A DNA stretch of 64,000 nt, taken from the NCBI RefSeq assembly GCF_001484605.1, contig NZ_CP013747.1:3100001-3164000 (forward strand), in the 5' to 3' direction. Positions 1-64,000 of the stretch are shown here, piece by piece. Origin of the DNA: Pseudarthrobacter sulfonivorans (GTDB lineage: Bacteria > Actinomycetota > Actinomycetes > Actinomycetales > Micrococcaceae). The notes under the pieces are model-generated. The model was given only the letters and a program-made list of their open reading frames with translations. It had not been told where the DNA came from and did no database searches. The position numbers and the translations under genes were made by a program. The number at the start of each line of letters is the position of its first letter. Position 1 is the stretch's first letter.

Positions 1-237
1 ACCGACTTCACCCTCACCGACGCCGGCAAGGCCTACGTGGCCGAGCATGCGGAGGAACTGGAGAACGCGTGGAACAGCGATGCGGAAGGATCCGGACCCG
101 CCTTCCACCAGAGTGTGGGCAAACTGATGGGGGTCATTCATCAGTTCCGTACGGCCGCTACGGAAGAACAGCGCAATGCTGCGGTGGAAAAGCTCGACGA
201 AACCCGCCGCGCGCTCTACCGGATCCTGGCCGACTGA
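1..237 (+). CDS. PadR-family transcriptional regulator, C-terminal part
   Basis: Reading frame 1 is open from the window edge to TGA at 235-237, giving 78 residues of a protein whose N-terminus lies outside. The first residues (TLTDAGKAYV) match the end of the PadR winged helix, where the wing is followed by a Y-x-LT-x-x-G pattern. The rest is an acidic helical tail (GKLMGVIHQFRTA, then a segment rich in E, K and R) like the PadR dimerisation helix. The call rests on this short motif only. The next gene, amt, points toward it. Confidence 0.6.
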   Translation, partial: TDFTLTDAGKAYVAEHAEELENAWNSDAEGSGPAFHQSVGKLMGVIHQFRTAATEEQRNAAVEKLDETRRALYRILAD

Positions 238-258
238 GCGCTTTTGAACGCTGTGGCC

Positions 259-1560
259 TCAGGCGAACGTGTCTTCCTTGGCGGGAGCGGCAGCAGGTGC
301 CGTGACGCCGCGGCCCAGCGGGTTGAAGTGGCTACCCAGCCCGCCGAAGGCGTAGGCGGTCTCGGCATGCTCGGAGAGATCCACCCCTGCCATCTCGGCC
401 TCGTGGCTCACCCGGAACCCGATGGTCCTGTTGATGGCCCGGCCGATCACCAGGGTCACACCGCCGGAGAGAACTACGGTGACCACTACCGCCACGGCCT
501 GCGCCGTCAGTTGCTGGAGACCGCCGCCGTAGAACAGGCCCCCGCCCTGGCCGTCCATGGGGAGAGCGACGAAGCCCAGGGCGAGTGTGCCGATGAGCCC
601 GGCGCCGAGGTGTACTCCCACCACGTCCAGGGAGTCGTCCAGCCCGAACCGGTACTTCAGGTCAACAAACACGCAGCAGGCTGCACCGGCCACCAGGCCC
701 AGGCCGATGGCGGCCACTGGGCTGATGTTGGCGCAGGACGGTGTGATGGCCACCAGGCCGGCAACAACACCGGAGGCTGCGCCCAGGGACGTGGGATGGC
801 CGTGGCGGATCTTCTCCGCCAGCAGCCAGCTGAGCATGGCCGCGGCCGGGGTGACCAGGGTGTTGATCCAGATCAGGCCGGCCTGCTCCGCGGTGGTGGC
901 GGCGCCGCCATTGAACCCGAACCAGCCGAACCACAGGATGGCCGCGCCGAGCATGATGAAGGGGACATTGTGCGGGCGGTGGCTGGGATCCTTGGCGAAG
1001 CCGTGGCGCTGGCCAACCACCAGGGCCAGGACCAGGGCGGCCGTACCGGAGCTGATTTCCACCACCGCACCGCCGGCGAAGTCGATGACCTGGCCGAAGG
1101 TCTCGGTGATGGCTCCGCCGGCGCTCATGAGCCCGCCGCCCCAGATCATGTAGGCCAAGGGGCAATAAACCAGCGTGATCCACAGCGGCACGAACACTGC
1201 CCAGGCGCTGAACTTGGCGCGGTCCGCGATGGCCCCGCTGATGAGGGCCACCGTGATGATGGCGAAGGTGGCGCTGAAGCCTGCCTTGATGAGGTCAGGG
1301 GAGCCCATGAGGTTCTGCAGCCCGAAGTTGGCGAAGGGGTTGCCAAAGATGCCCAGGATTCCCTCGCCGGTGGTCATCGAGTATCCCCATAGGACCCACA
1401 CAACTCCCACGATGCCGGCGGAGATGAAGCTCATCATGATCATGTTCAGCGCTGCCTTGGCGCGCGTCATGCCGCCATAGAAGAGGCCAAGCCCGGGTGT
1501 CATAAGCAGCACCATTGCCGCCGCGATCATCATCCAGACGTGTTGCGCAGTGATCTCCAC
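259..1560 (-). CDS. amtB: Ammonium transporter (Amt/MEP/Rh family)
   Basis: A 433-residue integral membrane protein with about 11 hydrophobic segments, the normal size for Amt channels that take up ammonium across the cytoplasmic membrane. Family signatures are the N-terminal TPGLGLFYGGM, the D-F-A-G-G segment near residue 160 and the VGVHLGAG segment near 315. The second pore histidine is present (H317). The first twin-histidine position is glutamate (E168, in DFAGGAVVEIS), as in fungal Mep1/Mep3-type channels. No glnK or glnD lies beside it. A GlnR-like box about 90-125 bases upstream of the start suggests nitrogen control. Confidence 0.95.
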   Translation of the reverse strand: MEITAQHVWMMIAAAMVLLMTPGLGLFYGGMTRAKAALNMIMMSFISAGIVGVVWVLWGYSMTTGEGILGIFGNPFANFGLQNLMGSPDLIKAGFSATFAIITVALISGAIADRAKFSAWAVFVPLWITLVYCPLAYMIWGGGLMSAGGAITETFGQVIDFAGGAVVEISSGTAALVLALVVGQRHGFAKDPSHRPHNVPFIMLGAAILWFGWFGFNGGAATTAEQAGLIWINTLVTPAAAMLSWLLAEKIRHGHPTSLGAASGVVAGLVAITPSCANISPVAAIGLGLVAGAACCVFVDLKYRFGLDDSLDVVGVHLGAGLIGTLALGFVALPMDGQGGGLFYGGGLQQLTAQAVAVVVTVVLSGGVTLVIGRAINRTIGFRVSHEAEMAGVDLSEHAETAYAFGGLGSHFNPLGRGVTAPAAAPAKEDTFA

Positions 1561-1963
1561 CGGTGGGTCCCTTTCATTGATCCTGTATACGGGGACTTTT
1601 CCTACCTGGCCCGCGCAATCCCCCCGATCAATATTTGTCGCCGCGTGTTTCCGTTTGCGCTTCGCTAAGTTGCGGATACGTTACGGCCCGGCGGCTTACG
1701 TGAAGATCGCATGACGGTGATGTTTCCGGCGTGTAAACGGGACCTGTTGAACGGCGCCGGGACGGGAGGCCCTGAGACTCCGATGCCAGCAACGGCGGGC
1801 GCCGGTCCGCGCACGTGGTGAGAAGCCGCCGTCGGACGCTGAAAGGGCAACGTTTCCTGAAAGTGAACGGCGGCTCACCGCCGTGGGGCGCCGCTTTGAC
1901 GTAGCTTGGGGGAGTGCCTCAGGCGGTCCGGGAATTTACGGTGCGCGGGGCTGGCCCGCCGGG
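1561..1963. other. Intergenic region between amt and the carbon-nitrogen hydrolase gene
   Basis: About 400 bases without a credible gene. The short open frames here have random-looking composition (Arg/Pro/Ala rich) and no ribosome binding sites. The half next to amt holds the GlnR-like box at 1647-1684. The half next to the hydrolase gene shows no feature I recognise. Confidence 0.6.
1647..1684 (-). promoter_or_regulatory. GlnR-like box upstream of amt
   Basis: Read on the minus strand, this stretch is GTAAC-n6-GCAAC-n6-AAGCG-n6-GAAAC. The actinobacterial GlnR consensus is gTnAC-n6-GaAAC repeated. Three of the four half-sites fit and all spacings are exactly six bases. It ends about 87 bases upstream of the amt start, a normal activator position. 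The match is by eye; binding is inferred. Confidence 0.5.
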
Positions 1964-2758
1964 TCAGAAGGTCCGGGCGTTGGCCAGGACGGGCAGTTGG
2001 CCGCGGACCTCGGCAATGACGGCCGGGTCAATGTCGACGACGGCGAGTTCCGGTTCGCCGCCGAGGGCCACCAGGGCAGCGCCCACGGGAGAGATGACGG
2101 CGCTGTGGCCGACGCCGGTGGGAGCCTTGCCGGCGGAGGCGATGCCGACGCTTGCCGGGTCGCCCTGTCCGCAGGCCACCACGAAGGTGGTGCTGTCCAG
2201 CGCGCGGGCCCGGACCAGGAGGTCCCACTGCTCTGCCTTGCCCTCGCCGGCGCCCCATGAGGCGCAGACAATGTTGACTTGGGCGCCGGCCTTGGCGTTG
2301 GCCGTAAACAGTGCCGGGAACCGCACGTCGTAGCAGGTGGCCAGGCCGAAGGTGGTGCCGTTCACCTCGAAGGTCACGGGGGCGGTTCCGGCGTCCACGG
2401 TATCGGACTCGGCGAACCCGAATGCATCAAAGAGATGGATCTTGTCGTAGGCGGTCTCGACGCCGGGGCCGGTGACCAGCAGCGTGTTCCGCACGCGGCC
2501 GCCGTCGCCCGGGGTGAACATGCCCGCCACCACCGTGATGTCCAGCTCTTGGGCAATGCTGCGGACGGCGGCAGCCCACGGCCCGTCCAGCGGCTCGGCA
2601 ATGTCCTTCAGGCTGTTGCCGAAGGCGCGCATGGCGGCTTCCGGGAACACCACGAGCTCCGCTCCGGCAGCTTTGGCTCGCGTGGCGTAGTCTCTGATGA
2701 GCTCCAGGTTGGCGGCCAGATCGGCTCCGGTGATGATTTGGGCCACTGCTAAACGCAT
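1964..2758 (-). CDS. Carbon-nitrogen hydrolase (nitrilase superfamily)
   Basis: 264 residues starting MRLAVAQI. GGAG lies seven bases upstream of this ATG; the frame continues further upstream but only as low-complexity sequence. The Glu-Lys-Cys triad of the superfamily is visible as E40 (VVFPEAAM), K106 (AYDKIHLFD) and C142 (ATCYDVRFP). The DKIHLFDA and CYDVRFP motifs are like those of Nit1/Nit2-type omega-amidases and deaminated-glutathione amidases, so hydrolysis of a small amide is likely; the substrate is unknown. It is divergent from the GntR gene across an operator that recurs before the transporter and DUF2848 genes, so it may belong to that pathway. Confidence 0.85.
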   Translation of the reverse strand: MRLAVAQIITGADLAANLELIRDYATRAKAAGAELVVFPEAAMRAFGNSLKDIAEPLDGPWAAAVRSIAQELDITVVAGMFTPGDGGRVRNTLLVTGPGVETAYDKIHLFDAFGFAESDTVDAGTAPVTFEVNGTTFGLATCYDVRFPALFTANAKAGAQVNIVCASWGAGEGKAEQWDLLVRARALDSTTFVVACGQGDPASVGIASAGKAPTGVGHSAVISPVGAALVALGGEPELAVVDIDPAVIAEVRGQLPVLANARTF

Positions 2759-2777
2759 GAAATTACTCCAGTCTGTT

Positions 2778-2794
2778 GTATACATAATGTATGC
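2778..2794. promoter_or_regulatory. Operator palindrome 1 (GTATACAT-N-ATGTATGC)
   Basis: A 17-base near-perfect palindrome between the divergent hydrolase and GntR genes. It overlaps the first codon of the GntR gene, which has no Shine-Dalgarno sequence, so that mRNA may be leaderless with TATACAT acting as a -10 box. The same half-site and centre spacing recur at 4983-4999. This is the expected location and form of a GntR/FCD operator with autoregulation. Confidence 0.6.
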
Positions 2795-3447
2795 GAAAAA
2801 GTTCGGCGACGGCGGCGTCCGGCCGCGAGAAGGCGTACGCGTACCTGCGCGAAAACATCCTGGTTGACCCGGCGGTGCAGGGGAAGTTCCTGAATGAGCA
2901 GGAGCTGGCCGCGGAGATCGGCGTCTCGCGAACTCCGGTCCGGGAGGCGCTCCTGCTGCTCGTCTCCGACGGCCTGGTGGAACTGATTCCGCAGCGCGGG
3001 GCATATGTTCCGCCGGTGACTGGCCGTGAAATGTCGGAACTGATGGAACTCCGGGGTGTGCTGGAAAGCCATGCCGCCCGCCTGGTTATCGAACAGAACC
3101 GCGTTCCTGCGAAAACGATGCAGGACACCCTGGACCTGCAGGCCCAGCTTCCCGAGCTGCTGAATGCGGAGGCTGCGCAGGAGTTCATCCGGCTGGACAC
3201 CCTCTTCCATCAGCTTCTGATCGACGCCGCCGGCAATGAGCTCATCTCCCGAACGTACAGCAAGCTCCATGTCCGGCAAATCCTGGTGGGCGTTTCGGCC
3301 TTGTTCCGCACCGGAGACCGGCGCGGACAGGTGTGCGCCGAACATCAGGACATCCTCGATGCCCTGATGTCCGGCGACCCCGCGAAGGCGCAGGAGGCCA
3401 TTGACCATCACCTGGCTGTCACCCGGGATATTCTGCTCCGCACCTAA
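2791..3447 (+). CDS. GntR-family transcriptional regulator (FCD subfamily)
   Basis: 218 residues. The N-terminal winged HTH is clear (LNEQELAAEIGVSRTPVREALLLL, then GLVELIPQRGAYV, residues about 30-75). An all-helical FCD ligand domain follows (ELMELRGVLESHAARL, then LDTLFHQLLIDAAGN, then HQDILDALMSGD), which usually binds a carboxylate effector, often through a metal. The gene overlaps a palindrome that recurs before the MHS transporter and DUF2848 genes, so it is the likely local regulator of all four genes. No ribosome binding site is visible before ATG 2791. Confidence 0.9.
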   Translation: MRKSSATAASGREKAYAYLRENILVDPAVQGKFLNEQELAAEIGVSRTPVREALLLLVSDGLVELIPQRGAYVPPVTGREMSELMELRGVLESHAARLVIEQNRVPAKTMQDTLDLQAQLPELLNAEAAQEFIRLDTLFHQLLIDAAGNELISRTYSKLHVRQILVGVSALFRTGDRRGQVCAEHQDILDALMSGDPAKAQEAIDHHLAVTRDILLRT

Positions 3448-3448
3448 G

Positions 3449-3513
3449 GGAGTTTTTGTCCACATAACGCGAGTTGAGAGTCGTTTTGGGTGCATTATGT
3501 GGACAAAAACTCC
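3449..3513. repeat. 65-base palindromic element with perfect 19-base arms
   Basis: The left arm (3449-3467, GGAGTTTTTGTCCACATAA) and right arm (3495-3513) are perfect reverse complements around a 27-base centre. It starts two bases after the GntR stop and lies between convergent genes. It could act as a bidirectional terminator, but the stem is AT-rich in the middle and the loop is long for that role. Its build (long arms, intergenic, at a gene end) is like the palindromic element at 15366-15410. Confidence 0.7.
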
Positions 3514-3534
3514 GGTCTTGGGAGTGGGAAATCG

Positions 3535-4926
3535 TCAGTGGCCTTTGCCGGTGGCCGACTGCTGGCGCTCTAGTGCGGATACTTCCAGCAGCAGCCGGTA
3601 GTCCTCGTCCTCCACGGTGTTGGAATCGCGGCCGAGGGCCAGTCCCACGGCGGTGACGCCTGCAGCGACTGCCACGTAGATGGCCACCGGAATCCAGGTG
3701 CCGAACTGCGCCAGCAGCAATGTGAACATCAGCGGGGCGATGGCGCCGCCGATCACGCCGGCGAACGTGTAGGCCAGGGAGCTGCCCGTGGACCGGAGCC
3801 TCGGTGAGAACTGCTCCACGATGAAGGCAGCCTGCGGGCCGTACATAAACGAGTGCGCCATGAGGCCCAGCACAATGCCGGCAATGAGCATCGGCTCGTT
3901 GTCGGCGCCCAGGACGCCGAAGAAGATGAACGTCCACACGGCGCCCACCACAGCCGCGGTGCCGTAGACCAGGCGTCGGTTGAAGCGGTCGGACACAGCG
4001 CCGGCCAGCGGGATCATAAAGAGCTGGAACGCGGAGCCGATCAGGACTGCCGTGAGCACCTGGCTGCGTTCGTAGCCGAGTGTCTGGATGCCGTAGGTGA
4101 GGGTGAAAACGGTGAACAGGGCGTAGAGCACGTCCGGGCCCACCCGGCACAGCGTGGCGGCAATGAGGGGCCGGAGTTCGGTGCTGAAGACCTCACGGAC
4201 GGGGGCGTGGGGCTGTTCGCCGTGGGCCTCGATGGCCTTGAAGATGGGGGTGTCTTCCAGCTTCAGGCGGATCCAGAGGCCGAAACCGACCAGCACGGCC
4301 GAGACAAGGAACGCGATGCGCCAGCCGAAGCCGATGAACTGTTCCTCGGTCAGGGCGAGGGTCAGGACAGCCAGGGCGCCGTTGGCCATAAGGTTGCCGG
4401 CGGGCGGGCCCACCTGGGCTGCAGACGCCCAGAAGCCGCGCCGGTGGGGGTCGCCGTATTCGCTGGAGAGCAGCACGGCGCCGCCCCATTCGCCGCCGAC
4501 TCCCACGCCCTGGGCGAACCGCAGCAGCACCAGGATGATCGGGGCGCTGATGCCGATGCTGTCGTAACCGGGGAGCACACCGATCAGGACGGTGGCCACG
4601 CCGATGATCATCAGGGTGGTCACCAGCACCTTCTTGCGGCCGATCCGGTCACCCAGGCGGCCGAAGATGATGCCACCAACAGGCCGGGACACGTAGCCCA
4701 CCGCATACGTGGAGAAGGCCAGGATGGTGCCCGTCAGGGGATCGGATGACGGGAAGAACACGAGGGGAAATACGACGGCGGCCGCGGCCGAGTAGACGGC
4801 GAAGTCATACCACTCGAGGGCGGTGCCGGTGAGGCTGGCAGCGAAGGCCTTGTACAGGCCCTTGGGGTGAATCGGCTTGTCCGGACGCGGCGCTGCGCCG
4901 GAAGCCGGAACTGGGACGTTAGCCAT
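3535..4926 (-). CDS. MFS transporter, metabolite:H+ symporter (MHS) type
   Basis: 463 residues with 12 predicted membrane segments. MHS/shikimate-permease signatures include ALEWYDFAVY near the first helix, GRLGDRIGRKKVLV after helix 2 (the MFS motif A) and RFAQGVGVGGEWGGAVLL in helix 4. The family imports organic acids and similar metabolites with protons. The start has a strong GGAGGA eight bases upstream. It is divergent from the DUF2848 gene across operator 2, so it likely imports the substrate of that pathway. Confidence 0.9.
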   Translation of the reverse strand: MANVPVPASGAAPRPDKPIHPKGLYKAFAASLTGTALEWYDFAVYSAAAAVVFPLVFFPSSDPLTGTILAFSTYAVGYVSRPVGGIIFGRLGDRIGRKKVLVTTLMIIGVATVLIGVLPGYDSIGISAPIILVLLRFAQGVGVGGEWGGAVLLSSEYGDPHRRGFWASAAQVGPPAGNLMANGALAVLTLALTEEQFIGFGWRIAFLVSAVLVGFGLWIRLKLEDTPIFKAIEAHGEQPHAPVREVFSTELRPLIAATLCRVGPDVLYALFTVFTLTYGIQTLGYERSQVLTAVLIGSAFQLFMIPLAGAVSDRFNRRLVYGTAAVVGAVWTFIFFGVLGADNEPMLIAGIVLGLMAHSFMYGPQAAFIVEQFSPRLRSTGSSLAYTFAGVIGGAIAPLMFTLLLAQFGTWIPVAIYVAVAAGVTAVGLALGRDSNTVEDEDYRLLLEVSALERQQSATGKGH

Positions 4927-4982
4927 GGGTGTTGTCCTCCACGAGATGTTTACGGGTGACGCCTGTCACGCTGGCGTTAAAT

Positions 4983-4999
4983 GTATACATTACGCATAC
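4983..4999. promoter_or_regulatory. Operator palindrome 2 (GTATACAT-N-ACGCATAC)
   Basis: It lies between the divergent MHS transporter and DUF2848 genes. The left half is identical to that of operator 1 (GTATACAT) and the right half is the mirror form with two changes, with the same one-base centre. Two matching sites in two divergent promoters support one GntR regulon of four genes. Confidence 0.55.
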
Positions 5000-5076
5000 T
5001 GGATGTACATTGGCCACCGTTTCCGGTTTCCAGTTTGTAAATTTCTCCAGCAGGACACGCAAAGGATGGACAGAAC

Positions 5077-5763
5077 ATGACGACTCTGAGCTTCGAACTT
5101 CCCGACGGCAGCACCCGGACAGTCCAGGTCAAGCACCTCCTGAACGCCGGTTATGCAGGGCGGGAGCAGGAGGAAGTGCAGGCCCACATTGCCGAGCTGG
5201 CAGAACTGGGCGTTCCGGGCCCCGCCACCACCCCGGCGCTCTACCCGGTCTCGCCGTACCTGGCGCAGCAGGTTTCCGAAGTCCGCGTGCAGCATGCCCG
5301 GACCTCCGGGGAAGCCGAATGGGCGCTGGTCATCACGGACGACGGCGTGCTGCTGACGGTCGCGTGCGACCACACGGACCGCGAGCTTGAGGTCCATGGG
5401 GTGGCCTGGAGCAAGAATGCCAGCCCGGACGTCCTGGGCCGCAAGGCGTGGCGGCTGGACGACGTGCGCGACCACCTGGACCAGATCACGCTGAAGGGCT
5501 GGGTGGGGCAGGGTGATACCGCGGACACGCTGATCCAGGACAGCTCGTTGGAAGCCCTGCTGACGCCGGACTACTGGCTGGAGGTGCTGACCGAGCGTGG
5601 CCTGAATGAGCCGGGGACGGTCCTCATTTCCGGCACGGTGGCCATGACAAGCGGGGTAAACCAGTTCGCCCGCAGCTGGAAAGTGGAGATGACAGACCCC
5701 GTGACAGGATCCACCGTGGATGCCCGGTACGTGGTGGAGCAGATGGCCGAGCCCATCGGCTGA
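5077..5763 (+). CDS. DUF2848 family protein
   Basis: 228 residues, AAGGATGG ribosome binding site before ATG. The N-terminus (TLSFELPDGSTRTVQVKHLLNAGYAGR) and the middle (TPALYPVSPYLAQQ) fit the DUF2848 family, whose members often sit beside transporters and hydrolases. The family has no established activity that I know of. A relation to fumarylacetoacetate-hydrolase-like folds is possible, since it has a GTVLISGTVAMTSGV segment like the end of that fold. The promoter shares operator 2 with the MHS transporter, so a catabolic step on the imported compound is the best guess. Confidence 0.75.
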   Translation: MTTLSFELPDGSTRTVQVKHLLNAGYAGREQEEVQAHIAELAELGVPGPATTPALYPVSPYLAQQVSEVRVQHARTSGEAEWALVITDDGVLLTVACDHTDRELEVHGVAWSKNASPDVLGRKAWRLDDVRDHLDQITLKGWVGQGDTADTLIQDSSLEALLTPDYWLEVLTERGLNEPGTVLISGTVAMTSGVNQFARSWKVEMTDPVTGSTVDARYVVEQMAEPIG

Positions 5764-5815
5764 TTCCGCCGGGCGGGGGCCCGCTGGGGTCGCAACTCCC
5801 GGTAGCATCATTGCT

Positions 5816-6214
5816 ATGCCCACTGCGCTTGAAATGGCAGGTCCCATCCTGGAAATGATGACCTGGCTGTGCCTTCCGCCGGGGCTTGCCCTGCTGTTCT
5901 ACTCGGGCATCCTTCGGCGGTTTGTGCACCCTTGGACCGTTGCAGAAGCGGTGGTCTACGCGGACGCTACCGGAACGGGCTTCCGCTGGTTTGACCGCAA
6001 GTACCAGGTCCACCACGCACCGATGTCACCCCACGACATCAAGGACCTGACCGTGGGCGACACGCTGCCGATCTACTACCACCCCAAGCGCCCCACGCAG
6101 TGGCAGACCGCAGCGCCAGAAGCGGTGGGGCGGACCGCCGTCGTGCTTGGCCGGGTGCTCACCGGGATCGGTGCCGTTTCGCTCATCGCGGGCTTCCTGC
6201 TGCCGATGTTCTGA
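5816..6214 (+). CDS. Small two-TM membrane protein of unknown function
   Basis: 132 residues from ATG 5816. One hydrophobic segment lies near the N-terminus (LCLPPGLALLFYSGIL) and one at the C-terminus (IGAVSLIAGFLLPMF), with a soluble middle containing FRWFDRKYQVHHAPMSPHDI and VGDTLPIYYHPKRPTQW. The overall shape recalls DUF3592-like proteins. The frame is open further upstream, but that part overlaps the end of the DUF2848 gene and has no ribosome binding site; the site before 5816 is also weak. Confidence 0.6.
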   Translation: MPTALEMAGPILEMMTWLCLPPGLALLFYSGILRRFVHPWTVAEAVVYADATGTGFRWFDRKYQVHHAPMSPHDIKDLTVGDTLPIYYHPKRPTQWQTAAPEAVGRTAVVLGRVLTGIGAVSLIAGFLLPMF

Positions 6215-6229
6215 CGTAGCGCGGCTGAA

Positions 6230-6571
6230 TCAGCCGGCCAGCACCACGCCGATGCCGAGCGCGCCCAGCGCAACACCCGCAAAGGCGGTCCAGAGTACCG
6301 CGGACGTATCGGCGTCGACCCTTTCGCGCGAAATTCCCCGCGCGCTGGCGCCGTACCGCCGGCGCTGAGTCAGGTAGATGGCCGCCGCTGCGGCCGCGGA
6401 TACGGCGAAAAGCAGCAGGATGGGGAAGCCGTGGTGGGGCAGCCAGCGCAGGAAGATGGCGCTGACCGTCACCAGCGCCATCATGGTCCGGCCCCACGCC
6501 AGCGTGGTCCGCTCGGGCTGGAGCCCGGGATCCCCGTGCGGCCCGGGGTCCGGAAGCCCGGTGCGGACCAC
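6230..6571 (-). CDS. DUF202 family membrane protein
   Basis: 113 residues from GTG 6571, four bases after the stop of the next gene upstream. It has the DUF202 hallmark near the N-terminus, LQPERTTLAWGRTMMALVTV, followed by three hydrophobic segments. It is one of a tandem pair with the YidH-like gene, a common arrangement. The exact start is uncertain because the frame is open upstream and no clear Shine-Dalgarno is visible. Confidence 0.75.
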   Translation of the reverse strand: MVRTGLPDPGPHGDPGLQPERTTLAWGRTMMALVTVSAIFLRWLPHHGFPILLLFAVSAAAAAAIYLTQRRRYGASARGISRERVDADTSAVLWTAFAGVALGALGIGVVLAG

Positions 6572-6575
6572 CGGG

Positions 6576-6980
6576 CTAACGCCAGAGGATAAAGACGAGG
6601 ACGACGGCGGCAGCCAGTGCCCCTGCGCCGGCCAGCAGCGGCACAATGAGCGGCAGCGGGAGTGGAGTTTTGTTGCGCATGCTCCGTTCGACGCGGATCC
6701 AGCGCCCTGCGGCGCCGGCGCTCAGCAGCATGCCCAGGAGCAGGAGCAGTACCGCCAGGCTCTTGCGGACCGGTTCCAGGAACAGGTCCGAGGTGAAGGC
6801 CTCGATGGCGATGCCGCCGGCCAGAAGCGCCAGCGCCGTGCGGATCCAAGCGAGGAAGGTTCGTTCATTGGCCAGCGTGAAGCGCGGGTCCGGCTCGGTG
6901 CCGCCGGGCAGCAGCCGTTCGGCGATCTTTCCCCGCGACGGCGGCACGGGGTCGTTGGGCGGCGTCTGGTTGCTGGGCAC
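6576..6980 (-). CDS. YidH-like DUF202 membrane protein
   Basis: 134 residues. A soluble N-terminus is followed by DPRFTLANERTFLAWIRTALALLAGGIAIEAF, the classic DUF202/YidH signature, and two more hydrophobic helices. The C-terminal residues LAAAVVLVFILWR end in the membrane. Function is unknown in the family. It is cotranscribed with the DUF202 gene downstream (gap four bases). Confidence 0.85.
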   Translation of the reverse strand: MPSNQTPPNDPVPPSRGKIAERLLPGGTEPDPRFTLANERTFLAWIRTALALLAGGIAIEAFTSDLFLEPVRKSLAVLLLLLGMLLSAGAAGRWIRVERSMRNKTPLPLPLIVPLLAGAGALAAAVVLVFILWR

Positions 6981-7002
6981 GGGGCCAGTTTAGCCGTTGG
7001 CG

Positions 7003-7896
7003 TCAGCCGGTCCTGGACGAGATGGAAACCACGGCGCTGATGAAAACAGGAAGCGCGGCGGCACTGATCAGCACTATCGCCCCGGCACCCACCCAAGCCG
7101 GCACTGTCCGGCGGGGCCGCGCGGATCTCAGCCAGGAAACCGGAACGACGCTCAGCCAGAGGAACAAGAGGAGGGTCCCAATGACGACGAGGACTGCGAA
7201 CGGTGGAAACAAGATGGCACCAACGAGCAACGGAACATAGAATTTAGCCGCTGCGGGGCCCCACAGCGGAAGGCGCTCACTCCACCAACCCGCCGCGGCA
7301 GCGACGACGGCGCCGTGAAGGAGGGCAAGTCCGGCATACAGTGCCACCGACAGCCAGCCGGGTCCAACGATGTTGAAATCGATGTTGTCCGCGCGCAGGG
7401 GATCCATCAAGGACCCTACCCACACGAGGAGGAGCAAACCGAACAGCGGTCCGGCGAGACGTCCGCGTGGAAGCCAGCGGCGTACGAGGGGGAACAGGAT
7501 CGCGGCAAGGAAGCCGGCCGGCAGGCCACCGAAGAACAGCAGGGCCATGGTCCCCCCAACGCTGGGAATTCCCACGAATGCCTGGGCCTCCGTTAGCCGG
7601 CCCTGTGCGGAAGCGGGGGATGTGTCCGCCAAAATGCGCATGACCAGCCGCCCGCCGGGCCAGGCGGCAAGCAACGCCGAGACCAGTGCGGAAAAGGACA
7701 CGACGTTGGCCCACCAGAAGAACCGGCGCAGCGCGCTCAGTTTCACGTCAGTCCGGAACTCTTGCCCGCCGGTGCCCGTGGAGGGGTGGGGCCGTGAGGC
7801 GGATGGCTCACGGATGCTGCGGCCTCCCCACAGCACCACCACCAGCAGGCCAAGGAGCAGAAAAAGGGCGGACCCCACCACAACTATTGTGGCCAT
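7003..7896 (-). CDS. Multi-pass membrane protein of unknown function
   Basis: 297 residues with about eight hydrophobic segments, starting MATIVVVGSALFLLLGLLVV. A charged loop at residues 27-55 is followed by long membrane stretches. I recognise no family. It lies directly upstream of, and on the same strand as, the DUF202 pair (gap 22 bases), so cotranscription is likely. Confidence 0.6.
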   Translation of the reverse strand: MATIVVVGSALFLLLGLLVVVLWGGRSIREPSASRPHPSTGTGGQEFRTDVKLSALRRFFWWANVVSFSALVSALLAAWPGGRLVMRILADTSPASAQGRLTEAQAFVGIPSVGGTMALLFFGGLPAGFLAAILFPLVRRWLPRGRLAGPLFGLLLLVWVGSLMDPLRADNIDFNIVGPGWLSVALYAGLALLHGAVVAAAAGWWSERLPLWGPAAAKFYVPLLVGAILFPPFAVLVVIGTLLLFLWLSVVPVSWLRSARPRRTVPAWVGAGAIVLISAAALPVFISAVVSISSRTG

Positions 7897-7999
7897 CGCT
7901 GATCACCATCCACATCCAAAGGATGGATCAATTGTGCTCCCAACCGCGGGTACGGGCTACCTCCGCTGGGCGTTTCCGAACGCTGTCACGTCTCCAGGG

Positions 8000-8359
8000 T
8001 CAGCCCGCGTTTCGTGGGGCAAACATGATCACAGCCACCCCGACCAGGCAGATGACGGAGCCCGCGATGTCCCACCGGTCCGGCCGGAAACCGTCGAAGA
8101 CCATTCCCCACGCCAGCGACCCAGCCACAAACACTCCGCCGTAGGCGGCAAGGATCCGGCCGAAATGGGCATCCGGCTGCAGGGTGGCCACAAAACCGTA
8201 GAGGCCCAGGGCAATCACACCCAGCCCTGCCCACCACCAGTCCTTGCCCTCACGGACTGACTGCCACACGAGCCACGCGCCGCCGATCTCGGCAGCAGCG
8301 GCCAGGACGAACAGCACAGTCGTTTTGGCGATCGCCACGGTTTCAGCAGGAATACTCAC
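8000..8359 (-). CDS. YnfA/UPF0060 family small membrane protein
   Basis: 119 residues from GTG 8359, four hydrophobic segments. Family features are [83 protein letters not shown], close to the usual 108-residue YnfA. The family is related to small multidrug resistance proteins and has been linked to drug efflux in some enterobacteria. The longer reading upstream is low-complexity and overlaps the divergent LLM gene, so it was not used. Confidence 0.85.
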
Positions 8360-8413
8360 AGGCTCATCATGCCAGCCGGGAATGCGGCCACCCGGCGGGA
8401 GGTTGGGCCTTAC

Positions 8414-9448
8414 ATGCAACGCATCGGATTCCTGTCCTTCGGCCACTGGGGCCCCGGCCAGGGCTCCCGCACCAGAACCGCCGGCGAGGCCCTGCGCCAG
8501 GGCATTGAGCTGGCGGTGGCCGCCGAGGAACTCGGAATCGACGGCGCCTTCTTCCGGGTGCACCATTTCGCCCGTCAGCAGGCGTCGCCCTTCCCGCTGC
8601 TGGCAGCCATCGCCGCACGGACCGGCCGGATAGAGATCGGCACCGGTGTCATCGACATGCGGTACGAAAATCCGCTGTACATGGCCGAGGAAGCCGCGGC
8701 CACGGATCTGATCAGCCGCGGCAGGCTGCAGCTGGGCATCAGCCGTGGTTCACCCGAGCCCGCCCGGAACGGGGCCGCTGCCTTCGGCCACAAACCGGCA
8801 GAAGGGGAGACCGACGCGGACATGGCCCACCAGCACACAGCCCAGTTCCGGCACGCCATCAGCGGCGCCGGCGTGGCCGAGGCGGACCCGCGTTACGCCG
8901 GCGGAGCCATCGGCCTGTTGCCGGTCCAACCGCAGTCGCCGGGCCTCACAGAGCGGATCTGGTGGGGCGCCGGAAGCCGCAACACCGCCGTGTGGGCGGC
9001 CGGCCTGGGCATGAACCTGATGAGCTCCACCCTGCTCACCGAGGACACCGGCGTCCCTTTCGACCAGCTGCAGGCGGAGCAAATCCAGCTCTTCCGGGAG
9101 GCCTGGGCCGCGGCAGGACACAGCCACCAGCCACGGGTCTCTGTCAGCCGGAGCATCCTGCCAATCGTGGACGACGAGGACAGCAGGTATTTTGCGGGCA
9201 GCGCGCTGCGGGACAGCCGGGACCAGGTGGGCGTCATCGACGGCCTCACGGCACGCTTTGGCAAGACCTATGCCGGCGCCCCGGATGTCCTGGCCGAACA
9301 GCTGGTGGCCGACGCCGCCGTCCAGGCCGCGGACACGCTGCTGGTGACTGTGCCCAACCAGTTGGGCGTTGACTTCAATGCCAAAATGCTGGGAAACATC
9401 GCCCGGTACATTGCGCCCGCCGTCGGCTGGACCCCGGCACGTTCCTGA
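8414..9448 (+). CDS. LLM class flavin-dependent oxidoreductase
   Basis: 344 residues from ATG 8414 ([12 protein letters not shown]). Luciferase-like fold signs are [83 protein letters not shown], which fits the N-terminal half of the TIM barrel. The family uses reduced FMN or F420; this branch is common in actinobacteria and its substrates are unknown. Another in-frame ATG at 8369 gives 15 extra residues but lacks a better ribosome site. It is divergent from the ynfA-like gene. Confidence 0.85.
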
Positions 9449-9550
9449 TCCGGAGCCGATTCCGCTGGGTGATCCGCCCGGAAGGGAATATCCTGAGAAG
9501 GTGCGGGCCGTTGAGGCCCGGTTATTCCTCACGGCCTAGAGAGGCTCACC

Positions 9551-9754
9551 ATGTCCGAAAAACTACACCTGACACCGGAAGACGAGTTCCCGGAGGATCT
9601 TTCCAGCATCCCGGACAAGGAGCTGCAGGTTTTGGACAGTCAAGTACAGCGTCAACTGGACTACGAGTACGTGGCCGAGGGCGAACCGAACCCGGAGACG
9701 GAGTTCCGGCACCTGGACCTGGACGAGGAATTCCAGGAACGCGACGACCGCTGA
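9551..9754 (+). CDS. Small acidic protein of unknown function
   Basis: 67 residues with a GAGAGG ribosome site before ATG. The sequence is very acidic (about one third Asp/Glu) and has no membrane or signal segment: LHLTPEDEFPEDLSSIPDKEL, then LDYEYVAEGEPNPETEFRHLDLDEEFQERDDR. Good start signal and codon use support a real gene. No family recognised. Confidence 0.6.
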   Translation: MSEKLHLTPEDEFPEDLSSIPDKELQVLDSQVQRQLDYEYVAEGEPNPETEFRHLDLDEEFQERDDR

Positions 9755-9802
9755 CAACCGTCCCCCGCCGTCGGTCTGGCTCATTCCGGTGATCGGCAGT
9801 GG

Positions 9803-9828
9803 ATATTAGTCAGCATCCTTACTAATAT
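9803..9828. promoter_or_regulatory. Inverted repeat ATATTAGT-N10-ACTAATAT upstream of the desaturase operon
   Basis: Perfect 8-base arms (9803-9810 and 9821-9828) around ten bases, in AT-rich DNA about 110-135 bases before the first start of the reductase/desaturase operon. The shape suits a TetR-family operator, which would be expected for a lipid-responsive desaturase operon. No regulator gene lies next to it. Confidence 0.45.
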
Positions 9829-9936
9829 TGCTCAAGGAACCATCCACAAGCCACAGCCGTTAGGCTTGTAGCGGGCTTTGGGGGCAATGCGCCCTACGAT
9901 TACTGCGTGACTGCGGAACGGTCAGGAGAGAGAAAT

Positions 9937-9969
9937 ATGGCTCGCGCCGCTTTAGGTTTTACTGCATGA
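9937..9969 (+). CDS. Possible 10-residue leader peptide coupled to the reductase gene
   Basis: ATG 9937 follows a strong AGGAGAG (about six bases away) and encodes MARAALGFTA before TGA at 9967-9969. That TGA overlaps the reductase ATG at 9966 as ATGA. The reductase start itself has no comparable ribosome site, so it may be translated by coupling to this mini-ORF. The alternative is that the real N-terminus of the reductase is misread by a one-base error here. Confidence 0.35.
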   Translation: MARAALGFTA

Positions 9970-11063
9970 TCCGGCTACGTCAGCTGGCACAGGCGGCTTC
10001 CGTACTGACCACGCCATTGGCACCGGAAGATATTCTGGCGCTCTTTAACCCTGTCTTCTCGGCGCGCCAGCTGCGTGGAGTGGTGACCCGTGTGGTCCAG
10101 GAAACGGCACAGTCGGCCACCATCTTCTTCCGTCCCGGCCGCGGCTGGCATTCCCACCTGGCTGGTCAGTGGGCGCGCATCGGCGTTGAGCTGGACGGCG
10201 TCCGCCACTGGCGCTCGTATTCGCTGAGCGCCCCCGCCGGCAAGGACCCGGCCATCACCGTCACCGACGTCGGCGCCGTTTCCGGAACCCTGGTCCGGAC
10301 CACCAAACCGGGCGACGTCCTTTTCCTGGCACCCCCGCAAGGCGACTTCGTCCTGCCCGAGCACCCCAGGCCGCTCCTGATGGTCACCGCCGGCAGCGGC
10401 ATCACTCCGGTGATGTCCATGATCCGCACCCTTGTTCCCCGCCGCCCGGATGCCGACGTCGTCCTGGTGCACTCCGCCCGCACGCCCGGCGACAGCCTCT
10501 TCCGCGAGGAACTCGCCGAACTGGCTGACCAGTTCCCCAACTTCCGGCTGGCCCACTGGTACACCGGCGAACAGGGCCGGATGGACCTGACCAACACGGC
10601 CGAGCTCGATGAGATCTGCCCGGACTGGAAGGAACGGGCCGCTTACGCGTGCGGCCCGGACAGTTTCCTGGACGACGCCGAGGCCCTGTGGAAGCAGGCG
10701 TCCCTCACCGCCGGTGCCCCCGGCTCCGATGTTGCGCTCGCCGGCGATCCCGGCAACCTCATGATTGAGCGGTTCAACACCACCTTCGCCGGGGGTGTAG
10801 GGCACGACGGCGGCCTGGTCACCTTTGAGGCGTCGGACCGGGAAGTTGACGCCGACGGCGATACTCCGCTGCTCGACGTCGGCGAAGACGCCGGGGTGCT
10901 GATGCCCAGCGGCTGCCGGATGGGAATCTGCCACAGTTGCCTGACTCCGCTCCTGGCCGGACAGGTCCGTGACCTTCGCACCAACGAGGTCCACGGCGAA
11001 CCCGGCCAACTAATCCAAACGTGTGTCTCGGCAGCCGCCGGACCCGTCAACCTCGAACTCTGA
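9966..11063 (+). CDS. Ferredoxin reductase-like electron carrier (FAD, NAD(P)H and 2Fe-2S domains)
   Basis: 365 residues. An FNR-like FAD domain (RHWRSYSLSAPAG near residue 80), an NAD(P) domain (LLMVTAGSGITPVMSMIR near 140) and a C-terminal plant-type 2Fe-2S domain with C-x4-C-x2-C (GCRMGICHSCL) and a last Cys in QTCVS. The order matches mycobacterial Rv3230c, which passes electrons from NADPH to the DesA3 acyl-CoA desaturase. The desaturase gene follows 13 bases later, supporting the same partnership. Confidence 0.92.
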   Translation: MIRLRQLAQAASVLTTPLAPEDILALFNPVFSARQLRGVVTRVVQETAQSATIFFRPGRGWHSHLAGQWARIGVELDGVRHWRSYSLSAPAGKDPAITVTDVGAVSGTLVRTTKPGDVLFLAPPQGDFVLPEHPRPLLMVTAGSGITPVMSMIRTLVPRRPDADVVLVHSARTPGDSLFREELAELADQFPNFRLAHWYTGEQGRMDLTNTAELDEICPDWKERAAYACGPDSFLDDAEALWKQASLTAGAPGSDVALAGDPGNLMIERFNTTFAGGVGHDGGLVTFEASDREVDADGDTPLLDVGEDAGVLMPSGCRMGICHSCLTPLLAGQVRDLRTNEVHGEPGQLIQTCVSAAAGPVNLEL

Positions 11064-11076
11064 GGAGCAATACCGC

Positions 11077-12264
11077 ATGTCAGTAGTTTCAGAAAGCAAG
11101 AAAGATTCCGCAAGCAGCACCGCCCCCACCGGAGCGGCAAAGACGCGCCCCGGAGCGCTGGCCGAGTCCGGCAGCCCCCTGGTGCGTCCACCTGCCGCAG
11201 CGCACCTTACCGACGAACAGGTAGCTGAGCTGGGCCGCGAACTCGACGCGATCCGCGACGATATCCTCGCCAAGCGCGGCGCGTCCGATGCCGCCTACAT
11301 CCGGCGCGTAATCAAGATCCAGCGCGGGCTGGAAATCTCGGGCCGGGCGGCTCTCCTGGTGAGCAAGAACAAGGCAGCTTGGGTCACCGGAACCACGCTC
11401 CTGAGCCTGGCGAAGATCCTCGAAAACATGGAGATCGGGCACAACGTGCTCCATGGCCAGTGGGACTGGATGCGGGACCCGGATATCCACTCCACCACGT
11501 GGGAGTGGGACTTCGTCACCCCGTCGCGCTCCTGGCAGCATACCCACAATGACCTGCACCACCGCTGGACCAATGTGGTGGGCAAGGACAACGACGTCGG
11601 GTACAACCTCCTGCGCATGGACGAGAGCCAGCCGTGGGTGCCCATGAACCTGGGCAACCCGCTGTACAACGCGATCCTGGCACCCCTTTTCGAGTGGGGC
11701 ATTGCCATCTACGACCTCGAGCTGAACGATTTCAAAGAGGGCAAGAAGTCCAAGGAAGCCCTGCTCAAGGACCTCAAGGCGCTGGGCAAGAAGGTGGTCA
11801 CTCAGTTCACCAAGGACTACGCGGCCACTCCTGCCGTCGCCATGCTCACCGGCTCAGGCAAGCAGGCCCTCTACGGCACGCTGACGGCCAACGCCGTCCG
11901 CAACGTCTGGGCGCACGCGGTCATCTTCTGCGGCCACTTCCCCGAAGGCACGGACACCTTCAGCGAGGAAATGGTGGAAGGCGAAACCCGCGGGGACTGG
12001 TACGTCCGCCAGATGATTGGTTCCGCCAACATCTCCGGGTCCAAGTTCATGCACCTGATGACCGGCAACCTGTCGCACCAGATCGAGCACCACCTCTTCC
12101 CGGACCTGCCGTCCAACCGGTACGCCGAGGTTGCGCCGCTGGTCCGAGAAATCTGCGAGCGCTACGGCCTGAAGTACACCACGGGTCCCCTGCTGAAGCA
12201 GGTTGGATCGACCTGGGGCAAGATCTTTAGGCTGGCACTGCCGGGCAAGGCTGCCAGGGCTTGA
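11077..12264 (+). CDS. Membrane fatty acid / acyl-CoA desaturase (DesA3-like)
   Basis: 395 residues from ATG 11077, with GAGGAG overlapping the reductase stop. Three histidine boxes for the di-iron centre are visible: H122NVLH126, H157NDLHH162 and, near residue 330, HQIEHHLF. The family inserts a double bond into acyl chains in the membrane, using electrons from a reductase. Unusual is the long soluble N-terminus of about 90 residues. The gene ends just before a strong terminator. Regiospecificity cannot be read from sequence; delta-9 is a guess from the DesA3 parallel. Confidence 0.92.
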   Translation: MSVVSESKKDSASSTAPTGAAKTRPGALAESGSPLVRPPAAAHLTDEQVAELGRELDAIRDDILAKRGASDAAYIRRVIKIQRGLEISGRAALLVSKNKAAWVTGTTLLSLAKILENMEIGHNVLHGQWDWMRDPDIHSTTWEWDFVTPSRSWQHTHNDLHHRWTNVVGKDNDVGYNLLRMDESQPWVPMNLGNPLYNAILAPLFEWGIAIYDLELNDFKEGKKSKEALLKDLKALGKKVVTQFTKDYAATPAVAMLTGSGKQALYGTLTANAVRNVWAHAVIFCGHFPEGTDTFSEEMVEGETRGDWYVRQMIGSANISGSKFMHLMTGNLSHQIEHHLFPDLPSNRYAEVAPLVREICERYGLKYTTGPLLKQVGSTWGKIFRLALPGKAARA

Positions 12265-12281
12265 GCTGACTAAGCCTTAAA

Positions 12282-12320
12282 GAGTGGAAGGGCCAGGCGA
12301 AACGCCTGGCCCTTCCACTC
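12282..12320. terminator. Strong bidirectional terminator
   Basis: A perfect 18-base stem (12282-12299 with 12303-12320) with an AAA loop, followed by GTTTTG on the plus strand and preceded by CTTAAAG on the other side. It separates the convergent desaturase and alpha/beta-hydrolase genes. Confidence 0.9.
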
Positions 12321-12326
12321 GTTTTG

Positions 12327-13199
<873 letters not shown>

Positions 13200-13278
13200 T
13201 CAGTTTCGGGCGCAAGCAAAAGCCAGCGCCCGGCATTCCCTACTCTAGAGACCACGCGCCGGGGCGCCAAGGATGTGG

Positions 13279-13476
13279 CTACTGCGTGGGTTGGGGCAGC
13301 TCGCAGTTGATCTGCGGGTTGACGCCCAGGTAGTTCAAGGGCCCGGCGACGATGGTCACGGCCACCGTTCCCGCCGCGGCGCAGGACCCTGGAGCCCCGC
13401 CGAAATAGCCGCGCTGCCAGGCGGCGATTCCTCCGATGATCAGCCAGATGACAATCAGTGCTCCGAGAAACTTCAT
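13279..13476 (-). CDS. Small membrane-anchored protein of unknown function
   Basis: 65 residues from ATG 13476, with GGAGG before the start. One membrane helix (FLGALIVIWLIIGGIAAW) is followed by a short exported tail containing two cysteines (GSCAAAG and QINCELPQ), which could form a disulfide. The form, with RGYFGG after the helix, is common among small actinobacterial proteins of unknown role. Confidence 0.6.
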   Translation of the reverse strand: MKFLGALIVIWLIIGGIAAWQRGYFGGAPGSCAAAGTVAVTIVAGPLNYLGVNPQINCELPQPTQ

Positions 13477-13570
13477 GGTGTCCTCCCATGGCGTGGCCTG
13501 TGCGTTCAAGTATGCGCCGATAACCGGAAAGCTCACAGGACCAAAAACGCCGCCCCTCCCCACCCCCCGG

Positions 13571-13616
13571 ACGCTCTCTCACTTAATGCCACTTAATTCG
13601 CAACGCTCTCTCACTT
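13571..13616 (+). repeat. Pair of ACGCTCTCTCACTT repeats (left copy)
   Basis: Two copies at 13571-13584 (extended to TTAA-type end at 13586) and 13603-13616, exactly 32 bases apart. The same pair, also 32 bases apart, occurs in reverse orientation at 15427-15472. The pair lies beside a copy of the palindromic repeat at 13618-13654. Confidence 0.75.
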
Positions 13617-13617
13617 T

Positions 13618-13654
13618 TGTGAATCGCAGCGCTAAATGGCGGCGTTTCTGCAGC
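13618..13654 (+). repeat. Truncated copy of the 45-base palindromic repeat
   Basis: 37 bases (TGTGAATCGCAGCG, then TAAATGGCGGCGTTT, then TGCAGC) identical to 15366-15402 except two positions. This copy lacks the right arm GCGATTCACA found in the other one. The two lie in the same orientation at the borders of the 1.7-kb segment with the arginase gene, the ISL3 remnant and the truncated reductase gene. Confidence 0.8.
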
Positions 13655-13688
13655 CGTAAATACGCCCGGTTGCCCGGTAGGGGATCCC

Positions 13689-14603
13689 TTACTGGGAGTG
13701 GGGAGGCCAGGCAGCCACACCTAATCGCGCGAGACCGTCCGCAATGACGTCGGTAACTACGCGGGAGTACCGTCCGTCGGGGTCGAGGTCAGGGTCGAAC
13801 ACGGTCACTGACGCCCCGATGGCCCATGGGGCGAGCTGAGCCAGAAGTTCCGTCAGTTCATTCGCGGCGAATCCTCCTGGGGCGGGACTGTCTACGGCTG
13901 GCATCACGCTGGGATCGAGTACGTCGACGTCGATCTGCAGCCAGTAGCCAGCGCCCGCAACTGCAAGAGCTGCAGCGGCGATGGCGTCCGGCGTCTGGGC
14001 AAGGGCTTCTTGAGCGGAGACCACGAGGCCCAGTTTCCGACGCGCTTCGGAAGCCTCTGCATCATCGTCTCGGTGCCCTATGTGGACGGTACGAGCAGTG
14101 GGGAAGTACGGCCCGAATCCGTCCATATTCGCGATTGCTGGCCAGTGCAGGCCAACGGCAGCGGCAAGGTCTTCACCGGCGACGCTAGCGCACTCCTCGC
14201 TGTTGCCAGGGTGCCGAAAGTCAGTGTGGCCGTCTACATGAACCAGGCCAGTCCGGCCGCACCGCGAGAGAGCGAGGCCGATTCCGAGTAGGAGGCTGCA
14301 ATCTCCGCCGACCACCAACGGAGTGTTTCCCGTTTCGATAACACCCGCCAGACGATCGGCAAGTCGATGGGCGTGCTCGGCCATCGCAGCCTCGTTGCGA
14401 ACATGGCCAGCCGAACGAGTGGTGTCGTCATCGACGTACCGACCTGGAAGGACTACGCCAGCGTCAATCGCCCCCACTTGTGCGAGCCGCTTGAATAGAC
14501 CGGCTTCTCTTAGGGCCTCGGGTGCTTTGGCTGTGCCGGGCACACTGCCGCGTCTTGGAGGCCGCAGGCCGAGGTTACTTGGTGCAGACAGGATTGCAAT
14601 CAC
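13689..14603 (-). CDS. Arginase/agmatinase/formimidoylglutamase family hydrolase
   Basis: 304 residues. Metal-binding motifs of the ureohydrolase superfamily are present: VVGGDCS, LVHVDGHTDF and the late IDVDVLDPSVMPAVDSPAPGG. These ligate the two Mn ions used to hydrolyse guanidino groups. The canonical first histidine motif GGDHS is GGDCS here, which weakens the first metal site or indicates another substrate. The gene lies inside the repeat-bounded segment, so it may have been acquired. Confidence 0.85.
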   Translation of the reverse strand: MIAILSAPSNLGLRPPRRGSVPGTAKAPEALREAGLFKRLAQVGAIDAGVVLPGRYVDDDTTRSAGHVRNEAAMAEHAHRLADRLAGVIETGNTPLVVGGDCSLLLGIGLALSRCGRTGLVHVDGHTDFRHPGNSEECASVAGEDLAAAVGLHWPAIANMDGFGPYFPTARTVHIGHRDDDAEASEARRKLGLVVSAQEALAQTPDAIAAAALAVAGAGYWLQIDVDVLDPSVMPAVDSPAPGGFAANELTELLAQLAPWAIGASVTVFDPDLDPDGRYSRVVTDVIADGLARLGVAAWPPHSQ

Positions 14604-14639
14604 GTTCCTAGCCTGCCAGAGCGACCTCCCGCCCCCGAC

Positions 14640-15088
14640 ATCGGCGTCTCACTAGGCGATCGTCTTAGCGGGCATCCGGATGACCGATAGCGACGGATCG
14701 TGACCACCAGCGTGGTCGGCCGCCAACCCAGCGGCTCGTGCGCCAGACGCCGGGTCACTGTGTCGCGCGGCGATCCCTCGCATCCGCAGCGACCACCTCT
14801 CATCCGACCCGTCGGGCTCGACGACGCGACAGGCCAAGACAGCACGGTCCGTCTCGAACCGCTGCCCGGTCACTTCGAGACCGAGCTCGTCGAGTCGGCA
14901 GAACACGGTCAGTTCAGGGCAGGCAAGCCCGCCCCAGGGGTAGCGTCAGGCACGTCGAGGTCTTCCGGATGGGCAGTGTGAGAACTTCCATCTTCGGGAG
15001 ACCTCGACCCCTACCCGGCCACCGACGCGTCGACCACCGCCGCCGACAACATCACACGCCCGCTACACCCTCAACTGTGAAGAGCTGC
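14640..15088 (-). mobile_element. Remnant of an ISL3-family insertion sequence (left-over end)
   Basis: The minus strand holds the 5' part of an ISL3-type transposase (see 14668-14906) and about 180 bases of upstream element DNA. That upstream part contains an internal inverted repeat (GAGGTCTTCC near 14957, GGGAGACCTC near 14997) and ends with CAACTGTGAAGAGC, which looks like an ISL3 element end. The element boundary is approximate. The rest of the transposase, more than 300 residues, is missing. Confidence 0.5.
14668..14906 (-). pseudogene. ISL3-family transposase, frameshifted N-terminal fragment
   Basis: The first frame reads MFCRLDELGLEVTGQRFETD then RAVLACRVVEPD. After a shift near 14810 the second frame continues with RCGCEGSPRDTVTRRLAHEP, LGWRPTTLVVTIRRYRSSGC. 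Together they match the start of ISL3 transposases, where a Cys-rich zinc finger precedes the DDE domain. Homology stops near 14668. One frameshift and the loss of the whole catalytic domain mean it is dead. Confidence 0.65.
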
Positions 15089-15122
15089 TAATGTGGGGCA
15101 CCCCAAATCAAAGGAGAGCCCC

Positions 15123-15344
15123 GTGGGCAAGGTGGTCATGTACAGCTCGGTGTCGGTGGACGGCTTCGTCGCGGACGAGAACGACCAGCCCGGACCGCTG
15201 TTCGACTGGTTGTCCAGCGGTGACGTCCCGTTGGACGAGAGCGGCGAGGTGAAGGTGTCGCAGACGTCCTACGACTACACCCGGCCGTACTGGGACCAGA
15301 TCGGGGCGACAATCGTCGGCCGCCACGTCTTCGACATGACATGA
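15123..15344 (+). pseudogene. Dihydrofolate reductase / RibD C-terminal family, 3'-truncated
   Basis: From GTG 15123 (AAAGGAG before it) 73 residues read VGKVVMYSSVSVDGFVADEN, then DQPGPLFDWL and WDQIGATIVGRHVFDMT, and then stop. This is the N-terminal third of RibD_C/DHFR-like reductases, normally about 180-200 residues; GRHVFDMT is the point where the family goes on to its NADPH-binding part. The sequence after the stop runs straight into the palindromic repeat, so the gene was cut at the island border. Confidence 0.75.
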
Positions 15345-15365
15345 TCCGTGTCCGCTATCTATGTA

Positions 15366-15410
15366 TGTGAATCGCAGCGGTAAATGGCGGCGTTTTTGCA
15401 GCGATTCACA
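15366..15410. repeat. Complete 45-base palindromic repeat
   Basis: Perfect 10-base arms TGTGAATCGC (15366-15375) and GCGATTCACA (15401-15410) enclose a centre with TAAATGGCGGCGTTTTTGCA. The first 37 bases recur at 13618-13654. It marks the right border of the small island. Confidence 0.8.
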
Positions 15411-15426
15411 CTCACTTTCTTGAAAA

Positions 15427-15472
15427 AAGTGAGAGAGCGTTGGTCAAAAACCTGCGTTAAGTGAGAGAGCGT
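15427..15472 (-). repeat. Pair of ACGCTCTCTCACTT repeats (right copy, reversed)
   Basis: AAGTGAGAGAGCGT at 15427-15440 and 15459-15472, again 32 bases apart. The second copy extends to TTAAGTGAGAGAGCGT, mirroring the copy at 13571-13586. Conservation of the 32-base spacing shows the pair moves or is copied as one unit. Confidence 0.75.
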
Positions 15473-15504
15473 CTGAAGGGGTTGGAGGTGGGGTGGGGGT
15501 GGGA

Positions 15505-17112
15505 TTAGGGGCGGGCGCCGAAGCCGCCTCCGCCGCCCGGGCCCTGGGCCGCGGTGTACTCGCCGGCGGTCACGGTGCCCACCTGATCGGCGCCGTCCAG
15601 GGAGCCCTCGCCTACTCCGGCGCTGACCGTGGCCGTGCCGCCGGTGTAGACGGTGTACTCCTCGCCTTCAGTGATCGCTGCCGAGGAGAACACTAGCGAC
15701 GCCGTCGTCTTGGTGGTCACGAAAGCACCCACCACAGTGCCGCTGGAGTCAGCGATCTGCACCACGGTGCCGGCCGGAACCGATGACCCGAGCGTGACCT
15801 GCACGCCGGACTGCGTCGATGAGGTGCCCGGCGTGACCACCATGCCCACGCTTCCCGCCGCTGCCACGGTGCCGCCGGTGACGGTCAGTTCGCCGTTGAC
15901 GTCCAGCGCCCCGTTGCCGGAGTTGGTGGGGCCGTTGACGACGACAGTGCCGCCGGAGATGCTGGCGTTGCCGTTGGAGTCCAGCCCGTCGCCCTGCGCG
16001 TTGATGGTCAGCGAGCCGCCGGTGATGTCCACGGTGTAGTCGCCCACGGCCATCTCGCCGCCGCCCCCGCCCATTCCGCCCTGGGCCGAAGTGGAGGTGG
16101 AGGCCCCGCCCGAGGCGTTCACACCGTCGTCGTTCGCGGTGACGCTGGCCGTGCCGCCGGACATCACGATGTGCTGGGCCTCCAGGCCCTCCTCGGATTT
16201 GGCCACCGTGGTGACGCCGGCGGCGATGGTGAGCGTGTTGAAGGCCTTGATGCCATCGTCCACCGCGCTGACGTTCAGGGTGCCGCCGTTGATGAGGACC
16301 CAGCCGCGGCCTTCGTCCTCCTCGTTGTCCGACTTGAAGCCGTCGTCGCCGGCGGTCACCTGGTAGGCGCCGTCGAGCAGGACCGCGTAGTCCTTGCCCA
16401 CGATGCCGTCGTCGGTGGCGTTCACGGTGACGTTGCCGGCGGCCAGCACAAGCCCGTCCTTGGAGGAGATGCCGTCGTTGAAGTTGCCGTCCACACTCAG
16501 CGAGCCGGTGCCGGCGATGGTGAGATCGGCCATGGAGTAGAGTGCCGCGTTCGGGGCGTCCTCGGCGGTGTCCGTGTAGGTGGACGGGTCGCTCAGCGAG
16601 TTGGACGTGCCGTCCTCAAGGAAAACAATGGCCTCATTGGCGCTCTGCACCACAAACGGCGAGCCGGTGGAGCTGGAGATGTCGGCGCCGTCCAGGATGA
16701 TGCGCACCACGTCCTCCTCGCCTGCGGCCACCACCACCTGGCCGTCGGACAGCGAGCCGCTCAGGCGGTAGGTGCCGGCCGCGCTGATGGTGACGGTGTC
16801 GCCGTCGACCGTTACAGCGTCCGACGACGTCCCGGAGGCAACGCTGCTGGCGTCGCCCGCCAGGGTCACGGCTACTTCGGCGGCCGCGTCCCAGGTGAGG
16901 TCGTCGGCGTCGTAGTGTGTGTCGGCGGCGAGGGTGTCCAGGGAAACCGCGGCCTGGGCCGTGCCGGACGTGGTGGACGAGTTGGAGGTGCTGCCGGTGG
17001 AGGTGGTCCCGGTGATGGACGTTCCCGTGGCGGTGCCGGCGGCGGAGCAGCCGGCCAGCCCAACGGCGAGGGCGAGGGCGGTGACGGACAGAGCAGTGCG
17101 GAAGCGGTTCAT
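15505..17112 (-). CDS. Lipoprotein with right-handed beta-helix (Cthe_2159-type carbohydrate-binding domain)
   Basis: 535 residues. A lipoprotein signal ends in LAGC (C22), then a Ser/Thr/Gly-rich linker to about residue 50. The body is a series of short strand repeats with Asp/Gly turns (NDGISSKDGLVL, TDDGIVGKD, GDDGFKSDNEEDEGRG, NDDGVNASGG, GDGLDSNGNASISGG), as in the Ca-binding beta-helix family of Clostridium thermocellum Cthe_2159, which binds acidic polysaccharides. A poly-Gly stretch precedes AVGDYTVDITGG and the protein ends GGGGGFGARP. It is the last gene of a module with VTC and DUF4956 genes. Confidence 0.85.
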   Translation of the reverse strand: MNRFRTALSVTALALAVGLAGCSAAGTATGTSITGTTSTGSTSNSSTTSGTAQAAVSLDTLAADTHYDADDLTWDAAAEVAVTLAGDASSVASGTSSDAVTVDGDTVTISAAGTYRLSGSLSDGQVVVAAGEEDVVRIILDGADISSSTGSPFVVQSANEAIVFLEDGTSNSLSDPSTYTDTAEDAPNAALYSMADLTIAGTGSLSVDGNFNDGISSKDGLVLAAGNVTVNATDDGIVGKDYAVLLDGAYQVTAGDDGFKSDNEEDEGRGWVLINGGTLNVSAVDDGIKAFNTLTIAAGVTTVAKSEEGLEAQHIVMSGGTASVTANDDGVNASGGASTSTSAQGGMGGGGGEMAVGDYTVDITGGSLTINAQGDGLDSNGNASISGGTVVVNGPTNSGNGALDVNGELTVTGGTVAAAGSVGMVVTPGTSSTQSGVQVTLGSSVPAGTVVQIADSSGTVVGAFVTTKTTASLVFSSAAITEGEEYTVYTGGTATVSAGVGEGSLDGADQVGTVTAGEYTAAQGPGGGGGFGARP

Positions 17113-17145
17113 GGTGTGTTCCTTCGAGATCAGTGGGGAGGTGGG

Positions 17146-17928
17146 TCAGGCGGCGGGGCGGAGGTTCATGGTGCGGCGGAGCGTGCGGTTCCAGCGGTTG
17201 GCTGGCAGGTCCGGGCAGAGCGCGGCCATGCCGGTGGCGAACTTCGAGATCCTGGAGGGCCGGATCCCGTGGGCCCAGAGGTGCCGGTCCAGCGGGCCGG
17301 AGGCCGAGCCGGACTTGGTTTCCAGGATCACGGCGCCGTCCAGGACCCAGGCCTGCTCGCCGGGCCGCTGCCAGGTGACGTCGGTATCGATGGTGGCCCG
17401 GCTGCCGGATTCCGGCAGGTAAAGCGTGGTGCGGTGGTAGCGGGTTTCGAGGACCGGCCCGAGGGCTCCGTCCGGCGCCCCGCCCACCGCGGCGGCGAGG
17501 GTTTCGTGGACGTAGTGCAGGCCTTCCGCGGTCAGCCGGGCACGGTCCGTGAGCTCGTAGGGGATGCGTTCCTTGACGGTGGCTTCGCGGGCGCCTTCGG
17601 TTTTGACCTCCAGGAAGCTGATGGCGCTGTCCACATAGGTCCTGGTGCGGACCTTGTAGCGGCGCCGCCGGCCGTGGGCGGCCAGGCGGTAACTGTCCAG
17701 CTGCGCGGTATCGAAGTAGACGGAGTCGTAGGCGAAGCAGCGGGAGCCGTCCATCTCCAGGACCCGGACCTCGGCATCGAACGTGGCCAGGAGCTCCTGG
17801 GCCACGTCCTCGGGGACCACGTACTTGCGGTCCACCCGGGTCTGCAGCGCGGCTTCGGTGTTCAGTTCGTCCAGCCCCACGGCCGGCAGTCCGCTGAGGC
17901 TGCTGACGACGCCTGCGGGGGCGTTCAC
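17146..17928 (-). CDS. VTC-domain protein (polyphosphate-polymerase type)
   Basis: 260 residues. VTC/CYTH-tunnel features are RVDRKYVVPEDVAQELL (substrate-binding RxxRK), YDSVYFDT, YKVRTRTYVDSAISFLEVKTE, ETRYHRTTLYLPESG, and VILETKSG near the end. Basic residues on strands and a pair of acidic metal ligands in the exVK motif are typical of the triphosphate tunnel. In yeast Vtc4 this domain makes polyphosphate; the activity of bacterial homologues is not settled. It overlaps the DUF4956 gene by ATGA. Confidence 0.85.
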   Translation of the reverse strand: MNAPAGVVSSLSGLPAVGLDELNTEAALQTRVDRKYVVPEDVAQELLATFDAEVRVLEMDGSRCFAYDSVYFDTAQLDSYRLAAHGRRRRYKVRTRTYVDSAISFLEVKTEGAREATVKERIPYELTDRARLTAEGLHYVHETLAAAVGGAPDGALGPVLETRYHRTTLYLPESGSRATIDTDVTWQRPGEQAWVLDGAVILETKSGSASGPLDRHLWAHGIRPSRISKFATGMAALCPDLPANRWNRTLRRTMNLRPAA

Positions 17929-18653
17929 GCCGCACCGGCAGAGGCATGGACGGGTTCTGCTGCACGCTCGGTTTCTGCCGCACGGACGGGAGCGGACGAC
18001 GTCGGCACCGGTTCCTCTGCGGGGAACGGCACCGGAGGTGCCGGTACTGCGTGCCGGGGCGCCGCCGTCGTCATGGCCGGAAGGTACGCCACGGCTGCCG
18101 GGGCGGCCGCGGGGGTGTAGGCGTAGCGGACGTCCACGATGGTTTTGTCGTTGACCAGGTCCAGTTCCTGGACGGTGGCGGAGTGGACCTTGCCGTGCAG
18201 GACTTCCTCGAGCCGTGCGTACAGTTCGCCGTCTTCGGCCAGGGCCCGGTCCAGAATCACCGTCTGGTGCCGGTGGGCGGGCAGCACGCGAGGGTGGTCC
18301 CCGATGAACATCACCAGCAGGATCAGGCCCATCAGCGAGGCAGTGAGCCAGACGGGTTCAATGCCGAGGCCGGCAATCAGGCCAAGTGCCAGGGCCGAGA
18401 AGTAGTAGGCCACCTCGTGCTGGGCCAGCTCGGTGGACCGGAGCCGGATGATGGACAGGACGCCGAAGAGGCCAAGTCCCAGGCCGAGCCCGGCCGCGGA
18501 GCCTGACAGCGCGGTGGCCACGGCCAGGACGCCCATGTTCATGCCCAGGTACGAGACCACCAGGTCGCGGCGCCGGTGGCGGCGAAGGTAGAGGACGAAC
18601 GTAAGGATGCTGATGGCCGCGAGGTCTGCGGCGATGAAAATGAGGGAAGTCAT
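17925..18653 (-). CDS. DUF4956 membrane protein
   Basis: 242 residues. Membrane helices span residues about 1-140 (LIFIAADLAAISILTFVLYL, then GMNMGVLAVATAL, then FGVLSIIRLRSTELAQHEVAYYFSALALGLIAGLG), the last being the family signature. A soluble part follows (LDRALAEDGELYARLEEVLHGKVHSATVQELDLVNDKTIVDVRY), then a Pro/Ala-rich tail. It is first in the operon DUF4956-VTC-beta-helix lipoprotein, a set often found together in bacteria. Confidence 0.88.
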   Translation of the reverse strand: MTSLIFIAADLAAISILTFVLYLRRHRRRDLVVSYLGMNMGVLAVATALSGSAAGLGLGLGLFGVLSIIRLRSTELAQHEVAYYFSALALGLIAGLGIEPVWLTASLMGLILLVMFIGDHPRVLPAHRHQTVILDRALAEDGELYARLEEVLHGKVHSATVQELDLVNDKTIVDVRYAYTPAAAPAAVAYLPAMTTAAPRHAVPAPPVPFPAEEPVPTSSAPVRAAETERAAEPVHASAGAA

Positions 18654-18831
18654 CGGGATTCTCCGGAATCTGTTGGTGGGCTGTTCTCTACGATCCCGGG
18701 CGATACTGTGCGGGTGCTGTGACGGAACCTAGGCACGAATATGAGTGCCGGCTGGGCGCTCCACTGCTGTTTCCCGGGAGTCATGCAGCCGCCGTTCCTC
18801 CTGGCGGACTTCGATCGATAGGATCAAACCC

Positions 18832-19584
18832 GTGCTCCAACTCAAACGCCTTGCGGTTTTCTGCGTGTTCGCGATTTGCGTCATCACCGCGGTGTCATTC
18901 TGGGCGCTCGGGCAGTCCGGCGCGGACGCCCGCGGGGCTCTTCCTCCTCCGCCACGGTCGGAGGCGAAACTCGAAACGCCCGCCACCGGCCTTACAACTG
19001 CCGTGAATATCACTCGGAACGCGGACGCTGAGTGGCTCAACCTGGCTGCCGCACAAACCGGTATACCCGCCCGCGCGCTTCGGGCCTACGTGGGTGCGGC
19101 CAGCGCGGCCAATCATTCCGCTCCGACGTGTGGGATCGGCTGGAATACGGTGGCGGCGATCGGCTTCATCGAATCCGCCCACGGAGCTTACGGCGGCGGA
19201 AGCCTGACCCCCGCAGGGCAGGCGAGTGGACCAATTGTCGGCCCGAGCCTGGACGGCAACGGATTCGCCGCCATCGCTGATACAGACGACGGCGTCCTGG
19301 ATGGCGACGCTCGCTGGGACCGCGCCGTAGGACCCATGCAGTTCATCCCCTCCACCTGGGAGCTTGCGGGACGAGACGGGAACGGTGACGGAGAAGCGGA
19401 TCCCTTCAACATCGACGATGCCGCCCTCAGCGCTGCCGGTTACTTATGCGCTCATGGCCCCGACCTCACCGCCGCGAACGGATGGACTGAGGCCATCTAC
19501 TCCTACAACCAGTCCGATTCCTACGTGGACCAGGTGCGCCGCCAGGCCACCTCCTACGCCGAGAAGACGGGCACCACCGGATAA
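18832..19584 (+). CDS. Exported lytic transglycosylase (MltB/SLT-like)
   Basis: 250 residues from GTG 18832, preceded by GATAGGATC. A signal-anchor is seen (RLAVFCVFAICVITAVSFWAL). The catalytic segment GWNTVAAIGFIESAHGAYGG supplies the likely glutamate. VGPMQFIPSTWELAGRDGNGDGEADPFNIDDAALSAAGYLCAHG and AIYSYNQSDSYVDQV follow the MltB order. The enzyme would cleave peptidoglycan glycan strands outside the membrane. A longer frame from 18745 is possible but its first 29 residues look non-coding. Confidence 0.85.
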   Translation: MLQLKRLAVFCVFAICVITAVSFWALGQSGADARGALPPPPRSEAKLETPATGLTTAVNITRNADAEWLNLAAAQTGIPARALRAYVGAASAANHSAPTCGIGWNTVAAIGFIESAHGAYGGGSLTPAGQASGPIVGPSLDGNGFAAIADTDDGVLDGDARWDRAVGPMQFIPSTWELAGRDGNGDGEADPFNIDDAALSAAGYLCAHGPDLTAANGWTEAIYSYNQSDSYVDQVRRQATSYAEKTGTTG

Positions 19585-19601
19585 GGCGAGCATTACTCCG
19601 G

Positions 19602-20714
19602 CTACCGGCGCAACTTCCCGGGGTGGTGGCCGCGGCTCAGGTCCAGAGTCTGGTTCTGAGCCTCCCGTGCGGCGCTTCTGGCCGTGTTCCCCGCTGCGTT
19701 CCTGGAGAAAAGGAACCGCTGCTGCACTACATAGCTGACGGCCAGGAGCGCGATTTCGGCCAGGATCTTTGCCGGCAGGGCGGCCACGGAGAGCGAGTCC
19801 AGGGCAGAGATGAGGCCGTAGTTGGTGGCCAGGAGGACAAGAACCAGGCCGAAGTAGCGCACCCCGGCAGCGGCGGCAGGTCTGTCCCGGCCGTGCTGGA
19901 ACACCACGCGGCGGTTGACCAGGAAGTTCACCGCGGAGCTTACGACCCGGGCTCCCACCACTGCCACCAGCAGCGAGTCGGTCACCAGCGTCAGGAGTAG
20001 GAATACCACGGTATCCACGAGGAACGCCGCGAAGGAGGACGCCAGGAACTTCAGCAGCGGCGCGTAGATGCGGACAGAGTCCGCCACCGGCCGGAAATGG
20101 GACGCCGAATTGTGGTCCAAATAGACCGTGGCGATGTCCACGGTGGTGATCGCATAGCCGGCCGGTTTGGCTTCCAGCAGGAGGTTCAGTTCGTATTCGT
20201 AACGCTCACCACGGACGGACCGCAGCCACGGGAGCATGGACGCCGGGTAGCCGCGGAGGCCTGTCTGGGTGTCGGAAATGCGCTCGCCGGTGGCCAGGGT
20301 GAACAGCAGCCGGGTGGCGCTGTTGCCGAATCTGCTGCGGGCCGGGACGTTACCGTTGAAGTTCCGGGTTCCCAGGACCATGGCCGGTGAGCCGGGCTGG
20401 ACTGCGGCCGCCACACGCAGGATGTCCACGATGGTGTGCTGGCCGTCGCTGTCGGCACACACCACGTTGCGGCCCGGGAGGTGGTCGGCGATGAACCCGA
20501 ACCCGGTCTTCAGCGCGAAGCCCTTTCCCCGGTTGCGGGCGTACCCGATGACGTGGCACCCGAGGGCCTTGACGCCGTCGAACACGGCCTTGTACTCAGG
20601 CCCGCTGCCGTCATCAACCACCACCACGGTGGCCCACGGCTTGGTTTCGCGGATGGAACGGATCAGGGCGGGCAGCTGCTGGTCCGGCTCGTACGCCGGG
20701 ATCAGGATGATCAT
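19602..20714 (-). CDS. Glycosyltransferase family 2 fused to a GtrA-like membrane domain
   Basis: 370 residues in two parts. Residues 1-210 are a GT2 domain (IILIPAYEPDQQLPALI, VVVVDDGSG, GYARNRGKGFALKTGF, CADSDGQHTIVDI, then the later YEYELNLLLEA). Residues about 225-345 form four helices of the GtrA type with FLVNRRVVFQHGRDR and VVQQRFLFSRN. Such fusions transfer sugars onto lipid carriers and export or flip them. It lies eight bases after the NAGPA-like gene. Confidence 0.88.
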   Translation of the reverse strand: MIILIPAYEPDQQLPALIRSIRETKPWATVVVVDDGSGPEYKAVFDGVKALGCHVIGYARNRGKGFALKTGFGFIADHLPGRNVVCADSDGQHTIVDILRVAAAVQPGSPAMVLGTRNFNGNVPARSRFGNSATRLLFTLATGERISDTQTGLRGYPASMLPWLRSVRGERYEYELNLLLEAKPAGYAITTVDIATVYLDHNSASHFRPVADSVRIYAPLLKFLASSFAAFLVDTVVFLLLTLVTDSLLVAVVGARVVSSAVNFLVNRRVVFQHGRDRPAAAAGVRYFGLVLVLLATNYGLISALDSLSVAALPAKILAEIALLAVSYVVQQRFLFSRNAAGNTARSAAREAQNQTLDLSRGHHPGKLRR

Positions 20715-20722
20715 GGCGGGCC

Positions 20723-21703
20723 CTACTCCGCGATGTAGAGGATGTCGGAGGTGCCGCGTTCCTTGTTCTCACCCAGCGGGTTGTTGACCAGTTCGCCGTT
20801 GAAGTACATGGTGGAGGATCCGCCGCCGTCGAGGTTGTACGCGGTGGTGGCGCCGAGGCCCTGCATGATTTCGGCCAGCCCGGTCATGGTGACGCCGGCG
20901 CTGTAGCCGGGGCTGCGGCCGTCCACCACCACAAACACCAGGTGGTTCTCGTCGATGATGCCGACAGCGGTGCGCGGCTGTTCGCCCTGGATGGAGTGGT
21001 TGCCGAAGTTGGTGTCCACCTCCACGTCCTCGATGCCCGCAGCCACTTCGCCGTTGTCCAGCAGGGACGGGCCGAAGGAGAGGGTGTTCCAGACGCCGTC
21101 GGCCAGCAGCTGTTCGGCGGTGGTGGCGGTTTCGTCGTAGACCTTGACGGTGCCGTCGCGGTAGAAGGCCAGGCCTTGCCGCGCGCCGTCGTCGCGGAAC
21201 ACCACGCCGTTGCGGATCACGATGCCGGTGTCGCGGAAGCCGTAGTAGTCGCCGTTGATGGCGAAGACGGCACTGTTGGCCTCGGCGATGGCGGACGTGG
21301 TTTCGGTGATGTTTTCGCCGAAGCTGTTGTTGGCGAAGGCTGACTGGAGGGTGGTGGCATCGCGAAGCACGACGTCGGCAACGTAGTGGGTGACGGTGCT
21401 GTCGCCGCTGCCGGTGGTCACCGTGGAGATGGTGATGTTCGAGCTGTCCGACACGTAGGAGGTGTCCGTGGTGACGGCGCTGGCGGTGGAATCAGTGGTG
21501 GTGTCCGCCGTCGTGCTGGTGGACGTTCCCGTTTGGCTGGCCTGGTACGCGGAGACGTCCGAGATTTCCACGTGCTGGACCACAAACCGGTCCAGCGCCC
21601 AGGCCGTGGCACCTCCTGCCGAAAGCGTCAGGGCCACGGCCCCGGCGACGATGGCGCGCCGGACGCGGCTGCCCTTGCGTGGTTTGTTCTTGAGAGGAGT
21701 CAT
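20723..21703 (-). CDS. Exported NAGPA-like phosphodiester glycosidase domain protein
   Basis: 326 residues. A basic N-terminus and membrane segment (RRAIVAGAVALTLSAGGATAWAL) precede a Ser/Thr-rich stretch (residues 55-95). The catalytic domain has AVFAINGDYYGFRDTGIVIRNGV, SFGPSLLDNGEV, QPRTAVGIIDENHLVFVVVDGRSPGYSAGVTMTGLAEIM and AYNLDGGGSSTMYFNGELVNNP, a close fit to the NAGPA/EpsL family that acts on GlcNAc-1-P phosphodiesters. Together with the GT2-GtrA gene it suggests cell-surface polymer modification. Confidence 0.88.
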   Translation of the reverse strand: MTPLKNKPRKGSRVRRAIVAGAVALTLSAGGATAWALDRFVVQHVEISDVSAYQASQTGTSTSTTADTTTDSTASAVTTDTSYVSDSSNITISTVTTGSGDSTVTHYVADVVLRDATTLQSAFANNSFGENITETTSAIAEANSAVFAINGDYYGFRDTGIVIRNGVVFRDDGARQGLAFYRDGTVKVYDETATTAEQLLADGVWNTLSFGPSLLDNGEVAAGIEDVEVDTNFGNHSIQGEQPRTAVGIIDENHLVFVVVDGRSPGYSAGVTMTGLAEIMQGLGATTAYNLDGGGSSTMYFNGELVNNPLGENKERGTSDILYIAE

Positions 21704-21829
21704 GCCTCATTTGTAGGCAGCCAAGCTATCGCTTCGATTTGCCGAGGATGTGCTGAGGCTGTGAAAGGGTACGCAGTGTTGGCCGACGGCGCCGAATTCG
21801 CGCAGAGCGGGCAGGCGCGAGGGTGCGGC

Positions 21830-22237
21830 TTACTGCTGCCGTTGCGGTGTCGACTGCTGGCGGGCGGGGGTATCCGCCGGGCAGAGCCGCAGTGCGAGGT
21901 CCTGCAGTTCCTTGGGGTGGAACGGCTTGGTCAGGTAGGCGGCAGCGCCGGAGGCCATTCCGGCCAGGATGTCGTCCTCCTCGGACCTGGCCGTGAGGAA
22001 CAGCATGGGAGCGGTGCTTAAGGCACGGATTGCCCGGGCTACGACGTGCCCGTCCATGTCCGGCAGGCCTAAGTCCAGGGTGATCAGCGAAACCGAGGGT
22101 TCCGCGGCCGCGGCAATTCCTTCGGCGCCGTTGGCAACCGAACGAACGGAAAAGCCTGCGCGGGTCAGGACCACCGTGATGAGACCGCGGATGTCGTCGT
22201 TGTCCTCGATGACAAGACAGATGCGTTTTGTTTCCAT
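21830..22237 (-). CDS. Single-domain response regulator
   Basis: 135 residues, one receiver domain with no output domain. The acidic pocket E11-D12, the phosphoacceptor D55 (LITLDLGLPDMDG), T82 (FLTARSEEDD) and K104 (YLTKPFHPKE) are all in place. A short Gln-rich tail follows. No histidine kinase is adjacent; the GAF-ANTAR gene is next upstream on the same strand but 133 bases away. Confidence 0.9.
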   Translation of the reverse strand: METKRICLVIEDNDDIRGLITVVLTRAGFSVRSVANGAEGIAAAAEPSVSLITLDLGLPDMDGHVVARAIRALSTAPMLFLTARSEEDDILAGMASGAAAYLTKPFHPKELQDLALRLCPADTPARQQSTPQRQQ

Positions 22238-22370
22238 GAAAGCCCCTCAGCCAACTTTGCCACCAGTTTACGGGGCCGGTGGGGTGGAAAACGTCACAAT
22301 GACATATTCCGCAAACCGCCCCGCCGGTCATCGCAGCGGTCCCTTCGCTGGCCGCCGGCCGTGGGCCGGT

Positions 22371-23129
22371 TCAGCCGTCGTAATGGGTCCGGGCCGGCCC
22401 TTGGCCCAGCGCATTCACCACGGCCGCGGCGACGATATGCAGCTTGGAATTGCGGGTGCTGGACGCCGCTTTGAGGAGTTCGAACGCGTCCTGCTGGCTG
22501 CACCGGTTCTGGGCCATGATGATGCCCACCGCCACGTCGATCACCGTGCGTGATTCGAGGGTGGCACGCAGATGCGCCGCAGTCTCGCTGTAATGCGCGA
22601 AACGCACCGCAAGCCGCAGGGCCAGTGAGGTTTGGCGGACGAAGTCCTCCGCAGCCGTCAGGACGCGGCCTTCGAAGCGGGAGGTCCGGTGGGAGTAGAG
22701 GAGGAGGGTGGCTTTGGTTTCCCCCTCCAGCCGGAACGGGATGGCCAGGACTGAACGGATGCCTTGGTCCAGGACGGCTTCGCAGTATTCGGGCCAGCGC
22801 TCTTCGTCGTTCACATCAGGAACATGGACCGTCACCTGCTCCAGCGAGGCAGCCATCCCCGGGCTTTGCTCGGACTGACATTCAATCTGGCTGACAGCGC
22901 GGGCAGCGGTGCCGCTGCTGGCAATAGTGGCGGCCTTGCGCTGGCGCAGGAGCGTGATACCGCACAGCACTTCGTCGCCGGATTCGGAAAGGTTGCGGGC
23001 CGACACCCGGGCAAGCTCATCCAGGAACTCCTCTACGTCGGAGCTGTTGAGGAGTTCTTCGTGCAGGTGCTCAGTGATTGATGTCGCTGTTTTTGCTGTT
23101 GACTCGCTGGCCACGGTTCTTAGTGCCAT
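22371..23129 (-). CDS. GAF-ANTAR domain protein (RNA-binding antitermination type)
   Basis: 252 residues. A GAF-like sensor covers about residues 20-180 (CGITLLRQRKAATIASSGTAAR, then AVLDQGIRSVLAIPFRLEGETKATLLLYSH). The C-terminal ANTAR domain reads LRATLESRTVIDVAVGIIMAQNRCSQQDAFELLKAASSTRNSKLHIVAAAVV, with the conserved A-G-I-IM and A-F-LL positions. ANTAR proteins bind paired hairpins in nascent RNA and prevent termination. The signal and targets are unknown. Confidence 0.9.
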   Translation of the reverse strand: MALRTVASESTAKTATSITEHLHEELLNSSDVEEFLDELARVSARNLSESGDEVLCGITLLRQRKAATIASSGTAARAVSQIECQSEQSPGMAASLEQVTVHVPDVNDEERWPEYCEAVLDQGIRSVLAIPFRLEGETKATLLLYSHRTSRFEGRVLTAAEDFVRQTSLALRLAVRFAHYSETAAHLRATLESRTVIDVAVGIIMAQNRCSQQDAFELLKAASSTRNSKLHIVAAAVVNALGQGPARTHYDG

Positions 23130-23651
23130 TCGCTCAGGTCAAAGGAGCCGGCAACCCTCCGCACAACCCGCCGTAGTGGCAAAAGGGTGGCGACGGTCGC
23201 TGGATCGACGAACTGTCCAACGGCCTGCTGCTAAACCGATATCCAGAAGTATATACAGGCCAGAGCCTTGGGAAGCGCCACAAGGCGGCCAGGCCAGGGG
23301 GACTCAAGTACTACCTGCTTACCGTGCGGGTGGCACCGCCGGGGATCCGGCAGTGAGGCCTCTGGGCTTGAAACTACAAGGAGTGCGGCGGGTTCCCGAA
23401 CGCCCGCACGAGAGTCCTTGCACATCGGACACCTCACGCCTCGTCGACGAAAACCGAGTACCCTGCCCCTCATCCAAGAGGTCGTCGCCGAGGAGGTCTG
23501 CAAAAGTCCAGTACTGCTACGCGTTGTTGGGACCAATGGGGCCGGGAAGTATGGGCGTCATCGATCAGCCGGAAGCAAGGTCCCTTAGTGGTTCCCGATG
23601 GCTGTGCGTCTCAGCATCTGTCTTTACCCCCAGCCCAAAGGAGTCTCTCTC
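23130..23651. other. Gene-free stretch upstream of the AYAYW secreted-protein cluster
   Basis: About 520 bases without a convincing gene; the frames are short, lack ribosome sites and have odd composition. The last part must hold the promoter and leader of the next gene (AAGGAG at about 23638). I see GC-rich local hairpins but no riboswitch class that I can name. Confidence 0.5.
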
Positions 23652-24128
23652 ATGCGCAAAATGACCAAGAAGAACAAGGTCCTGGCAGCAGCCGGTGCCC
23701 TGGCACTGGTGGCCGGCGGCGGCGGCGCTGCCTACGCCTACTGGACCACCACGGGCGACGGTTCAGGCTCCGCTGCCAACTCGAACGGCGGCGGCACCGT
23801 GGCGTTGACCGCCCAATTTAGCCAGGGTCTGACTCCGGGCAACTCGGTACCAGTGGAGTACTACGCCGAGAATGAAACCGCATCCGGAACTCGCGTATTC
23901 AGTGTTTCGCCCACGGTCAGCATCACTCTTGCGGCCGGTGTCACGGGCACCTGCGACACTACCTGGTTCACCCCGACTGCTCCGGTTGTCGCTGGTGGAG
24001 TAGCCGTCGCTGCAGGCGCGACGGCGTTGGTGAGCACAGGAGATCTGACGTTCGCAGACAGTGCAACAGTCGACCAGAGCGCCTGCAAGGGTGCAACGGT
24101 GACGCTCACTCTCGAGAGCGACAAATAG
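23652..24128 (+). CDS. Exported AYAYW-type protein (TasA/CalY-like)
   Basis: 158 residues from ATG 23652, with AAAGGAG upstream. A lysine-rich start (MRKMTKKNK), a hydrophobic core (VLAAAGALALVAGGGGAAYA) and then AYWTTTGDGSGSA resemble the SipW-type signal of TasA/camelysin proteins, where cleavage falls just before an aromatic residue. The mature part is a predicted beta-sandwich with one cysteine pair (GTCDTTWF and QSACKGATV). It may be a surface or matrix protein. A strong hairpin follows the gene, so it may be made in excess over the genes after it. Confidence 0.7.
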   Translation: MRKMTKKNKVLAAAGALALVAGGGGAAYAYWTTTGDGSGSAANSNGGGTVALTAQFSQGLTPGNSVPVEYYAENETASGTRVFSVSPTVSITLAAGVTGTCDTTWFTPTAPVVAGGVAVAAGATALVSTGDLTFADSATVDQSACKGATVTLTLESDK

Positions 24129-24130
24129 TC

Positions 24131-24169
24131 TTCGCCGGCGGGGAGGAGCAGAACCTCCCCGCCGGCGAA
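24131..24169 (+). terminator. Hairpin after the first AYAYW gene
   Basis: A perfect 16-base stem (24131-24146 with 24154-24169) and seven-base loop, starting two bases after the stop codon. No clear U-run follows (ATTCCACC), so it may be a partial terminator or mRNA stabiliser that sets a high level of the first gene relative to the rest of the cluster. Confidence 0.7.
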
Positions 24170-24215
24170 TTCCACCTCCTCCCACTCAATTAGGAACAGG
24201 CCAGAAGGGCTGAAC

Positions 24216-25058
24216 GTGCAGAAATATTCTGGGTACTTCCGCACAGTCATGCGAAGAACCACCACCGTAGCGAAGGTGCTGCTGGTGGGTCTTGTAGTGA
24301 TGCTCGTTTCGGCGGGCACTATCTTCGCGGCCAGCCAGGGCGGGAGCCAGGGCAACAACACAAAGGGCGTCACCATCCAGGTGAATCCCTCCAGCCGGAC
24401 GGTTGACCGGGGCGAACCGGTCAACTATTCGGTGTCCCTGACCTCCACCAACGGGTTCAGCGGCAGCGTCACCCCCACTGTTTCGGGCCTGCCGGCCAGT
24501 ACGACGGCAGCCTTCACACCGGCGTCGGTGACGCTCGCTTCGGGCAAGACTGCCACCGTCACGCTCACGGTGGCGACGTCGGCAACCACTCCGGACGGCA
24601 AAGCGGACCTGACCATCGCCACGGCCGCCGGCGCAAGCCAGGCCGCCGCCGTCGTGGTCCAACTGCACGTCCTTTCGTCCAAGAAGTCCTTCACGATTTT
24701 CGGGAATCTGGGCACGCAGCTAACGCCGGGTGCCACGCTGCCGCTGAATCTTTCTTTTGCCAATCCCAACAACAAGAGCCTGGCGCTGACCAGCCTGTCC
24801 GTCGCCATCACCGGCATCACCCGGACGCAGGCGGCAGCGGCAGCAGCGCTTCCCTGCACGGCGTCGGACTACGTGGTGACCAACTACGCCGGCTCCTATC
24901 CGTTCACGGTTCCTGTGGGCTCCAGCTCGCTCCAATCACTCGGCATCGCTCCGGCACTGTGGCCCAAAATCGCCATGCTGGACACGGCGCTGAACCAGGA
25001 CGGCTGTAAGGGTGCCACCCTGCAGTTCTCCTACTCCGGAGCAGGAGAGGGGAACTGA
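24216..25058 (+). CDS. Exported protein with bacterial Ig-like domain
   Basis: 280 residues from GTG 24216 (AGAAGGG upstream; ATG 24249 is an alternative). A signal-anchor (VAKVLLVGLVVMLVSAGTIFAAS) precedes an Ig-like unit (VTIQVNPSSRTVDRGEPVNY, then SVSLTSTNGFSGSVTPTVSG, then the sequence up to LTIATAAGASQ, residues 50-150). A second beta domain follows with two cysteines (LPCTASDY and QDGCKGATLQF). The last part shares the xxxCKGATL pattern with the gene before it. It lies in the same cluster and overlaps nothing. Confidence 0.65.
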   Translation: MQKYSGYFRTVMRRTTTVAKVLLVGLVVMLVSAGTIFAASQGGSQGNNTKGVTIQVNPSSRTVDRGEPVNYSVSLTSTNGFSGSVTPTVSGLPASTTAAFTPASVTLASGKTATVTLTVATSATTPDGKADLTIATAAGASQAAAVVVQLHVLSSKKSFTIFGNLGTQLTPGATLPLNLSFANPNNKSLALTSLSVAITGITRTQAAAAAALPCTASDYVVTNYAGSYPFTVPVGSSSLQSLGIAPALWPKIAMLDTALNQDGCKGATLQFSYSGAGEGN

Positions 25059-25059
25059 G

Positions 25060-25566
25060 ATGACACGCACAACGAAAACCACCTCCCGACGGCTGGCTGC
25101 CAGGACTGCGGCAGCAACCGTCACCCTCTGCCTCGTCACGGGAGTGGGCGGAGCGTACGCCTACTGGGCCACGGTGGGTGCCGGATCCGGCGCTGCCACC
25201 AACGGCACCATGGCCACCGTCACCGTAGAGGCCCTCGTGGCGGGCGACAGCCCGCAGAACACCCTTGCCCCGGGCGGCACCGCCGATGTTGCCGTCCGGG
25301 TGCTCAACCCCAACGGCCACGCCGTGCAGGTCTACGCCATCCGCGGCAACGGGGCCGCGACGGCGGACGCCGGCCACCCTGGCTGCACCACCACCGGCGT
25401 GACCTTCGTTGAACCCGCCGCTCCGCTGGCCCCCACAGTGAGTATTCCGGCGAATTCGTCCGTGCTGATCACCCTGCCGGGCGCCGCCGCCATGTCCACG
25501 GCATCAGTGTCAGGCTGCCAGGGCGCCACGTTCAGTCTGCCCGTCACTTTGGAGGCACGGAAATGA
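25060..25566 (+). CDS. Exported AYAYW-type protein, second copy
   Basis: 168 residues from ATG 25060 directly after the previous stop (GGAGAGG upstream). The signal region ends LCLVTGVGGAYAYWATVGAGSGAATNG, closely matching the first AYAYW protein. The body is again a single beta domain with VRVLNPNGHAVQVYAIRGNG and cysteines in GHPGCTTTGVTF and VSGCQGATFSLPVTLEAR. The C-terminal CxGAT-beta-strand motif recurs in three proteins of the cluster. It overlaps the next gene by ATGA. Confidence 0.7.
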   Translation: MTRTTKTTSRRLAARTAAATVTLCLVTGVGGAYAYWATVGAGSGAATNGTMATVTVEALVAGDSPQNTLAPGGTADVAVRVLNPNGHAVQVYAIRGNGAATADAGHPGCTTTGVTFVEPAAPLAPTVSIPANSSVLITLPGAAAMSTASVSGCQGATFSLPVTLEARK

Positions 25567-26819
25567 GCCGCCCCATCCAGACCCTGCCGCACGTGCAGCC
25601 GCCGCGGGCGCGCCGGAAGGCCCGCATTGCCAGCATTATGGCTGCGGCACTCGTGATTTCCTGGGGAGCCCCGGCGGCCGACGCCTACTGGCAGACCCTC
25701 AGCAGCAACAACGGCGGCGCCGGGGCCGATGCCATCGTTGCCGTGGCCGCGCTGACGGCGTCCGCTTCGGCAGGTGCCGCCTCCGTCAGTTGGGCCCAAA
25801 GCACGACGGCGGCGGGCCGGCCGGTCTCCGGCTACACCGTTGCCCGCTACTCGTCCGAGACCGGCGGTACCAAGGTTGCAGCGTTGGGAGGCTGTGAGGG
25901 CACGGTCACAGCGCTGACCTGCAGCGAGGCTGCGCTGCCGGCCGGCACCTGGTACTACACCGTGACCCCTGTGCTCGCAGCATGGGCGGGGCCGGAGTCT
26001 GCCCGCAGCGGGGGAGTGGCCGGAACTCCGCTGGCCTCTCCGACAATCGATCCACCAAGTCCCGTGAAGATCGCCAATGCTGACCGGGCTGAGGTCAGCG
26101 GCACTGCTGGTGCCGGCTGGTCCGTGACCGTCACCGCCACCGACGCCGGGGGAGCGTTTCGAGTTTCTCAACCCGTGAGTGCCACTGGCTCCGGTCAGTG
26201 GACAGTTAGCAACTTCAACCTCACCGGCCTGGCTGATGGCACTATCAGCTATACAGCCGTTGCCACCGATGCAGTGGGTAACGTTAGTGCGCCAGGAATA
26301 GCGGCCACGACAACCAAGGACACGCGGGCACCCTCGGTAGCTGCAGTTACCCTCTTCAACGGCAGCGGAAACGCAAAAGACGGCAAGGTGGATGTCGGCG
26401 ACAAGGTGGTCATCAAGTTCTCCGAAGCCCTGGATGCATCATCCATCTGCAGCGACTGGAACAACACCAATCCCGTCCAGTCAATTACTGGATCCGGGGT
26501 AGTAGTCGCCATCAACAGCAGCAACTCCTTGTCAGTTTCGGCTACCAGTGGCTGTCCCACGCTCAGGTTTGGGTCAGTTGCTTTGGGGGCTTCCTACTAT
26601 GGATCAGGCAACCTGCAGTTTGGTGGCTCGTCGCTGGCGTGGGACCAGTCGACCCTACAACTGACAGTCACACTTGGCAGCGTCTCAAGTGGCAATCCAG
26701 GCAATGCCACTCAGCAAGCCAATATTCCGAGGTACACGCCTCAAACAGGATTGACAGACATCGTGGGAAATCCGCTTCCAATCACGCAGATCAGCGGGGC
26801 GCCTGCTTCCAGGTTCTAA
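25563..26819 (+). CDS. Large exported protein with fibronectin/Ig-like repeats and ADAYW signal
   Basis: 418 residues. The signal ends LVISWGAPAADAYWQTLSSNNGGAG, the same AxAYW logic as its neighbours. A fibronectin-III-like unit (ALTASASAGAASVSWAQSTT to YYTVTPVLAAW, residues 60-145) is followed by an Ig-like unit (about 170-250) and a Big-5/SbsA-like unit beginning RAPSVAAVTLFNGSGNAKDG and KVVIKFSEALDASSI. It has no anchor at the C-terminus. Codon use in the last third is less GC-rich than the first. It is the terminal gene of the cluster. Confidence 0.65.
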   Translation: MSRPIQTLPHVQPPRARRKARIASIMAAALVISWGAPAADAYWQTLSSNNGGAGADAIVAVAALTASASAGAASVSWAQSTTAAGRPVSGYTVARYSSETGGTKVAALGGCEGTVTALTCSEAALPAGTWYYTVTPVLAAWAGPESARSGGVAGTPLASPTIDPPSPVKIANADRAEVSGTAGAGWSVTVTATDAGGAFRVSQPVSATGSGQWTVSNFNLTGLADGTISYTAVATDAVGNVSAPGIAATTTKDTRAPSVAAVTLFNGSGNAKDGKVDVGDKVVIKFSEALDASSICSDWNNTNPVQSITGSGVVVAINSSNSLSVSATSGCPTLRFGSVALGASYYGSGNLQFGGSSLAWDQSTLQLTVTLGSVSSGNPGNATQQANIPRYTPQTGLTDIVGNPLPITQISGAPASRF

Positions 26820-26962
26820 CCCCCTCAATCCAGCGCCAGTCTCCGGATCCCTCCCCGGAGGCTGGCGTTGTGCTGCGACTTGTGGGCAGAATGAAGCACA
26901 CGTTGGCGCTGCCGACAGTGGACCCGAGACCAGCCGGCAAGGACGCCGTGGAGGGACAGGAA

Positions 26963-27553
26963 ATGACCAGACTGCTCATCATCGGGCCGCCGGGCTCAGG
27001 GAAAGGCACCCAAGCGGTGCAGATCGCCAAGCACTTCCGCATTCCAACCGTATCCACGGGCGAAATCTTCCGGATCAACGTCAGCCACGAGACGCCGCTG
27101 GGCGTAGAGGCCGCCAAGTATCTCGACGACGGCGCTTTTGTCCCGGACCATCTCACCAACGCCCTGGTCAAGGACCGGCTCCTCGACGCCGATCTGCAGC
27201 CCGGTTTCCTGCTGGACGGATACCCCAGGACAGCTCCCCAGATCATGGAACTGGACAACATACTGGCGTCCCAGGGCCACCGCCTCGACGCCGTGGTGGA
27301 ACTCCGCGCACCGGACTCCGAACTGGAGCAACGGATGCTGCGGCGGGCCAAGGAACAAGGCCGGAAGGACGACACCATCGACGTGTTCCGGCACCGGCTG
27401 GACCTCTACCACCGCGAAACCCACGAGGTCGTGGCGGTCTACGCCGGCCGGGGCATATTGGTTTCGGTGGATGGCAGCGGCGACCCAAGTGCCATCACCA
27501 CACGTGCCATTGCCGCCGTCGAAAAGTTCCTGGCCACCCGGGTGTCCCCATGA
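26963..27553 (+). CDS. Adenylate kinase paralogue
   Basis: 196 residues from ATG 26963 (GAGGGACAGG upstream). P-loop GPPGSGKGTQ (residues 8-17), an NMP-binding part (PTVSTGEIFR, GAFVPDHLTNALVKDRL), FLLDGYPRTAPQ, and RRAKEQGRKDDTIDVFRHRLDLYHRET in place of a longer lid. It would convert ATP and AMP to two ADP. In actinobacteria the housekeeping adk lies in the ribosomal-protein region near secY; this context is different, so it is probably a second copy. It overlaps the epimerase gene by ATGA. Confidence 0.85.
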   Translation: MTRLLIIGPPGSGKGTQAVQIAKHFRIPTVSTGEIFRINVSHETPLGVEAAKYLDDGAFVPDHLTNALVKDRLLDADLQPGFLLDGYPRTAPQIMELDNILASQGHRLDAVVELRAPDSELEQRMLRRAKEQGRKDDTIDVFRHRLDLYHRETHEVVAVYAGRGILVSVDGSGDPSAITTRAIAAVEKFLATRVSP

Positions 27554-28422
27554 GAATTGCAGTGACCGGCGGCAGCGGAAAACTGGGACGGCATGTGGTC
27601 CGCAGGCTGACCGACGACGGCCACCAGGTGCTGAACCTGGACCGGGCGGGGGAGCGGCACCGCGGGTTGGCAATCGTGGACCTGCGCAACTATGGCCAGG
27701 TTCTTGACGTGTTCCTCGGTCTCGACGACCGGCATGACGGCTTCGACGCAATCGTCCATCTGGGAGCCATCCCGGCGCCTGGCATCATCCCGGATGCCGC
27801 CACCTTCGAGAACAACATGCTCTCGACCTACAACGTCTTCCAGGCGGCGCGGAGGGCCGGCATCAAGAAGGTGGTTTACGCCTCCAGCGAGACGGTGCTG
27901 GGACTGCCGTTCGACGTCGACCCTCCCTACATCCCGGTGGATGAGGAATACCCGGCCCGGCCCGAGAGCACGTACTCACTCGTGAAGCACCTCGAGGAGC
28001 AGATGGCGATCCAGCTGACGCGCTGGGATCCGGAGCTCAGCATTGCGGGCCTGCGGTTCTCCAACGTCATGGATCCTGAGGACTACGAACGGTTCCCGTC
28101 GTTCGATTCGGACGCCAGTGCGCGGAAGTGGAACCTCTGGGGCTACATCGACGGGCGCGACGGCGCACAGGCCGTGGCGCGTGCGCTGGAAAACGGCCAG
28201 CCCGGGTTCCAGGCTTTCATCATCGCGAACGCGGACACTGTCATGACGCGTTCCAGCGCCAGCCTCGCCGCGGAGGTGTTCCCCAACGTCACCGTGACCA
28301 AGGAGTTGGACGAACACGAGACCTTGCTGTCCATCGACAAGGCCCGGCGCCTGTTGGGCTACGAACCTGAACACACGTGGCGGACCTACCACTCCAACAG
28401 GACCACGCCCACGGAAGACTGA
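27550..28422 (+). CDS. NAD-dependent epimerase/dehydratase (extended SDR)
   Basis: 290 residues. The Rossmann motif TGGSGKLGRHVVRRL is at the N-terminus. DLRNYGQVLDVF and FDAIVHLGAIPAPGI give the adenosine and strand-4 motifs. The catalytic pair is in YSLVKHLEE, and VVYASSETVLGLP gives the Ser. This is the form of UDP-sugar epimerases and uronate dehydrogenase-like enzymes. Substrate unknown. Translationally coupled to the adenylate kinase gene. Confidence 0.85.
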   Translation: MRIAVTGGSGKLGRHVVRRLTDDGHQVLNLDRAGERHRGLAIVDLRNYGQVLDVFLGLDDRHDGFDAIVHLGAIPAPGIIPDAATFENNMLSTYNVFQAARRAGIKKVVYASSETVLGLPFDVDPPYIPVDEEYPARPESTYSLVKHLEEQMAIQLTRWDPELSIAGLRFSNVMDPEDYERFPSFDSDASARKWNLWGYIDGRDGAQAVARALENGQPGFQAFIIANADTVMTRSSASLAAEVFPNVTVTKELDEHETLLSIDKARRLLGYEPEHTWRTYHSNRTTPTED

Positions 28423-28612
28423 ATCGCGGAAGGCTGAACCCGAAAGCAGGCCACTGAGGAGGGCGGTCCCTCAAGAATTCCGCAGGCGCCGAAAGGTTGG
28501 CGCAGGATCAGCTCAATTCCCGGCCGCGGCGCGTGGCGGGCTCCTAATCTGGTGATAGGCGGGGATTTGTTGCCGCCAGCATCAATCCAGACCGTCACAC
28601 TAGGACCCCGCC

Positions 28613-30465
<1,853 letters not shown>

Positions 30466-30469
<4 letters not shown>

Positions 30470-31299
30470 CCGTCCGCGAGGGAAGGGGAGGCCGACGGCG
30501 GCAATTGGGGGGCGCCGTCGGCCTCTGTTGTGTGCTGCGGGGTTGTGTGCCGCGGGGACGCATCCGGCGTCACGCCCTGGTGGTGCTCGGACCAGATATG
30601 GCCCACTTCTTCGGCGAACTGTTCCACGATCCTGCTCATGGCGGCATGCGCGGCGCCGGCCTCACCGCGCTGGATGGCGCTGGCCACGTCAACGTGCAGC
30701 TGCAGCGCTTCGTGATGCGGGAGGTCCGGCATCAGGCCGTGTTCGGTCCGGCCGGTGAGGACCTCGGCCACAAGGTTCTGGAGCTGGGCAAACATGGCGT
30801 TGCCTGATGCGTTGAGCACGGCGGCGTGGAACTCCACGTCCAGCCGGAGGAATTCCTCTTGGTCGCCGCGCTGGCCGGCCGCCCAGAGCCGCGCTGCGAG
30901 GGAGACCAGATCGCTGCCGGCATCCCAGGACGCCCGTTCGGCGGCGAGCCGGGCGGCCTGCGGTTCGATCGCGCCACGGAGCTCGTTGAGTGCCTGCAGC
31001 TGCTCCAGCCGGCGGGACGAGGCCAGCCGCCAGCGGATTACCTGGGGATCGTAAAGGTTCCAGGCCTCTTCGGGCTGCACCACGGTGCCGAACCGCCTGC
31101 GGGATGCGAGCATGCCCTTGGATGACAGAACCCGGGCCGCTTCCCGGACCACCGAGCGGGATACCTTGTGCTGCGCCTCCAGCTCATCCAGCCGCACCAC
31201 CGAGTTCGGAGCCAGGGACCCCTCGGCGATCGCGAGTCCCAAACTCTGGACCAACGCAGTATGCCGGTCTGTAGGGGACTCCGCCTTTGGGGTTTTCAT
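30466..31299 (-). CDS. FadR-subfamily GntR regulator of the galactonate locus
   Basis: 277 residues. The HTH is at residues about 35-75 (VVRLDELEAQHKVSRSVVREAARVLSSKGML, RRRFGTVV). An FCD-type helical domain follows (IRWRLASSRRLEQLQALNELRGAIEPQAARLAAE, LDVEFHAAVLNASGN). The WNLYDPQVIRW linker is found in regulators of sugar-acid genes such as DgoR. A Pro/Ser-rich tail ends the protein. It is divergent from the galactonate importer and catabolic genes, so it is probably their repressor with galactonate as inducer. Its end overlaps that of the subtilase gene. Confidence 0.88.
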
Positions 31300-31434
31300 A
31301 GATAAATCATACTGGTCGCCGAAAGGGGTTGTTTAAGTCTGCCTTATTTACCTATGCTCTCTTCCAGAGCAGATGTAAAGATGCATTTGTAGATGGCTGG
31401 ACAGTGACGTCAGCCTGGAAGCAAGGGAGTCGTC

Positions 31435-32730
31435 ATGAAGCGACGTTCAGTAATGAAGTACGCGGCAGTTGCCGCGGCACTTTCCATGGGGCTCACCGCC
31501 TGCGGCGGCGGCAGCGGCAGCAGCGCCGCCAAGGAATCCGGCATCGTCCGGGTAACTCTCGCAAACCACGTCTGGACCGAAGGCATCAAGGCCGCCATCC
31601 CGGAATTTGAGAAGTCCTCCGGGCTCAAGGTGGAACTGACCCAGCTCGGCGAAGACCAGCTCTCGGACCAGTACAACGTCAAGCTCAACGCAGGCAGCGA
31701 CGAGATCGACGTGATGATGTACCGCCCGCTCCAGGAAGGCAGGGCGTTCGCGAAGAACGGCTACCTCGCGGACCTGACCAACAAGGTCTCCTCGGATTCC
31801 GGCTGGGACTGGAAGGACTACCAGGAGGGCCCGGTCAAGGCCACCACCGCTGACGGCAAGGTTGTGGGCGTCCCCATCATCACCGAGCGCGAAGTCCTTT
31901 ACTACCGCAAGGACCTGCTGAAGGCCGCCGGTCTTGAGGTCCCCAAGACCATGCAGGAGCTTGAAGCGGCCGCCAAGGCCATCAAGGAATCCAATCCGGA
32001 CACGGCCGGCTTTGTGGCCCGCACAGGCAAGTCCGCCGCCGTCACCCAGTTCTCCAGCTTCCTGTACAGCTTCGGCGGCGACTTCACCGATTCCAGCGGC
32101 AAGTCCACCGTCAACTCGGACGCTGCCAAAGAGGCCTACGCGTACTACGGCGGCCTGATCAAGAACTACGGCCCCGCCAACGTCAGCACGGATATGAGCT
32201 GGCCCGAGGCGATGGCAATCTTCACACAGGGCAAGGCCGCCTTCTACACCGAGGCAGACTCGCTCTACAAGAACGCCACCGATCCGGCCAAGTCCAAGGT
32301 GGCCGAGACTGTCGGGTTCGCTGCCCTGCCCGCCGGTCCCGCTGGCTCCAAGCCGTACAACATCCCGTCCTGGGGCCTGGCAGTGAACGAGGCCTCGGGC
32401 AACCAGGACAACGGCTGGAAGTTCATCCAGTGGGCCACGAGCAAGGAACGCACCCTGGCCGCACAGAAGGCGGGCGTCCCCGGACCCCGCGCCTCCGTCT
32501 GGGCTGACTCCGCGGGAACCTCCACATACCCGAAGGACCTGGCCGAAGCCATTGCCGCCAGCGCCAAAAACGGTGTGGGCCACGACCGTCCCGAGGTAGT
32601 CACCGTTGGCAAGGCCCGCGAAATCGTGGGCGAGCCGATCGTCGCCAGCATCACCGGCGCCGACGCTTCCGCCGCAGCAGACTCGGCCCACGTGGCCTTC
32701 CAGAAGTTCCTGGACAGCGAAAAGAAGTAA
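31435..32730 (+). CDS. ABC sugar(-acid) importer, substrate-binding lipoprotein
   Basis: 431 residues. Lipobox LTAC (C23), then a family-1 extracellular solute-binding protein: FEKSSGLKVELTQLGEDQLSDQYNVKLNAG, DVMMYRPLQEGRAFAKNGYLADLT, VPIITEREVLYYRKDLLKAAGLEVPKT and FTQGKAAFYTEADSLYKN. It would deliver its ligand to the two permeases that follow. No ATPase gene is in the cluster, so a shared MsiK-type ATPase elsewhere is expected, as in other actinobacteria. The gene order suggests D-galactonate or a related sugar acid as ligand. Confidence 0.9.
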   Translation: MKRRSVMKYAAVAAALSMGLTACGGGSGSSAAKESGIVRVTLANHVWTEGIKAAIPEFEKSSGLKVELTQLGEDQLSDQYNVKLNAGSDEIDVMMYRPLQEGRAFAKNGYLADLTNKVSSDSGWDWKDYQEGPVKATTADGKVVGVPIITEREVLYYRKDLLKAAGLEVPKTMQELEAAAKAIKESNPDTAGFVARTGKSAAVTQFSSFLYSFGGDFTDSSGKSTVNSDAAKEAYAYYGGLIKNYGPANVSTDMSWPEAMAIFTQGKAAFYTEADSLYKNATDPAKSKVAETVGFAALPAGPAGSKPYNIPSWGLAVNEASGNQDNGWKFIQWATSKERTLAAQKAGVPGPRASVWADSAGTSTYPKDLAEAIAASAKNGVGHDRPEVVTVGKAREIVGEPIVASITGADASAAADSAHVAFQKFLDSEKK

Positions 32731-32738
32731 CGCACGCG

Positions 32739-32773
32739 GTGCACGGGGCCTCAGTCAATGAGGCCCGGTGCAC
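32739..32773 (+). terminator. Intercistronic hairpin 1 after the binding-protein gene
   Basis: Arms 32739-32753 and 32759-32773 pair over 15 positions with one mismatch, around a GTCAA loop. It lies nine bases after the stop and is followed by a second hairpin. Such structures let the binding protein be made in excess over the permeases. Confidence 0.7.
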
Positions 32774-32784
32774 GCAACAGCCTC

Positions 32785-32815
32785 GGCGGGACGGCAGTGA
32801 CGCTGCCGTCCCGCC
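32785..32815 (+). terminator. Intercistronic hairpin 2 before the permease genes
   Basis: A perfect 13-base GC-rich stem (32785-32797 with 32803-32815) and a TGACG loop. No long U-run follows, so partial termination or mRNA protection is more likely than full stop. Confidence 0.7.
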
Positions 32816-32852
32816 CAGGCCATTCTTCACCCCCCAACTCCTTAGGTGAACC

Positions 32853-33803
32853 ATGTCTGTAATGACTCCTCCCCGCAGCGCAGCCCGGAACGCAGGTCGT
32901 GCTCCCGGTGCCCGCGAAAAATTCTCTGACTGGGCCAACCGGCACCGCAAATGGCTCTTCGCAGCCCCGGCGATGGCCTTCGTCGGCGTCCTGATCATCT
33001 TTCCGCTGGCCTGGACGCTGTACCTGAGCCTCACCGATTCGCAGGGCTCCGTCCGGGCAGCCACCGAATTCATCGGCCTGGAAAACTACCTGACGGTCCT
33101 GTCCGACGTCGAGCGCTTCTGGCCCGCTGTGGGCCGCACACTCACCTTCACCGGCATTGCACTGGTGTGCGAAGTGGCGCTGGGCATGGGCATCGCCCTG
33201 CTGCTGTGGCGGCCCTTCCGCGGCGAAAAGTGGGTCCGCGTGGCCATCCTGCTGCCGCTCGTGGCAACCCCGGTAGCCGTCGGCATGATGTGGCGGCTGA
33301 TCTTCGACCCCAACATCGGGTTCGCGAACCAGCTGCTCGCCGCTGTGGGCATCCCCGCCCAGCCCTGGCTCTCCGGCCAGGACACCGCGCTCGGCACCAC
33401 CATCTTCATGGACGTGTGGCAGTGGACCCCCATGGTGGTCCTGATCCTGCTCGCCGGCCTGACCTCCCTCTCCGAGGAGCCCGACGAAGCGGCCCGCATG
33501 GACGGCGCCAACGCGTTCCAGCGTTTCTTCTTCATCACGCTGCCCCTGATGATGCCCACCGTGATTGTGGCCATCCTGCTCCGGGGCATCGACGCCCTGA
33601 AGACCTTCGACATCCTGTACGCCACCAAGGGCAAGGGCGGCGGGTCCTTCCACGAGGTGGAGACCCTGAACGTCTACGCCTATGGGCTGAGCTTCGACTA
33701 CAACCAGTACGGGCTGTCCTCCGCGGTGCTGATCCTGTTCTTCATCATCATCATCGGCTCCATGTGGCTGCTGACCATGCGCAAGAAAGCGGTAAGCAAA
33801 TGA
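32853..33803 (+). CDS. ABC importer permease (MalF/UgpA type)
   Basis: 316 residues with six predicted membrane helices after a basic N-terminus. The EAA loop for contact with the ATPase reads LSEEPDEAARMDGANAFQRFFFITLPLMMPTVIVAILLR (about residue 205). It pairs with the next permease, overlapping it by four bases (ATGA). Confidence 0.92.
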   Translation: MSVMTPPRSAARNAGRAPGAREKFSDWANRHRKWLFAAPAMAFVGVLIIFPLAWTLYLSLTDSQGSVRAATEFIGLENYLTVLSDVERFWPAVGRTLTFTGIALVCEVALGMGIALLLWRPFRGEKWVRVAILLPLVATPVAVGMMWRLIFDPNIGFANQLLAAVGIPAQPWLSGQDTALGTTIFMDVWQWTPMVVLILLAGLTSLSEEPDEAARMDGANAFQRFFFITLPLMMPTVIVAILLRGIDALKTFDILYATKGKGGGSFHEVETLNVYAYGLSFDYNQYGLSSAVLILFFIIIIGSMWLLTMRKKAVSK

Positions 33804-34699
33804 CCGTCCTGAACGAAAACACCGAAACCCAAACGTCCGCCGGGCAACCCCGGCAGCCCCGGCCGGTCCGCCGCCCGAAGAAGCCCCTCGGCACCCGCGC
33901 CTACAAGGTCTTCCGCGTCGCGGCCCTGATCGCCGTGGTGCTGTTCCTGGTCGCGCCGCTGTTCTGGATGCTGCTGGCCTCGCTGAAGACCAACGTGGAC
34001 ATCTACGACACCGCCAAATCGTTCATCTTCAGCCCCACGTTCGAGAACTACGCTAACGTGCTGCAGCGCAACAACTACTTCGTCTTCATCTTCAACAGCT
34101 TCTGGGTGGCCTTTGTCTCCACGGCCCTCTCGCTGGTGCTGGGCGTCCCGGCCGCGTACGCCATGAGCCGCTTCACCATGCACCGCTCAGCCCTGGTGGT
34201 CCTGATGGCCCGCGTCATCCCGGGTGTCTCCCTGCTGGTGCCCTGGTACTACGTGTTCTCCAACCTGAAAATGGTGGGCGGGTTCGAGGTACTGATCCTC
34301 AGCCACATGTTCGTTGCCCTGCCGCTGATCGTCTACATCATGATGAGCTACTTCGATTCACTCCCGCTGGAACTGGAGGAATCGGCCCAGGTGGACGGAC
34401 TCACCCCCATCGGCGCGTTCCAGCGCATCACGCTGCCGCTGTCCGTGGCCGGCATGGCCACCGCAGGCATCCTGTCCTTCATCTTCTCGTGGAACAACTT
34501 CATGTTCGCCCTGGTGCTCTCCGGGTCCAAGACCAAGACGCTGCCGGTGGCCATCTTCGACTTCGTCTCCTACGCCAGCATCGACTGGGGCGGACTCATG
34601 GCGGCCGCCACCGTGGTGACCATCCCCATCATGATCATTGCGCTCTTCACGCAGAAGTACATCGTCTCCGGCATGACCGCCGGAGCTACCAAGGGCTAG
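33800..34699 (+). CDS. ABC importer permease (MalG/UgpE type)
   Basis: 299 residues from ATG 33800, coupled to the preceding permease. Six membrane helices. The EAA motif is LPLELEESAQVDGLTPIGAFQRITLPLSVAGMATAGILSFIFSWNNFMFA (about residues 190-240), with the FSWNNF signature of this permease class. The frame is open far upstream but that part is antisense or out of frame with the first permease and was ignored. Confidence 0.92.
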   Translation: MTVLNENTETQTSAGQPRQPRPVRRPKKPLGTRAYKVFRVAALIAVVLFLVAPLFWMLLASLKTNVDIYDTAKSFIFSPTFENYANVLQRNNYFVFIFNSFWVAFVSTALSLVLGVPAAYAMSRFTMHRSALVVLMARVIPGVSLLVPWYYVFSNLKMVGGFEVLILSHMFVALPLIVYIMMSYFDSLPLELEESAQVDGLTPIGAFQRITLPLSVAGMATAGILSFIFSWNNFMFALVLSGSKTKTLPVAIFDFVSYASIDWGGLMAAATVVTIPIMIIALFTQKYIVSGMTAGATKG

Positions 34700-34706
34700 G
34701 TCCGGT

Positions 34707-35855
34707 ATGACACTCATCAGCAGAATAGAAACCTTCCTCGTCGCGCCGCGGTGGCTGTTTGTCCGAATCGAGACCGAGAGCGGGATTGTCGGCTGGGGCG
34801 AGGCAACCTGCGAGGGGCGCAGCGAAACGGTCCGCACCGCCGTCGGCCAGCTCTCGGAGCTGCTGATCGGCAACGACGCCCTCCGGATCGAAGACCACTG
34901 GCAGGTCATGACCAAGGGTTCCTTCTACCGCGGCGGACCCATCCTGGCCAGTGCCGTCTCCGGGCTGGACCAGGCCCTCTGGGACATCGCGGGCAAGCAC
35001 TTCAACACCCCCGTACACCAGCTCCTGGGTGGCCACGTCCGCGACAGGATCCGGATGTACGGCTGGGTGGGCGGGGACGAGCCGAACGAAGTGGCGGACC
35101 AGATCAGCGCCCAGCTGGAAGTGGGCCTGACCGCCGTCAAGATGAATGCCAGCGGCCGGATGAGCCCCGTCGCCTCGGTGGCCGAGATCGACGGCGTCGT
35201 CCGCCGTGTTGCCGCTGCCCGCGAGGTGCTGGGGGACCACCGCGACGTCGCGGTGGACTTCCATGGCCGCTTCAGCCTGGCCAACGCCCGCCGGGTGGCG
35301 CCGCTGCTGGAACCGTACCGGCCGTTCTTCCTCGAAGAACCGGTGGTTCCGGAAAACACGCACCTGCTGCGCGAATTCACCTCTTCAACCACGACGCCGG
35401 TTTCCACCGGTGAGCGGCTCTACAGCCGGCAGGAATTCCTGCCCGCTCTGCAGGCTGGCATCGCCGTGGCCCAGCCTGACCTCTCGCACGCCGGCGGCAT
35501 CACCGAGGTCCGCAAGATCGCTTCGCTGGCGGAAATCTACGACGTCCAACTGGCCCCGCACTGCCCTCTGGGGCCGCTGGCGCTGGCAGCGTGCCTGCAG
35601 GTGGGCTTCGCAACGCCCAACTTCCTGATCCAGGAACAGAGCATCGGCATCCACTACAACAAGGGCGCCGAAGTCCTGGACTACGTCGTGGACAAGTCCC
35701 CGCTGAAGTTCGTGGACGGCCACATCGAACGGCTGACCGGTCCCGGCCTCGGCATTGAAATCGACGAGGCCGTGGTCCGCGCGGCGGACAAGCGCGGCCA
35801 CGCCTGGCGCGGGCCGGTCTGGCGCCACTCGGACGGAGCATTTGCAGAATGGTGA
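34707..35855 (+). CDS. dgoD: D-galactonate dehydratase
   Basis: 382 residues, the family size. An enolase-superfamily mandelate-racemase-type enzyme: N-terminal cap with GIVGWGEATCEGRSETV, then metal ligands in VAVDFHGRFS, FFLEEPVVPEN and STGERLYSRQEF, the catalytic histidine in APHCPLGPLALAA and the late IQEQSIGIHYN. It dehydrates D-galactonate to 2-keto-3-deoxy-galactonate. It follows the importer and overlaps dgoA, matching the De Ley-Doudoroff pathway. Confidence 0.93.
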   Translation: MTLISRIETFLVAPRWLFVRIETESGIVGWGEATCEGRSETVRTAVGQLSELLIGNDALRIEDHWQVMTKGSFYRGGPILASAVSGLDQALWDIAGKHFNTPVHQLLGGHVRDRIRMYGWVGGDEPNEVADQISAQLEVGLTAVKMNASGRMSPVASVAEIDGVVRRVAAAREVLGDHRDVAVDFHGRFSLANARRVAPLLEPYRPFFLEEPVVPENTHLLREFTSSTTTPVSTGERLYSRQEFLPALQAGIAVAQPDLSHAGGITEVRKIASLAEIYDVQLAPHCPLGPLALAACLQVGFATPNFLIQEQSIGIHYNKGAEVLDYVVDKSPLKFVDGHIERLTGPGLGIEIDEAVVRAADKRGHAWRGPVWRHSDGAFAEW

Positions 35856-36592
35856 ACAACATGACTGACAGCGCTGACGTTTCTGACAGCACGGACATCA
35901 CGCCCGAAAGCCTGCTGGCCGGAATCCGGGAGTCGCGGCTCGTGGGAATCGTGCGCGGCACCGACGGCAAGGCCGCGGCGCAGGCCGCCCTCGCCGCGAT
36001 GGCGGAAGGGTTCAGGTTCGTCGAGATCGCACTGACCACGCCGGGGGCGCTGGATGCCATCCGCGAGGTCCGCGCCGCCGCACCGGCGGGCTGCTACGTC
36101 GGCGGCGGAACCGTCCTGACCGGGCAGGACGTGGACGACGTCGCCGAGGCCGGCGGCCAGTTTATGGTCACGCCGTCCCTGGCCGCATCCATCCAGGAAT
36201 CGGCGCGGCAGGGAATCCCGGTCCTGGCCGGTTCCCTGACGCCCAGCGAGGCGTACGAAGCGATGAGCCGCGGGGCCACAGCCATCAAGCTCTTCCCCGC
36301 ATCCATCGGCGGCCCGGGCTACCTCAAGGCGCTGCGCGATCCCTTCCCCGGGATCCCGTTCATCGCGGTGGGCGGTGTGGGCATTGACGAAGCGGCGGGT
36401 TACTGGGAAGCCGGCGCGATCGCCGTCGGGCTTGGCGGGCCGCTGTTCGGTGATGCCGGCTCCGGCGGAGACCTGGCCCCGATGCGGGGGCGTGCCCGCG
36501 CCTTTGTGGACCTGGCGGACTCCTTTGCCCGCCGGACGGCCGCAGCGGCTGCAGCGACCGCCGCAGCAACCGCCGCTGCGGGCGTGCGGTGA
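35849..36592 (+). CDS. dgoA: 2-dehydro-3-deoxy-6-phosphogalactonate aldolase
   Basis: 247 residues of the KDPG/KDPGal aldolase family. Features: LVGIVRGTDGKAAAQAALAAMAEGFRFVEIALTTPGAL, VGGGTVLTGQDVDDVAEAGGQFMVTPS and the Schiff-base lysine K147 in TAIKLFPASIGGPGYLKAL. It splits 2-dehydro-3-deoxy-6-phosphogalactonate into pyruvate and glyceraldehyde-3-phosphate. It overlaps dgoD at the start and the kinase gene at the end. An alanine-rich tail of about 20 residues is unusual but harmless. Confidence 0.93.
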   Translation: MVNNMTDSADVSDSTDITPESLLAGIRESRLVGIVRGTDGKAAAQAALAAMAEGFRFVEIALTTPGALDAIREVRAAAPAGCYVGGGTVLTGQDVDDVAEAGGQFMVTPSLAASIQESARQGIPVLAGSLTPSEAYEAMSRGATAIKLFPASIGGPGYLKALRDPFPGIPFIAVGGVGIDEAAGYWEAGAIAVGLGGPLFGDAGSGGDLAPMRGRARAFVDLADSFARRTAAAAAATAAATAAAGVR

Positions 36593-37572
36593 TCGCCGCC
36601 GTCGACCTTCTGACCTTCGGCGAATCCATGGTGTCGCTGCGGTCAGCCGGGCCGCTGTCCGCCGGCGGCAGCCTGGCCATGCACGTGGCCGGTGCTGAAT
36701 CGAACGTCGCCGTGGGCGTCGCGCGGCTGGGACACACAGTCACGTGGGCCGGTGCAGTTGGCGCCGATCCGCACGGCGAATTCATCCTGCGGCAGCTCCG
36801 CTCCGAGGGCATCGGGACGCAGTGCCGGGTGGATCCGTCCCGCAGCACGGGCGTGATGTTCCTCGAACAGCGGACCGCGGACGTCACCCGGGCCTTCTAC
36901 TACCGCGCCGGTTCGGCCGGTTCCACCGTCAGCCGGGACGACGTGGACAGTGCCCTCGCTGCCGGACCGCGCGTGCTGCACCTGACCGGCATCACCCCCG
37001 CCCTCAGCCCGGAAGCCCGGAAGGCGTTTGAATACGCTGCCGAGTGCGCCGCAGCCGACGGAGTGTTGGTCTCCCTCGACGTTAATTACCGCAGCAGGCT
37101 CTGGACCCGGGACGAGGCCCGCGCCGTGCTGGGCCCCATCGCGCGGCACGCCGACATCCTGATAGCGTCCGACGACGAACTGGACCTAGTGGCGTCCGCC
37201 GCCTTGAGCGGCTCCGATTCCCTGGGGTACGACGACGCCGAAACTGCGCTCGCTGCCTCGTTGCTGGAGCAAGGGGTCGGGGAAGTCGTGGTCAAGCGGG
37301 GATCCGCCGGCGCCGGCGTCCACACCGCCTCCGGGCGGTTCGAGGCGCCCGCCGTCGCGGTGACAAGCATTGATACCGTGGGCGCGGGGGACGCCTTCAC
37401 CGCCGGCTACCTCTCTGCCCTGCTCGACGGCGAGGATGTTGCCGGCCGCCTGCAACGCGGCGCCGTTATGGGAGCCTTCGCCGTCAGCACCGCCGGCGAC
37501 TGGGAGGGCCTGCCCAGCCGCGCCGAGCTCGCCATGCTGGGCGCCACCGCCAGCGGAACCACCCAGCGGTAG
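36589..37572 (+). CDS. dgoK: PfkB-family 2-dehydro-3-deoxy-galactonokinase/gluconokinase
   Basis: 327 residues from GTG 36589 (GTGA overlap with dgoA). Ribokinase-family motifs: FGESMVSLRSAGPLSAGGSLAMHVAGAESNVAVGVARLG at the N-terminus and DTVGAGDAFTAGYLSALLDGE with the catalytic Asp near the C-terminus. By sequence it is KdgK-like rather than the E. coli DgoK fold, but its place between dehydratase and aldolase steps gives the role of phosphorylating 2-keto-3-deoxy-galactonate. The symbol is by function. Confidence 0.85.
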   Translation: MIAAVDLLTFGESMVSLRSAGPLSAGGSLAMHVAGAESNVAVGVARLGHTVTWAGAVGADPHGEFILRQLRSEGIGTQCRVDPSRSTGVMFLEQRTADVTRAFYYRAGSAGSTVSRDDVDSALAAGPRVLHLTGITPALSPEARKAFEYAAECAAADGVLVSLDVNYRSRLWTRDEARAVLGPIARHADILIASDDELDLVASAALSGSDSLGYDDAETALAASLLEQGVGEVVVKRGSAGAGVHTASGRFEAPAVAVTSIDTVGAGDAFTAGYLSALLDGEDVAGRLQRGAVMGAFAVSTAGDWEGLPSRAELAMLGATASGTTQR

Positions 37573-37697
37573 CGGCCTGGTCGTGTCTGGGCTTGTCTGT
37601 CTGGGCTTGCACTCCTTGGCTCGCATTCCCCGGGCGCGGAGCAGGCAGGTACTGACAGTGCCTGCCGCCCGGGACCGCGGGCGCCTACCGTAGGGGT

Positions 37698-38588
37698 ATG
37701 GGAGACGTGCGCGCGGACATAAAGGAGTTTCTAAGTTCCAGGCGGGCGCGGATTTCGCCCGAGGAAGCCGGGTTGCCTGCGTACGGCGGGAACCGGCGGG
37801 TCGCCGGCCTGAGGCGTGAGGAAGTGGCGATGCTGGCCGGTGTGTCCGTGGACTACTACGTGCGCCTGGAACGCGGCAACCTCGCCGGGGCTTCCGATAG
37901 CGTGCTGGATGCCCTCGCCCGCACGCTGAAGCTGGACGAAGCCGAGCGGGAGCATCTTTTTGACCTCGCCCGCGCCGCCGGGCCGGCTCGCAGGAGCCGC
38001 AGTAAGCCGTCCGGTACTGTCCGCCCTGAAGTCCAGCAGGTCCTCGATGCAATGGCTGACGCGCCGGCGTGGGTCCGCAACGGCCGCCATGACATCCTGG
38101 CTGCAAACCGGATGGGGCGGGCACTTTACGCACCCGTGTTCAAAAGTGCGCACCGGCCCGTGAACACCACCCGGTTTACGTACCTTGACCCGGCGGCCCG
38201 GGAGTTCTGGCGCGATTACGATCAGATCGCCAACGATGCCGCAGCGATGCTCCGGCTTGAAGCAGGCCGCCACCCGCACGACCCCGACCTGATCCGGCTC
38301 GTTGGCGAGCTGTCCACGCAGAGCGAGCTGTTCAGGGACCGGTGGGCTTCCCGGGACGTGGTCTTCCACCGCAGCGGGCTCAAACGGCTGCATCACCCGG
38401 TGGTGGGTGACCTCGACTTGAACTACCAGTCCATGGAGCTGCCCAGCGAGCCGGGCCTGGTGCTGAACGTCTACACCGCACCGGCGGGCTCCCCGACGGC
38501 TGATGCCTTGCAGCTTTTGGCCTCCTGGGCTGCCACGCACGATGACGCGTTCGCCGAACCAGCACCTACGGCCAAGCACCCGCAGTAG
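37698..38588 (+). CDS. XRE-family regulator with MmyB-like ligand domain
   Basis: 296 residues. The N-terminal HTH includes GLRREEVAMLAGVSVDYYVRLERGNLAGASDSVLDALARTLKLDEAEREHLFDLARAAG, the characteristic start of this actinobacterial class. The C-terminal MmyB/MLTR-type domain (VLDAMADAPAWVRNGRHDILAANRMGRALY, FWRDYDQIANDAAAMLRLEAGRHPHDPDLIRLVGELS) binds fatty acids in characterised members. Regulators of this class often control a nearby dehydrogenase/reductase; the SDR and alcohol dehydrogenase genes at 39.8-41.7 kb are possible targets. Confidence 0.88.
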   Translation: MGDVRADIKEFLSSRRARISPEEAGLPAYGGNRRVAGLRREEVAMLAGVSVDYYVRLERGNLAGASDSVLDALARTLKLDEAEREHLFDLARAAGPARRSRSKPSGTVRPEVQQVLDAMADAPAWVRNGRHDILAANRMGRALYAPVFKSAHRPVNTTRFTYLDPAAREFWRDYDQIANDAAAMLRLEAGRHPHDPDLIRLVGELSTQSELFRDRWASRDVVFHRSGLKRLHHPVVGDLDLNYQSMELPSEPGLVLNVYTAPAGSPTADALQLLASWAATHDDAFAEPAPTAKHPQ

Positions 38589-38602
38589 GGGAGGTCAACA
38601 GA

Positions 38603-39334
38603 ATGAACAAGCCGAAAGTGTCTTTCATGATTGCGGCCATGTTGCTACTGGCCGGGGTATCTTCTTGCGCATCCGACGCACCCAAGCCTGCCGATCATGA
38701 GTCAAATCAGCAGGTGAAACAGGCCGAAACATCGAGTTCCAACAATGTGTACGCCAGCATCCCAAGTGACGAAATTCAGCACGCCATAACAGAGGCTGAG
38801 TTTATTTGGGACGCGAAGGACCCGTATTACGGATACAACAGGGTTCCCGTCGTTGCCCGCGTGCACATCGACTCCATCGACGGTGGACGGGCTTTCAGCA
38901 CCATCTCCGATCAGTACGTATTCCCGCAGACAATCGGGAAGATGACGGTCCGCGACGTCTACAAGGGTGACGTAAAGCCCGGTGACCAGGTGAACTATTC
39001 ACGGGTCGGTGGGACCGTAACCTTCGATGAGTACTGGAGCAGCCTAAATCAGCAGCAGAGAGATAAAATCCTCCATCTGAATAACGGCCAGAGGCCGACT
39101 GCGAAGAAGTACATCCAAAAGAAGGTCCTCGATGATGTCGACATCGAGGCCGGCAAAGAATATGTCGTCTTCCTCTCACCGCAGTCCTCCAAAGATGGAA
39201 AACTCCACGAATATTCCATAACCGGATATCAGTTCGGGCTCAGAGAGGTGAAAGGCTCCGGTGCTGAGACAACCGTTCTCAACAATGAGACCAAAACCTG
39301 GGAGAGCCTCGATAGTCTTGTAAAGCTGCCTTAG
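38603..39334 (+). CDS. Lipoprotein of unknown function
   Basis: 243 residues. Lipobox VSSC (C22) after a hydrophobic core (VSFMIAAMLLLAG). The mature part carries IVARV-type strand pairs (VPVVARVHIDSIDGG, GKMTVRDVYKGDVKPGDQVNYSRVGGTV, KEYVVFLSPQS), suggesting a beta-rich domain that recurs in secreted actinobacterial proteins. Base composition is clearly more AT-rich than neighbours, pointing to acquisition. No family recognised. Confidence 0.65.
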   Translation: MNKPKVSFMIAAMLLLAGVSSCASDAPKPADHESNQQVKQAETSSSNNVYASIPSDEIQHAITEAEFIWDAKDPYYGYNRVPVVARVHIDSIDGGRAFSTISDQYVFPQTIGKMTVRDVYKGDVKPGDQVNYSRVGGTVTFDEYWSSLNQQQRDKILHLNNGQRPTAKKYIQKKVLDDVDIEAGKEYVVFLSPQSSKDGKLHEYSITGYQFGLREVKGSGAETTVLNNETKTWESLDSLVKLP

Positions 39335-39365
39335 CTGGCGCTACTACGGGTGCCTTATAGTCCTC

Positions 39366-39776
39366 CTACTTCGTCGAGGGGTATTCGTCGGCCGTGAGCT
39401 TGGCACCCCAGACTGTTTCGGCCTCGTCGCTGTCCACGGGCGCTTCCCACAGGGCGAGGTGGCACATGAAGTTGCCTTCCGTCGCGCCGTGCCAGTGCCA
39501 CTCACTCGCGGGCGTGTAGACGGTATCGCCGGGCTGCAGCTCGATCAGCTCTTCCCCGCGCGATTGCACGTATCCGATGCCTTCCGTGACGTGCAGGGTC
39601 TGCCCGACGGCGTGCTTGTGCCACGCTGTGTGCGCGCCAGGAGTGAAGCGCACAAGATTCAGCCGGGCGCGGGACGGTTGCTGGCCGGAGTAGTAAGCGT
39701 TGAAGTAGACATCGCCGGTAAACCAGTCAGCGGGTCCCTTGACGGTGGCGGTCTTCGGTTGCCTATGTGTGCTCAT
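39366..39776 (-). CDS. Cupin-domain protein
   Basis: 136 residues from ATG 39776, overlapping the SDR gene's stop as ATGA. The two cupin motifs are seen: FTPGAHTAWHKHAVGQTLHVTEGIGYVQSRGEE (G-x5-H-x-H) and LQPGDTVYTPASEWHWHGATEGNFMCHL. A metal site of three His and a Glu is likely. It resembles the small cupins found beside carboxymuconolactone decarboxylase and SDR genes. Substrate unknown. Confidence 0.85.
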   Translation of the reverse strand: MSTHRQPKTATVKGPADWFTGDVYFNAYYSGQQPSRARLNLVRFTPGAHTAWHKHAVGQTLHVTEGIGYVQSRGEELIELQPGDTVYTPASEWHWHGATEGNFMCHLALWEAPVDSDEAETVWGAKLTADEYPSTK

Positions 39777-40612
39777 CGTTGGTCTGCTCCGATGCCGGTG
39801 CTGAGGCTGACGTCCCGCCATTGATCCAGCTGGGTGCGCTCGGCCTGCGCGACGGCGGCGAACAGGTCAAACGCGTCGTTGCCCAGCACCATCAGGGCTG
39901 GCGGGTTGGGGCTTTCGGCGACCGCCAGGATGGCTTCCGCCGCCTTGGCAGGGTCGCCCGGTTGCGTGCCGTGCATCGTGTCATTTTCCTTGCGGCGCTT
40001 CCCGGCTGTCTCCGCGTAGTCCCCGATCGGCGTCGCTGACTGGGTCAGCGAGCGGCCGGCGAAGTCGGTCCGGAACGCGCCGGGCTCGATGACGGTGACG
40101 CTGATCCCGAGTGGCTTCAATTCCTTGTGGAGGGAGCCGGACAGGCCCTCCAGGGCTGCCTTGCTGGCGGAGTAGTATCCGGATCCGGCCGGTGAGATGC
40201 GCGCCCCGATGGAGGAGATGTTCAGGATGGACCCGGCCCTGTTGGCGCGCATTCCGGGGAGGACGGCTTTGATCATGCTGACGGCGCCGAAAAAGTTAGT
40301 GTCGAACAATTGCCGGATGTCGGCGTCGTCCGCTTCTTCAACCGCGGCACGGTAACCGTAGCCGGCGTTGTTGACCAGCACGTCGATGCCGCCGAAGCGT
40401 GCCCTGGCCTGCTCGACAACCGCGCTGATCTCGGCGGTGTTGGTGACGTCGAGCTGAAGGGGAAGGGCGGTGTCCGGGTAGGCAACCGCGATGTCTTCCA
40501 CGGCGGTGACGTTGCGGGCGGTGACGACGGCGTTGTGGCCGTTGGCGAGCACGGTTTGGGCGAGTGCGCGCCCGAGTCCGGTGGAGCAGCCTGTGATGAG
40601 CCAGGTAGTCAT
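39773..40612 (-). CDS. Short-chain dehydrogenase/reductase
   Basis: 279 residues of the classical SDR fold: TGCSTGLGRALA at the N-terminus, NNAGYG, ILNISSIG and the YYSASKAALEG active site. The substrate is not clear. It is in one transcription unit with the cupin gene (coupled) and the zinc alcohol dehydrogenase gene 25 bases upstream, so the three may act together. Confidence 0.9.
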   Translation of the reverse strand: MTTWLITGCSTGLGRALAQTVLANGHNAVVTARNVTAVEDIAVAYPDTALPLQLDVTNTAEISAVVEQARARFGGIDVLVNNAGYGYRAAVEEADDADIRQLFDTNFFGAVSMIKAVLPGMRANRAGSILNISSIGARISPAGSGYYSASKAALEGLSGSLHKELKPLGISVTVIEPGAFRTDFAGRSLTQSATPIGDYAETAGKRRKENDTMHGTQPGDPAKAAEAILAVAESPNPPALMVLGNDAFDLFAAVAQAERTQLDQWRDVSLSTGIGADQR

Positions 40613-40637
40613 GGCGTGTTTCCTTTCGGGGGTGACG

Positions 40638-41675
40638 TTACGGGCGGACGAGGACTTTCAGGGCCTCGCGGGAATCCATGGCGCGGTAGCCGTCGGGCAC
40701 GTCGTTCAGGCTGATGGTGCGGTCGAAGACCTTACCGGGGTTTACGGTGCCGTCAAGGACGCCGGGCAGCAGCGTCTCGATGTAGGCGCGCACAGGGGCC
40801 GGGCCGCCGGTGAGCGTGATGTTCGGGCCGAACATGGAGCCGAAACCGATCGGAGCGTCCTCGTACTGGGGAACCCCCACCCGGCTGATAACGCCGCCCG
40901 GGCGGATCACGCCGAGGGCCTGGTCGTACGCCGGCCGGTGCCCCACACACTCGAGGACGGTGTGCGTTCCGTCGCCGCCGCTGAGCTCGCGCACCTTCTC
41001 GATGCCGGCCTCACCGCGCTCGGCAACGACGTCGGTGGCACCGTATTCGATGCCCAGGTCGGTGCGGGCCTTGTGCCGGCCCATCAGGATGATCTGCTCG
41101 GCACCCAGCTGCTTGGCGGACAGCACCGCCATCAGCCCGACGGCGCCGTCACCGATGACCGTGACAGTGGTCCGGGCGTTGACGCCCGCCTTGATGGCGG
41201 CGTGGTAGCCGGTGCCATAGACGTCAGAGAGGGTCAGGAGCGAGGGCAGCAGCTCGCTGTCCTCACCCACCGGGACCTGGACCAGCGTGCCGTCGGCGAA
41301 CGGGACGCGGACGGCCTCGGCCTGGGCGCCGCCGATTCCGTTCGAGGCCCAGAACCCGCCGTGGCGGCAGGACGTCTGCAGGCCTTCGCGGCAAAAGACG
41401 CAGGTCCCGTCGGACCAGGCGAACGGGGCGATGACGAAGTCGCCCTTCTTCAGAGTGGACACGTCCTTGCCTGTTTCCTCGACGACGCCGATGAACTCGT
41501 GGCCCATGGGGCTGCCCTGCCGGGACGAGGGCATGCCGTGGTAGGGGTGCAGGTCGGAGCCGCAGATACAGGAATTGACGATCCGCACGATGGCGTCGGT
41601 CGGATTCTGGATGACGGGATCGGGCACGTTCTCCACGCGCACGTCGCCGGCGCCATACATCATGGTTGCTCGCAT
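40638..41675 (-). CDS. Zinc-dependent alcohol dehydrogenase (MDR family)
   Basis: 345 residues. Catalytic zinc ligands in CICGSDLHPYHG (C38) and GHEFIGVVEE. VTVIGDGAVGLMAVLSAKQLGA is the Rossmann part. The structural-zinc lobe (CVFCREGLQTSCRHGG) has three cysteines rather than the usual four, so that zinc may be absent. The family oxidises alcohols or reduces aldehydes with NAD(P). It is the first gene of the ADH-SDR-cupin unit. Confidence 0.9.
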   Translation of the reverse strand: MRATMMYGAGDVRVENVPDPVIQNPTDAIVRIVNSCICGSDLHPYHGMPSSRQGSPMGHEFIGVVEETGKDVSTLKKGDFVIAPFAWSDGTCVFCREGLQTSCRHGGFWASNGIGGAQAEAVRVPFADGTLVQVPVGEDSELLPSLLTLSDVYGTGYHAAIKAGVNARTTVTVIGDGAVGLMAVLSAKQLGAEQIILMGRHKARTDLGIEYGATDVVAERGEAGIEKVRELSGGDGTHTVLECVGHRPAYDQALGVIRPGGVISRVGVPQYEDAPIGFGSMFGPNITLTGGPAPVRAYIETLLPGVLDGTVNPGKVFDRTISLNDVPDGYRAMDSREALKVLVRP

Positions 41676-41776
41676 TTTCGTTTCCTCATCACTTCGTCAG
41701 GGGCAGGAGCCCGGGTGTTCCTTTAATAGCCAACCGCACATTCCGCACGCGTGGGAGTGGCTGTTGATACAGGTAC

Positions 41777-41792
41777 CCGCAGTGCCTCCCAG
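41777..41792 (+). repeat. 16-base direct repeat, left copy (CCGCAGTGCCTCCCAG)
   Basis: Identical to 42371-42386. The two copies flank the Imm26 gene at a distance of about 600 bases. Confidence 0.8.
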
Positions 41793-41872
41793 TTGTTGAA
41801 GACTTGGGACGTCGCGGTGCTCAACATGGCGGTCGCTTTGACCAGCTCGTGGCTAAGGCAGTATGGGTACTG

Positions 41873-42355
41873 ATGAGCGAAACAAATATACGGATTCTCA
41901 AGCCCAGTCGTAAAAAGCCGGCTTCCGGTGACATCTTTGCCTTACAGCTGCCAGACGAGCAGTACGTGTTTGGCAGGGTTATTTCCGTGGATCTTCCTGC
42001 GGATAAGGCACCCATGCCCGGCTCATATCTCATCTACATTTACGATCACGTTTCATCTGCGAAAAGTCCCGCATTAGACCAACTAAGACCGGACTTTCTA
42101 CTCCTCCCGCCCATATTCATAAACCGCATACCCTGGACCAAAGGCTACTTCGAAACCGTCGGCACCCAGCCCCTGTCGGACGAAGATCTATTGGCCCAGC
42201 ACTGTTTCCGTCGATGGACCGGAGAGTATAGGGATGAACAGGGTCACCCTATTCCTGCACCAGTGGAGCCCTGCGGGGACTGGGCTCTTTCCAGCTATCG
42301 CTGGCTGGATGACCACATCAGTGACCAGTTGGGATTTCCGCGCATACCCGAATGA
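41873..42355 (+). CDS. Imm26-family immunity-like protein
   Basis: 160 residues from ATG 41873. The N-terminal KPASGDIFALQLPDEQYVFGRVISVD matches the start of the Imm26 fold (a small beta-barrel that begins GDIFxxPL and YxFGRV), found next to contact-dependent toxins. No toxin gene is adjacent, so it would be an orphan immunity gene. Its AT-richer composition and the flanking 16-base direct repeats point to acquisition. The ribosome site (AAGGCAG) is weak and the start could be further upstream (41804). Confidence 0.7.
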   Translation: MSETNIRILKPSRKKPASGDIFALQLPDEQYVFGRVISVDLPADKAPMPGSYLIYIYDHVSSAKSPALDQLRPDFLLLPPIFINRIPWTKGYFETVGTQPLSDEDLLAQHCFRRWTGEYRDEQGHPIPAPVEPCGDWALSSYRWLDDHISDQLGFPRIPE

Positions 42356-42370
42356 GCGTTATCGCCCAAG

Positions 42371-42386
42371 CCGCAGTGCCTCCCAG
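42371..42386 (+). repeat. 16-base direct repeat, right copy (CCGCAGTGCCTCCCAG)
   Basis: Identical to 41777-41792. It ends one base short of the stop codon of the AlkC-like gene (TCA at 42388-42390 on this strand), so the right copy may be the target site beside that gene. Confidence 0.8.
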
Positions 42387-42387
42387 C

Positions 42388-43488
42388 TCAGACATGCAGC
42401 TCGAACTCTGTGTGCCCGTGCCGGATCCCGTTGATTTGCAGCTCCAGGGCGTGGACCCCCGCGTGGTGCACCCGGGTGGTCATCTGCCGGAAGGCATGAC
42501 GCTTCGATAATGTGCGGGTCTCACCGGCGGCCAGGGTGAGCGCCGCGATCTTGAAGACCTTTGCCGATTGCGTGCCGTTGGCTTTGACGTAGTGGACCAC
42601 GTAGTCCACCGCGAGCTTGGCATCGTAGTTCCCCGTGTTGGCGATCGCGAAGTCGAAAGCCAGTTCACCCGGTATGGCCACCGAGTTCCGGTCCAGCGTG
42701 GGCCCCGTGACAGCCACCGACGCCGGCGCGAACCCCTGCAGCGCGAGCGCACCGGGGTGGGCCTTCTTGATCAGGGTCCGCAGGCCATGCCTGACCACCC
42801 ATGCGGTGTTGGCGTCCGGCGCGGCCAGCCAGCCAGCCGCCGTCGCCACCACGATCTCTGGTGCGTGCCGGGCCAGATCGTTGAGGTGGTTCGCCACCGA
42901 GCGCCGCACGTACTCCGAAGCGTCCCGGTACAGGGCGTCCAGAATGGGGAGGGACGCCTCCGGATGAAGCACGACGGCGGGAACCCGCACCGCCCAGGGG
43001 AGATACGCGCGGGTGCCCTCGGAGGCCAGGCGGCGGACATGCTCGTCCGGATGCGCGGTCCAGCCCTGGATGATCTTGAGGGAACGCTCCAGGTCCGCGG
43101 CAAGCAGCCGCCGGATGGCGAACTCGCCGGTGAGCCTCGGGGTCAGTTCGGCCAGGAGGGCCAGGCAGTCGTCAAAGTCAGGTGCAGTGCCTGATTCGAG
43201 GGCAAGCGTGACGGCCGTTTCGGATACCGGCCAGAGGACCCACCCCGTGAAACCGGCTCCGGAAAGGGCGCTCCGGAAGATGCGTGCCGCCGTCGGGTAT
43301 CCCGGATCCGGAAGCTGCCGCACGTCCGCCAGTAGGGCTTTGCTCACCGCATCCGTGCGGCCGCGCAGGCTCAACTCGTCCAAATGTGCGGCGGCAGCAG
43401 CGACGTGCGGCCAGTCCGATCCCGGAGCGGCCTCAGCCAGGATCCCGGCCAGTGTTTCCACGCCCTGCCGGTTGATCAGCTCATTCAT
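42388..43488 (-). CDS. DNA alkylation repair protein, AlkC-like (HEAT-like repeats plus Ig-like domain)
   Basis: 366 residues from ATG 43488 (GTG 43497 is an alternative). Helical repeats run from about 1 to 250, with the conserved HPDEHVRRLASEGTRAYLPWA and RDASEYVRRSVANHLNDLARHAPEIV of AlkC/AlkD glycosylases. Residues about 258-366 form a beta domain (VAVTGPTLDRNSVAIPGELAFDFAIANTGN to HALELQINGI) like the Ig-like domain that distinguishes AlkC. It would excise 3-methyladenine-type lesions. Confidence 0.82.
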   Translation of the reverse strand: MNELINRQGVETLAGILAEAAPGSDWPHVAAAAAHLDELSLRGRTDAVSKALLADVRQLPDPGYPTAARIFRSALSGAGFTGWVLWPVSETAVTLALESGTAPDFDDCLALLAELTPRLTGEFAIRRLLAADLERSLKIIQGWTAHPDEHVRRLASEGTRAYLPWAVRVPAVVLHPEASLPILDALYRDASEYVRRSVANHLNDLARHAPEIVVATAAGWLAAPDANTAWVVRHGLRTLIKKAHPGALALQGFAPASVAVTGPTLDRNSVAIPGELAFDFAIANTGNYDAKLAVDYVVHYVKANGTQSAKVFKIAALTLAAGETRTLSKRHAFRQMTTRVHHAGVHALELQINGIRHGHTEFELHV

Positions 43489-43628
43489 CGCGCCCACTGA
43501 GCCAGGCTACCCCGGCAGGCTGACATGCCCGGCGGCGGAGCCAACGCGGCAAAGAACAGGGCCAACACCGGGCAGAAGGGATAATCTTCACCTTAGGCAC
43601 TCCATAACGGCGCACGGACGGAAATACA

Positions 43629-44408
43629 GTGGCAGAGCAGGCAGGCAAGAACAGCCTTTGGCGGACCTTCCATGACAAGTTCGTGGTGGAGGAACGCTTT
43701 ATGGAACCGGCCGCGCGGAAGGCTCTGTACCGGACGGCTGTGGTGCTCATTGGCGTGGGCGCCCTGCTGTTCATCGCCACCCTGGTGGGCGTTCTGCAGA
43801 GCAACACCGGCCCCTGGGGTCCCGACGAATCCATCCGCGACTGGCTGCTCTCGCTCCGGTCAGAGACCCTCACGGCCGTGATGATCTTCCTCGCGGTGAT
43901 CTTTGGCCCTGTTGCCCTGCCAATCATCGTGCTGGTGGTGACGGTGGTCTGGGGGTTCGTGGCCAAGCACGCCTGGCGGCCCATTGTGCTCGCCGCCGCG
44001 ATGCTCACCGGCGTCGTGACATCGCAGATCATCCTGGCGATCGTCCAGCGCTCGCGGCCGCCGGTGGAACTGATGCTGTTCGGCGCCGACCACACCTACT
44101 CATTTCCGTCCGGCCATGTGCTGGGTGCCTGTGACTTCCTGCTGGTGACCACCTTCCTGGTGTTCTCGCGGCGGAAAAATCCGAGGTCGGCCGTCTTCGG
44201 CTTCGTTGGTGCGGGCATCGGCGTTGTCCTGGCCGCGCTGAGCCGCCTGTACCTCGGCTACCACTGGCTCAGCGACGCCATGGCTTCAGTCTCCCTCTCG
44301 CTGCTGATCCTCGGTGCCGTCATCGCCCTCGATACGTGGCGGACCGCCCGGATCCCCGGTGAACGGATCACGGGCGAGCTCTCCAAAGCGGACGCGCCGG
44401 GGGATTAG
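43629..44408 (+). CDS. PAP2-family membrane phosphatase
   Basis: 259 residues from GTG 43629. Several membrane helices with the three PAP2 motifs: IVQRSRPPV (KxxxxxxRP region), SFPSGH with catalytic His, and SRLYLGYHWLSD with the nucleophilic His. The class removes phosphate from lipids such as undecaprenyl diphosphate or phosphatidate. Confidence 0.9.
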   Translation: MAEQAGKNSLWRTFHDKFVVEERFMEPAARKALYRTAVVLIGVGALLFIATLVGVLQSNTGPWGPDESIRDWLLSLRSETLTAVMIFLAVIFGPVALPIIVLVVTVVWGFVAKHAWRPIVLAAAMLTGVVTSQIILAIVQRSRPPVELMLFGADHTYSFPSGHVLGACDFLLVTTFLVFSRRKNPRSAVFGFVGAGIGVVLAALSRLYLGYHWLSDAMASVSLSLLILGAVIALDTWRTARIPGERITGELSKADAPGD

Positions 44409-44413
44409 CCGCG

Positions 44414-44722
44414 ATGGCAACCGAGTCGGATGTCCGCAGCATGTGCCTCGCCCTGCCCGGTGTCACCGAACGCAGCAGCTGGGACCAGCCCGCCTGGTTC
44501 GCGAAGACGCTGATGGCGCGCATGTGGGAGGACGGCGTGCTGACGGTGAAGACCACAGAGCGGGAGGCCTTGGCCGGTACGGCGCCCACTACGTATTTCT
44601 GGACGCCGCACCACGAGCGTTCGCCGCAGCTGGTGCTGGTCCGGCTGGCGCGGATCGGCACCGAGGAACTCGGCGAACTGCTTGAGGAGTCCTACCGGCT
44701 GGCGGGCGGCCGCGGATCCTGA
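44414..44722 (+). CDS. MmcQ/YjbR family protein
   Basis: 102 residues, six bases after the PAP2 stop. The MmcQ/YjbR pattern is visible: MCLALPGVTERSSWDQPAWFAKTLMARMWEDGVLTVKTTEREAL then a terminal segment LVLVRLARIGTEELGELLEESYRLA. The family has a double-wing DNA-binding-like fold; its role is unknown. Confidence 0.82.
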   Translation: MATESDVRSMCLALPGVTERSSWDQPAWFAKTLMARMWEDGVLTVKTTEREALAGTAPTTYFWTPHHERSPQLVLVRLARIGTEELGELLEESYRLAGGRGS

Positions 44723-44742
44723 CTGGCCGGGGACTCTGGCCG

Positions 44743-45069
44743 TTACGTGTCCGGGCGTGACCTGGCCCGTCCGAGGGCGCGACGCAGTTCGGCATTGGCT
44801 ACCTCGAGCTCCAAAACTTTGGCGATGCCGGCAAGATTGAGCCCCTGGTCCAGGAGTTCGCCGATGTGCAGGAGCAGGGCGACATCGGCATCACTGTACT
44901 GACGCGTGCCCCCGGCCGTTCGCTCCGGGAGGATCAGCCCTTTTGTCTCGTAGAGCCTGATGTTCTGCTGCCCGGTCCCTGCCAGCTTTGCCGCCACGGA
45001 GATGGCATACAGTGCCTGCCCGGCCCGAGGTCCCGGTTTTTGTCCTGGTGTTCCACTGACCGCGTCCAC
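44743..45069 (-). CDS. MerR-family regulator (HspR-like)
   Basis: 108 residues from GTG 45069. The HTH reads LYAISVAAKLAGTGQQNIRLYETKGLILPERTAGGTRQYSDADVALLLHIGELLDQGLNLAGIAKVLELE, close to HspR (which starts with AxxLxxxHxQTLRxYE). The C-terminus is short and has no cysteine, so it responds to folding stress or the chaperone pool rather than a metal. It is divergent from hsp20 across an inverted repeat and so probably controls it. Confidence 0.87.
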   Translation of the reverse strand: MDAVSGTPGQKPGPRAGQALYAISVAAKLAGTGQQNIRLYETKGLILPERTAGGTRQYSDADVALLLHIGELLDQGLNLAGIAKVLELEVANAELRRALGRARSRPDT

Positions 45070-45125
45070 TCCAAAATTCCCTCCCCGTGATGTTGCATCA
45101 GTCTCGCACGAGTGCTATAAAAAAT

Positions 45126-45163
45126 CTATATCCACCACCACAGATAAACGATGGTGGGTATAG
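45126..45163. promoter_or_regulatory. Inverted repeat in the merR-hsp20 intergenic region
   Basis: Arms CTATATCCACCACC (45126-45139) and GATGGTGGGTATAG (45150-45163) pair at 12 of 14 positions around ten bases. It is 57-76 bases from either start. An HspR-type site is expected here, but the sequence does not match the known HAIR consensus (CTTGAGT-N7-ACTCAAG). Confidence 0.45.
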
Positions 45164-45201
45164 CAACTGGAAGTAACTTCTAGAAACTGAAGGAGTGGGA
45201 A

Positions 45202-45630
45202 ATGATGTTGATGCGTACGGACCCGTTCCGTGAGCTGGACCGGCTCACCCAGCAGGTCTTCGGAACCGCAGCCCGGCCGGCGGCCATGCCCATGGACGCC
45301 TGGCAGGAAGACGGCGAGTTCGTGGTGGCGTTCGACCTCCCGGGCGTCAAGATCGATTCAGTGGACCTCAATGTTGAACGCAACGTACTGACTGTCCGGG
45401 CGGAGCGCCAGGACCCCACACAGCCCAATGTGGAGCTGGTGGCCTCAGAGCGTCCGCGCGGTGTCTTCAGTCGCCAGCTCATCCTGGGCGACACGCTCAA
45501 TGCGGACAACATCAAGGCCAGCTACGACCAGGGCGTCCTGACCCTGCGGATCCCAGTGGCGGAGCAGGCCAAGCCGCGCAGGATCGAGATCGAAACCAAG
45601 CAGGGTTCCTTGCACGAGATCGGTAAATAG
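45202..45630 (+). CDS. Small heat shock protein (Hsp20/alpha-crystallin)
   Basis: 142 residues. An alpha-crystallin domain at about 28-125 ([80 protein letters not shown]). It would hold unfolding proteins. GGAG precedes its start. Divergent from the MerR gene. Confidence 0.92.
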
Positions 45631-45638
45631 GTCCGGAC

Positions 45639-45672
45639 CGCGGGGGCACCGGCTGCAGTCGGTGCCCCCGCG
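45639..45672 (+). terminator. GC-rich hairpin after hsp20
   Basis: A perfect 13-base stem (45639-45651 with 45660-45672) and an eight-base loop, nine bases after the hsp20 stop. No U-run follows. It separates hsp20 from the J-domain gene. Confidence 0.75.
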
Positions 45673-45705
45673 CCGTCCCCGTAAGATCCCCGAGACGTAC
45701 CCGCC

Positions 45706-46059
45706 ATGACCAGCCAGCCGGACTACTACGCCGCCCTGAGGGTGAAACCCGCTGCCAGCCAGCAGGAGATCTCGCGCGCCTACCGGGCGCTGATGCGCAC
45801 CCACCACCCCGACGTCGACGGCGGCCCAAAGGGTGACCGCAACGTCCAGGATGGAGAGTTGCTGCGGATCATGCAGGCGTTCGCTGTCCTCCGTGACCCG
45901 GCGCGGCGCGCAGCCTACGACCGGAGCCGCAACGGAGCAAGCGCGGCGGGTGGCGCCCCGACCGTCGTCCCGGTCCGGAAGGTCAGCAGCCGGTCCGTGT
46001 CGGCCGGCAACACCATCAGGATCACGCCGGTGCGCTGGGAAAGCGGACCCTGGACGTAA
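45706..46059 (+). CDS. J-domain protein (DnaJ-like)
   Basis: 117 residues. Residues 6-74 are a J-domain (DYYAALRVKPAASQQEISRAYRALMRTHHPDVDGG with the HPD motif, then FAVLRDPARRAAYDR). There is no zinc-finger or C-terminal substrate domain. It likely recruits Hsp70 for a special client. Its position after hsp20 suggests a stress-related role. Confidence 0.9.
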   Translation: MTSQPDYYAALRVKPAASQQEISRAYRALMRTHHPDVDGGPKGDRNVQDGELLRIMQAFAVLRDPARRAAYDRSRNGASAAGGAPTVVPVRKVSSRSVSAGNTIRITPVRWESGPWT

Positions 46060-46102
46060 ACCCCGTAAGACGACAGCCACCACCGCGAGGAGGCGGAAAA
46101 CA

Positions 46103-46480
46103 ATGAGCGACTGGCGCCGCTACGACTCCCACCTGATCCCTGCCTTTCACGAACGCTTCGAACAGCGCTGGGGCGAGGGTACTGCACCGTTCCTGGACCC
46201 CGAAGCCCACGAAGAGCCGCTTCCCCGCGCGCAGTGGATCAACCCTGCCACCGGCGCAGCCTTGGCAGTGGTGCCGGTGTGGACCGCAGAAGACGAACAG
46301 CAGCGTTCCTTCGGAGTGTTCTATCTTCCGCCTGCCGGGGACGTCTGGGTGCTGCGGCCCGGTTACACCGGCTATTTGGAGCCGGCAGACGGCGACGCGG
46401 AGCAACTCGTCACGCTCCGGAATGATGCCTTCCGGAAGGCCGTGGCGCACGCCAAGGAGTTCCTCTTCGGCTCACAATGA
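46103..46480 (+). CDS. Protein of unknown function
   Basis: 125 residues from ATG 46103, with GAGGAGG-type site (CGAGGAGGCGG) upstream. Soluble, with aromatic-rich segments: MSDWRRYDSHLIPAFHERFEQRWGEGT, WINPATGAALAVVPVWTAED, VWVLRPGYTGYLEPADG, AHAKEFLFGSQ. I recognise no family. It ends nine bases inside the convergent AAA gene fragment. Confidence 0.65.
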   Translation: MSDWRRYDSHLIPAFHERFEQRWGEGTAPFLDPEAHEEPLPRAQWINPATGAALAVVPVWTAEDEQQRSFGVFYLPPAGDVWVLRPGYTGYLEPADGDAEQLVTLRNDAFRKAVAHAKEFLFGSQ

Positions 46481-47219
46481 ACCGGCCGCGTCCGTGCCGC
46501 TGCCCAGCAGGCTGCGGGTGAGGGTTTCGGCGTCGGCCATCAGATCCTCCACGGCGGCCGCCAGATGCGAATCGGACACCGGCGTGTTATCCAGCGCCGC
46601 AGCCACCACCGCCCGCCGGACCAGTTCCCGGGCGAAGGAGGCGGTGGTTCCCGCCGTCCGTTCCGCGGCGGCATCCAGTGCCGCCGGGCTGAACGCCACC
46701 ATGCGGCCGTACAGTTCCAGCAGCCTGACCCGCTCGGCATGGGCCGGCAGCGGGATCTCCACCGCGAGGTCCACCCGGCCCGGGCGCTGCGCCAGCGCCC
46801 GCTCCAGCATGTCAGGCCGGTTGGTGGTGAGGACAAACGCGACGTCGGCGTCGTTATCCAAGCCGTCCATGGCGTCCAACACCTCAAAGAGCAGCGGCTG
46901 CGGCCCGTGCCCGAAACTCCGGTCCTCGGCAATAAGATCGCAATCCTCCAGCACGACGATCGAGGGCTGCAGCGCCCGCGCCATGCGGGCCGCCTCCGAG
47001 ATCCTGGCGAGGGAACCGCCCGAGAGGAGGATCGCCGTCGAGCCTTCACTCTGGCTCAGCAGGTGCCGGACGGTGTGCGTCTTGCCGGTGCCCGGGCGGC
47101 CGTACAGCAGGATGCCCCGTTTGAGATGCTGACCGTGCTGTTTGAGGGACGCCCGGTGCGTGGCGATGCCCACGGTGTGGTCCGCGACCTTCTGCAGCAG
47201 GCCGTCGGGCAGGATTTTC
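46472..47219 (-). pseudogene. AAA family ATPase, C-terminal part (5'-truncated)
   Basis: The P-loop GRPGTGKT (normally GPPGTGKT), Walker B VVLEDCDLI, NRPDMLERAL and the arginine-finger segment RPGRVDLAVEIPLP form an AAA module running to the stop. In-frame coding extends upstream to PKILPDGLLQKVADHTVGIA, where it abruptly meets the start of a cold-shock gene in another frame near 47217. The N-terminal half is found on the same strand at 48552-48905. An internal GTG at 47173 could still start a 233-residue product. Confidence 0.75.
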
Positions 47220-47252
47220 GGAGTTGAACAATTTCACTGTTCCCGTTGCCAT
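47217..47252 (-). pseudogene. Cold-shock protein gene, 5' fragment (12 codons)
   Basis: The minus strand reads MATGTVKLFNSE from ATG 47252, the universal start of CspA-type proteins (MATGTVKWFN), then shifts directly into the AAA ATPase coding sequence. The rest of the csp gene (about 55 codons) is missing. Upstream DNA up to about 47400 may be csp leader. Confidence 0.7.
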
Positions 47253-47420
47253 GTCTGTTTTCTTCGCCACGCTCTCTGTGCTGCCGGACGTCACGGGCCG
47301 GCGGGCCGCGGAGACCCTCTTCCGCTGTCCCAAACGCACGGTGCCGGATCGGCACGTGCAAGCGTCCCGCCGCTGAAACAGTCCGACGGCCCTCGATAGC
47401 CTTCACGTCAGAGCATCATC

Positions 47421-47469
47421 AGCAGGCAGCAGGCAGCAGGCAGCAGGCAGCAGGCAGCAGGCAGCCGGC
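47421..47469 (+). repeat. Tandem 7-base repeat (AGCAGGC x 6, plus a variant)
   Basis: Six exact copies of AGCAGGC (47421-47462) and a seventh AGCCGGC (47463-47469). It is a minisatellite-like tract in the foreign segment between the two AAA fragments; seven is not a multiple of three and no gene reads through it. Confidence 0.9.
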
Positions 47470-47679
47470 GACGATGCAGACGATGCCGACCGAGGTCAGG
47501 ATCCATCCGGGAATCAAGACGACGGTGCGTCCGTATCAGAATGGCGAACAGCGGCGTACAGTGTGGAACTACCGGCGACGGCCAAGGTCGTCCGAGGCGA
47601 CTGCGGGCTTGGCGTGACAGCGGGGCTGAACCGTTGGCCGTATCCACAAGAAAATGCATACCGACAACAGGAGGTCAAG

Positions 47680-48042
47680 ATGGCAGGTTTAATTCGCAAG
47701 AGCCTCGATTCGCCTGAGGAGACCAGGCCGTTCGAGGGTGGGACGGGTCAGCTCCAACTGGTAAACATGGAAGCGGGCGGCGTCGGCCGCGCCACATTCC
47801 TGCCGGGGTGGAGGTGGTCCGAGCACGTAAAGCCGATCGCTAAGACGGACAGTTGCCAAGCCTCCCACATGGGCTACTTCATCTCCGGACGGATGAAGGT
47901 TGTCATGGACGACGGCGAAGAAATGGAGTACGGGCCTGGGGACTTCGGCATCATGCCTCCTGGGCACGACGCCTGGATTCTTGGCGACGAGCCGTGTGTC
48001 GTGATCGACTGGCAGGGATTCGCTGACTACGCCAAGCGGTGA
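47680..48042 (+). CDS. Cupin-domain protein on the inserted segment
   Basis: 120 residues from ATG 47680 with CAGGAGG upstream. Cupin signatures: VGRATFLPGWRWSEHVKPIAKTDSCQASHMGYFISGRMKVVMDDGEEMEYGPGDFGIMPPGHDAWILGDEPCVVIDWQG. It looks intact although the DNA around it is broken genes, so it may be the cargo of the insertion. Function unknown. Confidence 0.82.
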   Translation: MAGLIRKSLDSPEETRPFEGGTGQLQLVNMEAGGVGRATFLPGWRWSEHVKPIAKTDSCQASHMGYFISGRMKVVMDDGEEMEYGPGDFGIMPPGHDAWILGDEPCVVIDWQGFADYAKR

Positions 48043-48174
48043 TATGAAAGCTGGCAGGTCAGACTCTCGGGCGGGAACCGTCGTTCCACCCTGTTCGGAT
48101 CCAGGCTCGACCAGTGCGGTGCGATGCCAATGCAGCAGGCAGAGCTGACGAGCAACGAGGTTGAGTCTCGCCGG

Positions 48175-48420
48175 CCGGCAAGCCTGAGGACCTGATCGAG
48201 CGCCGCTTCACCGCGCCGGCGCCGAGCCGGCTGTGGGTCGCTGACATAAGCTATGTCCGCACGTTCGCCGGTTGGGTCTATGGTCCATCACGCCGATCGC
48301 GGAGTGCAGCACCGGGCGATCCGCTACACCCAGCGACTGGAAGAAGCAGACGCCGTTGCCTCCGTAGGGTCGAAAGGCGATTCGTACGACTATGCCCTTG
48401 CCGGGGAGTCACGGGGCTTC
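48175..48420 (+). pseudogene. IS3-family transposase (OrfB), internally deleted remnant
   Basis: Two pieces of the rve integrase core: DLIERRFTAPAPSRLWVADI then SYVRTFAGWVY (48190-48282), and VHHADRGVQHRAIRYTQRLE, EADAVASVGSKGDSYDYALAGES (48290-48410) in another frame. In IS3 OrfB about 50 residues normally lie between them. The DDE residues D (VADI) and D (HADRG) remain but the gene is broken. Joined at 48280-48292. Confidence 0.8.
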
Positions 48421-48551
48421 CGCCGACTGCGACTTCTGAACACCAGGGACATCCAATTCTGAAGATGACGCGTGGGTCTGATGGCCACGACTTTGGGTCC
48501 GAGTAGTGCCTCAAGTCAAGATGCTCGCGAAAATCGTTTCGGTGCCTCAGC

Positions 48552-48905
48552 TATTTTTGCTGGCAAGGTTGGTGTAGTCGGGCTGGGACAGCGGAAACTG
48601 GGGAACAGCTGCGACTGCTGCACCATGTCGCTGAGTGACTGGTGGTGCCGCTGGGCGCCGCCGATGCCCACCAGCCGGCTGCCCGGATCCTGACCGGCAA
48701 ACTCCGCCATCAGGATGTCCGCGTCCACAAACCGGTGCGGCGGGATGTTCTCCACCACCACGGAGAGGCCTTCAGCCGGCTCACCCAGGTGCTCCGTCAG
48801 CGCCTCAAGCAGCTGCTTGCCCGCCCGCTGCCGGTGGTTTCCGGCCTGCGCCAGCTGGACCAGCTCGGAAAAATCGTCGATGAACTTCCCCAGTTTTTCA
48901 TCCAT
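48552..48905 (-). pseudogene. AAA family ATPase, N-terminal part (frameshifted and 3'-truncated)
   Basis: From ATG 48905: MDEKLGKFIDDFSELVQLAQ, LLEALTEHLGEPAEGLSVVV, FVDADILMAEFAGQDPGSRL, VGIGGAQRHHQSLSDMVQQS, QLFP, and then a one-base shift (near 48587) gives QFPLSQPDYTNLASKN. This is the usual N-terminal extension of actinobacterial AAA ATPases of the type seen at 46472-47219. The piece stops near 48552. About 120-150 codons between the two parts are missing. Confidence 0.65.
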
Positions 48906-49002
48906 GCTCAGACCCTAGCAGCGACGCTCGTCAGCCCCGCTCCGGTGTGCCATTCTGGGACGTACCCGTTCCACGCTTTCTCGGTCATGAAGGACTGAAT
49001 CC

Positions 49003-50568
49003 ATGCACATTTCCGCCAAGGACCTGGCCGCCCTCATCCCTGCGGACTTCACGCTGGGCGTGGCCACGGCGGCCTTCCAGATCGAGGGCGCCCTTACTGA
49101 AGACGGCAGGGGCACGGCGGGCTGGGACGTGTTTTCGGCCAAGGAAGGTGCCATCGTGGACGGGCACAGCCCGGCCGTAGCCTGCGACCACTACCACCGC
49201 ATGCCCGGCGATGTTGCCCTTATGAAGCAGCTGGGCGTCGACTCGTACCGGTTCTCACTGTCCTGGCCCCGGATCCAGCCCAACGGCAGCGGCCCGATGA
49301 ACCCTGCCGGGCTGGCGTTCTATGACCGGCTTCTGGACGAACTCCTGGCCAACGGGATTTCGCCCATGGTCACCCTCTATCACTGGGACACTCCGCTGGC
49401 ACTGGACGACGCTGGCGGCTGGATGAATCGCGATACCGCCTACCGCCTGGGCGAGTTCGCCGCGATTGCCGCTGATGCGTACGGCGACCGCGTTGCCCGC
49501 TGGGTCACCATCAACGAGCCCGCCACGGTCAGCACCAACGGCTACACCATGGGCCTGCACTCACCGGGCGAAGCACTTATGGTCAACGCGTTGCCTACCG
49601 TGCACCACCAGCTTCTGGGCCACGGGCTCGCGATGCAGGCGTTGCGGGCGGCGGGGGTCCCAGGCGAGATCGGGATGACCAACGTGTACTCGCCCATGGT
49701 CCCGAACTCCATCAACCCCCTGGACTGGATGAGTGCGGGCCTGATGGACATTGCCCAGAACCGGCTGTACGCGGACCCCGTCCTCACTGGCCAATATCCG
49801 GATATCATCCGCGCCGCGAAGTTCTTCGGCTCCTTTGACCATCCGGACGGGGACATGGAGATCATCTCCCAGCCGCTGGATTTCTACGGGCTGAACTACT
49901 ACATGCCCACGAAGGTAGCCGTCGGCCCCGGTGAGGGGGCGGTGCCGGCGACCATGGCGGAGGCCATGGGCAGCGACCTGAGTGCGGCAGGCAACGGTTC
50001 CACGCCGTTCCACGTGGAGGCCTGGCCCGAAGCGGACATCACCTCCTACGGCTGGCCGGTGAAGCCCGAGTACATGGCGGTGGCGCTGAAGGAGATGGCG
50101 GAGCGATACCCGCATCTGCCGCCGGTGATCATCACCGAGGGCGGGGCCAGTTTTGAGGACATCGTCGTCCGGGACAAGTCCACCAACACCACCTTCATCC
50201 CGGACGAGCGGCGGCTGAAATACCTGTCGGACCACATCGAGTCAGCGCTGAAGGCCACGGCTCCCGGCGGTGACGCCGAGGGCATTGACCTGCGGGGCTA
50301 CTACGTGTGGTCGCTCATGGACAATTTCGAATGGTCGGCAGGCTACAACCAGCCGTTTGGCCTGCTGCATGTTGATTTCGAGACCCTGGAGCGCACGCCG
50401 AAGGCGTCCTACTTCTGGCTTCAGGAGCTCATCGAGGAGCGGAACCTTGCCGCGGCGGCGGGTGCCGCCGTCGCGCAGGCCGCCAGTGAGGAACCGGACA
50501 CTGCCGTTGATCCCGAGACGGCGGTATCTCCCGACGACGGCGTGACCACCTCGGGTGCCACCGCCTAG
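49003..50568 (+). CDS. GH1 beta-glucosidase
   Basis: 521 residues. Family 1 signatures: FTLGVATAAFQIEGA at the N-terminus, acid/base E172 in VTINEP and nucleophile E379 in IITEGG (usually ITENG), plus DFYGLNYY and VWSLMDNFEWSAGYNQPFGLLHVDFETLERTPKASYFWLQELI. It hydrolyses beta-glucosides or oligosaccharides in the cytoplasm; no signal peptide. An acidic C-terminal tail of about 50 residues is unusual. Confidence 0.93.
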   Translation: MHISAKDLAALIPADFTLGVATAAFQIEGALTEDGRGTAGWDVFSAKEGAIVDGHSPAVACDHYHRMPGDVALMKQLGVDSYRFSLSWPRIQPNGSGPMNPAGLAFYDRLLDELLANGISPMVTLYHWDTPLALDDAGGWMNRDTAYRLGEFAAIAADAYGDRVARWVTINEPATVSTNGYTMGLHSPGEALMVNALPTVHHQLLGHGLAMQALRAAGVPGEIGMTNVYSPMVPNSINPLDWMSAGLMDIAQNRLYADPVLTGQYPDIIRAAKFFGSFDHPDGDMEIISQPLDFYGLNYYMPTKVAVGPGEGAVPATMAEAMGSDLSAAGNGSTPFHVEAWPEADITSYGWPVKPEYMAVALKEMAERYPHLPPVIITEGGASFEDIVVRDKSTNTTFIPDERRLKYLSDHIESALKATAPGGDAEGIDLRGYYVWSLMDNFEWSAGYNQPFGLLHVDFETLERTPKASYFWLQELIEERNLAAAAGAAVAQAASEEPDTAVDPETAVSPDDGVTTSGATA

Positions 50569-50613
50569 CCTCGTGGGGATATGTTGCTCGGACTTAGGCC
50601 CGTTCGCCGGAAC

Positions 50614-51465
50614 CTAGCCGGCGTGGTGCGCGTCCTCCGGGTCCTCGGGTGAGTCATCGCGCCGTTCCTTCACGAGCTTGCTGGCACTCACCAGCCGTAG
50701 CGCGGTCACCAGCAGGATCCCGCCAAGCACGTTAAAGACCACTACATAGGAAAACCAGCCGAGCCATTGAAGGTAGTTGATGTCGGCACCCGCGTGGATG
50801 GCACCGAAGATCAGCAGCGAGTCCAGGATCGAGTGGAAGAGCTGCAGCCCGTAGAGCAGGAAAGCGCCAACGACGGCGGCCGCGATCTTGCCGGTGACGC
50901 TGTCCGTCCCGTGCTGCATGCGGGTCATCAACGTGATGGTGCTCCCCGCCAACACGGCAAGACACACGGTTTTCCAGTTAAACCCGGCGTCGAGATAGTG
51001 GGTGGCTTCCTTCGTGATGGTCTCGCTCCACTGCGGGAACGCTGTCATGATCAATGCCATGAACAGCCAACCGCCCGCCAGGTTGGCAATGAGTGTGCCG
51101 CCCCAGAGCTTCCCGAGCTGCGCGTAGCTTGCCTCCCGTGCGACGACGGCGGCTATGGGTACCAGGAAGCCTTCCGTGAACAGTTCGCTCTTGGCCAGCA
51201 GCAGGGCGATGAGGCCTGCACTGAAGGCCAGCCCCGCGAGAAGGTGGTTCCCGGTCTCATGGAGAACGCCGAGGTAGGCCATAATGCCAACGCCTATTTC
51301 AAACCCGCCGAACAAACCGGTGATGAGCACGTCCCGAAAGGAGCGGTTCAGCCGCTGCGCGCCTTCCTCAACCGTGCGGTCGAAGGATTCCTCCACCTCC
51401 TCCTCAACCGGGCCTGGATTGTCGCCAAGTTCCCGCCGCCGTTCATCGCCGTCAGTGTCGCTCAT
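50614..51465 (-). CDS. Formate/nitrite transporter (FNT) family protein
   Basis: 283 residues. Charged N-terminus, then six helices with the FNT marks: RDVLITGLFGGFEIGVGIMAYL, LLAGLAFSAGLIALLLAKSELFTEGFLVPIAAVVARE (FNT motif LFT), GGTLIANLAGGWLF, and HSILDSLLIFGAIHAG. Likely a channel for small monocarboxylates or nitrite. The acidic tails at both ends are typical of the actinobacterial group. Confidence 0.85.
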   Translation of the reverse strand: MSDTDGDERRRELGDNPGPVEEEVEESFDRTVEEGAQRLNRSFRDVLITGLFGGFEIGVGIMAYLGVLHETGNHLLAGLAFSAGLIALLLAKSELFTEGFLVPIAAVVAREASYAQLGKLWGGTLIANLAGGWLFMALIMTAFPQWSETITKEATHYLDAGFNWKTVCLAVLAGSTITLMTRMQHGTDSVTGKIAAAVVGAFLLYGLQLFHSILDSLLIFGAIHAGADINYLQWLGWFSYVVVFNVLGGILLVTALRLVSASKLVKERRDDSPEDPEDAHHAG

Positions 51466-51522
51466 TCGTGTCGCCTACCCGCCTGAAGGTGTGAGGTCAT
51501 TCTATTGCTGACCCGGCGGGAT

Positions 51523-52605
51523 CTAGAGGAGGTCCAGGAGCTTGAGCTGTTTGGCCATCCCCGCGCCGTCGGGCGAATAGATCCAGGGCACCGCGGAGGT
51601 GGTGTGGTCGCCGTCCTCGGAGTGCCCGCCGGCGAAGACGGACTCGCTGACGGAAAGCTGCCGGATGGCGATGGCGGCCACCCTGTCGGCGTTTTCCTGG
51701 GCGAAGCCTGAGTAAATCTGTTCGTCGTGCTGGCCGTTGTCGCCGATCAGGAGCCACCGCATGTCCGGGAATTCCTTGGCGAGGCGCTCCAGATTTCGGT
51801 GCTTGTGCTCCTGCCCGCTGCGGAACCAACGGTCCTGTGTCAGGCCCCAGTCGGTGAGCAGGAGGGCGCCGGAGGGATACATGTTCCGGCCCAGGAACCG
51901 CGCCAGGGTGGGGGCAGCATTCCACGGGCCCGTGGACAGGTAGATGACGGGCGCGTCCGGGTGTTCAATGGTGAGCCGTTCCAGCAGGACCGCCATCCCC
52001 GGCGTTGCCATCCGTGCCCGTTCGCTGAGGACAAACGTGTTCCACAGGGCCAGGAATGGCCTCGGCAGGGCGGTGACCATCACGGTGTCGTCGATGTCGG
52101 ACACGATGCCGAACTTCGCGTCGGCACCTATCACCTGGATCCGCGTCTCCACGGGTTCGGTCGCGTCAGCCCTCAGGACGGCGGTGTGCCAGCCCGGCGG
52201 GAGCTGCACGTCCACCACTGTATCGATGAGCCCACCGCGGTCCGCCCGGACCCGGGTGGTGACGCCGCCGATAGTAATTTCCACCTCGACGAACTGCAGC
52301 GGGACGCTGGTGAAGGCCCGCCAGCCGCGGACGTTTTGTGTGCCGTTACGTGCTGCGTGCTCGGCCCGGCTGCCCGGGGCCGGATTCTTGGTCAACAGGA
52401 CGCGGCCGAGCACGCGTACCCAGCCGGTCGAACCGTAGCCCTGGTACGCGATGGTCTGAGGTGCGAAATTCCAGCCCTTGGCGAGCTGGATGCGGACGGC
52501 GTTGACGACGGCGGAGATCCGGTGCGCCAGGCGTAAAAGCTGGGTGCCGGACAGCGGTGCGGGGTGCGTAGTGTTCTGCGGTGAATTCTGAGGAGCCCTG
52601 TCCAT
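51523..52605 (-). CDS. App1-domain phosphatidate-phosphatase-like protein (DUF2183)
   Basis: 360 residues from ATG 52605. The HAD-type motif SDIDDTVMVTALPRPFLALWNTFVLSE (about residue 185, DxDxT) and the later STGPWNAAPTLARFLGRNMYPSGALLLTDWGL and WLLIGDNGQHDEQIYSGFAQE are the App1 (PF09949) catalytic features. The yeast homologue is a Mg-dependent phosphatidate phosphatase of actin patches. No membrane anchor is visible. Role in bacteria unknown. Confidence 0.88.
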   Translation of the reverse strand: MDRAPQNSPQNTTHPAPLSGTQLLRLAHRISAVVNAVRIQLAKGWNFAPQTIAYQGYGSTGWVRVLGRVLLTKNPAPGSRAEHAARNGTQNVRGWRAFTSVPLQFVEVEITIGGVTTRVRADRGGLIDTVVDVQLPPGWHTAVLRADATEPVETRIQVIGADAKFGIVSDIDDTVMVTALPRPFLALWNTFVLSERARMATPGMAVLLERLTIEHPDAPVIYLSTGPWNAAPTLARFLGRNMYPSGALLLTDWGLTQDRWFRSGQEHKHRNLERLAKEFPDMRWLLIGDNGQHDEQIYSGFAQENADRVAAIAIRQLSVSESVFAGGHSEDGDHTTSAVPWIYSPDGAGMAKQLKLLDLL

Positions 52606-52672
52606 GTCTCCACTCTGCCACAGCGCAGCCGCTCGCCCGGCACGTTCGGCGGTCCCGCCGTCGTGCGTGACG

Positions 52673-53404
52673 TCAGCCTCCACCAAGGAGCCAGCGGAGG
52701 GTGTCGGCGTTCCGCACGGCGTTCCCGCCGCCGTCGTTGTTGAAATAGGCATAGACATCCTTGCCTGCCGCGGACCATTCGCGGATCCGGTCCGCCCACC
52801 ACTGCAGGTCCGTATCGGAGTAGGAGCCGCCATACAGGTGCTGATGGTCAGGCCCGTGGAGCCGGATGTAGACGAAGGGCGCTGTGGCGCGGAGGATGCA
52901 CGGCAGTTGGGCGCCGCTCATGATGCAGTAGGCGGCCTGGTGCCGTTCCAGCAAGGCGTACACGTCCGGATGGTCCCAGCTGGGGTGCCGGAACTCCACG
53001 GTCACCCGGATCCACCACGGGACCGCGGCGAGGAAGTGATCCAGCCGGGCATCATCGCGCTGCAGCTGCGGTGGCAGTTGGACCAGCAGGACAGCGCGTT
53101 TGTCGCCCAGCTCGTGCCAGCAGCGGGCGATGCGTTCCAGCCAGACTTCGGGTCCGTAGAGTTTCTTGCCGTGCGTCAGGCCGCGGGGGGCTTTGACGGA
53201 CATCGCGAACCCGTCCGGGAGCCTGCGCCGCCAGCTGGCGAAGGACGTGTCCCGGGGCCACCGGTAAAAGCTGGCGTTCAACTCAACGGTGCCGAACCGG
53301 GAAACGTAGTGCTGGAGCCTGTCCTGGGCCGGGAGGCCTGGCGGGTAGAGCACGTTCTCCCAGTGGTCATAGCTCCAGCCGGAGGTGCCGATATGTACAG
53401 CCAC
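52673..53404 (-). CDS. DUF72 family protein
   Basis: 243 residues. The DUF72 TIM-barrel pattern is clear: HIGTSGWSYDHWENVLYPPGL, FGTVELNASFYRWP, AMSVKAPRGLTH, VEFRHPSWDHPDVYALLERH, VYIRLHGPDHQHLYGGSYSD, YAYFNNDGGGNAVRNADTLRWLLG. Function unknown. It is upstream of the App1 gene on the same strand, with 67 bases between. Confidence 0.9.
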   Translation of the reverse strand: MAVHIGTSGWSYDHWENVLYPPGLPAQDRLQHYVSRFGTVELNASFYRWPRDTSFASWRRRLPDGFAMSVKAPRGLTHGKKLYGPEVWLERIARCWHELGDKRAVLLVQLPPQLQRDDARLDHFLAAVPWWIRVTVEFRHPSWDHPDVYALLERHQAAYCIMSGAQLPCILRATAPFVYIRLHGPDHQHLYGGSYSDTDLQWWADRIREWSAAGKDVYAYFNNDGGGNAVRNADTLRWLLGGG

Positions 53405-53551
53405 GGTCAGCTGACCCGCAGGGATGAAGGGTGAACCATGATGCCTCCGGTGTTCGTGGACCGGCCGTCAACTCAGGCTACACCGCCGGGCTTTGCCGCT
53501 ATCGTTCACCGTTGTTCCCCTGAGGGCCCATCCTTGTGGCAGGGTATGGGC

Positions 53552-55363
53552 ATGGCGCGCATTGAAGATTATGCAGTTGTTGGCGACCTCCACACCGGCG
53601 CCCTGGTCAGCACCGAGGGTTCCATCGACTGGCTTTGCCTGCCGCGCTTCGACTCTCCGGCATGTTTCAACGCGCTCCTGGATACGCCGGAGGCCGGACG
53701 CTGGCTACTGGCACCCGAGAGCGGCGGCACCTGCACCAGGCGCGGCTACCGGGAGGGGACCCTGATCCTGGAAACAGAATGGGAAACCCCGGAGGGTACC
53801 GTCAGGGTTATTGACTTCATGCCGCCACGTGACGCAGTGGCGGACATCGTGCGGATCGTCGAGGGCGTGAGCGGAAGCGTCAGGATGCACGGTGAACTGG
53901 CGCTGAGGTTCGACTACGGGCATATCGTTCCCTGGGTGCGGCGCGACAAGCACGGCCTGCATGCCATCGCCGGCCCAGACTCCGTCTACTTCGTCACCAA
54001 GGCGCCGCTTCACGGCGAGAACAAGCACTCCGTCAGTGACTTCACAGTCCAGGCAGGGGAGCGCATCCCCTTTGTCCTGACGTGGGCGCCCAGCCACGTT
54101 CCCCGCCCGCACACAGTGGACGCCGAGGTAGTGCTGGGCACCACCCTGGCCTTCTGGCGCGGCTGGGCATCGCAGTGCACCGTCCAGGGAAAGTACCAGG
54201 ATGCCGTGGTCCGTTCGCTGGTGACCCTGAAGGCGCTGACCTACGCTCCCACGGGCGGCATCGTCGCTGCGGTCACCACGTCCCTGCCGGAACAGCTGGG
54301 CGGTCCCCGTAACTGGGATTACCGCTTCTGCTGGTTGCGGGACGCCACCATGACGCTGCAGGCGCTCCTGGCCGCCGGCTACACCACCGAGGCTGCCGCC
54401 TGGCGTGACTGGCTGCTCCGCGCTGTGGCGGGCGATCCGGCCGACCTGCAGATCATGTACGGAATCCACGGCGAACGCCGGCTTCCGGAAATGGAACTGC
54501 CGTGGCTTGCCGGGTACGAGAATTCAAAACCGGTACGGACCGGCAACGGTGCCGCCGATCAGCTTCAGCTGGACGTCTGGGGCGAGGTCCTGGACTGCCT
54601 GGCGCTGACCAGGAACTCCCTGCTGAAACACACGGACGAGTCTTGGGACGTGCAGGTGGCCCTGATGCAGCACCTGGAGACCATCTGGGACCAGCCGGAC
54701 AACGGACTCTGGGAGATGCGCGGGCCGCGGCGCCATTTCACGCATTCCAAGGTGATGGCCTGGGTGGCCGCAGACCGGATGGTTAAGGGCGTCCGCGATT
54801 TCGGCCTGCCCGGCCCCGTGGAACGCTGGGAGGCCCTTCGTGACACCATCCACCAGGACGTCATGGCCAACGGCTTCGACCCCGTCCGCAACACCTTTGT
54901 GCAGGCGTATGGCCGGCCCGAACTGGACGCCAGCCTGCTGCTGATCCCGCGGGTGGGCTTCCTCCCGCCGGATGATCCCCGCGTGCTGGGGACCATTAAC
55001 ATGATCCAGCGGGAGCTCACCGAAGACGGTTTTGTGCTCCGCTACCGTCCCGCCGACAGCGACGACGGGCTCCCGGGGGACGAAGGCGTGTTCCTGGCGT
55101 GCTCGTTCTGGATGGTGGAGGCCCTGCTGGGCGCTGGGCGCACGGCGGAGTCCACCGAACTCTTCGAACGGTTGCTGGAACTCCGCAACGATGTGGGTCT
55201 GCTGAGCGAGGAGTGGGGCGTCAGGGCGGGGCGGCAGCTGGGCAATACACCCCAGGCCTTCAGCCATTTCGCGCTTGTGACAAGCGCTCTTGAGCTGCAT
55301 CAGGATACAGTTCGCCGAAGTGACACACCTATTCCCCCGGAGACAGAACGGGTAGGGCAATGA
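53552..55363 (+). CDS. GH15 family glycoside hydrolase (trehalase/glucoamylase-like)
   Basis: 603 residues from ATG 53552 (ATG 53546 is also possible). GH15 features: MARIEDYAVVGDLHTGALVSTEGSIDWLCLPRFDSPACF at the N-terminus, GGPRNWDYRFCWLRDATMTLQALLAAGY at the start of the (alpha/alpha)6 barrel, and GLLSEEWGVRAGRQLGNTPQAFSHFALVTSALEL with the likely catalytic base Glu near the C-terminus. Mycobacterial members hydrolyse trehalose. No signal peptide. Confidence 0.92.
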   Translation: MARIEDYAVVGDLHTGALVSTEGSIDWLCLPRFDSPACFNALLDTPEAGRWLLAPESGGTCTRRGYREGTLILETEWETPEGTVRVIDFMPPRDAVADIVRIVEGVSGSVRMHGELALRFDYGHIVPWVRRDKHGLHAIAGPDSVYFVTKAPLHGENKHSVSDFTVQAGERIPFVLTWAPSHVPRPHTVDAEVVLGTTLAFWRGWASQCTVQGKYQDAVVRSLVTLKALTYAPTGGIVAAVTTSLPEQLGGPRNWDYRFCWLRDATMTLQALLAAGYTTEAAAWRDWLLRAVAGDPADLQIMYGIHGERRLPEMELPWLAGYENSKPVRTGNGAADQLQLDVWGEVLDCLALTRNSLLKHTDESWDVQVALMQHLETIWDQPDNGLWEMRGPRRHFTHSKVMAWVAADRMVKGVRDFGLPGPVERWEALRDTIHQDVMANGFDPVRNTFVQAYGRPELDASLLLIPRVGFLPPDDPRVLGTINMIQRELTEDGFVLRYRPADSDDGLPGDEGVFLACSFWMVEALLGAGRTAESTELFERLLELRNDVGLLSEEWGVRAGRQLGNTPQAFSHFALVTSALELHQDTVRRSDTPIPPETERVGQ

Positions 55364-55403
55364 GGGCCTGAGGGTCCGCCCGCTCTTCACCTCCGCGGGA
55401 TAG

Positions 55404-55417
55404 GTAAGTATACTTAC
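55404..55417. promoter_or_regulatory. Perfect 14-base palindrome GTAAGTATACTTAC
   Basis: It lies 60 bases before the DUF1508 gene start, nested in an outer inverted repeat (CTCCGCG at 55391-55397 and CGCGGAG at 55424-55430). This is the only regulatory-looking site before the gene. AT-rich in GC-rich DNA; an operator for a dimeric regulator is likely. Confidence 0.55.
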
Positions 55418-55477
55418 TAGACTCGCGGAGCGCTCCTATTAAGGCACAGCGCCGTGACTGAACGAGGGGTGGTTGTA

Positions 55478-55771
55478 ATGGCAGGACATTTTGAGCTGGT
55501 GGATGCGCCTGACGGCGGCTATCGCGTGCGGATGTTGGATGGTTCAGGAAGCCTGATGGCTATCTCGGTGACTTTCCCAACGATGCGCGCAGCGGTGGCC
55601 GGCATTGCGATGGCCCGCGAGATTGCCGGCACCGGCCTGATCAGGGACTTCAGCAGCAACGGTGCCGGAGCCGTCATCCGGGACCGGGTTGGTCCCCTGT
55701 CCTCCCCGAAAGACAATGCGGCTGCCCGCGCCAAAAAAATGTCCGGGGCCGCTCGCGTTGTAGCCGGGTGA
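55478..55771 (+). CDS. YegP-like (DUF1508-type) small protein
   Basis: 97 residues from ATG 55478 with GAGGGG upstream. The core HFELVDAPDGGYRVRMLDGSGSLMAISVTFPTMRAAVAGIAMAREIAGTGLIRDFSSN is like the FELxxxxDGxYRFRLxxxNGxxxxxSxxYxSxxxAxxGIxSV pattern of YegP proteins, which form a single beta-alpha-beta unit. It overlaps the HAD gene by GTGA. Function unknown. Confidence 0.72.
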   Translation: MAGHFELVDAPDGGYRVRMLDGSGSLMAISVTFPTMRAAVAGIAMAREIAGTGLIRDFSSNGAGAVIRDRVGPLSSPKDNAAARAKKMSGAARVVAG

Positions 55772-56496
55772 TCACCCAAAGCCACGCCTTGGTCCGCGGG
55801 CGGCGGTTCGGCGTCCTTTTTGACGTTGATGGAACCTTGGTGGATTCCGCCTACATCCACACGCTCGCGTGGTGGCAGGCGTTCCGCCAGCACCAGTATG
55901 ACGTCCCCATGGCCGCCATTCACCGGTGCGTCGGGATGGGTGGCGACCGTTTGGTGGACACGCTTCTTCCTGCTGGCCGGGACCGAGAGGCCGACGCCGA
56001 AATCCTGGCCAGCCATGCGGCAGTCTTCGCGCAGAGCTGGCCGTCGCTGCGTCCGTTCGACGGCGCCAAGGAGTTGCTTGCGCAGTGCCACGCCGGGGGA
56101 CTCGCCGTCGCCCTGGCATCATCGGCGCGAACGCAGGATCTGACGGCCACCCGCAAAGCCCTCGGTGCGGACGCGTTCATCCATGCCGCCACCAGCGCGG
56201 ACGATGCGAAGGCAAGCAAGCCGGCCCCGGACATCCTCGTGGCCGCGCTTGAAGCTGTTGGTGTGGCCGCGGCCGGAGCAGTCTATGTGGGGGATGCGGT
56301 GTGGGACATGCAAGCTGCTGCCGCGCTGGGAATCCCTGCCATCGGCGTCACCTGCGGCGGGACCAGCGCCGCCGAACTCCGCGAGGCAGGCGCGGCCGAG
56401 GTCTACAACGGCCCCCGGGACCTCCTGGACAACCTGCAGGCAAGCGCCATCGGCAGGCTGCTGACGCTGGAATCGAACCCCGCCGGCGCCCAGTAG
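55768..56496 (+). CDS. HAD-superfamily hydrolase (phosphoglycolate-phosphatase-like)
   Basis: 242 residues from GTG 55768. HAD motifs: VLFDVDGTLVDSAYIH (motif I, nucleophile Asp), ALASSARTQD (motif II), KASKPAPDILV (motif III) and YVGDAVWDMQAAAALGIPAIGVTCGG (motif IV). The helical cap between motifs I and II makes it subfamily IA. Substrate unknown. Coupled to the DUF1508 gene. Confidence 0.9.
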   Translation: MITQSHALVRGRRFGVLFDVDGTLVDSAYIHTLAWWQAFRQHQYDVPMAAIHRCVGMGGDRLVDTLLPAGRDREADAEILASHAAVFAQSWPSLRPFDGAKELLAQCHAGGLAVALASSARTQDLTATRKALGADAFIHAATSADDAKASKPAPDILVAALEAVGVAAAGAVYVGDAVWDMQAAAALGIPAIGVTCGGTSAAELREAGAAEVYNGPRDLLDNLQASAIGRLLTLESNPAGAQ

Positions 56497-56564
56497 CGCG
56501 AGGGGACACTTGCGGCCCTGCCCGCCTGTGCCCAGTTGCGCGAGGGGACACTTGCGGCCCTGCC
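56488..56564 (+). repeat. Tandem 42-base repeat, two copies with a 35-base core
   Basis: The core (GCCCAGTAGCGCGAGG, GGACACTTGCGGCCCTGCC) occurs at 56488-56522 and 56530-56564 with one base changed. The first copy includes the end of the HAD gene and its TAG stop; in the second copy that codon reads TTG. So a duplication of the gene end appears to have occurred. Confidence 0.85.
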
Positions 56565-56565
56565 A

Positions 56566-56653
56566 GCGGGGGCTTAACTGTCCGTTCGCGCGCGTTGCGG
56601 GGGCTTAACTGTCCGTTCGCGCGCGTTGCGGGGGCTTAACTGTCCGTTCGCGC
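56566..56653 (+). repeat. Tandem 31-base repeat, nearly three copies
   Basis: The unit GCGGGGGCTTAACTGTCCG, TTCGCGCGCGTT is at 56566-56596 and 56597-56627, and its first 26 bases at 56628-56653. It directly follows the 42-base repeat, with which it shares no sequence, and lies between convergent genes. Confidence 0.9.
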
Positions 56654-56683
56654 TGGTGCCGGGACGCTTGGGAGGGGGGCAGG

Positions 56684-57061
56684 TTAGAGGGGGAGCAGGG
56701 CTGAGAGGTCAGCGCGCAGACCGGAGGCGGACACCTTGTGCGCCGCGACAGCGTCCGCCCAGCTCAACTGGCCGGTCACCATGCTCAGCCAGGTCGCGGC
56801 GTCGCACTCGATCACGTTGGGCGGGGTTCCGCGGGTGTGACGCGGCCCCTCCACGCACTGGGTGACGCCGAACGGCGGCACCCGCACCTCCACCGAATTC
56901 CCCGGCGCCCGCGCGGTCACCTCCTCCAGCGTGTACCGCACGGCCGTGGCCGTGACGTTGCGGGGGAGCGGAACGTCCGACGGCGGTGCGGCGGCTTCCT
57001 GCCATGCGGCCAGTGCCGCTGTGCCTTCTTCAATGCCGATCCGGCGGCGCGCTACAGCCAT
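56684..57061 (-). CDS. SCP-like (sterol-carrier/MDMPI C-terminal type) protein
   Basis: 125 residues from ATG 57061, overlapping the asparaginase stop as ATGA. The ending ECDAATWLSMVTGQLSWADAVAAHKVSASGLRADLSALLPL has the SCP2 pattern in which a hydrophobic pocket ends the fold (dxxTwlxLxxGxlsw). The middle NSVEVRVPPFGVTQCVEGPRHTRGTPPNVIE is typical of actinobacterial sterol-carrier family proteins. Ligand unknown. Confidence 0.78.
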   Translation of the reverse strand: MAVARRRIGIEEGTAALAAWQEAAAPPSDVPLPRNVTATAVRYTLEEVTARAPGNSVEVRVPPFGVTQCVEGPRHTRGTPPNVIECDAATWLSMVTGQLSWADAVAAHKVSASGLRADLSALLPL

Positions 57062-58077
57062 CAGTCCAGGAGCGCGGACACGGCCGGGCCCAGGCGGATC
57101 TTGCCCACCTCGTGGCTGCCGCCCATCACCGGGGCCACCACTTTTTCGAGGACGCTGGAGACGCCCGGAATATCCACGGCGCCGACCGCGGCGAGGAGGG
57201 TCAGGCCCACCAGGGATGTCGCCCGCAGATTCCCGTCCAGCATCTTGATGGCCACTGAGACACCCTGGGGTGTGGCCATGGCCAGGACACCCTCGGCGCC
57301 GATCTTGGCGATGATGCCCAGTTCGTCCATCACGATGGTGTTGGCCTCGCCGCGGCCCTGGACGGCCCACGGGTAGTCGAGCATGGACGTGGTGATGGTG
57401 GCGGCGCGGGCGTTGGAGTTCTTGTCTCCCGGGGCCTTGGCCAGCATCGAATAGGCGCGCGCCAACCCGGTCAGCGAAATAGCGGCCACCGGGGCCCCGC
57501 ACCCGTCAATGCCCAGGTGGGCGATCTTTTCGCCGCTGTATTCCTCGATCACGCTGCGGACGCGCTGCTGCAGCGGATGGTTCGGCTCGAGGTAGCTGTG
57601 GGTATCCCAGCCGTTTTCGGTGCAGGCCCACAGGAAAGCGGCGTGCTTGCCGGAGCAGTTGAAGGCCAGCTTCGATTTGCCCTTTTCGGACCGGACCAGC
57701 CAGTTACGCGCCGTCTCGTCCTGGGGCCAGGCGGCGGGGCACTGGAGCTGGTCCTCCCGGACGCCGGCGGCCTTGAGCATTCCCTCCACCACGTCCATGT
57801 GGTCCAGGGAGCCCACGTGGCTGCCGCAGGCTAGGGCCACCTGAGCGCCGCGGAGCGGAACTCCGGACTGCATGGCCGCCAGGGCCTGCAGCGGTTTGAG
57901 CGCGGACCGTGGGTACAGGGGAGTCCGGATGTCGCCGAGTTCAGTGACGACTGACCCGTCGCCGGACAGTACGACGGCGGAGCCGATGTGCCGGGACTCC
58001 ACAAAACCGCTTCGTTCAATAACGGCGAGTTCGACGGCGGAGTCCACAGTGAACGTGGCATGCGGGTTGTGCGGCAT
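57061..58077 (-). CDS. Asparaginase (type PF06089)
   Basis: 338 residues. The family marks are PLYPRSALKPLQALAAMQSG, ALACGSHVGSLDHMDVV, AFNCSGKHAAFLWAC and LGIDGCGAPVAAISL. This is the bacterial asparaginase-II group distinct from E. coli AnsA/B; it hydrolyses asparagine to aspartate. Cytoplasmic. Coupled to the SCP-like gene. Confidence 0.9.
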   Translation of the reverse strand: MPHNPHATFTVDSAVELAVIERSGFVESRHIGSAVVLSGDGSVVTELGDIRTPLYPRSALKPLQALAAMQSGVPLRGAQVALACGSHVGSLDHMDVVEGMLKAAGVREDQLQCPAAWPQDETARNWLVRSEKGKSKLAFNCSGKHAAFLWACTENGWDTHSYLEPNHPLQQRVRSVIEEYSGEKIAHLGIDGCGAPVAAISLTGLARAYSMLAKAPGDKNSNARAATITTSMLDYPWAVQGRGEANTIVMDELGIIAKIGAEGVLAMATPQGVSVAIKMLDGNLRATSLVGLTLLAAVGAVDIPGVSSVLEKVVAPVMGGSHEVGKIRLGPAVSALLD

Positions 58078-58113
58078 ATTGCCAGTCTAGGGGCGGAATC
58101 CTCTAATGCCGGG

Positions 58114-59691
58114 CTACTCCACGGTGACCATGACGGACTGCCAGCCGGAGGCGCCGTCGGGCACCGGATCGGCCCGCTGATCGGTCTGGACCTCGCCTGT
58201 TCCGTCGGTGGCGCGGACTTTGATGTAGTGGGGACCGGGCGTGGCTTCCCAGTCGAAGGACCACTGGCGCCACGTGATGAGGGACGCCTCGGTGGACAGG
58301 ACGGCCTCGGCCCACGGGTTGTTGTCGATCTGGACTTCCACCTTGGTGATGCCGCGGGTCTGCGCCCATGCCGTGCCGCCGATCGCCACCCGGCCGGCGG
58401 GCACCTTGGCGAAGGACTTCGGAACTTCCACCCGGGCCATGGTCTTGATGGGACCACGCTCGGACCAGCCGCGCTGGGTCCAGTACGCCTTGCTGTCGGC
58501 GAACCGCGTCACTTCCAGGTCCACCACCCACTTGGTGGCGGAGACAAAACCGTACAGCCCGGGCACCACCATGCGCACCGGATAGCCGTGCTCCAGCGGC
58601 AGGGGCTCGCCGTTCATGCCGATCGCCAGCATGGCGTCGCGGTCATCCTGCAGGACCTCCAGCGGCGTGGAGGCGCTGAAGCCATCGATCGACGTCGACA
58701 GCACCATGTCCGCGCCGTCCTTGGGACGTGCCCGCTTGAGGACCTCGCGGATGGGAAGGCCGAGCCAGCGCGCGTTCCCCGCGAGGTTTCCGCCCACGGG
58801 ATTGGAGACACAGGTGAGGGTCACGTGCGATTCGATGAGGTCGGCGTCGAGCAGGTCCTGGAAGGTGAGGCGGACCTCTTCCTCCACCAGCCCGTGCACG
58901 CGGAGCTCCCAGTCGTCGGCGGTGATTTCGGGCACGCTCAGGGCGGTATCGATCCGGTAGAAGTCCCCGTTGGGCGTGATCCAGGGCGTCACGCCGGCAG
59001 CGGGGGACTGGACGCCCGCGGGCACAGCGGCGGCGGCCTTTGCCGGGGCGGGCAGCTGCAGGGCCTCGCGGGCCTTGGAGATGTTGCTGCGCGCGGCACT
59101 GAGCAGGCGGCCGCCCGTGGCCGCGATCCCGGCGCCGACCACGGTGATCCCGGCGGCGGCGAAGAAACGGCGGCGGCTGGTGGCGGGACGGTCAGGTTCC
59201 GCGGCGCCCGTGTCGGCAGGCGCCTCAGGCCAGGACTTCAGCCGCCAGAGCGGGGCGATCAGCAGCCGCAGCACCACCAGCCCGGCAATTGTGCCCAGCA
59301 CGGTGGGGATGGCATCCAGCGGCTTCACGCTGGCCCGAGTCACCACGCTGGCCACGATCACCGTGCCCATCAGCAGCACACCGGCAACGCCCAGCGCCCA
59401 CCTGCGGTAGGCCACCACACCCAGCACGCAGGCCAGCAGGAAAATGGTCAGGCCCATCCCCACAAACAGCGCGGCTTTGTCATTCGTGCCGAACGTGGCG
59501 ATGGCAAAGTCCTTCATCCACGGCGGTGTGAAGTCGATGAACGTGGACCCCAACGCGATCACCGGAGTTGCCCGGGCGGTAAAGAACGCTCCGGTCAGCT
59601 CCGCAACGGAAAGTACGACGGCGGCAGCCGCCACGCCTGCCAGCGCGGCCATTGCGGCGGGGTCCTTGAGCCACTTCAGAAGCTTCTTCAT
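58114..59691 (-). CDS. Membrane-anchored molybdopterin oxidoreductase (sulfite-oxidase-like)
   Basis: 525 residues from ATG 59691. Residues 1-150 contain five membrane helices and residues 170-195 another (RRRFFAAAGITVVGAGIAA, with a twin-arginine-like RRR). The periplasmic part is a sulfite-oxidase fold: Moco-cysteine in VTLTCVSNPVGGNLAGNARWLGLPIREVL, SIDGFSASTPLEVL, LPLEHGYPVRMVVPGLYGF, then a MoCo dimerisation domain. Related actinobacterial proteins are of unknown substrate. Confidence 0.88.
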   Translation of the reverse strand: MKKLLKWLKDPAAMAALAGVAAAAVVLSVAELTGAFFTARATPVIALGSTFIDFTPPWMKDFAIATFGTNDKAALFVGMGLTIFLLACVLGVVAYRRWALGVAGVLLMGTVIVASVVTRASVKPLDAIPTVLGTIAGLVVLRLLIAPLWRLKSWPEAPADTGAAEPDRPATSRRRFFAAAGITVVGAGIAATGGRLLSAARSNISKAREALQLPAPAKAAAAVPAGVQSPAAGVTPWITPNGDFYRIDTALSVPEITADDWELRVHGLVEEEVRLTFQDLLDADLIESHVTLTCVSNPVGGNLAGNARWLGLPIREVLKRARPKDGADMVLSTSIDGFSASTPLEVLQDDRDAMLAIGMNGEPLPLEHGYPVRMVVPGLYGFVSATKWVVDLEVTRFADSKAYWTQRGWSERGPIKTMARVEVPKSFAKVPAGRVAIGGTAWAQTRGITKVEVQIDNNPWAEAVLSTEASLITWRQWSFDWEATPGPHYIKVRATDGTGEVQTDQRADPVPDGASGWQSVMVTVE

Positions 59692-59796
59692 GCCTTGGAT
59701 TCGTTGCGGCGGGCCGCAGGGATGGCCGGGCGAGGACACAGCTTAGGAACATCCCCCTTAGGAAAGGGCAGGGTGCACAAAGTACCCTTGGAGACT

Positions 59797-61113
59797 GTGA
59801 AGGTACTCGTCATTGGCCCTGGAGGCCGCGAACACGCCATTGTCCGCTCCCTGCTCGCCGACCCCAACGTTTCCGAGGTCCATGCGGCTCCCGGCAACGC
59901 CGGCATCAGCAAGCTGGTCCCCACCCACAAGATTGACGGGAATGATCCCGACGCCGTCGCGGTGCTGGCCACCAAGCTCGGCGTGGACCTCGTCGTCGTG
60001 GGCCCCGAGGCGCCGCTGGCTGCCGGGGTGTCCGACGCCGTCCGCGCCGCCGGCATCCCGGTCTTTGGCCCCAGCAAGGCCGCAGCCCAGCTGGAAGCCT
60101 CCAAAGCGTTCGCCAAGGAAGTTATGGCCGAAGCGGGAGTCCCCACGGCCATGGCGATGGTGGCCACAAACGCCGAGGAAGCCGCCGCAGCCCTGGACAC
60201 CTTCGGCGCACCCTACGTGGTGAAGGACGACGGCCTCGCAGCCGGCAAGGGCGTGGTGGTCACCAACAACCGCGACGAAGCCCTGGCCCACGCGCAGACG
60301 TGCTTCGACGCCGCCGGCACCGTGGTGATCGAGGAATTCCTCGACGGCCCCGAGGTATCCGTTTTTGTCCTCTGCGACGGCCGCAACACCGTGGCCCTGT
60401 CCCCGGCGCAGGACTTCAAACGCATCTTCGACAACGACGAAGGCCCCAACACCGGCGGCATGGGTGCCTACACGCCGCTGGAATGGGCCCCCGCCGGGCT
60501 GGTCCAGGAAGTCATCGACCGCGTCGCGCAGCCCACGGTCAACGAGATGGCCAACCGCGGCACTCCGTTTGTGGGTGTGCTGTTTGTGGGCCTGGCGCTG
60601 ACCACGCGCGGCACCCGCGTCATCGAATTCAACGTCCGCTTCGGGGACCCCGAGACGCAGGCCGTGCTGGCCCGGCTCAAAACCCCGCTCGGTGCGCTGC
60701 TGCTGGCAGCCGCCAAGGGCGAACTGGACAAGGCAGACGAGCTGCGCTGGTCCAAGGAGACGGCCGTCGCCGTCGTCGTGGCGTCCGAAAACTACCCGGA
60801 CACCCCGCGCACCGGTGACCGCATCCGCGGACTCAAGAAGGTGGACGAGCTCGACGGCGTGCACGTGATCCACGCGGGCACCGCGCTCGACGACGACGGC
60901 AAGGTGATCTCCGCTGGCGGCCGGGTGCTCGCCGTCGTTGCCCTCGGCAGCGACCTGGTGGAGGCCCGGGAACGGGCGTACGACGGCGTGGAGCTGGTTC
61001 ACCTGGAAGGCTCCCAGTTCCGGACGGACATCGGCCGCAAGGCCGCCCGCGGTGAAATCAAGGTTGCATCCAAGGCCACCGGATCGGCTCCTGTCACGAA
61101 GGCGAAGGCATAA
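59797..61113 (+). CDS. purD: Phosphoribosylamine-glycine ligase
   Basis: 438 residues from GTG 59797. VKVLVIGPGGREHAIVRSLLADP at the N-terminus, ATP-grasp domain with YVVKDDGLAAGKGVVVTNN and VVIEEFLDGPEVSVFVLCDG, TGGMGAYTPL and RGTRVIEFNVRFGDPETQAVLARL as the GARS signature. It makes GAR in purine synthesis. The purC start follows the stop by one base. The frame is open more than 600 codons upstream, but that region is the antisense of the sulfite-oxidase-like and asparaginase genes. Confidence 0.96.
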   Translation: MKVLVIGPGGREHAIVRSLLADPNVSEVHAAPGNAGISKLVPTHKIDGNDPDAVAVLATKLGVDLVVVGPEAPLAAGVSDAVRAAGIPVFGPSKAAAQLEASKAFAKEVMAEAGVPTAMAMVATNAEEAAAALDTFGAPYVVKDDGLAAGKGVVVTNNRDEALAHAQTCFDAAGTVVIEEFLDGPEVSVFVLCDGRNTVALSPAQDFKRIFDNDEGPNTGGMGAYTPLEWAPAGLVQEVIDRVAQPTVNEMANRGTPFVGVLFVGLALTTRGTRVIEFNVRFGDPETQAVLARLKTPLGALLLAAAKGELDKADELRWSKETAVAVVVASENYPDTPRTGDRIRGLKKVDELDGVHVIHAGTALDDDGKVISAGGRVLAVVALGSDLVEARERAYDGVELVHLEGSQFRTDIGRKAARGEIKVASKATGSAPVTKAKA

Positions 61114-61114
61114 C

Positions 61115-62068
61115 ATGACTGAGAACTCCGCCCAGGAACCACAGCAGCCCCGCGGCTTCAGCACCGAAACCCTGGACCTGCCGGGCTGGACGCACGTTTA
61201 CTCCGGCAAGGTCCGCGACCTCTACGAGCCGGCGGACGAAGCCATCCGCCAGCAGGTGGGCCAGGACTGCGTCCTGGTGGTGGCAAGCGACCGCATCAGC
61301 GCCTTCGACCACGTGCTGGCCAGCGAGATCCCGGACAAGGGCCGCATCCTCACGCAGTTGAGCCTGTGGTGGTTCGACCAGCTTGACGTGGTCCACCACG
61401 TGCTGGCATCCACCGTGGAGGACGGCGTTCCCGCGGCTGTGGAAGGCCGCGCGATGATCTGCCGGAAGCTGGATATGTTCCCCGTGGAATGCATCGCCCG
61501 CGGCTATCTCACCGGCACCGGACTGCTGGAGTACAAGGCCCGGGGGACGGTCTGCGAGATTCCGCTGCCGCCGGGCCTGGTGGACGGGTCCCGGCTGGAA
61601 CAGGCCATCTTCACACCGTCTGCCAAGGCCGAGGTGGGCGAGCACGACGAGAACATCTCCTACAACGATGTTGTGGCCATGGTGGGGGACGACATCGCCG
61701 CACGCTTGAGCGAGCTGACCCTAAAGATCTACACCGGCGCCGAGAAGATCGCCCGCGAACGCGGTATCATCCTGGCCGATACCAAGGTGGAGTTCGGCTA
61801 CGACGCCGTGTCCGGGGCCATCACCCTGGGCGATGAGGTCCTGACGCCGGATTCCTCCCGTTTCTGGGATGCGGCAACGTATGAGCCGGGCAAGGCGCAG
61901 CCCTCCTATGACAAGCAGTATGTGCGCGACTGGCTCACGTCGGCCGAATCCGGCTGGGACAAGAACTCCGACGAGGCACCGCCCGCCCTGCCGGTGGACG
62001 TCGTGGGCCGGACGCGCAGCCGCTACGTCGAGGCCTACGAGAAGATCACCGGCAGGACGTTCGCCTAG
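61115..62068 (+). CDS. purC: Phosphoribosylaminoimidazole-succinocarboxamide synthase
   Basis: 317 residues from ATG 61115. SAICAR synthetase signatures: HVYSGKVRDLYEP, VASDRISAFDHVLASEIPDKGRILTQLSLWWF, ECIARGYLTGTGLLEYK and ADTKVEFGYDAVSGAITLGDEVLTPDSSRFWDAATYEPGKAQPSYDKQYVRDWL. It condenses CAIR with aspartate. In one operon with purD. Confidence 0.96.
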   Translation: MTENSAQEPQQPRGFSTETLDLPGWTHVYSGKVRDLYEPADEAIRQQVGQDCVLVVASDRISAFDHVLASEIPDKGRILTQLSLWWFDQLDVVHHVLASTVEDGVPAAVEGRAMICRKLDMFPVECIARGYLTGTGLLEYKARGTVCEIPLPPGLVDGSRLEQAIFTPSAKAEVGEHDENISYNDVVAMVGDDIAARLSELTLKIYTGAEKIARERGIILADTKVEFGYDAVSGAITLGDEVLTPDSSRFWDAATYEPGKAQPSYDKQYVRDWLTSAESGWDKNSDEAPPALPVDVVGRTRSRYVEAYEKITGRTFA

Positions 62069-62079
62069 GGCGTTTTTGA

Positions 62080-62104
62080 CGGGCCCGGCTTCAGGCCGGG
62101 CCCG
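62080..62104. terminator. Terminator between purC and the HTH-TPR gene
   Basis: A perfect 10-base stem (CGGGCCCGGC, 62080-62089, with 62095-62104) and a five-base loop. On the minus strand it is followed by GTCAAAAACG, on the plus strand by AACC. It lies between convergent genes. Confidence 0.8.
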
Positions 62105-62107
62105 AAC

Positions 62108-63382
62108 CTAGCTTGCTTTGACGTCATTCGCAGCTGCGGCGGCCCGCTGCTGGGCAAGCCTGATCTCAAGGACCGCGTCCAGTGCCTGCTGGACGCGGTC
62201 CGAGGCTCCCGCGGCACTGAAGGCCTTCTGCGCTTCTTCGAGATAGACCAGGGCTTCGTCTGACTCGCCGGCGGCCTTCAGCGACTTTCCCAGCAGGAGT
62301 GAAACTTCGCCTGCCGTGTGCTTGGCCAGAGCCCCTGATTCCGAGTGGATCTCGCGGAGCTTGTTGATGGCGGCCACGATGTCGCCGGTGAGATACAGCC
62401 AGCGCGCGCGGATGAACGCAACTTCCAGCTGGTCGCTCTTGTTGCCGCCCACAATGGACAGCGCCAGTTCAGCGCGCTCGATGCTGGAAAGTGTTTCCGG
62501 TTCTACAATTCCGGAGGACAGCCGGACGGCGGCCGAGGCCTTGTTGAAGCGGGCCCACAGATCAATGTCGTTGGCAGGGGACAGCATCCGGGCGGCGCGC
62601 TCGTGGTACTTGATGCCCTCGGGGTAGTCGTGCCGCATAAAGGCGACGTTTCCGATCACCCAGGCAACCTCACCGGCAAGCTGGGACATGGAGTGCTCGT
62701 CCATCTGGTCATTCATGGCCTGGCAGTACTTCCAGGCCTCGTCCAGGCGGCCGCTCTCCGCCAGCGCGCCGATCAGCGCGCGGTAGGCGCCGATGATCAG
62801 CGTGGAACCGTTGGGCAGCTGGCCGCAGAGTTGGACGGCCGCCAATGCGTGTTCCACGGCAGTGCTCAGCTGTCCCTGTCCCTGGCAGATCGCCGCGAGC
62901 ATCTGGCGGGCACGGACGGCGAGGCCGGCAGACTCCGTGGCCATGGGGTGCTCCAGGAGGTGCTGCATGATCTTTTGGCATTCCTGCCAGTTGCCCTGCT
63001 TGATCAGGCATTCGGCCTGCATGTAGGTCATGTTCCACCACGCGCTGGTGTTCTTGCCTTCCAAGGCTATCTGGGCCGCGTTGGCTGCGTGGGTGGCGGC
63101 CAGAGGATAGTCCCTGAGGTCCCAGGCCTGGCGCGCGTAGAGGCCGGCCAGGACGTACTCGGCGTCGCTGACAGTGATGGGCTGGCTCCAGGCTTCCAGC
63201 GCCTTGGGCGCCAGCTCCAGCCTGCGGGCGAGCTCCTCGATCACTTCGGCCGTCGGCTCACGGCGGCCGGTTTCGAGGAGGGAGATGTAACTGGGGGAAT
63301 ACAGGTCCTTGCCCAGTTCAGCCTGTGTCAGCCCACGTTCGAGACGCTCCGCACGGAGCTTCTCCCCGAATCCGTTGCCCAC
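62108..63382 (-). CDS. HTH-TPR regulator (XRE DNA-binding domain plus TPR array), putative peptide sensor
   Basis: 424 residues from GTG 63382, with AGGAGGAAAT upstream. Residues about 5-62 are an XRE helix-turn-helix (FGEKLRAERLERGLTQAELGKDLYSPSYISLLETGRREPTAEVIEELARRLEL). Residues about 75-410 are a row of helical pairs of TPR type (AEYVLAGLYARQAWDLRDYPLA, AAQIALEGKN, YCQAMNDQMD, AGEVAWVIGNVAFMRHDYPEGIKYHERAARML, GEVSLLLGKSLKAAGESDEALVYLEEAQKAF). This is the domain order and size of RRNPP regulators (PlcR, Rgg, PrgX), whose TPR groove binds a short peptide. It faces the gene of a small exported peptide across 132 bases. Confidence 0.85.
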   Translation of the reverse strand: MGNGFGEKLRAERLERGLTQAELGKDLYSPSYISLLETGRREPTAEVIEELARRLELAPKALEAWSQPITVSDAEYVLAGLYARQAWDLRDYPLAATHAANAAQIALEGKNTSAWWNMTYMQAECLIKQGNWQECQKIMQHLLEHPMATESAGLAVRARQMLAAICQGQGQLSTAVEHALAAVQLCGQLPNGSTLIIGAYRALIGALAESGRLDEAWKYCQAMNDQMDEHSMSQLAGEVAWVIGNVAFMRHDYPEGIKYHERAARMLSPANDIDLWARFNKASAAVRLSSGIVEPETLSSIERAELALSIVGGNKSDQLEVAFIRARWLYLTGDIVAAINKLREIHSESGALAKHTAGEVSLLLGKSLKAAGESDEALVYLEEAQKAFSAAGASDRVQQALDAVLEIRLAQQRAAAAANDVKAS

Positions 63383-63401
63383 GGGATTTCCTCCTAATTC
63401 T

Positions 63402-63473
63402 GGACAGTCTTTGTACTCAATGCTTGACAGTCCCTGTGGAAAACATTTTACAATGTATGTCAACAAGGACAGT
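63402..63473. promoter_or_regulatory. Three GACAGT repeats in the shared promoter region
   Basis: GACAGT occurs at 63403-63408 (as GGACAGT), 63426-63431 (TGACAGT) and 63468-63473 (GGACAGT), 23 and 42 bases apart, about two and four helical turns. The second overlaps a TTGACA -35-like box (63424-63429). A TACAAT -10-like box is at 63449-63454 and an ACATT-N4-AATGT palindrome at 63443-63456. This looks like an operator for the HTH-TPR protein. Confidence 0.5.
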
Positions 63474-63514
63474 GCTGACTTTGTAACGAATCCGACTCGT
63501 ATTGAGGAACTTAT

Positions 63515-63727
63515 ATGTTGAAGAAGATTGCGGCCGCTGGCGTACTCGCTGCTGCCCTGGCATTTTCTGCGGCGGCCCCGGCTGTCCTGTCGGCAGGTTC
63601 CATCGCCGACACCACCGGCGTATCCGTAGCCGTTGGCAACTGGCCCGATCCCATGTCCAAGCCCGTCAAGGACAAGACCGGCGGCACGTACACCACCAAC
63701 GTTGGCAACTGGCCCGACCCGATGTAA
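63515..63727 (+). CDS. Exported small peptide precursor with two VGNWPDPM motifs
   Basis: 70 residues, with GAGGA six bases upstream of ATG. A Sec signal peptide is clear: MLKKIAAAGVLAAALAFSAAAP, then AVLSAG. The mature part is about 43 residues and holds two copies of the octapeptide VGNWPDPM at residues 40-47 and 63-70; the second ends the protein. The copies are 22/24 identical in DNA and the two differences are silent, so the peptide sequence is conserved. Divergent from the HTH-TPR regulator. It is a good candidate for a peptide pheromone precursor. Confidence 0.8.
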   Translation: MLKKIAAAGVLAAALAFSAAAPAVLSAGSIADTTGVSVAVGNWPDPMSKPVKDKTGGTYTTNVGNWPDPM

Positions 63728-63747
63728 GGAATCCTCTCAGGAGGCGC

Positions 63748-63780
63748 GGCCCCGGGGCATGGTCATCATGCCTCGGGGCC
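63748..63780 (+). terminator. Terminator of the small peptide gene
   Basis: A 14-base stem (63748-63761 with 63767-63780, one mismatch) and five-base loop, 20 bases after the stop and followed by ATTTCTTTGTC. A typical intrinsic terminator, so the peptide gene is transcribed alone. Confidence 0.85.
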
Positions 63781-63840
63781 ATTTCTTTGTCCGGGCACTT
63801 GACCGTTCCTAGCCCCGGCGCTTGACAGCCGGGAAACACA

Positions 63841-63872
63841 AAAGAGGGCCTCCCCTGGGGGAGACCCTCTTT
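63841..63872 (-). terminator. Terminator of the tRNA-Pro gene
   Basis: Read on the minus strand, arms AAAGAGGG and CCCTCTTT enclose an inner CTCCCC/GGGGAG stem and the hairpin is followed by TGTGTTT. It starts five bases after the tRNA 3' end. Confidence 0.8.
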
Positions 63873-63876
63873 CAAT

Positions 63877-63953
63877 TGGTCGGGATGACAGGATTTGAAC
63901 CTGCGACCTCGTCGTCCCGAACGACGCGCGCTACCAAGCTGCGCCACATCCCG
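63877..63953 (-). tRNA. tRNA-Pro (CGG)
   Basis: 77 bases on the minus strand with an encoded CCA end (63877-63879) and discriminator A (63880). The acceptor arm is CGGGATG/CATCCCG. The D arm is GCGC...GCGC with AGCTTGGTA, the anticodon stem CGTCG/CGACG encloses TTCGGGA (anticodon CGG), and the T arm has GGTTCAAATCC. Proline identity follows from the CGG anticodon. Confidence 0.97.
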
Positions 63954-64000
63954 ATCCGCTGCAAAAGCAACTTTACAAGAATAGCCGACGCCGGGCCCGG

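Follow-up and report, generated by a model that had tools for sequence, protein, structure and literature searches.

An RRNPP-like candidate peptide-signalling pair with an invariant Trp-Pro motif in Pseudarthrobacter sulfonivorans and its relatives

We analysed a stretch of 64,000 nucleotides from Pseudarthrobacter sulfonivorans (the window) and found at its end a compact unit of two divergent genes, one for an HTH-TPR receptor and one for a small precursor that carries the octapeptide VGNWPDPM twice. The pair very probably forms an RRNPP-like intracellular peptide-signalling system. Judged from sequence comparisons, the pairing is conserved, the octapeptide is under selection, and a fixed Trp-Pro has surroundings that change alongside the receptor; the receptor likewise has a predicted TPR fold, and the pair has a private inverted repeat. 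We infer export, trimming, import, and binding of the peptide, as well as the direction of regulation and its output. According to this model, Sec would export the precursor, and cleavage would release [V/I]GNWPDPM-like peptides. Taken up again by an oligopeptide permease, these would be bound on the concave face of the TPR domain, altering the action of the HTH at the inverted repeat upstream of the precursor gene, an autoregulation, and perhaps at other sites.

The receptor and precursor genes of the window

The receptor and precursor genes lie between tRNA-Pro and a gene that we take to be purC from its sequence. Both genes that the initial annotation had described are present: a 424-residue HTH-TPR protein, in which Pfam recognised an HTH (residues 5-64) and TPR repeats (matches from 91 to 388), and a divergent 70-residue precursor with VGNWPDPM twice, once at its C terminus. 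The two DNA copies of the octapeptide differ at two silent positions only. The Sec-like N terminus of this and the other precursors was judged by eye and hydropathy. We found the receptor to be the sole homologue in the 5.06-Mb genome, both in a protein search at an E value of 1e-3 and in a profile search at 1e-30. The pattern GGNAAYTGGCCNGAYCC had three matches in this genome, compared with none for a backward-read control. The genome also holds 12 SBP_bac_5 genes, which are candidates for oligopeptide-binding proteins.

Table 1. Positions of the features in the window
Feature	Position	Strand	Basis or remark
HTH-TPR receptor/regulator gene, 424 aa	62108..63382	-	GTG start; AGGAGG upstream (by eye)
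TPR superhelix, residues 71-416, putative peptide-binding domain	62135..63172	-	AlphaFold model m0b23fb0b3522, Pfam TPR
Ala285 codon, putative reader of the residue that precedes Trp in the peptide	62528..62530	-	Co-change, table
Asn280 codon, nearly invariant	62543..62545	-	121/127 HTH, 58/58 HTH-less
Arg250 codon, putative reader of the residue that follows Trp-Pro in the peptide	62633..62635	-	Co-change, table
Asn245 codon, invariant in the aligned set	62648..62650	-	127/127 HTH, 58/58 HTH-less
XRE-type HTH, receptor residues 5-64	63191..63370	-	Pfam HTH_31 E 1.4e-11, HTH_3 E 4.8e-11
Inverted repeat TTGACA-N28-TGTCAA, candidate operator	63424..63463	.	Between receptor and precursor genes
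Peptide precursor gene, 70 aa	63515..63727	+	GAGGAA ribosome-binding site; Sec-like N terminus, about residues 1-30
VGNWPDPM copy 1	63632..63655	+	Precursor residues 40-47
VGNWPDPM copy 2	63701..63724	+	Precursor residues 63-70, C-terminal
Terminator-like hairpin, 15 pairs	63748..63780	+	After the precursor gene

The hairpin 3' of the precursor suggests a single-gene transcript; terminator-like sites numbered 4 in the 2-kb region, where 1.5 were expected. This arrangement bears on whether the small gene might instead encode the precursor of a peptide antibiotic or modified peptide with its own regulator, since there, too, a repeated small precursor would adjoin a regulator. We consider this almost certainly wrong. 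Modification, transport, and immunity genes are absent beside the precursor, which has the presumed purC on one side and tRNA-Pro on the other, and the hairpin follows it. We ruled out a peptide antibiotic cluster on the absence of such genes nearby.

When 33 of the 81 intergenic regions were aligned, the inverted repeat between the two genes proved to be conserved. At a spacing of 27 to 29, the TTGACA/TGTCAA repeat occurs once in the 5.06-Mb genome, and a regulon search of the genome found no second operator copy. We found a similar repeat at 137 of the 166 HTH receptors with a precursor (a count dominated by one genus), at 13 of the 54 HTH receptors without one, at 0 of the 72 HTH-less receptors, and in none (0) of the shuffled sequences. 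A simple scan found no sigma-70 promoter at the repeat.

Conservation of the octapeptide within and outside the main locus

To describe the precursor in close relatives, we used the best 80 of 129 confirmed loci, from named genomes labelled Arthrobacter, Pseudarthrobacter, Paenarthrobacter, and, once, uncultured Micrococcaceae bacterium. In 80/80 of these best 80 of 129 loci, a divergent precursor carried [V/I/T]G[N/I]WPDP[M/A/V] and had a Sec-like N terminus by eye. The expectation that the pairing is conserved in relatives was thus borne out, and it extends to the more distant receptors described below. With the window, these loci gave 78 distinct precursors, which have one, two, three, or four copies of the motif in 4, 38, 21, and 15 cases, respectively; 75 of the 78 end exactly at a motif copy. 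In three close relatives (L004, L005, and L007), the precursor stops after the first octapeptide copy.

The 78 precursors hold 203 octapeptide copies in 106 DNA encodings, and 188 of the copies are exactly [V/I]GNWPDPM. When we compared the codons of copies within the same precursor (191 pairs), we found 451 silent and 18 non-silent differences; single random changes would be expected to give silent and non-silent differences at 1444:6188. The linkers between copies drift, with 94 distinct among 125. These comparisons indicate that the conserved unit is the peptide and not the protein around it and that strong purifying selection acts on the octapeptide, in contrast to the drifting linkers. 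The earlier claim that selection acts on the peptide itself thus holds. A chance motif was ruled out by backward-pattern, reversed-core, and downstream controls.

Since a divergent regulator beside its own target is a common arrangement, the small protein might simply be an ordinary secreted repeat or wall protein that the HTH-TPR protein regulates, with no peptide released or bound. We regard this as highly improbable. The octapeptide is frozen, whereas the linkers and the copy number (1 to 4) drift freely. Furthermore, unrelated ORFs encode the same octapeptide, and HTH-less receptors pair with the same type of peptide, with receptor and peptide tracking each other.

We found the exact GNWPDPM pattern in 48 of the 61 genomes of the genus. 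Among the matches listed, it lies off the main locus in at least 17 genomes and at least 21 places; G1129, with a single match, was left out of this classification. No receptor was found in any of the 21 off-locus stretches. In 20 of the 21 places, the motif is held in one to four copies by a short ORF without a signal sequence, and in L198 it stands at the end of a longer frame. The products of two such leaderless ORFs are MSINSAVINRAHVISTVGNWPDPMGKLG in the window's genome and MQDRNRMIGNWPDPMSKGGI in another. Seventeen of the 21 off-locus motifs, including this genome's, follow a secreted-looking low-complexity protein ending in DPGS[S/T]PD, and the remaining four (L197, L198, L201, and L204) have other surroundings. 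Because one octapeptide occurs in unrelated ORFs, the peptide itself is likely read by something common to all of them. This common reader is presumably a receptor of the window's type.

A 28-aa leaderless ORF, preceded by a good ribosome-binding site, encodes the third VGNWPDPM of this genome (L216:5116-5202, or G000:C1:1064115-1064201, which is the same as L151:1450-1536). It lies 3' of the gene for the secreted-looking low-complexity protein and is kept with varying flanks in the relatives L211, L212, and L214. The proteins ending in DPGS[S/T]PD, whose loci were found via the motif, are Pro/Ala/Val-rich and about 270 to 455 aa long (L196, L199, L200, L202, L203, L205-L215, and L216). No Pfam family was found in the four that we scanned.

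According to another reading, the octapeptide is mainly an intracellular ligand: receptors would sense peptide produced within the cell, from leaderless ORFs or an unexported precursor, and the system would signal the secretion or expression state of that cell and not population density. The leaderless motif ORFs, such as the 28-aa ORF here, with its good ribosome-binding site and its retention in relatives, are consistent with this, as are the 16 of 20 other off-locus places just 3' of a gene for a secreted-looking Pro/Ala-rich protein and the several HTH receptors that have only short leaderless partners, ending in VGDWPD or VGNWPD. In contrast, the main-locus precursors of the best 80 of 129 loci have Sec-like N termini by eye, and nearly all distinct precursors end exactly at the motif (75/78). 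In addition, the peptides of Rgg-SHP and ComS are leaderless, yet they are exported. We therefore consider a mainly intracellular ligand unlikely and favor a peptide that would leave the cell and be reimported.

Receptor structure and its relation to the peptide

The AlphaFold model of the receptor (mean pLDDT, 89.9; pTM, 0.81) is helical nearly throughout, up to residue 423, and has eight helix pairs, forming an eight-repeat superhelix, behind the HTH. In a PDB sequence search, we set aside the nine top rows, which were designed repeat proteins, and found that no natural HTH-TPR protein matches better than PlcR (E 1.3e-7, residues 4-199, HTH included). The PlcR-PapR-DNA complex ranked eighth when the model was searched with Foldseek (E 1.3e-5). 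VIA-align scored Rap at 25.4, NprR at 23.0, and AimR at 21.2 against the model and also scored APPBP2 at 27.3 and MalT at 26.6. Because APPBP2 and MalT score as well, the fold alone is no proof of RRNPP kinship. Modeling of the TPR domain, which had been proposed as a check, thus gave a superhelix as in Rap, NprR, AimR, and PlcR, and such a superhelix is also present in other TPR proteins.

An N-terminal XRE-type HTH is found in all RRNPPA subfamilies except Rap, and asparagines in the TPR groove of RRNPPA receptors hold the peptide backbone. Asn245 and Asn280 may be candidates for this role in the receptors aligned here. We found a receptor with a C-terminal TPR superhelix (by Pfam, model, and fold comparison) and an N-terminal XRE-type HTH, a second receptor class without the HTH, and an adjacent small precursor with an export signal (by eye and hydropathy) and a conserved C-terminal peptide. 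The initial annotation had likened the pair to RRNPP systems. The HTH-TPR plan and the C-terminal peptide agree with this, but the divergent layout is not common to all of the named examples (PlcR-PapR, Rgg-SHP, and PrgX-cCF10). Like PlcR-PapR and NprR-NprX of Bacillus, the pair combines an HTH and TPR receptor plan with an adjacent small precursor, apparently exported, and a C-terminal peptide. In contrast to those systems, it belongs to another phylum and has a divergent layout, an invariant Trp-Pro, and up to four copies at the main locus (best 80 of 129 loci), and its TPR array is longer than that of PlcR. We conclude that the pair is probably RRNPP-like in its working; descent from the RRNPP family is a candidate explanation.

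As for other known systems, the accessible text of the sources describes multicopy pheromone precursors and HTH-less receptors in Bacillota (PMC11343458, PMC9765709), with duplicated and even up to 8 pheromone copies in Rap-Phr propeptides (PMC11343458). AloR-AloP of Paenibacillus is similar in that many related receptor-precursor pairs have diversified within one lineage. Unlike here, its precursor lies downstream of the receptor, and no fixed core motif is mentioned in the accessible text (PMC7425212). Gamma-butyrolactone and other actinobacterial quorum sensing belong to the same phylum as our pair; as far as the accessible text goes, these signals are small molecules or cyclic or modified peptides and not RRNPP-type pairs (PMC10075063, PMC4748050), and the RRNPP surveys covered Bacillota and, in one case, also viruses (PMC10075063, PMC9765709). 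Such pairs are not mentioned in the accessible parts of a review of actinobacterial quorum sensing (PMC4748050) and a general 2026 review (PMC13220807). Among the matches listed in our literature search, which was thin on subscription papers and preprints, neither these motifs nor RRNPP-type pairs were described for Actinomycetota. Small molecules are the signals described for this phylum.

To compare receptors with their peptides, we used 185 distinct pairs, from which identical receptors and three cores judged to be chance (AALWPA, RTPWPP, and QNDWPI) had been dropped. TPR distance correlated with core distance (rho, 0.62; 0/200 permutations; 185 pairs), and shared ancestry contributes to this correlation. 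When joint changes were counted on a tree across 319 TPR columns, residue 250 was among the top columns for both neighbors of Trp-Pro. A second co-change run used a fine simulation for the four best columns per peptide position. Six of 957 tests reached ≤5e-4, where about 0.5 would be expected, and none passed Bonferroni correction. Across the two runs, co-change pointed to residues 250, 285, and 209, among others. The covariation of peptide and TPR domain that had been proposed as a check was found in the distances; in single columns it is suggestive, short of Bonferroni significance.

Residue 250 gave a P value of about 5e-4 among all receptors and 0.02 among HTH-less receptors, neither Bonferroni-significant. 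We found Arg250 in 117 of the 119 receptors whose peptide has Asp after Pro, and Leu250 in 8/10 with Phe and 6/10 with Tyr at this place. The Leu250 cases with Tyr come from two genera (g31 and g32), and g8 has Arg250 with Tyr. Residue 285 was at the simulation floor in the first run; in the second, it had a P value of 0.001 among HTH-less receptors and fell outside the top four for all receptors. Asp285 is present in 9/9 receptors with Ser before Trp, from three lineages. Thirty-five residues separate 250 from 285, and likewise Asn245 from Asn280; by the model, each pair occupies equivalent places in consecutive TPRs. These data suggest, short of Bonferroni significance, that receptor positions 250 and 285 vary with the residues on either side of Trp-Pro in the peptide. 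This offers a ready specificity hypothesis.

Homologues at E ≤1e-30 were present in 217 of 395 sampled genomes of the family; we also found a homologue in 26 of 396 genomes of the order and 7 of 394 of the class. Among receptors 43 to 76% identical to the window's, many have a precursor, and its motif is altered around Trp-Pro: IGNWPDPM (up to five copies), VGNWPDP[S/A/T/F], FVGNWPDA, TGNWPNV, PGIWPDS, VWIWPD, VGIWPN, VGDWPH, VGEWPH, and VGNWPDRFY. On this evidence, the core does not drift freely, which had been named as a possible refutation; it changes around a fixed Trp-Pro alongside the receptor. In a different family within the order, a receptor occurs in 10 of 149 genomes, and a motif accompanies 6 of 14 receptor rows (two or three copies of VGGSWPT, a C-terminal SDTWPA, or a short ORF ending in GDWP). 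Phage origin was ruled out, as no relative was found in phage records or IMG/VR.

The receptors without a visible precursor are mainly those of genus g24, the second copies found in g7, and the g31 receptors that have an HTH. The g24 HTH receptors without a recognisable precursor are L131-L136, L224, L226-L231, L233, L235, L237, and L238; the single g24 match, in L135, was judged to be chance. The g24 receptors could possibly be eavesdroppers, or their partner could be located elsewhere.

HTH-less and Streptomyces-type relatives

Many Micrococcaceae genomes have a homologue that starts at the TPR array and has no HTH, so that the TPR superhelix is the part common to it and the window's receptor. 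In nearly every locus read, the partner is a Sec-like precursor ending in a WP core, such as IGWWPN, VGWWPH, VNWWPD, RVGSWPF, RVNNWPY, GLWPY, VGSWPN, IGNWPY, GNNNWPL, GGNWPY, or GGLWPY. We applied a common pairing rule (a divergent small ORF with a ribosome-binding site and a C-terminal or repeated WP core) to the 292 of 298 receptor matches that were long and had 500 nt or more of upstream sequence, a set weighted to the Arthrobacter group and with some genes twice. Positives were 70/72 HTH-less and 166/220 HTH receptors, compared with 1 and 14 for a reversed-core PW control and 6 and 18 for a downstream control. By distinct receptor, the counts were 54/56 HTH-less and 124/171 HTH (PW, 1 and 13; downstream, 5 and 16), and by clusters, 50/52 HTH-less and 52/88 HTH (PW, 1 and 8; downstream, 5 and 13). 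One count gave 181 distinct candidate precursor sequences in what would be a widespread family in soil actinobacteria.

Rap of Rap-Phr (Bacillus and phages) is also a receptor without a DNA-binding domain and acts on a response-regulator pathway. Unlike Rap, the HTH-less receptors begin with the TPR array itself, and 44 of the 72 have a gene for a GGDEF-EAL protein within the fetched stretch, as do 0 of the 220 HTH receptors. Pfam confirmed four GGDEF-EAL examples, with HAMP above the cutoff in two, and found no Rap-family match in the one HTH-less receptor scanned. This neighborhood may possibly reflect a route from peptide to c-di-GMP. The HTH-less receptors near such enzymes include L219, which also has a DUF7793 protein nearby, L267, L299, and L307.

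Weak relatives were found in 40 plasmid records, mostly from Streptomyces; most are 23 to 28% identical, and part of them match in the HTH alone. A class-wide search with one Streptomyces receptor gave matches in 16 of 394 genomes. We combined 15 of the 40 plasmid stretches with 19 loci from this search into a Streptomyces-type set of 34, whose receptors match the Arthrobacter profile mostly across both HTH and TPR. A small ORF with a signal-like start and a repeated or C-terminal WP core was found in 11/34 loci, compared with 0/34 for the PW control, in a scan with an extra signal-like filter and stretches of differing length. The motifs are DIGWPVAP-like repeats (L318, L322, and L343), DISWP (L324), DIEWP (L325), VEWP twice and C-terminal (L317, L319, and L341), VIDWP three times and C-terminal (L347), SIEWP (L329), and ALNWPKCC (L331). 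L317, L318, L319, L341, L343, and L347 are named plasmids. An acyl-carrier-protein gene lies between precursor and receptor in L317, L319, and L341, and several plasmid stretches have, by annotation, biosynthetic surroundings with acyl carrier proteins and SARP regulators.

We see an even chance that these systems together form a peptide language with a Trp-Pro core, peculiar to actinomycetes from Arthrobacter to Streptomyces. One TPR fold would serve HTH receptors at promoters and HTH-less receptors that tune c-di-GMP via GGDEF-EAL proteins; precursors would range from exported and multicopy to leaderless, and extra ORFs would feed the same receptor. If so, the extra leaderless ORFs would report the expression of another secreted protein into the circuit, and the HTH receptors on Streptomyces plasmids would often stand beside biosynthetic genes, possibly linking peptide signals to natural-product genes as well as to c-di-GMP. 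A widespread peptide-receptor family would open actinobacterial quorum sensing, Streptomyces included, to direct tests with synthetic peptides.

Two further arrangements were seen among the HTH-less receptors. At L248:2049-4826, a precursor with KIGNWPDG/S copies sits between two receptor genes in tandem, and another precursor, which ends in IDDWPH, is present in this stretch or in related ones (L241, L243, and L251). In L294-L298, receptors with NNNWP[F/L] or GGNWPY peptides adjoin large proteins; the one scanned, from L296, has carbohydrate-binding modules (CBM_5_12).
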